Below, piece after piece: positions 1-64,000 of a DNA stretch of 64,000 nt. Positions within the stretch are counted from its first letter, which is position 1; the number at the start of each line of letters is the position of its first letter. This DNA comes from Dermatophagoides farinae (taxonomy: Eukaryota; Arthropoda; Arachnida; Sarcoptiformes; Pyroglyphidae): the NCBI RefSeq assembly GCF_024713945.1, contig NC_134681.1, positions 3,449,501 through 3,513,500 of the forward strand, read 5' to 3'. Below the pieces are notes generated by a model. It searched no databases, was not told the origin of the DNA, and saw nothing but the letters and a program-made list of their open reading frames with translations. Position numbers and translations under genes: made by a program.

Positions 1-8528
<8,528 letters not shown>

Positions 8529-8534
8529 TTTATT
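8529..8534 (-). terminator. Poly(A) signal of ROCK
   Basis: AATAAA on the minus strand, about 32 nt after the ROCK stop codon. This is the nearest canonical hexamer and marks a very short 3' UTR. Confidence 0.7.
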
Positions 8535-8565
8535 AAGCTAAAGAAATGATTAACACTATAGTATG

Positions 8566-13676
<5,111 letters not shown>

Positions 13677-13734
13677 TTTTTTGCCGTGATTTCACTATTT
13701 CCACTTCCAATAAATGAACTTCTTCAATTCACTC

Positions 13735-13742
13735 TATTTATA
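13735..13742 (-). promoter_or_regulatory. TATA-like box of ROCK
   Basis: TATAAATA on the minus strand about 60 nt upstream of the ROCK start codon, which would place transcription start about 30 nt before the ATG. Inferred from motif and spacing only. Confidence 0.4.
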
Positions 13743-16153
13743 TTTTGTATACTACAATTGATTAATGAATTATTTTTGTTTTTGGCAGAATTTGAAACAT
13801 GAAAATGAAACAACAAAGCTAATAATTGATGATGATGAATTGGTTTAGAATGAGAAAGAACCACCCTTATTATTATTAAAGATGGACATGGCCATGGCTA
13901 GATAGGTATATGGCTATCATTGATGATTGAAACGAGGGGCAATCACAGATTTTAATAATTCCTGCTGCTTGCTCAATGTTTTTATCATTGGCTAATTTGT
14001 CGGTTGCTGTTGATGTTGATGATGATTGTTGGTGGTGGTGGGGATGATGATGATGATGATGATGACGTTTGTTGCTTTGGATTGCGATATTTTTTTTCTT
14101 TCTTTCTTTTATTTTTGGTCGCTTAGTCACACATTAGCCATTCAGATGGTGACATCACTTTGGTTCTTCTGTGCGTTGTAGTTGTTGTTGTTGTTCCTGT
14201 TTTGTTGTTTGGTACAATTAATGAGATGATAGATTGTATAAAAAGATAGGATAATTTCTAGATGGTCACATGATAAAGATATGGTCATGGCACACCCACC
14301 AATGCATCGTAAATCAAAAAAAAAAAAAAAAAAAAATGGAATCGATTCGCTCAAAATACTACTTGAATTTTGAGCGATCTATAAAGTGGAAGAAAAAAAA
14401 CAAAATTATTGATATCACACACACACACACACACACAGACAGACACAAAAACAATCGAGCACGATAATAACGCCAGATGCATCAACGAGGTAGAGCCACT
14501 GATTGCTCTTTCTCTCTCTCTCTCTGTCTGTCTTTCTTTGTGTGTCGATGATATTTTGTTGTTGGTGGTGGTATATATACGCCGCAGCTCATTTCATTCA
14601 ATAAAATAAAAAGTTGGTTTAGATTTTTTTTTTCTCGTTTTACAGAAAATCGTCGATTTACCAACCGTCTATCCATCTATCTATCTATATATATATCTGT
14701 TAATGTTGGTCGATTAGGTTGCTATGTATTCATCATCATCGCGTGTAATGTTGTTAGCAACAGTCTGTTTTTTTTTTAGGCGGTTATATTCTGTGTGTGC
14801 TCAATCAACATTGCAACAATTTTTGTGGTCAAGCATTGCCCATTTTTTTTTGCATGTTTTTTTTTCTGTGATCATCATGTTTGATTCTCGATTCGAAATC
14901 GATGAACAAAAACAAAAAAAAATCATAACAAAACGAATAGTAGTGGTATATTGTAGCCATTGATAAATATAAATGTATCTATAATGGTGCCTGTTGCTCT
15001 CTGGGCCAGAACAAACAAACAAACCAAAAAAAAATTCTTTAGCCTTGAATTTCTAAACAAAAAAAGCAAATTTTTTTTTTATTTTTGTTGGCGCCTAGCA
15101 ACGAATTTAAATTGTTGGATAATAAAAACATGACATTCATATAAACACAGACACAGACACAGTTACCGAATCCGTTACCAAAAAAAAAAAAAAAACGACA
15201 ACAACAACAACAAATGATCATCATTATAATTAATGGTGATGACTCAGTGTTCTATCTCTCTTTGTTTCTTGCAATGATTGTAATCATGTGTCAAAAATAA
15301 ATAAAAAATTCGAAATTCTTGATTCTAAAACAATGATGACGATGTTATCAAGAAAAAAACAAACAATAACAGATTGTTGTCGTTGTTTTATTATTCTTTA
15401 AGATAAAATCAACGACAAATTCTTGGTTTGGGCGTCGACAATCAATGGTGTGTGTGGAAACAATATATATGGATCAAGTTTTGTTTATGGAATCATCACC
15501 ATACCTTCGATTTATCGATTTACAAATGGATGAACAAATTGCTGCTTGAATAGATAACGACGATTAGAATAATTTATTGTCATATTGTTGTCTACGTTTC
15601 CAAGCACACATACAATATACAGAATAACACAGAATCGATTCTTGATTCTTCATGATGATGGTATTATTCAAATGAAAGTTGAAATGAAAACAATGACTGA
15701 TTACAGATTAGCTTTTATGGGGTTATAATCAAAAAAAAAAAAAAAAAAAAATGAATGCACCATGAATTGGCACCAAACGTGTATGATGGTGCAACACATC
15801 CATCACATTATTATCAATTTGGATATATTAACTTATACACACATCTAAAAAAGAATAAGAAAACCGAAAACCAGAAAAAAACGCATGCGTCCGTCCGCTA
15901 TGTTACATTGTATCGAAAACAAAAAATCAAAAAAAAAAATCCTTGTTAAACACCATTCTAATGATCTACAGATGGCGCCATAGAATCGTTGTTTTGTTTT
16001 TTTCTTAAATAATTTGTAATCAACACAAAAAAACGAAAACGAAAACAAAAAATTCCATTCAATAACACAATTTTTTTTCGGTTGATAATATTATTAACAG
16101 CAATTTTGTACAATGAACATGGTGACATGAACATCATCATTTATGGAAAATGG
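13743..16153. other. Intergenic, repeat-rich
   Basis: Between the ROCK 5' end and the aminopeptidase 3' end. It contains an ATC repeat (14046-14065), a CA repeat (14416-14437), CT and TATC runs (14509-14526, 14671-14695) and long A runs (14313-14335, 15730-15750). No exon or RNA gene was recognised. Confidence 0.6.
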
Positions 16154-19100
16154 TCATTTTTCTTGTTGTTGTTGTTGTTGTCGCTGTAACCAATCAATCA
16201 ATTTTGGTTCAATAAATTTTTTCCAAAATATATTCGAATGTATCTTTTCTAAACTTTGTTTCACTGCCGATTTACCGGATCCAAGCGGTACATGTTGAAA
16301 ATATTGATCCACTTGATCATAATCAAATTGTGTGGAAAAATGCCACGTTGTTTCCGATATAATTGTATCCAATGCAAATGAACCCATACCAAAAATGTCG
16401 AAAATTTGTTGCCAATTTGACCGAACAAATTTCCATGCCATATCACGTCCAATTGGATTGCGAGCAACATTTTGTATGACAAAATATATATCTTGTGTAC
16501 GGATTTTCGTACGATCCAATGATGATTCCAGATATTTGGACAGTAGATAATAATTACGTGTAGAACCAATCACACCTAGTAATAATCGTTTTTCCGATGC
16601 AACAGTTGTATTGATATATTTATGCCAACAATAATCCCATTCACGATCAGTACCGTATTCAATACCGGCACTATATACAATATCTCGTATATTCGCTGGA
16701 ACCGGAACAGCATCGTTCATCCAACGGCGAAAATAATATGACGCTTTATCGATGGATGATCGATGACCATAATAAACAGCCGCACGTAATAGTATGGCAC
16801 GAAGTTTTTTCTCAAACATACCATCCTCGGGTCTTTCATTCCAATCAAGTTTTTCTACCATTGGCAATATAAGACGTAATATATAACGATGTAACAGTGG
16901 ATTTTGCGGCATTATCCCGTCGAATGTTCCGAAATGTGTTAATAATGTTTCCCATGGTACATAATCTTGTTCATTATTTTCTAATTTAAAAAGATCAACA
17001 AATCACTCCATAAATGACGTACAAACAAACAAAAAACATCTTACCTAGATATCTTGTCAGATTCATTGCGATTGCAACATCTAGATAACCATTACGCATC
17101 AATGACAATGCATCATCAATTAATCCAGCACGATCTGATGGTGAAAGTCTACCGTTCGATGTTTGCTGTTGTTGATGAAGCAATCGAATTAATTGTTGCC
17201 AAATTGATTGTTCATAATTAACACGATAAAAACCACTTTGTTTACGATTTAATTTAAACCATGGATTTTTCATCCGATCCAATTGGATTCGTTGTTCACT
17301 GGAATTAAGCCAATATACTTGATTATTGTGGTTGTTTTGATCGATTTTCGGCGTAATCAATGTTAATGGAACGATCCATGTTTGATTCACAAACATTGTG
17401 GATTTATTATCATTTAATTGTTGTTGAAATTCATCCGGACTAAGTGATGATATAAAACGTTGTTGTTTGACTATAATTTCCGTACCATTTGAATTCCATT
17501 CAACCATAATAACCGGATATCCTTGTTGGAAAATCCATGTATCCATTATGGCTGATACATTCACTGGTAATGTGGCCGAAACACGGGAAAAACATTCCCA
17601 TAGTTGACTAGTGCGTGCCGTTTCAAATTTATATCGATTCAGATAATTTTCTAAACCACGTTGTAAATTTTCCAAACCAAGAAAATCTACAATCATACGT
17701 ATTAAACATGATCCCTGGAAATAAAAAAAGAAAAGAAAAAAATGAGTTTCTTTCACTTTTTTTCAATATTTACCTTTTTATAGGAAATCAAATCAAACAT
17801 TCCTTCAATATCAGCTGGATTTGCAACTGTTGTATTGATTGGATGTGAACTAAACAATGAATCCAATGCCAATGCATGCTGTGATGTTGATATGACAAAT
17901 TGATCCAACATTCGCCTATAACCAGGAATAATGATTTGAATTAATCGATTCATTCATTCAATGAATAACTTACCATTCTGGATGTATGAAATCAACACCC
18001 AGATTTTCAACAAACGATGCAAAACCTTCATTTAGCCATAGATCATTCCACCAATTCATTGTGACCAGATTGCCAAACCATTGATGAGCAATTTCATGTG
18101 AAACAACAATCGCTACCTGTTCTTTTACTTCGCTACTAGATTCACGTTCATTATACAATAATGTTGTCATACGAAAAGTGATCAGGCCCCAATTTTCCAT
18201 GGCACCGGCACCAAAATCCGGTACGGCCACAAGATCTAATTTTTTCAATGGATATGGAATCTTAAAGAATCCTTCAAAATAGTCCAATATGAATTTCGTT
18301 GCATTCAATGCAAACATTGCATTCTGTTCCTGACCAATCGGTACCAGTGCACCGGTTTTTATGCCATTTATTGTCTCACCAGGTACGTAGGAAAAATCAC
18401 AAACAACAAATGCAATTACATATGTTGACATCGGTACTGTTGGTTCAAACATCGATATGATTTTCACAGATTTTTTTCCATTTCCATCATCATTATCAAT
18501 GATCAGACGTTTTTCATTTATTTTTTCCGTATTAAAATAGGCATTATATTGTTCATCATGTATCATTTGTAATTGAAATGATGCTAGATTTTGAGCGAAA
18601 AAAAAAGAAAAGAAAGAGATGGATAAAAAAATGAAAAGTGGAAAATTTTCCATTTTTTCATTCATTTACCTTTCATGGCTGGTTCATCGAAACAAGGAAA
18701 CGCTGAACGTGCTAATGTTGGTTCAAAATGTGTGGTCAATAGATGTCGTTTTTGTTGTAGTTTTTGATTATAATAACTACTAACATAGAAACCTTCTAAT
18801 TGATCTTCAATTTTTTTCCAGAATCCAATCGATAACCGATATTCATGATCTGGTCGTAATTGTTGATCAAATTCAATGTATAATTGTTCTAATTTTATAC
18901 ATTCACTATATTTACGTATATTGATCATTTCTGATTGATTATTCAATACTTGTGTTGATAATAATGATAATGATATGTTTGTAATGTTTAATTTTTTTAC
19001 ATGAATAATCAAAAATTCTGTCCATTCCATCACTTTTATTTGTATGGAAACATTTCCTTCATTGATCAACGAATCAATATCTGGTTGCATATAAATATCA

Positions 19101-20743
19101 TAATGTATTGGCTGTATAAATCGAGGTAGACGTACATCTTGCCATGGAAATTGTTCATTATCAGTATCTTGATAATGATTAGATTTCGATAATAATTGTT
19201 CATCATTCGAATACAAAGACGATGATGATGATGATGATGAATTATCAATCATTGATGATTGTTGTCCATAATTATTGTTGATTGTGATTGATCTGTTTGG
19301 ATCACAATAATATGTTGTTGATGGTGGTGGTTGCTTTCCGGATACATTACCATTAATTGATTGTATTGATACATTGTTCGGATGATTAGTATGTTTACTG
19401 CTATCTTCACCTATGGATTAAATATTCGAAAAAAAACAAAACAAAACAAAAGTCAAACATTTTGTTGAATTAAACAGAAAACAATAAAAAAATTTCTTAT
19501 TTTTTTTACATTTAAATGTCAGTATAAAAAAACTTTGAAATATTACTGCCAATACAATAAATAAGAATGCAGCAATGGCCATTTTGATGAGAAAATTTTG
19601 ACAAAATTTTATTGATAATAATAATGATGATGATGATGATTGTTGTTGTTGTTGTTGTTGTTGCTGTTGTTGTTGTTGTAATGATGTTGTTGTTGTTACT
19701 ACAACTGGTGGTGATGATATTGTATCAGATGATAATGGTATTAATGAATTACGACGACTATCATCATCATGATGATGATGATGAATCGATGATGATGATG
19801 ATGGTTGTTGTTGTTGTTGTTGTTGAGGAGTAGAATTATATAAAGTCAATTCAGCTGTTTGCGGTGATTGATTGATATTTGTATCTACAGCTGCTGCTGT
19901 ATTGACTATTGTAATAAATTCTTGTAGATTATTATCATCATTAACATCGATATCCATATGATTTATATTCGTGTCTGTTTTATTTACATTATTATAATAA
20001 TATGTATAATCTGATATATGTCGTCGTTGTTGTCGTTTTCGTTGTTGATTATTTGAATTGGTAATTAAATTACGAATCGATGTTGTTAGATAATTAAACC
20101 ATCCTGTCGATGATGATGATGATGATGATTGTTGTATTGGTGGTAGTGTTTGATGATTATTAATTGTTTCTGGATCATTAGTGTTATCAATCATTATCAT
20201 TTTAATTATTGAATCTTCCTCATCAACATCATCATCATTTGGGTTTGATGGTGGTGGTCGTTGTGATTGTGTCGGTAGTTGTGGTGGTAAACTATTATTG
20301 GTTGTTGGTGTCGATAAAATGGTTGCATTTGTTGCTGTATTTAACGATGATGAAGACGAAGATGACGATGATGATGATGATGATGGTGATGTGCGTGAGG
20401 ATGTTGTTTTTTTCTTATTTGAATTACGATTACAGCGATTACCACCACCACCATGATGATGATGATGATGATGATCATCATCTTTTGTTAATTGTTTTTG
20501 CGATTGTTGTTCTAAATGATGATTGTCATTCATTGATTTAATTGTAGCTGTCATCATTGTCACATTATTATTATTATCATCATATGAATCAAATATTTCC
20601 GTTTTTGATTTTGGTGATGCTTCAGCAGCAGCTGTTGTTGTTGTTGTTGTTGGTGTTATTAATGGATCATGATTGATTGGCCATTGTTCTAATAATAAAT
20701 TGGTCATCATTTCCTCGCTATGATCATTAGGTTCCATTGACAT
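16154..20743 (-). CDS. M1-family aminopeptidase N, type II membrane protein
   Basis: Zinc metallopeptidase that removes N-terminal residues from peptides; in arthropods often on gut membranes. Exons: 19510-20743, 18670-19410, 17974-18583, 17774-17915, 17045-17714, 16154-16980; total 4,224 nt (1,407 aa), phases consistent. The catalytic block is intact: substrate motif GAMENWGL (residues 785-792), zinc site HEIAH (821-825) with the third ligand Glu in NEG at 844, the exact 18-residue spacing of the family. The N-terminal beta domain (exon 2) and ERAP1-like C-terminal helical domain (ending LIDWLQR plus a Gln run) are present. A single membrane anchor is at about 388-410, so the protein is type II with the catalytic part outside. 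Unusual: about 385 residues of Asn/Thr/Ser/Gln/His/Asp-rich cytoplasmic sequence before the anchor, where most family members have 10-60. Start chosen at MSMEPND, the first ATG in frame. Orthology to a named APN paralogue cannot be decided. Confidence 0.93.
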
Positions 20744-21594
20744 TTTGTTGTTGTTGCAGTTGTACTAGATAATTTAGTTGACAAATAGATGAATTTTTTT
20801 TTTTGCTTGTTTTGTTTTCTTTTTATCATTAATTGATTCAATTATCGAACAAATCGATTTTTGCACACACACACACACACAACACAAATAACAGTAAATA
20901 AAAATACGCATTGACCAACAAGGACAATGAAAAAAAAAGAAATAAAAAATTAATGACCAACAAAAAAAACTGAACAGATCAATGAATTCGAATGAAAGAA
21001 TCGAACGTTTAATGTTTGTCCATTTGCCACCAAAAAAATTGTTCAATTAAATAGATTTTTTCAAAAAAAAAAAAAAAAAAAAAATTGTCGCGATCATACT
21101 ATATGCATCGTGTATGCGTGTTTGTTTGTTTGTTTGTTTGTTTGTTTGTCGAGAATTATATGTATTTGAAATGATGGCAGTAATGTTGTAAGCTGGATAA
21201 AAATGATACACTTACATTTATTCAGTTTGAAAAATTGATGTTTGCGTGTCTCTCAGTGTTTGTTTGTGTGTGTGTGTGTGTGTATGCGTTGTCTATGTGG
21301 AAGAAGCATAAATTTTATTATTATTATTGATTGGTCAATATTGTACTATTGATGCTGTTGCTGCTGCTGCTGCCGATGTTTCTGTTGTTACTGGACATGA
21401 TTTTTTTTTCTTGGCTGATGATTTGGATGATGATGATGATGATGATGGAAAAAAATTTTTGTCATCATCATCATCATCATCGTCGTCATTTTTGCCTGAT
21501 GTTTAATAAGTTCTTTTTTTTTCTTCTTCTTAGAAAATAATATATAAATGACGACGATGATGATGATGATGATGATGAATGCTTTTGATCTGTG

Positions 21595-21598
<4 letters not shown>

Positions 21599-21647
<49 letters not shown>
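21599..21647. repeat. (GT)n microsatellite, 49 nt
   Basis: Uninterrupted GT dinucleotides, preceded by a GAT triplet run. Likely length-polymorphic and able to adopt Z-DNA. Confidence 0.97.
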
Positions 21648-21648
<1 letters not shown>

Positions 21649-23120
21649 TTTGTAATAATGAGGAAATTGATTATTAACACTGATGACATCAACACACACA
21701 GACACATCAAGCGAAAATGGTGTTCTTTTAAATGGAAAAAAATGGATTTTGAATCTGAATAAATGAAAAAAAATGAAACTAAAACGAAAAGAAAAAAAAA
21801 CACACACTGAACTATACATACTTTGAAGTAGAGAAAAATTGAATGAATGAATGAAAAAGCAAAAAAAAAAAAAAAGAAAAAGAAAACTTTGCAGCAAACA
21901 AACTGAGATAAAGACCAAAGAAAATTGCTTCATATTTTTATTCTGTGAACAAAAAAAAAAGAGAGAATCCAAGTAAAAAAAAAATTATTCACATGTCTGT
22001 TTGTGTGTGTGTTTAGTTTGTTTATTTGAATGGAACTAGCAATGATGAAGAATAAGAAGAAGAAGAAAATGTTTTGCAATCATTCATCATTGAATGTTTT
22101 TTTTTTCTTCATATTTTCATATTTTTTGACAATAGATCTCTATGGATTTTATCCATACACACAAACACACACACAAATTCACTATGTGTGTCTGGATTTC
22201 TTTTTTTTTTTATCATATTCTGGTTTTTGTATCTGGATAGAAAAAAAAGAGAAATTCTTTTTCCATATATCCAAAAATCCATTTATTCATAGAAATTCTT
22301 TCATATTTCTAACATGTAAATATAGTAAATTCTCTTGAGATTGGTATAGTTGTGTTATTTTTTATTATTTTTTTTGGTCGCTCATTTATTTGCACTAGAT
22401 AATAAATCGGTACATTTTTATTTTCGGTTTGATCTAAAAATTGTTTTAAAAAAAAAATGAAACACACCACCAATTCACACATGATATTTCCGTTTTCCTT
22501 CTATTTATGTTTGAAAATTGTGTCAATGGAATAGGAAAGTAAAAACAAAACAAAACAACAACAACAAAAAACAAAACAAAAAAAAATTGTGGCCCATTTT
22601 AATAACCACCAACACCATTGCCACCGCCAACACCAGTAATAATACGTTGTGATTATTATTATGGTCACATTTAATCAATTTCTTTTTTTTTAGACTTGAT
22701 ACAACATACGAATAGAAAAAAAAATTGGGCCGAAATGGACAATCATCGATTAAATTGTGGACAAAAATTCTGTAACCGATTCTGTGTGTGTGTGTGTGTG
22801 TGAGTGAGTGTAACAAAACCGATTATTATTTGTCTGGTATTTTTGTCGATGTTGAATTTTACTATCGAATTCTTTCCGTCATATTCTTATTATTGCTGCA
22901 TTTATTATTACCCGTAAATGTTTGCAATTGTTGTGAATTTTTTATTATTTGTTTGTTCGGTTTTTTATTATGATAACAATTCTGTGTAATTGAAAAAAAA
23001 AATATCGGGTGTTTGGTTTCATTTTGAACAAAGAGAAAAAAAAATTAATTTATTTCACATACCATTGAATGAATAAAATAAGATGTGATGATGAATTGTG
23101 AATGGAACAAGACAATGGGG

Positions 23121-23170
23121 AAAAAAATGAGAAAAAATTTTCTGGGAAAAAAATTTTTTCTCATTTTTTT
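23121..23170. repeat. Perfect inverted repeat (21-bp arms, 8-nt loop)
   Basis: Arms at 23121-23141 and 23150-23170 are exact reverse complements around the loop CTGGGAAA. Arms are A/T-rich but contain an ATGAG/CTCAT core, so the match is not a pure homopolymer effect. Confidence 0.85.
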
Positions 23171-23895
23171 TTTGAAATTTAATCTAAACGAACAGAAAAA
23201 AAAATTGAGAATGAAAAATCACAAGACATGGACAACATACATCATGATTCGATTTTTTTTGTTGTTGTTGTTGTTGTACCACGATGATGATGAAATTCAA
23301 GCGATTAAATATATATAGTGTTTAATTCGTTTTTTTTAGAATCAAAATTTCATATTCAAGCAATGGCAAAACAGGAACTGGAAAAACTGTGTTGAATTGA
23401 ATTGCCCAAAAAAAAAACTGTGTGTGTTTGTTGAAGCAAACAAAAAAAAAACAAAATTTTTGTCCATTTTGTTTTTCATATTATCAAAAGCTAAAAATAG
23501 ATCTGATTATGATGAAAGTGAAAACAACAAAAAAATGAAAATGAAAATGAAAATGAAAATATAAAGCCTATATAAGCTTTTGTAAGTGGAAAAACTGATG
23601 ACAGCTCATTGAGCTGTAAAATTTGCAAAAAAAAAACTGACAGACACACACACAATGATTTGGCGATTTGAAAAACAAAAAATTGAAATTTTCAAACTCT
23701 AAACAAACACCAAAAATATGGATTAAAAAAAAAATTTTTTTACAAAACGATAATTCCATTTTGATGATGGCCGATGATTATGAAAAAAATCATGGAATCA
23801 ACGAATTAGTGAGTGGAGAGAAAAATCTTTTTTATTATTATTATTATATTCAAAGTCATTCATATTAATTAATGTTACTGTTTTTTTTTCTACTT

Positions 23896-23900
<5 letters not shown>

Positions 23901-23966
<66 letters not shown>
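23901..23966. repeat. (CT)n microsatellite, 66 nt
   Basis: Thirty-three uninterrupted CT units between an A/T stretch and a TGGAATAATG sequence. Polypurine/polypyrimidine, so capable of triplex DNA; a length marker. Confidence 0.97.
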
Positions 23967-23968
<2 letters not shown>

Positions 23969-24494
23969 AATAATGATTATCATCATTATTTTTAATTTCA
24001 ATGATGATAAAGCACATCTATACACGCACACACACACACACACAGAGAGAACCCAAAAAAAAATCATATGGAATTATGGTACTTTGAACAACAAACGAAC
24101 GAAAAGAGAAAAAAAACACTTGACAATTCTTTCCATGTAGATAATTACACAATACATTGGTGATTCATGTAGATGATGATGATGATGATGATGCAAAAAA
24201 AAATGTTATTAAATATCGTTACACAATGTTATGTTGACCATTGGATAGTTGTTGTTGTTGTTGTTGTTGTTATTCATTCTGGTAATGTTTGACCATCATA
24301 TTTGAACGCCATTTTTTTCTGGTTTCTTTTTTTTTGCTTTTTCTCACCACTTTGTAACCCAATATTGTAATTACTGGATCAAGTGTTGTTGTTGTTGTTG
24401 TCGGTGGTATTGTGCAACCAAAATGACACATGGAACACTGACATTAGCGACCCGAATATTTTTGTTCGATTGTGATTTTTAAAATAAATTTTTT

Positions 24495-24500
24495 TTTATT
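24495..24500 (-). terminator. Poly(A) signal of TRPML
   Basis: AATAAA on the minus strand about 175 nt after the mucolipin stop codon. Confidence 0.5.
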
Positions 24501-24674
24501 GTCAAAAAAAAGCAAAAAATGAAATGAAAAGGCATTAAATGGTGGCAAGTGAATGAATTTTTTTTTTGTTTTGTTTTGTGAATTCTTAATACATAAGCAA
24601 TTAGTAAATATTAAATATATACAAATATAATTTCGTCAATTTAAAATGATCCACCTGGACTCAATACATTTCAT

Positions 24675-27549
24675 TCAGTTGATTATTTCCGATCTAGCTA
24701 ATGGTTCAGTATCGCCATCTGTTGTTGTCGTAGATGATAATGATGATGAATGATGATGATGACGATCATTACTAAAACGAAAAAATTGTCGATGAAATAA
24801 ATTTGACAATAATTGTAATGGCCATTGCCAACATGATGATCTATGACGATGATTATTTAAACAATTTGTACAACAATTATGATGATTATGATTATTATTT
24901 GGTGATGATTCATCATTTAAATGTTGTTGATGATAATCATCTTGAATTAGACTAAAACGATAACTAGATAATGTGTCTAGATTACCATCATCATCATCAA
25001 AATCATCATCGTTGAATATTGCCGATAAAAATTTTGATAATTGATCATTTGACCATGTAAAATCTACACGCATTATGCGTTGTTCATCTGAACGACTAGC
25101 ATAATAACCTTTGATTGTGTCATATGAATCCATCAATATAGAACTGAACAAGGTGAGCACAACATAAATGAATAATAAAACATAGCTATAAAGATAGATT
25201 CGAGAAAACCACCATACAAACGGTGATATTGCTGGTTCTAAATAGGCAAACGTTGCAAAAACATCATCACCATTCATCAATGCGAATAAACATTCACTGG
25301 TACGTGCAAGTGTATAGAATTTAAAATGATACGGTCCAAGTATGATCCAGCCACTAAAACAGAATCCACCGTACAGTATCAATACACATAAACTGAAACG
25401 TAAAACTCTTGATAATGAACGTTTGATTGTCACCAAAAGAATGTTGTAATGATCGAAAAATGTCAAATATCGTAGTATGCCAAACCAAACTAGCAATAAA
25501 CCAACACCAAGCAATGCTGAACATAGGCTATCCAATTCAAATGGATGTAATGCATTCACATGATTCGGTCCAATCATATTAAATCTTCGCAGTAAATTAA
25601 TTATGGTGCCAATAATTAATAGACAATCATTGAACAGTATCATCAGAATCCAACCATCAATAAAATGCAATGAAGATTGTGTATCCAAATTACGTTTATA
25701 GGCAATATTGAAAAAATGATTCGTTTTTCTACGCAATGATTGTGAATTCATTAATGTTCGTAAACATAATATCAACGACATTGAACAAAGAAACAATACG
25801 ATCATATTTATAACGATGGTTATCTGTTCTAGTTTTGTTTCATGATTATAAGCTTTCAGATTACCTGTGGTGTGTAAAAAAAAAGAAATTTCAAAAAAAA
25901 AAATTTTCTCGTATCATAAACAAACAAAATAACTTACCATAACAATTGATTAATAATTTATTCAATACAATTGTGATGGCAATTTCACCTGAATGTTGTC
26001 GATTATTAAAATTAATGGTTAAATTCAAATCATAACATCTTGGTATATTAAATGCGGCCAATGTATTCAATAAAATGACACGTAATGGAAATTTTATCGA
26101 TAAATGTATCAATGATTCAAAATGTAATTGATCCGGTGCATACTGTAATAGATATTGTTCAAATGAAAATGTTTTCCATTCCATTGAGCCAGGCGGATAA
26201 AGCGATTTAATTTTCAAACATTGATGTTCAATACGTTGATCAATATAATATTCACTTGTTGTTGGTGATAATGTTACATTTGCATAACGTTCAAAACAGA
26301 TTGTTATTGGTGATAATTGATTATTTTGATGTGGTTGATCAGGATTATTATGACTATTATTCGAATGAACATGATCCAAACGATAACCAAATGAACCAAG
26401 CGCTAGATTTGTTATATTTTCATAATTTTTAATTGCATAATCAATATGGCTAAAAACTTTTTTGAAAAACAAAATGGATCAGATTTTTTTGTATCATCAA
26501 TTTTCAAATAATTCACTTACTATCGTTTTTAGTATAAACGGCATATGGTCCAATATTTGGCGGTACCGATTGTTGATCCAATGATGAATCCCATTTCAGC
26601 AGGAAAATATCATGTAATGTCATTAGCTGTTGAGTGGATGACAAGAATTTTTTAAAATTTCATTTGAAAAACAAATCACACTTACCATGCCATGATCAAC
26701 AGAACGAATTGTAGCCGTATTATTACCGAACAATATTACCTGTGTTGTGACCAATATGATTTTAATTATTTGCAATAATAATTTCCATGGAAAACGTCCT
26801 TTAATTTTCCATTTATCAATCGGTGACATAAAATGATAACGAAGACGTCGCCGTAAACGATTACGATATTGTTGCAGTTCGGTATTGCTATCGATTGACC
26901 ATTCATTGGTCGTCGTCGTCGTCGTCGCCGCTGTTGTTGTTGAATTGAGATTTTTCGTATTTCCACACGGTTGTTGTTGTTGTTGTTGTTGAGATGAATA
27001 ATTTTGATGAATAATTCGATGATGATCAGATGATGTTGATGTAATGTGTGAATTGAAAAAAATTTGATTCAATGAATGATTTTGTTGTTGATGATTCGGT
27101 GAAACTGGTGTCGTTGTTGTTATTGGATTAATTGTAGCCATTGGATGACGATGATAACTATATATTGCTGCGGTTATATTTGGCGTTGCCGTCGATGATG
27201 ATTCTGATGATGAATTTCGTAAACGTATTGAATTTTGTAATTGTTGTTGTTGTTGTTGCTGGTGTGTTGACAATAGTGATGATGATGATGGCTGCGGTAG
27301 TGAAGGTGATAGATTTAAATTGGCCATTGTTGTTGTTGTTGTTGTACTACGGCCAATAATATCGATATCATCATCATCATCGTCGTCATTATCGCCATTA
27401 TAAGTTAATCGATTAACATCTTTATCGATTGATTGTTGTTGTTGTTGATGAGTAACATTTATTGAATCATTAATTTGATTATTAAATGAATGGTGTTGGC
27501 AATTCTTTTGTTGACCATTTGAAACGAATGCATGAATATTTTCGGCCAT
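24675..27549 (-). CDS. Mucolipin (TRPML) endolysosomal cation channel
   Basis: Six-span TRP channel releasing Ca2+ and other cations from late endosomes and lysosomes, gated by PI(3,5)P2. Exons: 26686-27549, 26521-26626, 25938-26456, 24675-25864; total 2,679 nt (892 aa). The exon 3 acceptor (AAAAAAG, then TTTTTAGCC) was chosen because it is the one that keeps frame and gives [14 protein letters not shown], matching the mucolipin luminal domain. Visible hallmarks: TM1 [20 protein letters not shown], the large luminal domain with paired Cys, the S4-S5 region, the pore [14 protein letters not shown] and the selectivity filter NGDD (694-697), then S6. Before TM1 lie about 230 residues of Gln/Ser/Thr/Asn-rich sequence, much longer than the roughly 60 residues in vertebrate TRPMLs; a Ser/His-rich tail follows S6. 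Start is the first in-frame ATG (MAENIHAF). Which TRPML1-3 it equals is not meaningful outside vertebrates; Drosophila has one Trpml. Confidence 0.95.
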
Positions 27550-28287
27550 ATTTTTTTTTGACTTGCTAATGAAGAGATCAATGACAAAGAAAACAAAACA
27601 AACAAACTAGTTCACAATCAATCGATGAATTAAAATAGCGAAAAAAATATATAGATATTGAACACACGGTGAATTTCGTTCACTTCCTATTATAAATATA
27701 AATGATGATTAATTCATATTAAATGTTTATACAAATCAAAATCGTTTACACAACACAACACAAATGTAAACATAAAAAAAATGTTCACAAAGATAAAAAA
27801 AGTAGGGTTTGAAATTGAACCAATGAACCTTTGACCACATATTTTTTTTTATCTGAAAAAAAAATTAAATTAAATTTTCCAACAAACAAACAAAAAAATG
27901 CGCAGCAAAAACCTCATACCGAATGATTTTCATCATCATCATCATCATCATCATTAGAATTATCATTTAGGAATCACAAATTGCCTTTTGCATTCGTCTT
28001 TGTATTTGTCTTTGTTTCTATTTTCATCATTATTTTTTTTTTTTGTTTTTAGTTTGCCTTCTGTTATTTTTTTTTTTTTTTTACTTGTCATTGACAACAA
28101 CAACAATAACAAAAACAAAAAAAGAGAATGGTAAAATTTCATGACAAAAATACGACGCATGTCTCTATGCATGTCATGTGAGATGTGTTTTCATACGTTA
28201 CAAGTTGTTTATAAATATTTCATATGATTGATTCATACAATTCACAATTATATCAAGTTATGGTGCAAAAAAAAAAATTGTCGGAAT
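27550..28287. other. Intergenic, AT-rich
   Basis: About 0.7 kb between the TRPML start and the endonuclease G 3' end. It contains A/T runs and one ATC run (27931-27955). No gene or RNA seen; the TRPML promoter is expected here but no clear motif stands out. Confidence 0.6.
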
Positions 28288-28293
28288 TTTATT
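28288..28293 (-). terminator. Poly(A) signal of endonuclease G
   Basis: AATAAA on the minus strand about 70 nt beyond the stop codon. Confidence 0.65.
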
Positions 28294-28363
28294 ATTATGA
28301 TGATGATATTACCATGCAATTATATGAAAATATAAAATCCTAAAATTGATGACATGATGAGAT

Positions 28364-29323
28364 TTATGGATTAATACGTAATTGATGGCGAGGAATTTGA
28401 TTGAATAATAAAATACCAGCTGATCGTTCAATTATTTCTGGATCAACACGATATGAATGTATGGATGTTTTATCATTGATTATCTGATTAGGCATTAGAA
28501 AACATTCCATAAACCATTGACCATTATGGCCAGGATATAGTAGAACTTTGAAAAAATGTGTCGGTACTGAAACATGATTATGACCAATCACTTCATAATG
28601 GATGAATTTTTTACCAGATACGGCATCTTTTTGTGGCAAATATAATGGACCAGTACAGATCCATAAACCTGATGATGATTTTAATTCACGTATTTTACGA
28701 CGACAATATTTTTCTAGATCATTCCATTTATCACGATTAAAACCACGACCAATTTGCGGTGCAATATTGGATAATACATAGGTTTCTTTAATGTGTTCAG
28801 GATTATTACGATAATTACCAGCCGCAGCTAAATGGCCACGATCATAACCAGATCCTTTATAATCTTGATTTGTTGAACGAAAATAACGATGAAATGATTG
28901 ATCTTCACGAAATTCAATACCTTTACGGTTATAATCATCAGCATTTAGATCATCATTTGTAACATATTCTAATACCCAATTAGCAATACGATTTCTACGA
29001 TCATAACTTAATAAAAAATTTCTATATGAACGTAATGAATCCATTGATGGAAAACCAAAACGGCTAATCTGTGCCATATGATTGTTACTTGAACCAGAAC
29101 CATGTAACGATGGTTTCGGTGAATCGATAACATCATCACCATGTGTACCAATGTTTAACGTTGTTGTTGTTGTTGTTGGTCCAGGTGCAACAACATCAGC
29201 ATAAAGATGACATTTTCTTTCATAGTATACACCAATACTGAATGCACCAATCGATAAAACACTGGCACGCATCCATGACCATAATCGTCGATTATTGATG
29301 AATAGTTTACCAGATGTATTCAT
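28364..29323 (-). CDS. ENDOG: Endonuclease G, mitochondrial (DNA/RNA non-specific nuclease)
   Basis: Single-exon gene of 319 aa. Beta-beta-alpha-metal nuclease of the mitochondrial intermembrane space, active in mtDNA maintenance and, when released, nuclear DNA cutting. The catalytic motif YDRGHLAAAGN is complete (DRGH at residues 161-164, His 164 the general base), followed by TYVLSNIAPQ, the Mg-binding helix region FNRDKWNDLEKY, LWICTGPLYLP and VPTHFFKVLL, all family blocks. The N terminus has a basic, hydrophobic start (NRRLWSWMRASVLSIGAFSIGVYYER), fitting a mitochondrial targeting/anchor segment. A Thr run and Gly/Ser-rich linker at about 49-82 are extra. GNYR replaces the ANHR of vertebrate ENDOG. 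The alternative, EXOG, is less likely given the NIAPQ and PTHFFKV blocks. Absence of introns contrasts with its neighbours. Confidence 0.95.
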   Translation of the reverse strand: MNTSGKLFINNRRLWSWMRASVLSIGAFSIGVYYERKCHLYADVVAPGPTTTTTTLNIGTHGDDVIDSPKPSLHGSGSSNNHMAQISRFGFPSMDSLRSYRNFLLSYDRRNRIANWVLEYVTNDDLNADDYNRKGIEFREDQSFHRYFRSTNQDYKGSGYDRGHLAAAGNYRNNPEHIKETYVLSNIAPQIGRGFNRDKWNDLEKYCRRKIRELKSSSGLWICTGPLYLPQKDAVSGKKFIHYEVIGHNHVSVPTHFFKVLLYPGHNGQWFMECFLMPNQIINDKTSIHSYRVDPEIIERSAGILLFNQIPRHQLRINP

Positions 29324-30326
29324 TATGAATAAAAGCAGATCACTTTAATTTCAATCCAAATCCATTTGAGAACGATGACTTTTTTTTGCTCTGTGTTCAT
29401 ACCTTGCTAGTCGTTTAATTGTATAAAAAAAAAACATTTTAACACACATTTCTATGCTTCCATTGTGATTGAAAAATTGACAAAAGAAAAGAAGGAGAAG
29501 TATTGGAAATAGAAAGGGAAAAAGGTATTAAAATGCCCACAGTCTCACACACACACACACACACACACATTCTATTTCAACCCAGACAAATCGGTTCATT
29601 AAAATAGTCTCTTCATATGAGGGTGAAGAATGTAAAGTGAAAGTAGAATTTCTTTATTTCTTTACTTTTGCACATGCTTCTCCTTCACAATTGGCGCTAC
29701 TCACGCTGTACAAATTTTTTCTTCATTTTGTGTTAGCACATTTTTCAACCGTCTTCAACCGTCGTTGTCGAGCACATTAACATTCGCACACTCATTCGCT
29801 TACGAGACGCAACGTTTCGATTTGTCTGATAAAAATGCAGTTCCAAATCCAAAAAATTCCGTGTAAATTATTGTGTACCACAAATATTTTGGTCTTTCAT
29901 TGGATTAACTATCGTTTTTGTCGAGATGAATAATACAAATTTCTTTCAATTCGAATGAAAGAAACGATAATATCCAATTAGACAACTGGCCCATTTTGTC
30001 AAAAGAATCCAGTGTATAAATTCCAAACATTTGATTCCAATTTTCGCCAATACAATTATGATGGTACAAGTAAATTATCATCTATGTTAGCATCATCAAC
30101 ATGTAAATACATAATACACACACATATTACATACACAACACAATTTGTTAACAACCAGACTTGTAATGAAAATCATTGTTAATTTTATATTTTATAATTC
30201 ATATATGTTTTTGTCGTTGTAATTTACTACTTGTAATAGAAAACTATCTTTTTACCAAGGTTTGGTATTATTTTATTTGTTGGTATTAAAAAGATATATT
30301 TATCACAATGTATCATCTAGTGATGC

Positions 30327-30327
<1 letters not shown>

Positions 30328-30402
<75 letters not shown>
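30328..30402. repeat. (GA)n microsatellite, 75 nt
   Basis: About 37 uninterrupted AG/GA units, ending exactly where a tRNA-like sequence begins. The longest pure dinucleotide run in the window. Confidence 0.97.
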
Positions 30403-30404
<2 letters not shown>

Positions 30405-30456
30405 CTGCAACCTCCTGATTCGCAGTCAGCCTGATTATCATCATCATTGCACAGGA
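30401..30456 (-). pseudogene. Decayed tRNA-Arg-like element (tRNA pseudogene or SINE head)
   Basis: Read on the minus strand, this resembles an arginine tRNA: an A-box-like TGTGCAATGAT (expanded by ATG triplets), an anticodon arm GCTGA-CTGCGAA-TCAGG (four of five stem pairs, 7-nt loop with T33 and anticodon GCG), variable AGGTT, T-stem GCAGG and the first three T-loop bases TTC. The sequence then breaks into (TC)n, so the T-loop remainder, 3' T-stem and 3' acceptor are missing. It cannot make a mature tRNA. It may be a solitary pseudogene or the head of a tRNA-derived SINE. Recognition rests on arm pattern and similarity to animal tRNA-Arg as I know it. Confidence 0.5.
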
Positions 30457-31365
30457 TTTGTCATGACAATTTTAATTTTTTTTTTAGCGGGTTCTTCAAA
30501 TCGAAAATGTGGAAAATTCCCTGCACTGAAAACAAGCACAAACGCACTCACTCACACAACAGATACCGGGAGCCATAACCTCATGTAATGATTGGTTTTT
30601 CCGCCTCAATAATTTATTACACTCTTTAAGGATTATTGAATGAAATCAAAAAAAAAAAAAGAAAAAAAATCGAAGTGATTTGATTGATAATCAAATCAAT
30701 TTAATCGTCTCCAATTGATTATTTAATTGATTTACCATTCAAATTAAAGTGAAATTCGATATTTATTCACAATTAATCATCATCATCACAGACCGACAGA
30801 GTAGATGTAGTTGCACTAAATAATAATAATTTGTAATAATTTTCCATTGTAAATTGACATTGATAATAATCAAATTAAAATAACCACCATCATCATTGTT
30901 GATGACCATCAAAATATCATATGCAACAATCGGAAAAAAAACCAGAATTGTGGTAAATTGATTTGTGAACGAGACAATTCATTGGAATAAATGGTTTTTC
31001 CCCAAATAAAAAAAAAAATTTGGGGTACGTTCGACTATAACACACACACACACACATTGTAACTGCAGTTATTTCAACCAATCAATAAAAAAATGGGCCG
31101 ATCAATTAATCAATCAATCAATCAATAAAAAGATGGGTGGGAAATTGGTCAAAACAAGCAAAAAAAAGTGGGCTCACTCATGGCCATTGCCAAATTGACA
31201 TTTTTTTAAAATATAGTTCACGCTATGAAATTGAATTGTGTAAACATTCAATCAATCAATAAACTTTCAATTATTATTATCAACATGACGATCGATGTCG
31301 ACGATTCCAAATCCGTTCAAATATTGATGAATTAATTGAAATCGTAAAATTTTCATTCATAAAAT

Positions 31366-32675
31366 ATGACAACAACAACAACAACAATTAATCATATGAT
31401 GATGTCCACAACCATTGTGGTCATGATTATGATCACAACAACCATAATGACCAATTCAACGTTCGCTATATCGGATGATCAACAAAACAATGGTAATCAA
31501 TGTGTGTCTTTCGAAATATTTTCTTTTAAATAAAATCAATTTCATTGTCAAAAATTCATGAATCCAATATATAGAATCATCTAATAATGCAACAGGATTG
31601 GATAAAAGTTTAAACAAATTATTGACGGATTTATCATCATTAAATGATCGATTAATTAGAATCGAAACAATTGTCAAGGAAATACAACAATGGCAGCATC
31701 AACATCATCATCATCATCATCATAATTACCGTGATGATGATCAATCGATTCTAATCAATCGGCTACAACAACATGAAAGCGATCATCACCATCATCATCA
31801 ATCAATCCAATCACAAAATGATGATAATTTTGAATCAACCGGTATAATGGCGGCTACCTGTCATATGCGTCCAAATCGTCATTTAGCATTATTGAATCAA
31901 CAGGATATTCATGGTGAAATTTATCTCACACAACAAATAGCTACAAATCCTGCAATTATTAACATGCAGATACGATTACAAGGTTTTAAAGTTGGTTGCG
32001 ATTCAACTACTACTGAAACTAATGTTGCTAGTCTGAAACTGAATAATAGTGATTGTAATGCGGTAACAACAACAACAACAACGACAACGACAACAACATT
32101 AAACGAAGCTGTTGGTACGAAAAACAAAACTTTTGCATTTGGTATGCATATCCATGAAGGATCTGATCTATCATATGATTGTCAATCAGTCGGTAATCAT
32201 TATAATCCATTGAATATGACACATGGTGGACCGACTGATTCAATACGTCATCTAGGCGATTTGGGTAATATTTATGCCGATCAACAAGGTGTGGTTAGTA
32301 TGGACAATTTACAATTCACAAATCTAAGCCTTAATCCAAATGATGAACATTGTATTATTAATCGTACAATTGTTGTAAGTGTTCATTTTTCTTTCATTTC
32401 ATTTTTAGCGAGTTAAACCAATGTTTTTTTTCGCTATCATTTAGATTCACAATGGTCGTGATGATTATGGTAGAAATACAAATGCAGCTAGTAAAATTAC
32501 TGGCAATTCTGGTATAAGAATTGCATGCTGTTTAATCACATTATTGGAACAACGGCCATCGAAACAACAACAACAACAACAACAAACAACCACCACAACA
32601 ACATTTCCATCGACGATACATTTATCCAGTGATGATGAATCGATCCAAACAACAACAACAACAACAACAAATTGA
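31366..32675 (+). CDS. Extracellular Cu/Zn superoxide dismutase
   Basis: Converts superoxide to hydrogen peroxide and oxygen. Exons: 31366-31492, 31575-32374, 32445-32675; total 1,158 nt (385 aa), phases consistent. An N-terminal signal sequence (MMMSTTIVVMIMITTTIM, then NSTFA) predicts secretion. The SOD fold carries the metal site: HIHEG (first two Cu His), NHYNP, HGGP and RHLGDLGN (Zn His and Asp and bridging His), and the last Cu His in VIHNGRDDYGR; the electrostatic-loop Arg is in SGIRIACCL, and a Cys pair is placed as in the disulphide of the family. Ahead of the SOD domain are a short helix-prone segment and two His-rich runs (about residues 80-90 and 108-114), and a Thr run sits inside the domain. 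The C terminus is a low-complexity Gln/Thr tail. It is the only plus-strand gene found here. Confidence 0.94.
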
Positions 32676-32711
32676 GAATCCCATAAATTGAACAAAATAT
32701 TATTATCTGAT

Positions 32712-32717
32712 AATAAA
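32712..32717 (+). terminator. Poly(A) signal of SOD
   Basis: AATAAA 37 nt after the SOD stop codon on the plus strand. Confidence 0.7.
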
Positions 32718-33110
32718 TGAAATGTTTCGTTTTTTTTTCTTGTTAAAAAAAATATAAATTATTTAAAAATTAAAGAAAAAAAAATTAAAATTTTCAATTT
32801 ATGTTTTCTATACTCAACAAAAAAAAAATTTTGTGTGTTTTTTTTCTTGATCAAACCAAAATCAATCAATGATATTGATGAATGAATGAATGATGATCGA
32901 TTATCAATCAATCAATATTTGATCAATCAACGATCGGTGTATGTTTTTTTGTTTTGTTTTGGACAATGGAAAAAGAGTAAAAATGTGTAAAAAGATTTTT
33001 GAATTAAAAAAAAAATAACATGATGAACGATAAAATAATGATTGATGAGTGAACAATTTTCTAAAATTGTGTGTCTGGTGGCTGTGTTTTGAATTAAAAC
33101 CGAAAAAAAA

Positions 33111-33116
33111 TTTATT
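33111..33116 (-). terminator. Poly(A) signal of the CPAP1 cuticle gene
   Basis: AATAAA on the minus strand about 48 nt after the stop codon at 33164. It supports ending the gene there rather than splicing to a further exon. SOD and this gene are convergent, with about 390 nt between their poly(A) signals. Confidence 0.6.
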
Positions 33117-33163
33117 CCAAAATTTAGATGCTGACGCTGATGATGATGATGTATTTGTGTGTT

Positions 33164-36100
33164 TCAAGTACGATAATATTTACCCGGACGTGTTGATATT
33201 CGCATTGGTGCCGGTGTTATCAAAGACGACATTATCATCATTGTTGGTGATGATTGAAAACGTAATGATTTTGGTGATGATGATTTCGGTGATGATGATT
33301 TCGATGATGATGATGATGATGAATGGCCATTGGTCAATATCGATGATGTTGATAATAATTGTGGAAGCTGTGTTGTCCTAGTCAATTGACTTTGATGGGC
33401 AAATTTATGTCGTGTAAATTTTGTTGCCACATTATTATTATCGGATATTTTTGCTGGTGAATGAATTTGTTGTTTTTGTTTTTGTTTCAGTTTCTGTTTT
33501 TGTTGTTGTTGTTGTAGTTGTGGTTTTTGTTGATGAAAATGATGATTATTCCATTGATTGGCAATCGACAATGATGATTTAGCTTTATGTTCCTGTATAA
33601 CACGACTAAATTTTGACAATTCACCATTAACATTTCCACGACCATTTCCTCCGCCTTTGACACCACTATATTTCCGTTGTTGTTGTATTGGCTGTCTTAT
33701 TGTTGCCATTATCGTCGTTGCAGCTGTCGATGTTGTTGTTACCGCTGTTATTGGTGAAGCTGTTGTTGTTGTTGTTTGTTCACGTTCCTGTAATAAAGAT
33801 AAAGATTTTCTATCCAAATTTTTTAATTTACTGGTTTGATGACGAAATTTTGTATGTCTTGCACCAAATGGTAATGATGATTCTGTAATGAACAAAGGTG
33901 ATTCTGTTGTTTTAAATGTTGATTTCATTGTCGTTGTTGTCGGTAATTCTGTTGTTGTTGTTGTTGTTGTTTGATTATCAATCAAATCCAATGCAGTTGT
34001 TGTCGTTGATTGATCATCAGTACTATTGTCAATATTGTCCAATAAAGCCATACGTCTAATACTAACTCTTAATGGCTGTGATTTTGGTTTTGATTCAATC
34101 ACTTTGCCCGTAACCGTTTTCAAACGTATTGAATCCCAATTATGTTGATCATCATTATAAATCTGTGCATTCAATTCATAATGTTCGGCTTGTTCATCAC
34201 ATTGTACATTATGCCACCAATCACAAATGAATAATCGTTGATTAAACATTGTACCATTTGGACAAAGAAATGAATTTTTACGTCCACCAGATTGACATAT
34301 ATGGAATACCTTGTTTGGTAAAAAAAAAAATAATAATAAATCAATTTACCGATAATCAATCAAATACCTGACAATGTGTATCGATATCAGCATAATAACC
34401 AGGCCATTTATGATCAAGACAATTGAAACGTGTACGTGGTATTGAACTGAATACAGGATAATCTTCACCAGGCATACCGGGTAATGTATGTTCCAATTGT
34501 ATCATTGATTCATCATTTGTTATAGTTGTCGGTTTATTTTGTCTTATAAAACGCGGTAAATTATTCGATAATCGATGTTTATTGTTTGTACTAATAAGAA
34601 AATGATCTTTTCCCAACATTACTGGTTTTCTAACCACTGGTTTAAAATCAATATCAACAACAGGTGGTGATTTTGTAGATACAGACAGTTTATGGTGATC
34701 ATCAGCGTCATCTTCATTTTCATCGTCATCATCATCATCGTCATTATCATCATCATTTCTTAATTCAAATGTTTCAGCATCCATCCATTTACCAACATGT
34801 TGTGGTTTACGTTTTCTGATTAATTGATTTTTAAGATTTTCATCATCATCATCTTCATCAATTGTTGGTGTTTGATTTGTTGTTGTTGTTGTTGTTGTTG
34901 TTGTTATTGTCTGATTATCCAAACTATTTAGATTCAATTCCTCGAGACCAACAAAATTTTCATCACTTAAATTTAATGATTCATCCATTTCGCCACTAAT
35001 ATCGACACCATCACCATCATCTATTTTCGTTGGTATCACTGTCGTATCACTGTCAACAATAATCAACGGATTTTCTGTTGTCGTCGTCATCATAATTGAA
35101 CTAGATGATGGTGGTGTAGTAGTTTGAAATGAATTCCGATTATTGAATAAAAATTTTTTCTTTGCTGGTGCTGTTAAATTATGATGATGATGATGATTAT
35201 GACGTTTTTGTTGTCGAACAATTGATGAATTGCCAGCAGTGGTTGTTTTCCTTTGAATTGTTTTACGTGCACCAAATTGTTCTCGGTTAGTTGTATTATT
35301 ATTTCGTAAATATTGATTATCCACTTCATCATCATCATCTGGATTCAAAATGGATGATTGTTCAATTTTCGGCTCTTTTTTAATCAATCTTCCGGCAGCT
35401 TCTCGTGGTTCGTCCTCATCATCATCATCATCGTCATCATTAGTTAAATCATCAGAATCGGAATCAGAATCCGTATCCACTTCTACATCATCATTATTGT
35501 CCACGATTTTATCAACAATATCCTCATCACCATCGTGATGATTATCAGTAACATTTTCATCAACTTTATTGCCATTTGTTTCATTTTGATCACCATCATT
35601 TGTCATGAACGAATCTTCGTCACTAGTTGAATCATTTTTTTGCTGATGTATCATTTGTTGTTCATCGTTATCGTTGTCGTCGTCATCATCATCATCGAAA
35701 CCACTAGCGGAACCATAATTAAAACTTTTTCTCGGTGTATTATCAAATATAGTCTGTATTAGTTTGCGGAATTTTTCTTTTTCTTCTGGATTTTTTTTCC
35801 GATTCATATTCAAACTCAATGTATTGCTGCTGTTATTGTCGTCTTTTTGCTTGAGACAAAAAAAAAATGGAAATTTATCAAAATTTTCAAATTTAATTAA
35901 ATCAACTTACTGATTTTGAATTTTTCATGTTTGTAGTCGATGCGGATGATGATGAATTGGAACGTAATTGATTACGTTTCATTAATTTTTCAATATAAGA
36001 ATCGACAATACTATTGATTGAACCACTATCATTCAGTTCTTGATTTTGTTGTTGTTGTTGTTGTTGATCGAAAGTTCTCCAACTTTTTGGTCGTTCTATT

Positions 36101-37174
36101 TTTTGTAGTATTTTTTTTCACCATGAAAAAAAATAACTGAAATAAAATGGATCAAATAAAAGAGAGAAAAAAACTTACGATTATTCATTCCACGATTAAT
36201 GTTTGTATCGAAAAAATTCCATATACGATCCGAATAACTATGCTGTGGTTGTGTTGGATTTAACAGGTGTTGCTGCTGCTGCTGCTGGTGCTGCCGGAAT
36301 TGTGGTAAAAATCGTTGTCGTTGCTGTTGTTGTTGTTGTTGTTGTTGTTGGATGAATCCATTAAACAATGATTGATGTGTACCAAATGATGATGATGGTG
36401 ATTGAAAAAATGGACGACTATTTGATGCAGCCGGTTTTTCCTGGCCATTATTAACATTATTATTGATAGTGGTGGCGTTGATTAATACATTTTCAGGTTC
36501 AGTTTCTTTTTTAAATTGAAAAATTTGTTGCTGTGGTTGTTGCTGAAATAATTGTGATCCATTTTCATTTACATCATCATCAAATCGTGTACTTATTGTA
36601 TTCAGATTTTGATTCAATAATTGCTGCTGTTGTTGTAAATGAATAACATCATGATAATGATGATGATGATCATTATTATTAATATGGCCATTTGAATTGA
36701 TAACGTTGTTGTTGTTAGCGGTGTTAATGGTTGTTGTAGCTGTTGGTACCATAATTCTGGTCATTTTTGAACTTAATTTTGACGCCTGCGTCATAAGTTC
36801 ATTATCGGTTAGACCAAAATGCTGTGGCTGCCGCTGTTGTTTGTCATAATTCATGATTGATAATTTCGATGAATTCAATAATAATAATGGTGATGGCACT
36901 GTATGATTATAATTGACGCTAGTAGTCGAATTGGTTCCATTATTTTTAACTTCATACCACTATTGACAAATTGATTCATTTAATGGATCATCAAAAATCA
37001 TCAAAAAAAAAAACAGAAAAACAGAAAAAAAATCTCAATATTCAAACCTACCCATAATCGTGAATAACGATGTTCATTACCATTACAATCATGTGCAATC
37101 AACAAATGACTTGTAATGAATGAAAAAATCAAACAGATGAATATTGACTGACAATGACGTTGTTGTATGGCCAT
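33164..37174 (-). CDS. Chitin-binding cuticle protein, CPAP1 type
   Basis: Large secreted protein with one peritrophin-like chitin-binding domain. Exons: 37052-37174, 36179-36959, 35911-36095, 34368-35849, 33164-34309; total 3,717 nt (1,238 aa), phases consistent. Signal peptide is RHCQSIFICLIFSFITSHLLIA. The chitin-binding domain (about residues 838-895) is split by an intron: FNCLDHKWPGYYADIDTHCQ, then VFHICQSGGRKNSFLCPNGT and MFNQRLFICDWWHNVQC. It has six Cys and the YYADxxTxCQxFHxC / LCPNGTxFNQxxxxCDWWxNVxC signature typical of arthropod CPAP1 proteins, which act in cuticle and tracheal apical matrix. The rest is low complexity: Gln-rich (exon 2), Asp/Glu-rich (exon 4) and Thr/Gln/Ser-rich (exon 5). 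The subgroup (CPAP1-A to -N) cannot be assigned. A TATATAAATA sequence lies about 75 nt upstream of the ATG. Confidence 0.92.
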
Positions 37175-37247
37175 TGTGTTTGTGTGTGTTTTTTCGGTGT
37201 TTTTGTCCTTTTTTCTTGATTCTTTTTTTTTCTCTGATTTAGTCGCC

Positions 37248-37257
37248 TATATTTATA
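37248..37257 (-). promoter_or_regulatory. TATA-like box of the CPAP1 gene
   Basis: TATATAAATA on the minus strand about 75 nt upstream of the start codon, leaving room for a 5' UTR of about 45 nt. Motif and spacing only. Confidence 0.45.
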
Positions 37258-40200
37258 TATTCTGATTTTGATTAACTATGAAAAAATATCACCCTTTTTG
37301 TTGTTGACTACAGAATGGTAGACAATGATATAATTCCTTTAAAGTTGACACACAAAAAAAAATTTTTTTCTCTCGTCGTCATTAATAGATCCACAGCACC
37401 ATCATCATCGCTATAATGATGTTCATTATGCTCATTTTATTGATTGATCGGTCGTTTAGCGAATTAATTATGCGGTCGGTCGTTTCAAACACAATCCACG
37501 CACACACACACACACACAAAATTATTGATGAAACAATCAAATTCGTAATCGAATCAATTGATTGATAAATTTCCAAAAAAAAAATTGATAAAGCCGATTA
37601 TCATGAGAAAAATGCACTTACAAAGAAAAAAAAACAAAACAAAACAAACAAACAAAGGGTTTAAGAATTATGATGATGATGATGATGATGATCAACTCAA
37701 ATGATCATAAATCATCAATTTAAATTTGAATGATAAATTTCATTTTTTTTATTCCAGTTTGTACCAAAAAAAAACGACAAGGAAATCCACGATATTATAA
37801 CACTTTTAAATCAACAACAACGACAACGACAACGACAATGGTCAAATGAAAATGAAAATGAAAAAAAAACACATTTGTTTTTATACTCCAAATTAAAAGA
37901 AAAAGAAATCCATCCATAAACAATAATGGTGATGATGATGATGATGATGATATTCATCTTTTTCATTCATAGAAAGATGAAATAATTTAATTTTTTCTCT
38001 CTGGCCAATTCTCTCCATCTCTCTCTCTCTCTCTCTTTTGGCTTTTTTAGATGAATTGTGAAAAAAAATTGATATAATGAGATATCTCTGAGAATATGAC
38101 AAGACAAATGTCGCGTTTATATTATCATCATCATCATCATCATCATCATCACAACACAATTGTTTTCTCTGTAGTTTGTAGATTGTTGTTGTTGTTGTTG
38201 TTGTTTTTTTACTGTAAATACAAATTGCATTCTCTCTCTCTCTCGCTTTGTCTGTGTGTGTGTGTGTGTTCTTCTGGATTGTTGATTATTAAAATTATCA
38301 TTACTTTCTCTTTTTCATCTGTTTCAGATGAAATTTATCAAGAAAAAAAAATTTGTCACCGCTTCAATTTCATTTGAATTTTTTTTTCTGGTAAATTTTT
38401 CGGAAATATTTTTTTCGAGAATATTTTCGGAAATTTTTTTTTTTTGAAAAAATTTTCCGCTTGGTGTTAGGAGTGACCAGAAAAACAAAACAAAACAAAA
38501 CTTGAATTTTATTGATTCGTATAATTGATCGATTGGATACAAAAAAAAATAATCATTAACATTCACAAATACAATTGTTGATTATGTAGATATAGCCGGC
38601 TTTTTTTCAACTATGTGTTGACCATTCATTCATTCATTCATTCATCATCATAATCATAATCACATTTAATGTGAATGGCACTTACAAACACATTGACCGA
38701 TTGTTTGCGATGAGTGTGTTTGTGATTCACACAGACAAAACAAAACAAAACAAAAAAAACGAAATACAAACAACGAAGAAAATCTCTTTAAACACACACA
38801 CACTCAAGTTGACAAATTTCAAGCTTCTAGTTAGATAAAAAATTGACTAAATCATAATCATCATCATCATCATTGATGGCATTATGTTGCCCGAATTTCA
38901 TTCAAGATAAACTTTCTCTACCACACACACACACACACACACACATTCGCTTGTTTGGTTGATTCAAGCAAAATCTAGAATCTTATCTAGAATCTTTGTT
39001 GTTGAAACAAATGATGTACTAAAGATTGGAATTTTCTTTTCCACTGTGTGCGTGTGTGTGTGTGGTGTTTATGGAATAAATTTATTTTATCTAAATGAAA
39101 AAAAAAGTTGGATTTGATTAAAATGTTGAATTCAAAATAACAGAAAACAGACAACAACAACAACAACAAAGAAAGTGAAATGTCGTCGTCGTTTTTTTGG
39201 TGACAAATTCATTTTTTTTTTGTTTTTCTTTTTGAAAATAATAACCCATGCTTATTAAACGAAAATTATCACATGCGTCCATATGCGTGTTTATGATGTT
39301 TGTTCCAGGCACCCCAGGTGTTGGATGATTGGTCATCATTTTACATTTTTTTTTTTTAGTTTTTGCTCATTGCTGCCACTACTACTACTGCTGTTTTTTT
39401 TATATTTATCAATTTTAAAATTGTCGTTGTTGCCGTCGTTTACTGCTACAGGAAAAATGAATTTTGAAAAACAAATTCAAATTCAATTCAATTCAGACCG
39501 ATTGAAATGAAACGAAACAAAACTTAACGAAACGAAAACATTAAGAATCAAGTTCAAGCAAAAAACAAAACAAAACAAAACAGAAAAAAAGTGGTCATCA
39601 AATCAAATCGAAAAGAAAATCTGACAATGATATGATCTGATCTCTTTTGATGACAATGATTGAATTATAATGGCCACATTATAATTCACAAGAATTTTCA
39701 TCATAACCTAACCTCTAACCATAACAAACACAACGTATGTATACATACACACATGAATCATTTAGACTGAATCAAATTTTTTTTTTCCATTCATTCATTC
39801 ATTCATTCATTGCAACAACACGTAAAACATTTGTAGACAGAATTGGATCATCTCTTCTTTTTAAAATCATATCAAAAAAAAAGTTCGTTGTTGTTGTTGT
39901 CATTTTAAATCTTGATTATTTAAATTATACTAATGATGATGATGATGATTATCATTTTTTTTTTACTTCAAATGACGAATTTAATTGACCTTTCCCATGG
40001 TCAGTTTGTTTGTTGTTCATTTGTCATTTGTCCAATTTTTTTTTATTTTCGAATAAATAAACAGCTTGTCTTTTGTGTTTATGTCATATACAACAACAAC
40101 AACAACAACAACAACAAAAAAATGCAGCCACACCAAACAACAAATCAATAAACGAAAAATTTTATTGCGTGTGCGCGCGCGCGAACGGTTCAAAAATTAA

Positions 40201-43191
40201 ATTAAAATTCAGGAAGATGAAAAATTTTTTTTTTTTTTTTTTTTTTTGATTTCAGCAATTTGTCAGAATATGAAAAAAAATGTAAATTTTTCATTTCATC
40301 TAAAAATAAAAAGAAAAAAAACGCCATGATTATAAAGTGACACAACACATGTCATAAAACTGATGATGATGATCATCATCAAGATGACAAAATCCAATAA
40401 TTTTCACCATTAGCATCCGGTTTTTAAGCAAAAAAAACGAAAACGAAAAATCAACAGGTCCGAAAAAAAATTGAATATTATGACAACCGAAACAAAGTAT
40501 TAAATTTCAAAAATTTTAAAATTTGTAAAAAAAAATAAAAATTCAAATGATCCGTAATAATAATGATAATTCTCATCACATTTGTTAGTGGTGGATTATT
40601 ATAATCATCTTACATATCAAGTTTTTTTTTGCTTGCTTGCTTGCCTGCTTGCCTGCTCATCATTGTAATTAAATTCACAATGATCCAATTTATTCATTTT
40701 GAATTTAAAATGTGAAAAAAAATGATCCAGAAAATTGTATCGTCACACACACACACACACACACAATGAATGGAAATGACAAGTGAGAAAAACACAGAGA
40801 CAGAGAGATATGACACCAGCAATTATTTTAGTTTTTTTTTTTTACTTTTACTTTGTTGTCTTTTTTTTTCGAGAGAAAAAAAAGGTGAATATTATGTATA
40901 ATTAATTATGGAATCTTTATGGTTTTATCATATATAAACTCGCTCTCGATTTCTTCTTCAAGAAAAAAAAAACATCTTGATGTCACATCAATGGATGACA
41001 AAGATTTACTGTTAACTTTAATTATTGTTAATGTCACAAAATGAGAAATATATGTCTATTTCTTGTTCATTCATTCAATGCACACACACACACACTAGAT
41101 GAGTCCAATTTTTCAATTGGTCCTCATCATCATCATCATCATCATCATTATCAACACATATGAAATGAATTTTTTTGAAAAAAATAAAAAATTGAAAAAC
41201 AACTAAAGCAACAGCTTACGAAAAAAGTCTGCATGTGCAAAATGGACACATTGCATACACAACTAACAACAACAACAACAACATTAATAATTTGTCTTTA
41301 TTATATTCCGAACACTGTAATCGTCGTCATCGTCATCGTTGTTGTCGTCGTCGTCGTTGTTGTTGTTGTTGTTTGTCCGAATATATATTCTGCCATACTG
41401 GAATGGCGGTCAAACACACACACAACAACAACAACAACAAAAACAATGATGATGATGATGACAGCAACAAGTGTGTGTGTGTTTACCCGAAACATTCACA
41501 TATTCATCATTGTTTTCAAGCATCTGTCTACCTGACTGTGTCCATCGTTTTTTTTTTTTTTTGCTATCTGTATCATTGTCGCGTTGTCGTCGTTTTTTTT
41601 GTTTTGTTCCGAGATTAGCGTTGATGATGATGATGATGATGACGGTGTTGGTGATGATGGTGAAAATAATTTTCACTTTCACATTCACTTTTTATTTGCA
41701 AAATGGAAAATAAATATGAGAAATCCATTATCATTATTATCCAGTTAGTTTTAAGTTAATTTTAAGTAGTTAATTCGTTACTGTTACTACTACTACTACT
41801 ACTACTGTTATTTGATAGTTGGATATTTACAAAACAAAAAAAAAAAAGAAAAGAAAAAAAAGAAAAACTTAATTTGAATAATAAATTAGCATCAATGGGG
41901 TTTTCATTTGGTTGGTTCGTTTGTTCGTTTGTAATCCGGTTATTTGTCAAACCATCCATCGTTATCTAGTTTTATGTCACACTTATAATTACTTTCTTTT
42001 TTTTTTTGGTTTATCAAAAGCATCATAATTATTGTCCATTTTAGTGTTATCTTGCTTTTTTTTTTGGTGGATGCATTTTCCTATGAAATATTCACCATCA
42101 TCATCATCATCATTATTTGTATAAATGAATAAATAAAGACTTTCGTTTCTTTTCATTGGTCATTTTATTTATCTGGTTACTTGGTTTGACCATTTTTTCT
42201 TTTTTTTTTTTTGATTTTTGTTTGATAAACATAATTGTTTAATGTTGTTGTTGTTGTTGTTGTTGTTGTTGATCTCTCTTTATCGTTGCAATCAAATGAA
42301 ATGGATCTATTTTCATTAAATTTCAGATCTAATACGACTATAATGATAATTGGTGGTGGACAAACGAGAAAAAAATGGCAGAAAAAAAATCATTGATCTT
42401 GATCTTGCCATCAATGTTTTGTTTTGTCCGTTTTTTGTTTTCTTCTTTGGTGTGGCAATTGTTTTATCTGTAGACCAATGTTGGACAAATAACAAACAAA
42501 TTAAATCAATTGCATGACTTGTAATTTAAAATGATGATGATGATGATGAATTGAATGAAATTAAAAAGAACGACAATAAATTCCAAATGGAATCAAATGG
42601 CAAGTAAGCAAAAAACAAAAATGAAAAACAATGTCAAAAACAATGATGATGACGATGATGATGATGATCCAAATTTCATTTATTAATTCATTCATAGGAA
42701 ACAACTTAAAAAACATATATAAAAACACACACACACACACATATACACATCAAATATCATCACGCATGGCCCATTATGTGATAATAATAATGATAATAAT
42801 GTAATGGGATGGCCATTTTATTCATTTTGTTTCATTTAAAACCACCAATTCCAATTGATAATTTCAAATGAAACAAATTCCATCATTTGACATATATACA
42901 TCTTGTATATATCCGATGAGAACATTTCTCATCATTCATTCGTTCATGATTATGAATATCAATTAAAAACTAATGTGAATTTATTGACAACGATTGCCCT
43001 CGAATCTATCCACCAAAAACAAAAAAAAAAAAATAAAAAAAAAAATACAAAGCGGAAGAATATTATTGCAATGATGATGAATTTTAAAGATGTAAAATTG
43101 ATCATATTGTTTTCTGTTTTGTAGTAGTAGATGAATGAATGTGATAATGTCATCAAATGATAATGATAATGATGATTGTGACCACCACTAT

Positions 43192-43227
<36 letters not shown>

Positions 43228-44620
43228 CACTACCACTGTATCATTCAATTCCAACAATAATCATCACCATCATCATCATCATAATGATTAATTATAATCA
43301 TCATCATCATCATCATCATTATCATTATCATTAGACAAGAAAAAAAAATAATAAGAAAATTTAATAATCGACCAAATCCATTTTTTTTTTCATTCAAATA
43401 TAAATGGGACATATCCGTTTTTTTTTGTCCCTTGTCATTCATTCATTAAAATTTGCTCTTGTTTATCACCATTTCTCGTAACAAAAAAAAAAAAAAAAAA
43501 ACATTACGTGTTTTTGTGCGTGTAAATTAACGAACAAATGTTTGCAAACATGAGAAGAAGAAGAAGAAGAAGAAGTAGAATAGAAATTGGTTTCGTGTGA
43601 ACAAAACAATGGTTTTTTACCACATATATTTGTTGTTTGTGTGTGTGTTGGTGTGTAATGTCATTTTTCAAGATCTTTCATCTACATATAATGATGATTT
43701 GTTTGTCAAAATCATCATAGACATATTTGTCTTTCGTTTTTGTTTATCATTCACAAACATTTTTGTCGGTGATTATACCATATAGATAAACACATCGTCA
43801 TCATCATTGAATAACATAGAGATGATGATGATAATGATGATGATGATCGAATGGAATCGAATTACAAAAAAAAAATTATAGTGCAACAACAACAACAACA
43901 AAAAAACATGAAATTCTAATTCAATTATCATCATCAATGTTAATCAAATTCATTGCACCATATGGAACAAATTCATGATTCAGGATGATTTGCAATAACA
44001 ACAAGAAAAATTCATTTCCATTCCAATTGGATAATATTGTAAATGATGATGATGATGATGCACAGAGAAAGAGACACTTTTTTTTTGATTTTCTGCTTTA
44101 TCTTTGCATGTGTGTGTGAATATCATCAACTTTTTTTTCTCCTCATCTTTCTATCTTGACGATGATGATGATGATGATGATTCGGATAATTGGTTGACCG
44201 TTAATTTCATTTCATTTTTTTACAATAAAAAAAATTTGCAAAAATGAAATGAAAAACAAATTTTGTACATGGCTGTGCCTGCTACTACAAAAGATTTTGT
44301 TTTTCACCTCTATTTCTCTCTCCTTGTGTGTGTGTATGGCTTTTTGAGACAAAAAAAAAAATTTTTACTTGCAGTTTCATCATTTCTTTATTATTCCATA
44401 TCCTGTCATCATCATATGTCATCATTATATCTGTTGTATCAATTTAACATAATTAATATGCGACGATGATAAAATAAAACCTAGGTTTTCATCATCATCA
44501 TCATCATTTGTATATTATAATAATGGTTCGATGCCCCCTCCCCCCCACCTCCAAAAAAAAACTAATGAAAACTAAATGTGGGTGTGTGCATGTGGTGTTG
44601 TGGCTTGTGTTTTTTGTGAA
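37258..44620. other. Long gene-poor, repeat-rich region
   Basis: About 7.4 kb in which I can support no exon, RNA gene or mobile element on either strand. Contents: ATC/GAT runs (for example 37671-37691, 38126-38150, 41126-41147, 43299-43318), CA runs (38921-38944, 40745-40764), a TAC run (43192-43225), (TTG)n at 42243-42271, a CG-alternating tract near 40169-40182 and long A/T runs. It could hold regulatory DNA for the flanking genes or exons of a gene with very short coding exons. Confidence 0.5.
43192..43225. repeat. (TAC)n trinucleotide run
   Basis: Eleven uninterrupted ACT/TAC units in the gene-poor stretch, embedded in wider ATC-type repeats. Confidence 0.9.
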
Positions 44621-44626
44621 TTTATT
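44621..44626 (-). terminator. Possible poly(A) signal of the DnaJ gene
   Basis: Nearest canonical AATAAA on the minus strand beyond the DnaJ stop, about 260 nt downstream. Confidence 0.35.
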
Positions 44627-44887
44627 ATTGATTAATTTTCAAAAAAAACAACAAACAAATAAATAAACAAAACAGAAAAAATTACAATAAAATGGATGAT
44701 ATTTCATCTTTCTTTTTCATTTCATTTGAGCATTTCTTTTTTTTTTTTTGTTGCTAAATATAAACAAAACAAACAAGACATACAGTGATATAAATTACAG
44801 ATTTCAATCAATGAATTTTGGCTTCAATATTTATACGACTAGCCAAGACACAGAATACAGTACAGAATAAGTTTGATTCGTAATTCT

Positions 44888-45593
44888 TCAATGACATTCA
44901 GTATAGGATACAATTGTTGAACCCATTTGTTTGATAACTTTTTGACAACGTTGTCCATTAATGCCACCACTACTACCACCACCACCACCACCAGATGATC
45001 CATGATAATAATGATGTTGTTGATGATGTTGATTTGATGAATGTTGAAAAAAATTTCCAAAAAATGTATCACCACTTGCCCAATGTGAATCATCATGATG
45101 ATCATGATGACCACCAAACATGCTACCGAAACCACCACCATCACCATCGTTATCATCGAAAAAATCATTAAAACTAAATGAAAAATGTTGCTGCTGCTGA
45201 TGATGATGATGATTGACCATTGCCATGATGATGATTAAACATTTGAAAAATATCATCAAAATTGGCAAAAATATCCTGAAAATTTGTATTGGTAAATTTA
45301 TTGGCCATATTATCGGTTTCACCAAATTGATCATATTGTTTACGTTTCTCTTTATCGGACAATACATCATATGCTGTTGCTATTTCACGAAATTTTTCTT
45401 CAGCACCAGGATCTTTATTTTTATCCGGATGATATTTTATAGCTAGATTACGAAATGCTTTTTTTATTTCACGTTCACTTGCATCACGTTTAATACCCAA
45501 TATTTCATAATAATCTCGTTTATTATTAGCCATTGTTAATGTGAATAAATTCAATGATGATGATAATAATAATATCACATAATATAGATGCAT
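44888..45593 (-). CDS. ER DnaJ/Hsp40 protein (DNAJB9/ERdj4-like) with a frame break
   Basis: Co-chaperone that stimulates BiP in the ER lumen. The N terminus is a signal peptide ([20 protein letters not shown]) followed by a complete J domain: [22 protein letters not shown], the HPD motif (residues 55-57) and the helix IV region [18 protein letters not shown] Phe-rich, Asp-rich linker leads to a C-terminal [20 protein letters not shown], which matches the DNAJB9 end. No single reading frame covers this: frame 1 runs from 45593 to a stop at 45174, while the C-terminal half (FSFSFNDFF onward) is in another frame ending at 44888. One extra base (or two missing) in the CAT/CAG-rich stretch at about 45174-45232 explains it. 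This is either a sequence error or a real lesion; no plausible intron fits. A 55-nt intron (45618-45672) probably lies in the 5' UTR. Confidence 0.85.
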
Positions 45594-45617
45594 GATTGGA
45601 TTTTGATTTTGATTGAA

Positions 45618-45672
45618 CTAGATATTTTTAATGATGATTAAAAATCAATCAATTATCGAGATTAAAACTTAC
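45618..45672 (-). other. Probable 5' UTR intron of the DnaJ gene
   Basis: On the minus strand a GTAAGT donor (45672 downward) and an ATCTAG acceptor (ending at 45618) bracket 55 nt just upstream of the DnaJ start, a size matching other introns here. Confidence 0.45.
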
Positions 45673-45821
45673 TTTTTTTAAGTGGGAAGATGAGTTTGCT
45701 TTTAAATATTCGTAATTTTAATTTTAATTAATTTTTTATGGATAACAAAACTGAAAATTTGTGCGCGATTCCTCACGATTTAAATTCAAAAAATCGAGGT
45801 TTTTTTTTGATCAAGTTAAGA

Positions 45822-45827
45822 TTTATT
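45822..45827 (-). terminator. Poly(A) signal of the scavenger receptor gene
   Basis: AATAAA on the minus strand about 230 nt after the SCARB-like stop codon. Confidence 0.5.
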
Positions 45828-46058
45828 CATTTGTTTTGTTTTTTATTATTATTTAGTACACGTCTACTTAACGTAATAACGTAATGATGAATCATAGAAA
45901 TATAAACACATGCATGTATATTTTGCAAATGCAGTGGAAATATCATCATCAATTTGCGCATGTAACAAAGATTGAGAAAAAAAATAAACAACACAGGCCA
46001 TCTAGTGTTTGGAAATTGAAATACAAAATTTTATTCTATTTAATCAAATTGAAAATCA

Positions 46059-48008
46059 TCAATATTTATAGCTACGATATAGGAAAAATGTCGACAATGT
46101 CAGACAAAATAAGATGAACATAAATTTACCAGTAAGTAACAGAAATGATCCAACAACAAGAAGACCATGTAATGCTCCAGATGTTTGTATATTCTTTTAA
46201 GGAAAAAAACAGAAAAAAAATCAACAAGCGAATTTCTCATCAAATAATTTTCACTTACTAATGAAATTTTAAAAAATGGTAGCAAACCATTTTGTATCTG
46301 GCCTAATTGTCCAATAGTTGGAAAATCTTTCATTATGATGTTTAATTGAAATTTTAATTCAGCATCAAATAATATTCCCATGTTTGGTTCCAAATTCATA
46401 TGTGATAAATGTGTTTCTGAATTTGGATTCAAACCATAAACACCTGATTGTAACCGAGGGTGGCCAAAAAAATGTGGAAAAGACAACGCAAATGGTAGGC
46501 CACCAAAACAGCCAGCAACATTTGTATAACCATCACAATCGATTAAACGTTCAGTATCATGACAATAGCATTGATTTTCACGTTTACGTATATCAAATAA
46601 ATGTCTGGATATTTCATATAAATGGCTACGGATTCCATGTTTCCAATCGGTTCTAATCGGCGATGATGATGACGAGAATGTTAGAAAATGAAGATGCAAA
46701 AAAACAAACAACAACAAACAAATCTTTACCCATTATTAATAAATCGTAATGGACGACAAAAATGTTGTACCCAGATATCGATCGTATCGCTTTGTTCACC
46801 ATAACCAAAATATAATGGATCATATATTGAACGAAAACGATTACACGGTGATTGAAATTCATCAAATGTACTTCAATGAATTAAAATTGAATAATTAGAG
46901 AAATTACAAAATACAAACACAAAAACATACGTTTTTTCCAATATTTTAACAAATTGATTTACACGCACTTGACCATCGGCAAATCTAGTGACTTCAAATG
47001 GACCAAATTCATTGCCAGTCAATATGCCCATAATACTGATGCTGTTATTATTTAATTTATAATTTCCAAAATTTGTCATCAAATTCCGGATATCATAATT
47101 AATGCCAACCATTTGTAATGGTTTACTAGCCAATTCAATGAAACGTAATATATCAATCTGGCGACCGATCAATATTTCTTTGGCTGAACGATCTTCAATA
47201 ATACGTTCATTGAATGTTTGTAATGTCAGTACCAATATATTGTGAATGATTGGATTCAAAAATTTTATCATAAATTTTTTCATCCAATATACAACCCATG
47301 AAATTATTGAAAATATTGTCATGTTCATCACTTTCATACGGGTTTCAATCGATTCGTGTGATAAATCCTGACGAAAATCTGTTGTAAAACGTTCTTTAAA
47401 TACAACTGTTGTCGGTTTCCAAGCAACGATACGACGTTTACGTTTCATTCTTTCAAATTAAAGAAAAAACACATGATTACTTGAATCAATTTATTCAAAA
47501 AAAAAAAAAAAAAAATATATTTACTCAAAAATAAATGGTCCATGTTCCAGAAGATTTGGTTTCTGTCCACCAAGAAATTGTTTTCCATTACGTATTTCAT
47601 ATAGATAGATATCACAATAAACATCGGCTGGTAAATCTTGCCATAGCTTTAAAAACATACCACCTGGATTTAATTGCAATTGCCAATTTAAAACTATGGA
47701 AAAAGAAATTCAATCAATTTATATTCACCAGAAAAAAAAACAAACACAATCAAAATCATCATACCAAAATTGATTATTGGATCATAAATAATCAATGCAG
47801 ATATGGCCACAAATAGATTGATGAATGCCAAACGTTTAAAAGTAAGTTTTGGATCTTTACCCTTTAATTGTTCTTTCCATTCACTGATTTTTTGATCAAT
47901 TTTTCTTTTTTCCACATTTGTTATCATCGTCATCATTGCCATTGTTATCGTAAACAAAGCTTTCATTATTAGTTTGATTATGTTTGATATGGCGTTTTTA
48001 AAATTCAT
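46059..48008 (-). CDS. CD36/SCARB-family scavenger receptor
   Basis: Two-span membrane glycoprotein for lipids, lipoproteins or carotenoids. Exons: 47765-48008, 47525-47693, 46931-47449, 46730-46870, 46259-46652, 46059-46193; total 1,602 nt (533 aa), phases consistent. Visible: an N-terminal membrane segment LAFINLFVAISALIIYDP, the ectodomain start VLNWQLQLNPGGMFLKLWQDLP, the family block GPFIFEMKRKRRIVAW (CD36: GPYxYRExR), the Cys-rich stretch with CNRF, FCRPL, CYCH, DCDG and GCFG, the LSFPHFF block (the PHF motif of the family), LSHMNLEPNMGILFDAELKFQ, and a C-terminal membrane segment ALHGLLVVGSFLLLTG, FMFILFCL. The basic tail is very short. Most joins are supported by phase 2 or phase 1 codons that restore family residues. 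Which clade (SCARB1, LIMP-2 or insect SNMP-like) cannot be decided by eye. A second hydrophobic run precedes the usual N-terminal membrane segment. Confidence 0.93.
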
Positions 48009-48644
48009 CCCAAATATGATGTAATATTGACGATGATGATGGTAGATATATTCTGTTGATGATTGATGACCAGGTATATGTGATTAATAATCGTAGTTTC
48101 GGATCAATTTCCATTGGACATAAACATGTTGTTGAAAATCATCATCGTTGTCGTTGTTGTTGAACAAACCAAATACAAATGAAGAATCGAATCAAAAAAC
48201 AGAAAAAAAAATTCTTGATTTTGTCATGATAAAACCAAAAAAAAAAAAAAAAACGAGCGGAAGAAATTCATTGAAAATTCATAAGAAAAAAAAATAATGA
48301 AAAATTTCATTTCATTGTCAAAGTCTAAAACTTTTTTTTTTAACATTCCTAGTCATATAGTAGCAGACTACTTATTATTGTTTTAATCGATCAATTTTAC
48401 ACACTAAATGTCGATTTTTTTTGTCGCTTCTCTGTTTTCTATCGACCATCCACCAAGGACAGCAAAACATTCCATCGAACATGTGACCAAAAAAAAAAAA
48501 AAAAAATGTAGAAATATGTATTGATTTTTTAGCCACAGCAATTATGAAAAACAATAAAAACATTGACAATCGATTGATTCATAAGAATGAAAAATGAAAA
48601 ACTTTTCTCAAAAAAAAAAAAAAAAATTTTTATTTTTCATGTAA

Positions 48645-48650
48645 TTTATT
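48645..48650 (-). terminator. Poly(A) signal of the unknown secreted protein gene
   Basis: AATAAA on the minus strand, 50 nt beyond the stop codon at 48700. Confidence 0.65.
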
Positions 48651-48699
48651 TAAAAGTTTTGAAAAACAAAAAAAAAATTTGAATAAATTCATTGCAATC

Positions 48700-49803
48700 T
48701 CACTTCGCCAATAATAGATATTGTTCTACTGTGGCCAGATAAAAAGTAAGCACATTAAGAATAATGTAATTTTGTCGTCTTTCCATTTGACCATTGAATG
48801 ATGATGATGATGATGATGATGATTTTTGATTTTCACGTATAATCGATACAATTTCACCACTCAATAATGATGTTAAATGTACGTCAATACGGCACAATTG
48901 TCGTAATACATATTGTAATGCTGATATACCACCAGTATTCAATACTTGTAAAAGTTTATTATGCCAACGTGTTGGAAATCTTTTCTGTATTTCAATCTGT
49001 ATCATTTTGATCAATAATTGTTGATTACAATTTGAATTTATTTGTATATAATTCAATAGCCGACATGCTTCATTTCGTATGATTTGATCATCCGAATGGC
49101 AAATTGTCCAATTTTTACAATCAATTATTATTCGATCATAAAATGTTAATATTATATCATTGAAATCTATCAATAGCCAATATAAAAGATTCAATTTTGT
49201 TTCATGAATATGTTTGATGGCACAAATTAGCTCTAAATCTGTATTCATAATCGATGATTTAATCTGATTATTGTTTTGTCGACATTTGTCCATGATTATT
49301 GAATTGTTTGCCATTGCTATTGTGGATCGATTCATGACCATTGTTTCGTACGAGTATTGTATAAACTAAAAATTCAGAATAAAAAAAAATTTCAAATTAT
49401 TAATCAAGTTTTTTTTGACAACAACAGCAACAACAACAACAAAACATACTTGAGATGATAATCGTTGAAATTGTTTTTCTAACCAGGCGATATTCTTTGT
49501 TTTCATCAATATTCTTAAATCATGTTGATGATCATTATTTTGATAAAAATTTCTAATTAAATTGGCAATTTTTTCACTAAAATTATGATTAATATTCATT
49601 CGATGGAAATTTTCATCAACAAAATTTTCATATAATTGTTCCAGATACAAAATTGATGATGATGATGGTGATGGTGATGGAAATGAATTTATCACGAAAC
49701 TAATGCTAAAAAGCCATAATATCAATACGAATCGATTGTCCATCATCATCATCATCATCATTATCAGCAGCAGCAACAGCAGCAATAGTATTGACAATGA
49801 CAA
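48700..49803 (-). CDS. Uncharacterised secreted protein, two exons
   Basis: I do not recognise the family. Exons: 49450-49803 and 48700-49365, joined in phase 0; 1,020 nt, 339 aa. The N terminus has a Leu/Ile run, a Met run and then DNRFVLILWLFSISFVINSFP, which reads as a signal peptide if translation begins at the downstream Met cluster. After a Pro/Ser spacer the protein is helix-prone and rich in Asn, Ile, Leu and Gln, with Cys at several positions (DKCRQ, LICAI, IDCKNWTICH, EACRLL, NSNCNQ, RQLCRID) that could pair in a secreted fold, and a late Ser run. A poly(A) signal 50 nt past the stop and a clean intron support a real gene. It lies between the scavenger receptor and the EFLamide gene, which gives no functional hint. 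Confidence 0.7.
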
Positions 49804-50099
49804 AACATTGAGAAAAATTGAATAATTTGATCAATTGGAATTTAATTGATCAAACAGAGAAAACGGATCTAAATTATTGATAACATTTGAGATACTCACT
49901 TGAACAACAAGATGATATACATTTTTATAAAGCAAATAAAAAAATCAAATGGTTATTTCGTAATCGATTAATCAATTAATTGATCATTTTTTTTTATTTT
50001 ATTACAAAATGAATACTTGAAATCAATCAATAAAACAATGAGAGAGAGAGACAAAATCTATATCCGGGATCCAATGGATCTCGTGTTTTTTTTCTTTTT

Positions 50100-50105
50100 T
50101 TTATT
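50100..50105 (-). terminator. Poly(A) signal after the EFLGGPamide exon
   Basis: AATAAA on the minus strand about 104 nt after the stop at 50209, consistent with 50209-50540 being a true terminal exon. Confidence 0.6.
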
Positions 50106-50208
50106 CAAAGAATTGATAATTGGAATAATGATTTTTTGAATTTTTGTTGTTGTTGTTGTTACCAAGAATTAATCAGTGTTCATCTTTTTTCACATATCAA
50201 TCAATCAA

Positions 50209-50540
50209 TTAACGACGTCCAGGTCCACCAAGAAATTCACTACCTTTTGTGTAATATTGAAATTTCATTGGAAATCGTTGTTGATTTAATAATGGTGACG
50301 ATTTAATCTTTTTATTCAAATGGCTATTATTAAAGTTTTTCGCTATTCCATATCTCATAATGCCAACGATACCATCATTGGACATGATTGGTTCGGTTTC
50401 TTTACGCTGATGAGGAATTGATTTTGGTACACGGAATTGTCCACCACCACCATTACAATCATTATTATCATCATCATGTGTATTGCCAGCTACCTGCATC
50501 ATGACATTTCCATTTAAACGTTGTTTTGGCACCATTTTGT
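50209..50540 (-). CDS. EFLamide gene, alternative terminal exon encoding GSEFLGGPamide
   Basis: This exon ends QYYTKGSEFLGGPGRR and stop. Cleavage after Lys and at RR with Gly as amide donor would release GSEFLGGP-NH2, the EFLGGPamide type known from mites and crustaceans, in the thyrotropin-releasing-hormone-related EFLamide family. It starts after an ACAACAG acceptor in phase 1 (with a pyrimidine-rich tract somewhat upstream). Exons 1 and 2 of the EFLamide gene both end in phase 1, so either can be joined; via exon 2 the product is 278 aa with the same signal peptide. No signal peptide is encoded locally, so an independent gene starting at MVPKQR is less likely. The spacer carries other basic sites (HQRKE, NKKIK) but no other EFL copy. 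Confidence is high that it encodes an EFLGGPamide, lower for the splice. Confidence 0.75.
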
Positions 50541-50919
50541 CTGTTGTTGTCGTTATTATTTTTGGGTTGTGAAAAAGAACAAGAAGAAAAACGATGAAAT
50601 TAAATTTGAAATACACACAGACACACACAAAAACAACAGAAATGAAATGAGAAAAAATTTAGATTAAATTTACCCGGAAATATTGACTTGCATTCAGTAA
50701 ATCTTGTTTAGTTTATTCTTGTGGATAACAGACAAAATATATTTGATTTAAAAGTTTGAAAAGACAAAAATCTTTTATTTTTTATTCGATTTCATTACAG
50801 TTTTGTTTGTTTTTTTTTAGTTTAGTTCAAATTCAATCAATTATCATTAATATATATTCCGAGATTATGACATTTTTAATGGCGAATAAGAGATGATTGG
50901 AAACAAAACGAAAAAAATT

Positions 50920-50946
50920 TTTATTGCTGATTTGTCGTCGTTTATT
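50920..50946 (-). terminator. Candidate poly(A) signals for the short EFLamide isoform
   Basis: Two AATAAA hexamers on the minus strand (50920-50925 and 50941-50946), about 370-390 nt after the stop at 51313 and before the downstream alternative exon. They would allow the MGSEFLamide transcript to end here. Confidence 0.4.
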
Positions 50947-51029
50947 ATTGGCGCTATTGCTAGTTCATCATTTTTTTTATATTTTATGAATAAAATTTGT
51001 ATTTTCAAAACTAATCAATACAACGATGA

Positions 51030-51063
<34 letters not shown>

Positions 51064-51312
51064 GATTGAAACAAATTCAATTTTTCTCACCAAGAAATGA
51101 TTGACAAACTTTCAGGTGTAGTAGTAGTAGTAGTTTAGTGATTAATTTGGTTTTTTTTGGCAAATTTAAATTAGAATACATTGTGTGTGTGTATGCGTGC
51201 GTCTGGTGTGTGATTTCGGGTAAATTGGGGGACAAAGAAAACAGAAAATTTTTTCTGTTTTTTCAATTTTAATTTCATTTTTTTTTTGCTGATTGATAAT
51301 TTCGATACATCA

Positions 51313-52286
51313 TCATCGTCCAAGAAATTCGGATCCCATTTTTTTCTGTGCCATAAAATATGGTGATGCTAGTATCGATAATTGTGGTGCTGATAATAAT
51401 TGTTGTTGTTGTTGTTGTCGTTGCTGTTGCGATGGTTGCTGCTGTCCAGATAATAGATGATTATTATCCAAATAATAGCTACTGCTAAACGATGGTCGTC
51501 GTATTGCAGCAATTATTGAACGTTTTTTACCCAAAAATTCTGAACCCATTCTTTTTCCTGAATTTTTAGTAAATTTAGTATTTTAGCAATTTTGTTTAGA
51601 TTTATTTTCAGTGTGTTTTTTTTGTGTTTAGAAAAAAAATTCAACTCTTTCAATTCTGTGTGTGAGAATTTTTTTTTTCTATGAAAATATTCAATAAGAG
51701 AAATACATACCAAGATAATCGCTACTTTGTAATCGTGATGCAAGATAATTATGCAATACATATGGTGACATTAACCGTATGGTATCGATGGATGAACGAT
51801 AATTACGAATAGTTTCATCTGTACCACCACCACCACCACCACCAATGCTACCAGAATTTGTTAATGCTGAAGCACCAGATGAAGCAGCAGCAGCAGCAGC
51901 AGGTCGTATACTGTAAAGTAATTCTTCTTGACTTAGATTATTATTATTATCGCCCGATAATGATGATGATGATTGTGATTGATCTTTTTTTTTGCAAGAA
52001 AAAATCAATCAAATTTTTATCGATTTTTTTTATTGATTAAATGCAAAAACTTACCGGCAACATCAGCTTGATTGTTATTGTTGTTAATGTTATTAGACGA
52101 GACTGTAACACCTGCTGCTGTATTGGTGTTCCAAGCACGTGCATCAGTTACATCGAATAAATTACCGGCTATGAGCCAAATAAATACAATTATATGAATA
52201 AAACGATATCGATTGGCTGTCAAAATCATCGATGATGATTTTGGTGATGATGATGATAATGATGAAACGATTGATGAGATTTCCAT
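51313..52286 (-). CDS. EFLamide neuropeptide precursor (TRH-type), MGSEFLamide isoform
   Basis: Secreted neuropeptide precursor of the EFLamide family, the arthropod counterpart of TRH. Exons: 52055-52286, 51711-51983, 51313-51557; total 750 nt (249 aa), phases consistent (1 and 1). A signal peptide is visible as MILTANRYRFIHIIVFIWLI, with cleavage likely near VTDARA. Two mature peptides are clear: KR-MGSEFLG-KKR and KK-MGSEFLG-R-stop, both giving MGSEFL-NH2. Just before the first is SRLQSSDYLG-KR, a conservative variant (D for E, Y for F) that could yield a related amide. The spacer is Ser/Ala/Gly- and Gln-rich. The annotated ATG (52286) lies about 20 nt from a TATA box, so the second in-frame ATG (52229, MILTANRY) may be the true start and gives the better signal peptide. 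Confidence 0.9.
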
Positions 52287-52304
52287 ATCAGAATTTCTTT
52301 CTGT

Positions 52305-52312
52305 TATTTATA
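52305..52312 (-). promoter_or_regulatory. TATA-like box of the EFLamide gene
   Basis: TATAAATA on the minus strand. With usual spacing, transcription would start near 52280, inside the first possible ATG, which favours translation from 52229. Confidence 0.4.
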
Positions 52313-55300
52313 CACTTTTTTTCGGCCAGGTAAAATGACAATTTGTGATTGATTGATTTTTGAATTTGATAGCTCACAATGTCACAATGTAATTGTATGT
52401 TGTGACAATTTCAAATTTTTTTTCACATTAATACAAATGAAGATACTGAGATCATCGGATGAGAATGAAATCGAAGAAAAACCAAAATTTTGAAAATGAT
52501 TTGACAAAATCAAAGGAAATGACGTTAGCTTTTATAGCCATTTTCTATCTGATACACCCACTCACTCTCTCTCTCTCTCAAACACACACACACACTCCTT
52601 CTCTATCTATTTTAATAGATTACAAAATGGATGCGTACAGATAATGATGATGATGTTCGTTGCGCAGAATTTCGTTTCAGTAGAAAATGAAAGAAACCAT
52701 AACATTGAATTCCAAACATATAAATGGGCGTTTTTATTCCACTAGACGTAGACGGAACCATTTTACCTTTGAAAATAATTTCTGTGTGTGAATCCGGTTT
52801 CACCGTTGCATGATAATGATTTAAAATGCAGAATTTTACAAAATATGTTGATTAAAATTAAATCAAAAACGTGTCTTTAAACGTTCATATTAATATTCCA
52901 GAATTTTAATATAAAAATTTTTTTTTGTGGATTATGGATCCTGAACACTGAATGAATCCGAATATTGTTCACGCAATGTCATCGTCACAGGACAGAATTT
53001 TAATGATCTTAAACATGAGATTGACACGCTAGGACATCACGACATTTATTCATGACCCATGAAAGCAAAATTTTCAAGAGTCCGGAAATTTTTTTTTCAA
53101 TCATCATTTATTTTAAATTTCTTTAAAAAAAAAAATAAAAAAAAATTAAATCTACAAATCGCCTCAATCAATTACCGGTTGTTTTTCCGTTTGTTTACAC
53201 TTTATTGTAACCATTCAGGGTTCAATTCTTCAAATCCATCGACTAAATTTAATTGAATGAGAAAAAAAAAATTTAATGATTTTTTTTCGCCCCATCCGTT
53301 TGTCAATTTTCAATGATGATGAAAATGATTGATTGAATTGGAAGGTAGAAGAAGAAGAAGAAGAAAATGGGAAGCAAGAAAAAAAAATTTCCGTTAGATA
53401 AACATTGGACACATGATTTATTTTTTTTACAACAAAATTTCTTTTTTCCTTGTTTGTTTTTTTTTGTATCGATTTTACCTTTTTCGATTTTGTCAAATTC
53501 TTTGAAACTAAGGTGAAAATAATTCTTTCTTTATTTTTTTCCATCTATTGATAATTTTAATTTGGCTATATGGACCAGATTTTTTTTTTTTTTTTTTGAT
53601 CGCCAGAATGATCGATCATGTCCATCATCGACATGTGATCAATTCTAATCAACCAAATTGTGTGATACTTGTTTGGTGTGAAATTCGATTCTAATAGCGA
53701 ATAAAAGAAAAACGTCACATGTTCGGTTTTATTCGTTCATGTGAATCGTGATTTTTAGAGAGATAACGAAAAAAAAAGTAAAAAAAATTTTCAACAACCA
53801 AAACATTAACTGTTCAACTTGACATTCACGGTATTCTGGCCATCATCCATTTTCTCGTTGTTGTACGATTCATCACATCACAGGTTACACACACAAATCT
53901 GAATCAAGAAAAATTCTCACAGGCAATAATTTATCATCATCATCATCATCATCATCATAATAATTAAAATTGAATTAATTTAAACAAAATGATAAAAAAA
54001 AATTTCCTGAATGATGACGAAATTTTTTTTTCTTTGACCCCATTCAAAAACATACACAAATTACTTGTCCACACGAATTTTCTAGAATCAAATGAAATGC
54101 AACAGCATCAACAACAACAACAACAATGACACACAAACAGAATTTTTGGGAGATGAAAAAATATTTTTTTTTTGTTTTGTTTTATTCCATGAATTGTTTA
54201 CCAATTCAAATCAATTCTCTCTGTTTGTGTGCTGTTCAAGAATGTATGCCATTTTTTTTTCTTCATTTCATTCACATTTAATAAATATGTGGAAATGAAA
54301 GTTTGTTATAATTTTTTTTTTCATTTTCATTTGTCATTTTTTTCCAAATAATAAAAAATTATTTTGACAAAATGAATAAATCCATACAAGTTTATCATCA
54401 TCAATTGTGTTGTTGTTTTTTCCCATCCATTCATTCATTCATGGGCCGGAATTTGAAACACAGAACAAAAAAAAAAGAAAAAACATGAATTTTCCATTCC
54501 CATTGACACAATGACAACAACAACAACAATTCTGTAGAATAAAAAGAAAACGGATGTTAATGATTATATAATGATGATCATCATTTATGATAATTTCTGT
54601 TTTTTTTTTTGTTTTTAATAATGATCATGTTGATGATGACTGATTCGTTCCATTCATTCAATTATTGTAAAGGTGTGTGTGTGTGTGTGTGTATGTGTTT
54701 TTATATAATTATTACGTCATCTATGAACAACTGCTATAATCATTCATTCATTACTTTATCCATCGATTATTGAATTGGAATGAAGATCGATGAATGATAA
54801 AAACAAAAAAACGAAAACGAAAACGAAAAAAAATTTGTTTTTTTGTAATACCAAATCTACCAAATCTAGCGTGTGTAAAAAAGGCGTTTCCAGATTTTTT
54901 TTTCGCTTTCCATTTCTCCCGAAAAAAAACCCGAATGTAAATTAATTTTCTTTCTTTTTTTTGTTGTTGTTTTCGACAACAAACAACAACAACAACAACA
55001 AATTGACCAGAATATTTTTATTATTATAATGTACAAAATGAAAAAAAAAATTCAATTTGAGATTTGAATGTGAGAAAATGAGAATTCCAATTCAATACAT
55101 TATTATTGGGTCATTGAATTGAATTTGTGTTGAATCCAATAAACGAAATCGGTCCACTATATAATCGGTTCGCGTGTGTGATGTTTCGATGTTTGATCTG
55201 TTTGTGTGTGTCCAATCGAGTCATAAAAATAATTATTATTATTATTATTATTTGTCCCCAAAAATAAGAAAAACGAAAACTTTTTTTCATTTCAATTTCG

Positions 55301-56325
55301 TTATTTTGATCGAAATTCCAAATCGAATCGGTGAAACAAAACAAAACACACACAATAATCAGAATGAAAAGAAAATCATTTCCAGCTAACTAACAAGGAT
55401 ACTGGATCTCTACTAAATTAATACACAAACGTTCATTCAGTTTGCCATTTATATGATGATAACGATGACGATGATGGTATATATTTACAATGGATGTAAA
55501 CCGAAAACATAGAACGAATATAAAACGAAAATACCGATTATTCTAGTCGTAGTAGTAGTTGTAGTTGTAGTTGTATATATAAAAATTAATGTCCGAATAA
55601 AGTTTTTTTTTCTATTCTAATAATTAAATTACAGTCAAAAAATTTTACAATTTGAAAAATACAATATGAAAAATTATGATCCATTTTAATTTGTGAGAAA
55701 TGGTAGCAAAAAAAAAGAAAAGAAAAGAAAGAAAAACTTGAGGATTAATTTTATTCTTTATGGATTCTGTATTTCTGTTTTTTTTATTTTGTTTTGTTGT
55801 TGTTGTTGTTGTTGTTGTTGTTTCGCTCACTTAATTTTGTCTCTATGTCATAAATTTCCTAGATTTACTGGAAATATTCCTGTAACAACAACAACAACAA
55901 CAACAACAAAAACATCGGAACAATGATTAATGATAGTCTAAATGACGTGTGTTTGTTTTTTTTGTTTTTTTTTCGGTGAGAAAAACTTGATTTCCTATTC
56001 TAACAGGAATCTAAACAAACAAACATGAAAAAAAATAACCGACCGACTTTATTTCACAATTTAGGATTAATTATCATCTCACTTTCATCTACAAATGTTT
56101 TTGGGTATTCTAATTAACCAAGAAAATAAACATAAAAAAGGATATAATGGCGATGATGATGATGATGTAGAAAATTCAAAAAAAAAAAAAAACAAAACAA
56201 ACGACTAAACACAATTAATAAATTGAAATCATAATCGGTAATTGTTATGTTGGTTTTTTATTCAGATTTTGCAAAAACAAAAAAAAATTGGCAGCATCAT
56301 CAGTATAGAATAGAATTTATTGTGG
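52313..56325. other. Intergenic, AT-rich, no gene seen
   Basis: About 4 kb between the EFLamide promoter and the limpet 3' end. It contains CT and CA runs (52567-52595), A/T homopolymers (53581-53597, 53122-53145), an ATC run (53935-53957), a GT run (54673-54692) and CAA/TTG runs (55796-55821, 55884-55909). No exon, RNA or mobile element could be supported. Confidence 0.6.
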
Positions 56326-56331
56326 TTTTTT
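56326..56331 (-). terminator. Poly(A) signal of limpet
   Basis: AATAAA on the minus strand about 165 nt beyond the stop codon at 56495. Confidence 0.5.
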
Positions 56332-56494
56332 TTCCAGTGAAAATATGTGTGATAATTTTGTTTTCTATCTGAATAGAAATAGAATTCAACAACAACAACA
56401 ACAATGATAATGGTGAGATCTACATAAAATCAGTTTGTTTGTTTGTTTTCTTTTTTGTCATTTGTTCATTTTCATTTTGTTGTATTAGACACTA

Positions 56495-57655
56495 TCATCG
56501 GATTGTTGATCGTCTTGTTGTTGTTGTTGTTGTTGTTGTTTTTTTTGATTGTTGATTCTGTGCAGATTGTGATGACCATTGTTTAGCAATAATAACCTGC
56601 GCACATGGTGTACAATAAATATTTTCTTGTCCATTACCATCAGCATTATCATTATTATTATTATCATCATCATCAATCAATGGTACAAAACCTTTACCAC
56701 CCAATTCAGTAGAACAATCTTTACATTTGAAACAGGCTTGATGCCATTTATGATTACCATGTGTGATCATTTTTCTTCCAGTTGATCCTGATATAAAAAC
56801 AAAAAAAAAGAAGAAAAAAACATTATCATGATGATGATGATGATTATGATTGTAGAGAGAAAAAAAATGAACAAACCTATAATTGGCAGTTTACAAATGT
56901 CACATTTAGGAGCAAATAAATTAGCATTACATTCACGACAATATGGCCGATTATCATGTGATGTGAATGGAATGTTTGACAATTGTTTTTGACATTCAAC
57001 ACAACGGAAACAGGATGCATGCCATGGTTCATCACGATATACAATACCATCATTGATAATAATCTGAAGAATGGAAAAAAAATGATAAAAAAAAAATTCA
57101 AATAAAGAATGATATGGGAAAAAATGGAATCATCGTAACAACATACCTCACAGCATTTAATACATCTGGTTGCAAACACGTTCTTGTAACATTCTGAACA
57201 ATAGATATCATCATTTTTCTGTAAAAATGTTTTCGTACCTATTGGTGTTTGACATTTTTTACAACAAAAACAACTATCATGATATAATTTGTCACGAAAA
57301 TCTAGTTTTCTTTGTCCTTTGAATAATGAGGAGGAAACAAAAAAAATTTTCCCATGAATAATGAAAAACAAAACAAAAAAAAATGAGCAAGAATTAAATA
57401 AATTTTGATTGATCATGACATTGATCATGTTGATATCAAAAACGTTCTTACCTGGTTCAAATATCTGTTCACATTTACAGCAACGCGGTGCAAAAGTATT
57501 ATCATAACAATTTGCACAGAATATCCGATCAGAACGTGAACCAAATGGTTTATCAAATAAATCAAATTTACATTCACTACAAACAAAACATTTTTCATGC
57601 CAATGACGATCATTGAATGAAAGATCCTGGAATTTTCAATTTTTTTATAGATTAG

Positions 57656-57687
<32 letters not shown>

Positions 57688-60600
57688 GATCAGCACTTAC
57701 TTTTGTATTCACACCAATTGGTTTTTGACATTCTTCACAGACATTACTATGTCTTTGTTCATAACAATCGATACACATTGGTTTACCACCAACATTATCA
57801 TTATCATTACCATGATCAACATCATCACTTAATGCATAACGTGCCGTTGTTAATGATTGTTTACAATAAACACAATTAAAATGTTCCATATGCCATTTTT
57901 GTGTTGTTGATGGATCTTTTATATATTCATTTGCCATTATAAGCTTAAAATATTAAAATAATATATAATTAGCACGAAACGAAACAGAAAAAAAATCAAT
58001 CAATTAGCAAATTTTTAAACAGCAGAAAAAAACATACGAGCAAAACCAATAATTTTTCAATTGATACACACAAAAAAAAACAAAAACAAACTCATCATCA
58101 TCATCATCATCAACAATACATACCACTCGATCGTATTTAGACAACAACCTAATCATGTGTGTATGTGTGTTTGATAAGTAAACAAAACAACAATATACAA
58201 TATATCAAGGTGTAATACATACATACACACATGATGATCATATTTCAAGGTAAAATATATCTATAACCATATCTATATGCACATTCTATTAATGGCGTCA
58301 TCATCATCCATTTTCATTATTATGGACGGCTTTTTTTCTTGATTATCATTCATTCATAGAATGTCTATGTGTTTATCTTGTTGAAATAATCTGAATGGCT
58401 AGCAGACTAGCTGACTGAATGACTAACACTCGTTTAAGATGATGGCCAATAGACATGAAGAAACAAACACCACTATGTATACATGCATGTTTTGTGTTGC
58501 TATGGTATATGGCTATACATCTAAACCACCACAGTAATCTCACATATGAATTGAACAAAATTTTTCATTTCAATCAATCGATTAATCGATTAATTGATTA
58601 TAAATAAATTGAATAAATAAACATATTGTTTATACCGTTGAATTATGATCATTGATGCAAATATTGCCATTTAATGATGATGATGATGATTGTTTTTGTT
58701 GTTGTTTCAATGATAATAATGAAAATGGATGATGATCAAACATTGTTTTAACCATTGTTGTTTTATATGAATTTTTTGGTAATAATTTTGTCATCTTTAT
58801 CATTGATGATTTTTTATCATCATCAACAACAACAACAGCAGCAGGATCATTATTTTTATGATGATTTGATTTAATTGAATTTTTTTTCATAATTTTCTTG
58901 AAAAATGATTGTTTTGGCACAGTATTGTTGTTGGTGGTGGCGGTTTCAATTGTTGTTGTACCGTTGATTTTTGAAAATTTATTCAAAATTTCATCACCAC
59001 CACCATTACCACCATCGCCATTAGCCATATCATGTTTAGATTTTGTCGATTTAGATTTGGTTTTCTTCATTTTCCATATGGAAAATTTATTTTTCATTTT
59101 ATCAAATTTATTATTTTCAGACATTTTATTCCACAATGGTGCAAAAAAAAATAAATCAAAATTCGCTGTGTATGCGATGAATACACAAAGTGAATGAAAA
59201 AAAAAATGAAAACCAAAAAGACAAAAGAAATTCTTCGTCTTTTAATTTTTTCCACAACAAACAAGAAATAAAAACAAAACCTTGCAAATGACAATAAAAT
59301 CAATTATGTTGATTAAAATAAAAAACAAACTAAACAAAAACACAAAATGAAATTATGTTGACTGACTGAATGAATGACTTACATCAATAATAAATCTTCA
59401 ATGTCAACATTTTTTTTTTTTTAGTCTTAAAAAAATTCTTCAAATTCATTCTTTCAATGTTTTTATATATATAGAATCTGTTTTTTTTTGTTTCATGTGT
59501 CATTGATGCTAAAGAATATTCTGATGGTTATAATTATAATCATTTTGGTTGCCAAAAAAAGAATAAAATCCGCTTTTTTCGGTTTTCTACTTGTGTTCTC
59601 TTTCCGAATGGAAAAAAATAGATAGACCAACAAGTGTTTTTTTCTGTTTTGTTCAGTTTTCGACACATCGACATATTCAATTGTTACAAGAAAAAAAAAA
59701 TGAATTCAAGAATTTGATTAAATGAACACAATGTTTTATTTTCATTTTCATTCTTTTTTTTTTTTTTTTTTTTTTTTTTTGATTGTTTCGATATTTTGTT
59801 TGACATTTATTTATTCACATACAGAAATCAATTACGTCAATGACGATGATGATGATGATGACACTGTGAAATTTTTTCTATTTATTTACTGTTGTTGTTG
59901 TTGTTGTTGTTGATATTTACGATAACGGTGACAGACAAAATCATTTTTCGTTCATTCTCATTCATTCATTCACTTACATTCTCTGAATGGGTGGATTTTC
60001 ATTATATATAGAAATGTGTGTTCAAATGAAATGGAAAAATTTACAAATGTTGCAAACGAACAAAATTTTTTTTTATTTTCTTGACGAGAAATATTCTAAA
60101 TTTTATCACTCGGATTTTATTATTATTATCAAGACCGACGACCGAATCATTATTATTACCGATGAAATCGTAGTATAATAATAATTATATAATGAAAAAG
60201 TTTCTACTGCATACCTATTATTCATTTACATTTATTCATCAAAATGAATGCAATGTAGAGAATCAATGAAAATTTTCATCACATCATAGTACCGGATATG
60301 CCATTTGTGACTGATGATGATGATGATGATTCGTTTGATTAATGATTTAGTTCTACTAAAGAATCTCAAAATAGAAAGCAAAGAGAGAGAGAGAGAAAAG
60401 ATTCATTAAGGCAATTATGAATTTTATCTTTCATCATTTTTATTACACACACACACACACAAAAAGACATAAACAAAAGAAAAAAAACTGTCAAACAATG
60501 GATGTCGGAATATTTGTTTTGTTTCCATCATCATCATCATCATCAAAAATAGTCATTTCAATTTTGAAAACAAACAAATGCAGCAACACAGCAACAACAA

Positions 60601-62119
60601 CAATAAGAAGAAGAAAAAAATTCAATTCCATGTCATATGATGATGATGTTTGTTGATGGAATTTACATGTCGTTATTTTGTATTTTCATAATGATGATGA
60701 ATGTTGAATCAAAAAATAAAAAAAAAACAGAGACAAACAAACAGACAAACAGAGCAAAAAAAAACTAAAGATTTTTTCTCGTTGATTAGCAGTAAATATA
60801 CAACAATCATGATCATCATCATCATCATCATCATAATCTTGATGATTTTTTTAAATATAAATCCTGTTATTCATATTTTTTTTCCATTCGATAAATAATG
60901 ATGATGATGATGATGTTCTCTCTCAGTGTGTGTGACGTATTTGCAAAAAAGAATTTGCCTGTCAATTTGATCTTTTTTTCTCGTGAAAAAAAAAAATTTG
61001 AATTAGATGCTTATTTTACATATACAAATCAATACATTTCAATTTTCAAAATTTCAAATAAAAAAAAATAAAAAATAAACACAGACATCATCTTAATCCA
61101 TGTTGTTTGTTTGTTTGTTTCTGTTTCTGTCTGTTGAATACCGAAAAAAGATCTCGCTAATTTGTCATAAATAAATGTCAAATTCAACGAGATGAAAAAA
61201 AAATAAAAATTTTTTTCATCATAATTTTACTGGCAACAATAACGCCATCTATCGCAGTGGTTAGGAACAAACTTGCGAAAAAAAAATCAATACACACACA
61301 CACACACACATACCTCATCACAATATGAACAACGTGGTAATAATGAATCCATATAATGTCGTTCACAATATGGTCGATTATTACGTGAACAATAAATATT
61401 ATATGCTAATTGCTCATCACAATAATAACAACGAAAACAATTCGGATGGAATGTATTGGTCTGTTGTGATGATCCATCATCATCATCATCATCAGTGGCA
61501 CCATTGTCATCGATACGTTCACAATAAATGGCCAGATTATTCATATGGATTGTTTGACAACAATATGCACAAATCTATGTTATGATCAGTGTAAAAAAAA
61601 GAGAATTATTTCACACACACACACAACAACAACAACAAACTAGTGATACTAACCTGATTCATTGTAGTGATCGTTTTACATTGGCCAATATCCAGTGCAT
61701 ATTTATCACGATCTAACATTAATAATTCAAGTAGACGAATTTTTCTTTTATCATCAATGGTTGTCGATAGTAAATGTTGACAATTTTCAACAGTAGTATC
61801 ACAACGTGGAAATTGTCGTTGAAATAATTGTTTCCAATATGATACACCTTCACTAAAACAAATGTCGATTTTTTCATCGATTGGTACCAGTATTGGTCGT
61901 TGATTTTCAGGAAACATTGCGAAATATTCATCAATCTAGAAAAAACCAAACAGAAAAAACAAATTTCCAATTCAAACTCAGGCACACACACACACACACA
62001 CATACATCACATACCATTATTTCATTTGTAACACCTGCTGGAATCCAATCATAACGTTGCTGCTGCTGCTGCTGCTGCACTTGTTGTATCGTTTGATAAT
62101 CGAAAATTATCGATGACAT
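56495..62119 (-). CDS. Lmpt: Limpet: PET domain plus six LIM domains (long isoform)
   Basis: Muscle and cytoskeleton scaffold related to Drosophila limpet and vertebrate FHL proteins. Exons: 62015-62119, 61654-61935, 61314-61574, 57701-57943, 57452-57626, 57147-57316, 56877-57063, 56495-56787; total 1,716 nt (571 aa), phases consistent. The PET domain (about residues 24-125) reads DWIPAGVTNEIM then IDEYFAMFPENQRP, matching the family W(I/V)PPG...YF start. Six LIM double zinc fingers follow, starting ICAYC, CSYCDE, CEECQKPIG, CCKCEQIF, CIKCCE and CDICKLPI, each with the WH..C-F-C-xx-C centre (for example HWHEKCFVCSEC, PWHASCFRCVEC, KWHQACFKCKDC). Exon 1 has a seven-Gln run from CAG repeats. 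A 3.4-kb intron separates exon 3 from exon 4 and contains an alternative first exon. A TATATAA motif about 60 nt upstream of the ATG is the likely promoter. Confidence 0.94.
58636..59124 (-). CDS. Lmpt: Alternative first exon of limpet (FHL-like isoform)
   Basis: A 163-codon open exon inside the long limpet intron. It begins at ATG 59124 (MSENNKFDKMKNKFSIWKMK), is rich in Lys, Ser, Asn and Thr with a basic start, and ends NDHNST just before a GTATAA donor in phase 0, the phase of limpet exon 4 (57943). Joining gives a 518-aa protein with a basic tail, the second half of LIM2 and LIM3-LIM6, that is four and a half LIM domains as in FHL proteins. The exon has no recognisable domain. Supported by open frame, phase and position; transcription is inferred. 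Confidence 0.6.
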
Positions 62120-64000
62120 TATTTCAAAATTGTGGAAAAAACAGAAACAAAAACAAAAAAAAAATTTCGCTATCCACTTATATAAAGCATCATCAATTGT
62201 TGTTGTTGTTTTTTTTTAAAAAAAAAGATAACCAAATTCCTACGTGTGTGTGTGTGCGTGTGATCAGAGAACAGAAAAAAAATCGATTGATTTATTGATC
62301 AATTTTTATTGTTCCGTGCGTATATTTGAAACAACATCATGTAAATCGATAAAGAAAAAAAAATTAACAATGACTACGACCACGGTATGACAATATTATC
62401 GTATTACAGTAAGAAAAAAAAACCTAATGAAATGTGACAATTTTAAAAAACACTGACAATCACACATTAGAGTTGCTGTATTGCTTTTATTTTTCACTTG
62501 AAATAAAGCCAGATTAAATTAAGTAATACGAAGAATTCATTTCAAATGCTAATGATATGACAGTGGATGATGATCATGATGATTTTCTTCTTGGCAACCT
62601 AATTACACTACTAAATTGAAGTATTAATTCCGCATTTTAAGTTTAACACATCACACACACACACACAATGAAGAAATGGTTGTGAAAAAAAAACAAAAAA
62701 TCATTTTACAACACAGAGAAAAATAAAACTTTTTTTTTTAATTTTTTTTTTTTTTTTGGCACAGCATGATTCAAGCACATGAAAAAAACATACGACGATG
62801 ATGATGATTATTTTGTTACTGAATGATGATGATGATGATGATGATTTTGGGTATTTTTGAACATTTTAAAAATTTGAATCAAAACAAGAGATAGAGACAG
62901 AGAGAGAGAGAGAGGAATCAATGGAATGATTTCTTTTTTTTTGTTTGACGATGTTTGTCTTATTCACGAATCCAAGTGTGTGTGTGTGGTGGTGGTGATT
63001 TATGACCAAAAACAAAAAACAAAAATCATCAAAGAAAGCAACCAATGTGTTTATTATTATTGGAATTGCGTGAATTTTGGTTTTTTTTCTCTCTCTTTCT
63101 CTCTCTCTTGCTCGCTCGCAATTTCATTTGATACTTTGAATTGTAGAAAATATTCTATGATGGTAAATAATTTAGTTCACAACGATGACAACACAAACAC
63201 TGTGATTGGTGGCAAGAATTTGCCTAATTTTAATATTCTATACTTATTCTTCAAACAAACAAAAAAAGGAGAAAAAAAAACAAATTATTGTTTATCATGA
63301 ATAAACAATATAATAATAACGGTTGTATAAAAAACAGTGTGTGAAAACAATTTTTTTCAATCATAATAATAATAATGATGATGATGATGATGATGGTAAA
63401 CAATGGAAATTGTTCGTATTCAAATAAGCCATATGTGTATTGTGTTGAGAGTATAGGACCATATGTGTGAAATTTTTGATTGTTTTCCATTGCAATGCTG
63501 AAATTGTACATGGCCGTAATCACCATCATCATCATCATCATCATCATGATCTCAATATGGACGAAAAATCATTCGATGACCGGATATATAATGTCCATTT
63601 ATAATCAAAAGAAAAAATTGTTTGTATGATAATAGTTTATGTTTTTGCACAACTGATGAAACTGATGATTTTTTTTTCACAATTTCTAACTTCATTTTGA
63701 TATATGTATCGATATCAATCATCTCAATCAAAATGAATGATCTGTTTATGTTTTCAATGTTTTACATTCATTTTATCCCATATTGAATGTGTGTGTGTGT
63801 GTTGATGTTTATGTATGGAATTTAATGATCAAAATTAATTAATTATATGTCCCAATCATCATTTGCATAGTTTTAAACATCAAAATCATTAACCCAAAAA
63901 AAATAAATTTGAAAAAAAAATTACAAAACCACGTCTACCATCTATGAGACAAACAAAGAAAAAAAATGTAACGTTTTTAATTGTTACGACAACAGATGGC
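62120..64000. other. Upstream of limpet, no gene seen
   Basis: Contains the limpet promoter region (TATATAA near 62178-62186), a GT run (62244-62256), CA run (62651-62668), GAT/ATC runs (62826-62844, 63376-63394, 63520-63546), GA and CT runs and A/T homopolymers. No exon or RNA gene was recognised up to the window end. Confidence 0.55.

Follow-up and report, generated by a model that had tools for sequence, protein, structure and literature searches.

In the 64,000-nucleotide stretch of DNA analysed here (the window, C5:3449501-3513500), three exons on the minus strand constitute the EFLamide (arthropod TRH-orthologue) precursor gene of an astigmatan mite, and a coding stretch downstream of them, exon B, is likely to be a second terminal exon of the same gene, used as an alternative to exon 3; from its sequence features we put the probability of this reading at about 0.6. 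In arthropods the TRH system is represented by EFLamide, for which few functions are known. An initial annotation of this DNA had proposed an EFLamide gene with two peptide-bearing terminal exons, and its exon coordinates, phases and products were recovered in our analysis (Table 1).

Table 1. Features of the EFLamide locus and its neighbourhood, in window coordinates (^ marks an exon-intron boundary)
Feature	Positions	Strand	Description	Basis
Exon 1	52055..52286	-	Signal peptide (MEISS...), phase-1 end, donor G^gtaagt	Self-trained gene model
Exon 2	51711..51983	-	Spacer, ends ...ASRLQSSDYL-G, phase 1 at both ends	Gene model
Exon 3 (terminal exon A)	51313..51557	-	SSDYL-G-KR completed, then MGSEFL-G-KKR ... 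KK-MGSEFL-G-R-stop	Gene model, motif matches
Weak phase-1 donor gtaaaa in exon 3	51525..51530	-	TTTTGG^gtaaaa, score 4.2, exon end would be 51531	
Poly(A) hexamers AATAAA/ATTAAA (seven)	50712..51273	-	Starts 51273, 50946, 50925, 50880, 50786, 50779, 50717; between exon 3 and 50540	
Candidate first exon of a separate gene	51091..51181	-	ATG, MYSNLNLPKKTKLITKLLLLLHLKVCQSFL, phase-1 donor CTTG^gtgaga	Near-zero coding signal, (CTA)5 present
AG-free tract	50543..50686	-	144 nt, 64% pyrimidine, upstream of 50540 acceptor	
Exon B (candidate terminal exon)	50209..50540	-	Acceptor caacag^AC, phase 1, ends K-GSEFLGGP-G-RR-stop	Open frame, coding signal, AG-free tract, motif
AATAAA hexamers downstream of exon B	49993..50105	-	Starts 50105, 50003, 49998	
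Neighbour gene, CD36 family	46100-46732	-		Pfam
Neighbour gene, DnaJ domain	45174-45617	-		Pfam
Neighbour gene, LIM-domain protein	56877-57952	-		Pfam

Exons 1-3 were delineated with a model of splice sites and coding sequence, for which the window and 200 kb of flanking DNA (264 kb, 51 introns) served as the training set; the training introns probably include those of the EFLamide gene itself, which makes its scores slightly circular. The model returned 52286-52055, 51983-51711 and 51557-51313 as one gene with a score of 110.7, and their joint translation is a 249-residue precursor with a hydrophobic signal segment, a spacer, SSDYL-G-KR, MGSEFL-G-KKR, a further spacer and KK-MGSEFL-G-R-stop. 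The donor of exon 1 scores 12.2, matched by 0.03% of the 3328 GTs of the window and equal to or above all training donors, a set that probably contains this donor. Exon 2 has an acceptor of 4.7 and a donor (CTTG^gtatgt at 51711) of 7.5, and the exon 3 acceptor scores 5.7. The signal peptide was judged on hydrophobicity alone, the best 10-mer of exon 1 reaching 2.93; an alternative start is the ATG at 52229, reading MILTANRYRFIHIIVFIWLIAGNLFDVTDARA. A second strong phase-1 donor (9.2) at 52166 on the minus strand, within exon 1 and directly after the signal-peptide core, could also feed downstream exons. The median training intron is 72 nt, and a median of 71 nt is given in parts of PMC7591027 for both Sarcoptes scabiei and Dermatophagoides pteronyssinus.

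Exon 3 carries two MGSEFLG copies, one continuing into KKR and one into R-stop, each GSEFL-Gly thus being followed by basic residues; dibasic sites precede the copies, and two tandem stops end the exon. The SSDYL-G-KR segment spans the exon 2/3 junction (51711-51726 and 51550-51557, minus strand), which itself makes the amidation Gly, so that this Gly depends on the splicing of exon 2 to exon 3. Position by position against GSEFL-G-K (S/G, S, D/E, Y/F, L), SSDYL-G-K looks like a diverged third EFLamide copy. A Pfam search with the precursor gave a single match, below its cut-off. An EFLG-K-R/S pattern, which misses this gene's own copies, had four matches in the genome (one for the backward control), none precursor-like on reading; the gene is the sole such locus found by pattern searches with a limited set of spellings. 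Just past an ATTAAA hexamer downstream of exon 3 we noted by eye an inverted repeat, acagaaaa-aa-ttttctgt, with 8-nt arms (51241-51258, minus strand).

Several features indicate that exon B is coding. One of its sense frames stays open over 109 codons and has a coding score of 39.5 bits; the two remaining sense frames score -8.1 and 1.0, and the antisense frames, each of which is interrupted by stops, reach no more than 18.2. In a Markov simulation of 327-mers, 16 of 20,000 were open and 0 of 20,000 were both open and equally coding-like; 15 of the 79 open 109-codon stretches within the window score as high, real genes counted in. The 118 nt upstream of the 50540 acceptor are open in the same frame and score -15.6, which places the beginning of the coding region about at the acceptor. 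A CAG acceptor in the matching phase is present, as are the separate stop and the GSEFLGGPG-RR end described in the initial annotation; the GSEFL core is retained in exon B, and an EFL-amide end is absent. A degenerate GSEFLG pattern had three matches in the window and none in 100 shuffles. Across the genome (62.4 Mb, 22 contigs) it had five, versus two for the backward control pattern; the two outside the window read GSEFFG, and the three true GSEFLG matches all lie within this 1.3 kb, hence exon B is no chance ORF. With those two unrelated matches as the background rate, chance would place about 4e-5 GSEFLG sites in the 1104 nt that follow exon 3, and a chance origin of the exon B motif is ruled out by the shuffles and the genome-wide counts. 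The EFLGGPG pattern occurs once in the whole genome.

Searches for relatives of exon B returned only its self-match in the genome (protein search, up to E 10), no Pfam match and no confirmed relative in the viral_contigs and genome_contigs collections of viral and prokaryote sequence. Outside the last motif, exon 3 and exon B show no similarity (673 of 1000 shuffles were as good locally and 155 of 1000 when end-anchored), and a duplication of exon 3 into exon B extending beyond that motif is unsupported by this test. The first 50 residues of exon B have no hydrophobic signal segment (best 10-mer 0.69), so a secreted product requires an upstream secretory exon; exon 1 offers a secretory segment and an excellent phase-1 donor, as the product of exon B would need. 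The gene model gave exon B a start at the ATG at 50535 and linked it to exons further downstream, joining it to neither exon 1 nor exon 2; alternative transcripts lie beyond what such a model can represent.

The splice sites around exon B allow it to be joined to the EFLamide gene. Each of the two terminal exons begins in phase 1 and is phase-compatible with exons 1 and 2, as had been claimed, and when 50540 is joined to either of these exons the reading frame continues uninterrupted to GSEFLGGPGRR*. The phases and layout are compatible with the proposed switch between EFLamide and EFLGGPamide, which is partly supported; yet the phase match, having a prior of 1/3, counts only for a factor of about three in favour of joining exon B, and the 50540 acceptor has a PWM score of 0.77, at the 4th percentile of training acceptors and equalled by 55% of window AGs. 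Its AG-free tract is longer than most (training acceptors have a median of 55 and a 90th percentile of 84): a tract of such length precedes 2.85% of window AGs, and 0.37% have one that also equals it in pyrimidine content. Counted by eye, the sequence taataac occurs 12-18 nt upstream of exon B. Weak acceptors behind long AG-free tracts are common in regulated exons; the 50540 acceptor fits such an exon, but also resembles a plain poor site. Predicted RNA structure around it is weaker than the shuffle mean (z 1.67). We rejected a splice to a stronger phase-1 acceptor at 50243 (4.2), giving SSDYLGSEFLGGPG-RR, which leaves the coding signal of 50538-50244 unexplained.

Two further elements of the earlier proposal need qualification. 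The statement that exon 3 has no usable donor was too strong, given the weak phase-1 site at its 51531 end; the junction 51531^50540 is in frame, and it converts the amidation Gly after MGSEFL into Asp (MGSEFL-D), so that MGSEFLamide and GSEFLGGPamide in one productive precursor are not obtained from these sites, and the practical conclusion stands. Poly(A) hexamers indeed follow both terminal exons, including upstream of the second acceptor; the 772 nt that separate exon 3 from 50540 contain seven, versus 2.4 expected at window density, and a T/G-rich stretch follows the one at 50786; they are weak evidence because the DNA is AT-rich.

We infer the following mode of expression. Exons 1 and 2 would supply the signal peptide and spacer, and the transcript would most likely end in one of two 3'-terminal exons: 1) inclusion of exon 3, with cleavage at a poly(A) site before 50540, would yield two MGSEFLamide peptides and possibly SSDYLamide; 2) skipping of exon 3, with exon 1 (from 52055, perhaps 52166) or exon 2 (from 51711) joined to 50540 by a regulated choice, would yield a peptide ending in GSEFLGGPamide. 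As the exon 2 to 50540 junction changes the amidation Gly of SSDYL-G to Asp, the SSDYLamide copy would then be lost along with exon 3.

We favour alternative terminal exons over the arrangement that ranks next, in which two genes lie in tandem and exon B is part of a separate EFLGGPamide gene with its own first exon at 51181-51091 (signal peptide MYSNLNLPKKTKLITKLLLLLHLKVCQ...), spliced 51091^50540; this we regard as unlikely. A separate gene with its own signal peptide had been named beforehand as the finding that would overturn the switch, and a candidate for it does exist: an ATG, a stretch of hydrophobic residues and a good donor of phase 1 (7.0), in a place and phase that fit 50540, with the joined frame open to GSEFLGGPGRR*. 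Outside predicted coding sequence, 772 nt of a single strand are expected to hold about 0.036 such phase-1 candidates (0.089 in any phase), a rate derived from 19 distinct phase-1 donors (14 on the plus and 5 on the minus strand) in 264 kb; the thresholds were set about at the observed values, so that this expectation flatters the candidate. It is weakened by a coding signal of -0.05 per codon, versus 0.30 in exon 1, and by a hydrophobic run that is partly a (CTA)5 microsatellite and reaches 2.24, versus 2.73-3.16 in four mite N-termini picked by hand, that of exon 1 among them. Additionally, only 131 nt separate the exon 3 stop from its ATG, to hold both a 3' end and a promoter; among predicted genes scoring at least 30 in the 264 kb, 1 of 10 gaps between same-strand neighbours is as small, and 1 of 7 at a score of 50. 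Unspliced, this candidate runs to QSFLGEKN-stop (51077-51103, minus strand), faintly like a decayed EFLG copy, which may be coincidence.

It is improbable that both peptides lie on one mRNA, with exon B forming a further open frame within an extended 3' region (its intron retained, or removed from the 3' UTR by splicing) and being translated from the ATG at 50535 or left untranslated, somewhat like the annelid FVa/EFLGa transcript. This ATG directly follows the acceptor (caaaATGG) and is where the gene model placed its start, and in Platynereis the EFLGa coding region follows a stop codon without a start Met or signal peptide (parts of PMC3890597); against this stand the missing hydrophobic signal segment of exon B, the two tandem stops of exon 3 and the seven intervening poly(A) hexamers. 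About as improbable, and ranked last, is that exon B is a former exon that has dropped out of splicing, or that it is joined to exon 3 via 51531 at the cost of MGSEFLamide from that copy: the weak 50540 acceptor and the phase-1 donor at 51531 speak for it, and against it exon B retains an intact frame with coding signal, an amidation and basic site, and its stop.

The product of exon B had been named GSEFLGGPamide, and GSEFLGGPG-RR is indeed encoded; the name presumes cleavage at a single Lys, for only one Lys precedes GSEFLGGPG and its release would need monobasic processing. With this Lys uncut, the product would extend to a single Arg (the 18-mer FPMKFQYYTKGSEFLGGP) or to the nearest dibasic site, NKK (the 29-mer IKSSP...GGP). 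Computed [M+H]+ values of the amidated forms are 682.323 for MGSEFL, 762.378 for GSEFLGGP, 824.415 for LQSSDYL, 2096.031 for the 18-mer and 3360.756 for the 29-mer.

As to the receptor, a TRH-receptor query of the genome found an outstanding locus at C3:913801-914376 (E 3.4e-55, 52% identity), with a further exon of the same locus at C3:911054 (51%); the next locus had E 6.2e-25 and 36%, among 53 matches listed in all. The translated C3:913801-914376 exon matched a TRH receptor best in the PDB (197 bits, versus 92 for the next kind), and the second-best locus matched neuromedin-U receptors best. A 7tm_1 scan gave 137 matches. The genome thus has one outstanding TRH-receptor-like locus, which we count among the points in favour of a single gene with two endings, and the EFLamide receptor is described as the TRH-receptor orthologue in parts of PMC4888303. 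Among other receptor loci, L032 is neuromedin-U-receptor-like by PDB match, and two further candidates, L033 and L034, look alike by eye.

The mite precursor resembles arthropod EFLamide/GSEFLamide precursors in its signal peptide and its amidated GSEFL copies between basic sites, and lobster peptides in parts of PMC4696782 include AMGSEFLamide and AVGSEFLamide; it differs in having just two canonical copies plus SSDYL and a candidate second terminal exon ending in EFLGGPamide. The last exon of a mantis EFLamide gene is reported to start at a phase 2 intron site (parts of PMC11874938), whereas both mite terminal exons start in phase 1 by our own count. An Ixodes EFLamide entry appears in part of PMC7828734, and 23 neuropeptides are reported for Dermatophagoides pteronyssinus in a paper whose main text does not contain 'EFL' (PMC12105342). 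In the open-access literature EFLGGP was found in no neuropeptide paper, the texts with EFLGGP or SEFLGG being, by title, on antibodies or other non-neuropeptide subjects, and GGPamide was found there and LGGPamide was not; as this search covered open-access literature, we do not claim the EFLGGPamide peptide or exon B as unreported. A Der p 2/Der f 2-like locus (best E 1.6e-30) is also present in the genome; its sequence clearly departs from those of both allergens, and together with the median intron length this locus points to an astigmatan mite.

Several known systems have comparable architectures. In calcitonin/CGRP an alternative terminal exon is coupled to alternative polyadenylation; the likeness lies in this coupled choice, and the difference in that the system is vertebrate, experimentally proven and concerned with unrelated peptides. 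The beetle DH31 and DH37-47 genes likewise splice one signal-peptide exon to alternative peptide exons, the DH37 and DH47 exons being thought to stem from exon duplication (parts of PMC6585902); they belong to another peptide family, and their structure comes from transcripts, whereas that of the mite is predicted. Platynereis FVa/EFLGa shares EFLG-type peptides in a second coding region that lacks its own signal peptide and lies downstream of another peptide region, but stop-codon read-through on one mRNA is proposed there (parts of PMC3890597), whereas the acceptor and matching phases point to splicing in the mite.

More tentatively, and with less confidence than in the terminal exons themselves, we suggest that a single TRH-orthologue gene may, through the terminal exon it uses, switch its output between ligands with an EFL-amide end and one ending in Pro-amide (EFLGGP-amide). 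Either all of these would act on one TRH-receptor orthologue, or the Pro-amide form would act on another receptor, and one splice variant would also turn off SSDYL-amide. Vertebrate TRH also ends in Pro-amide. If this is true, two C-terminally different ligands facing one receptor orthologue would permit a direct test of the effect of the GGP extension on receptor activity, and this compact gene would show an ancient hormone gene diversifying via exon choice instead of gene duplication.
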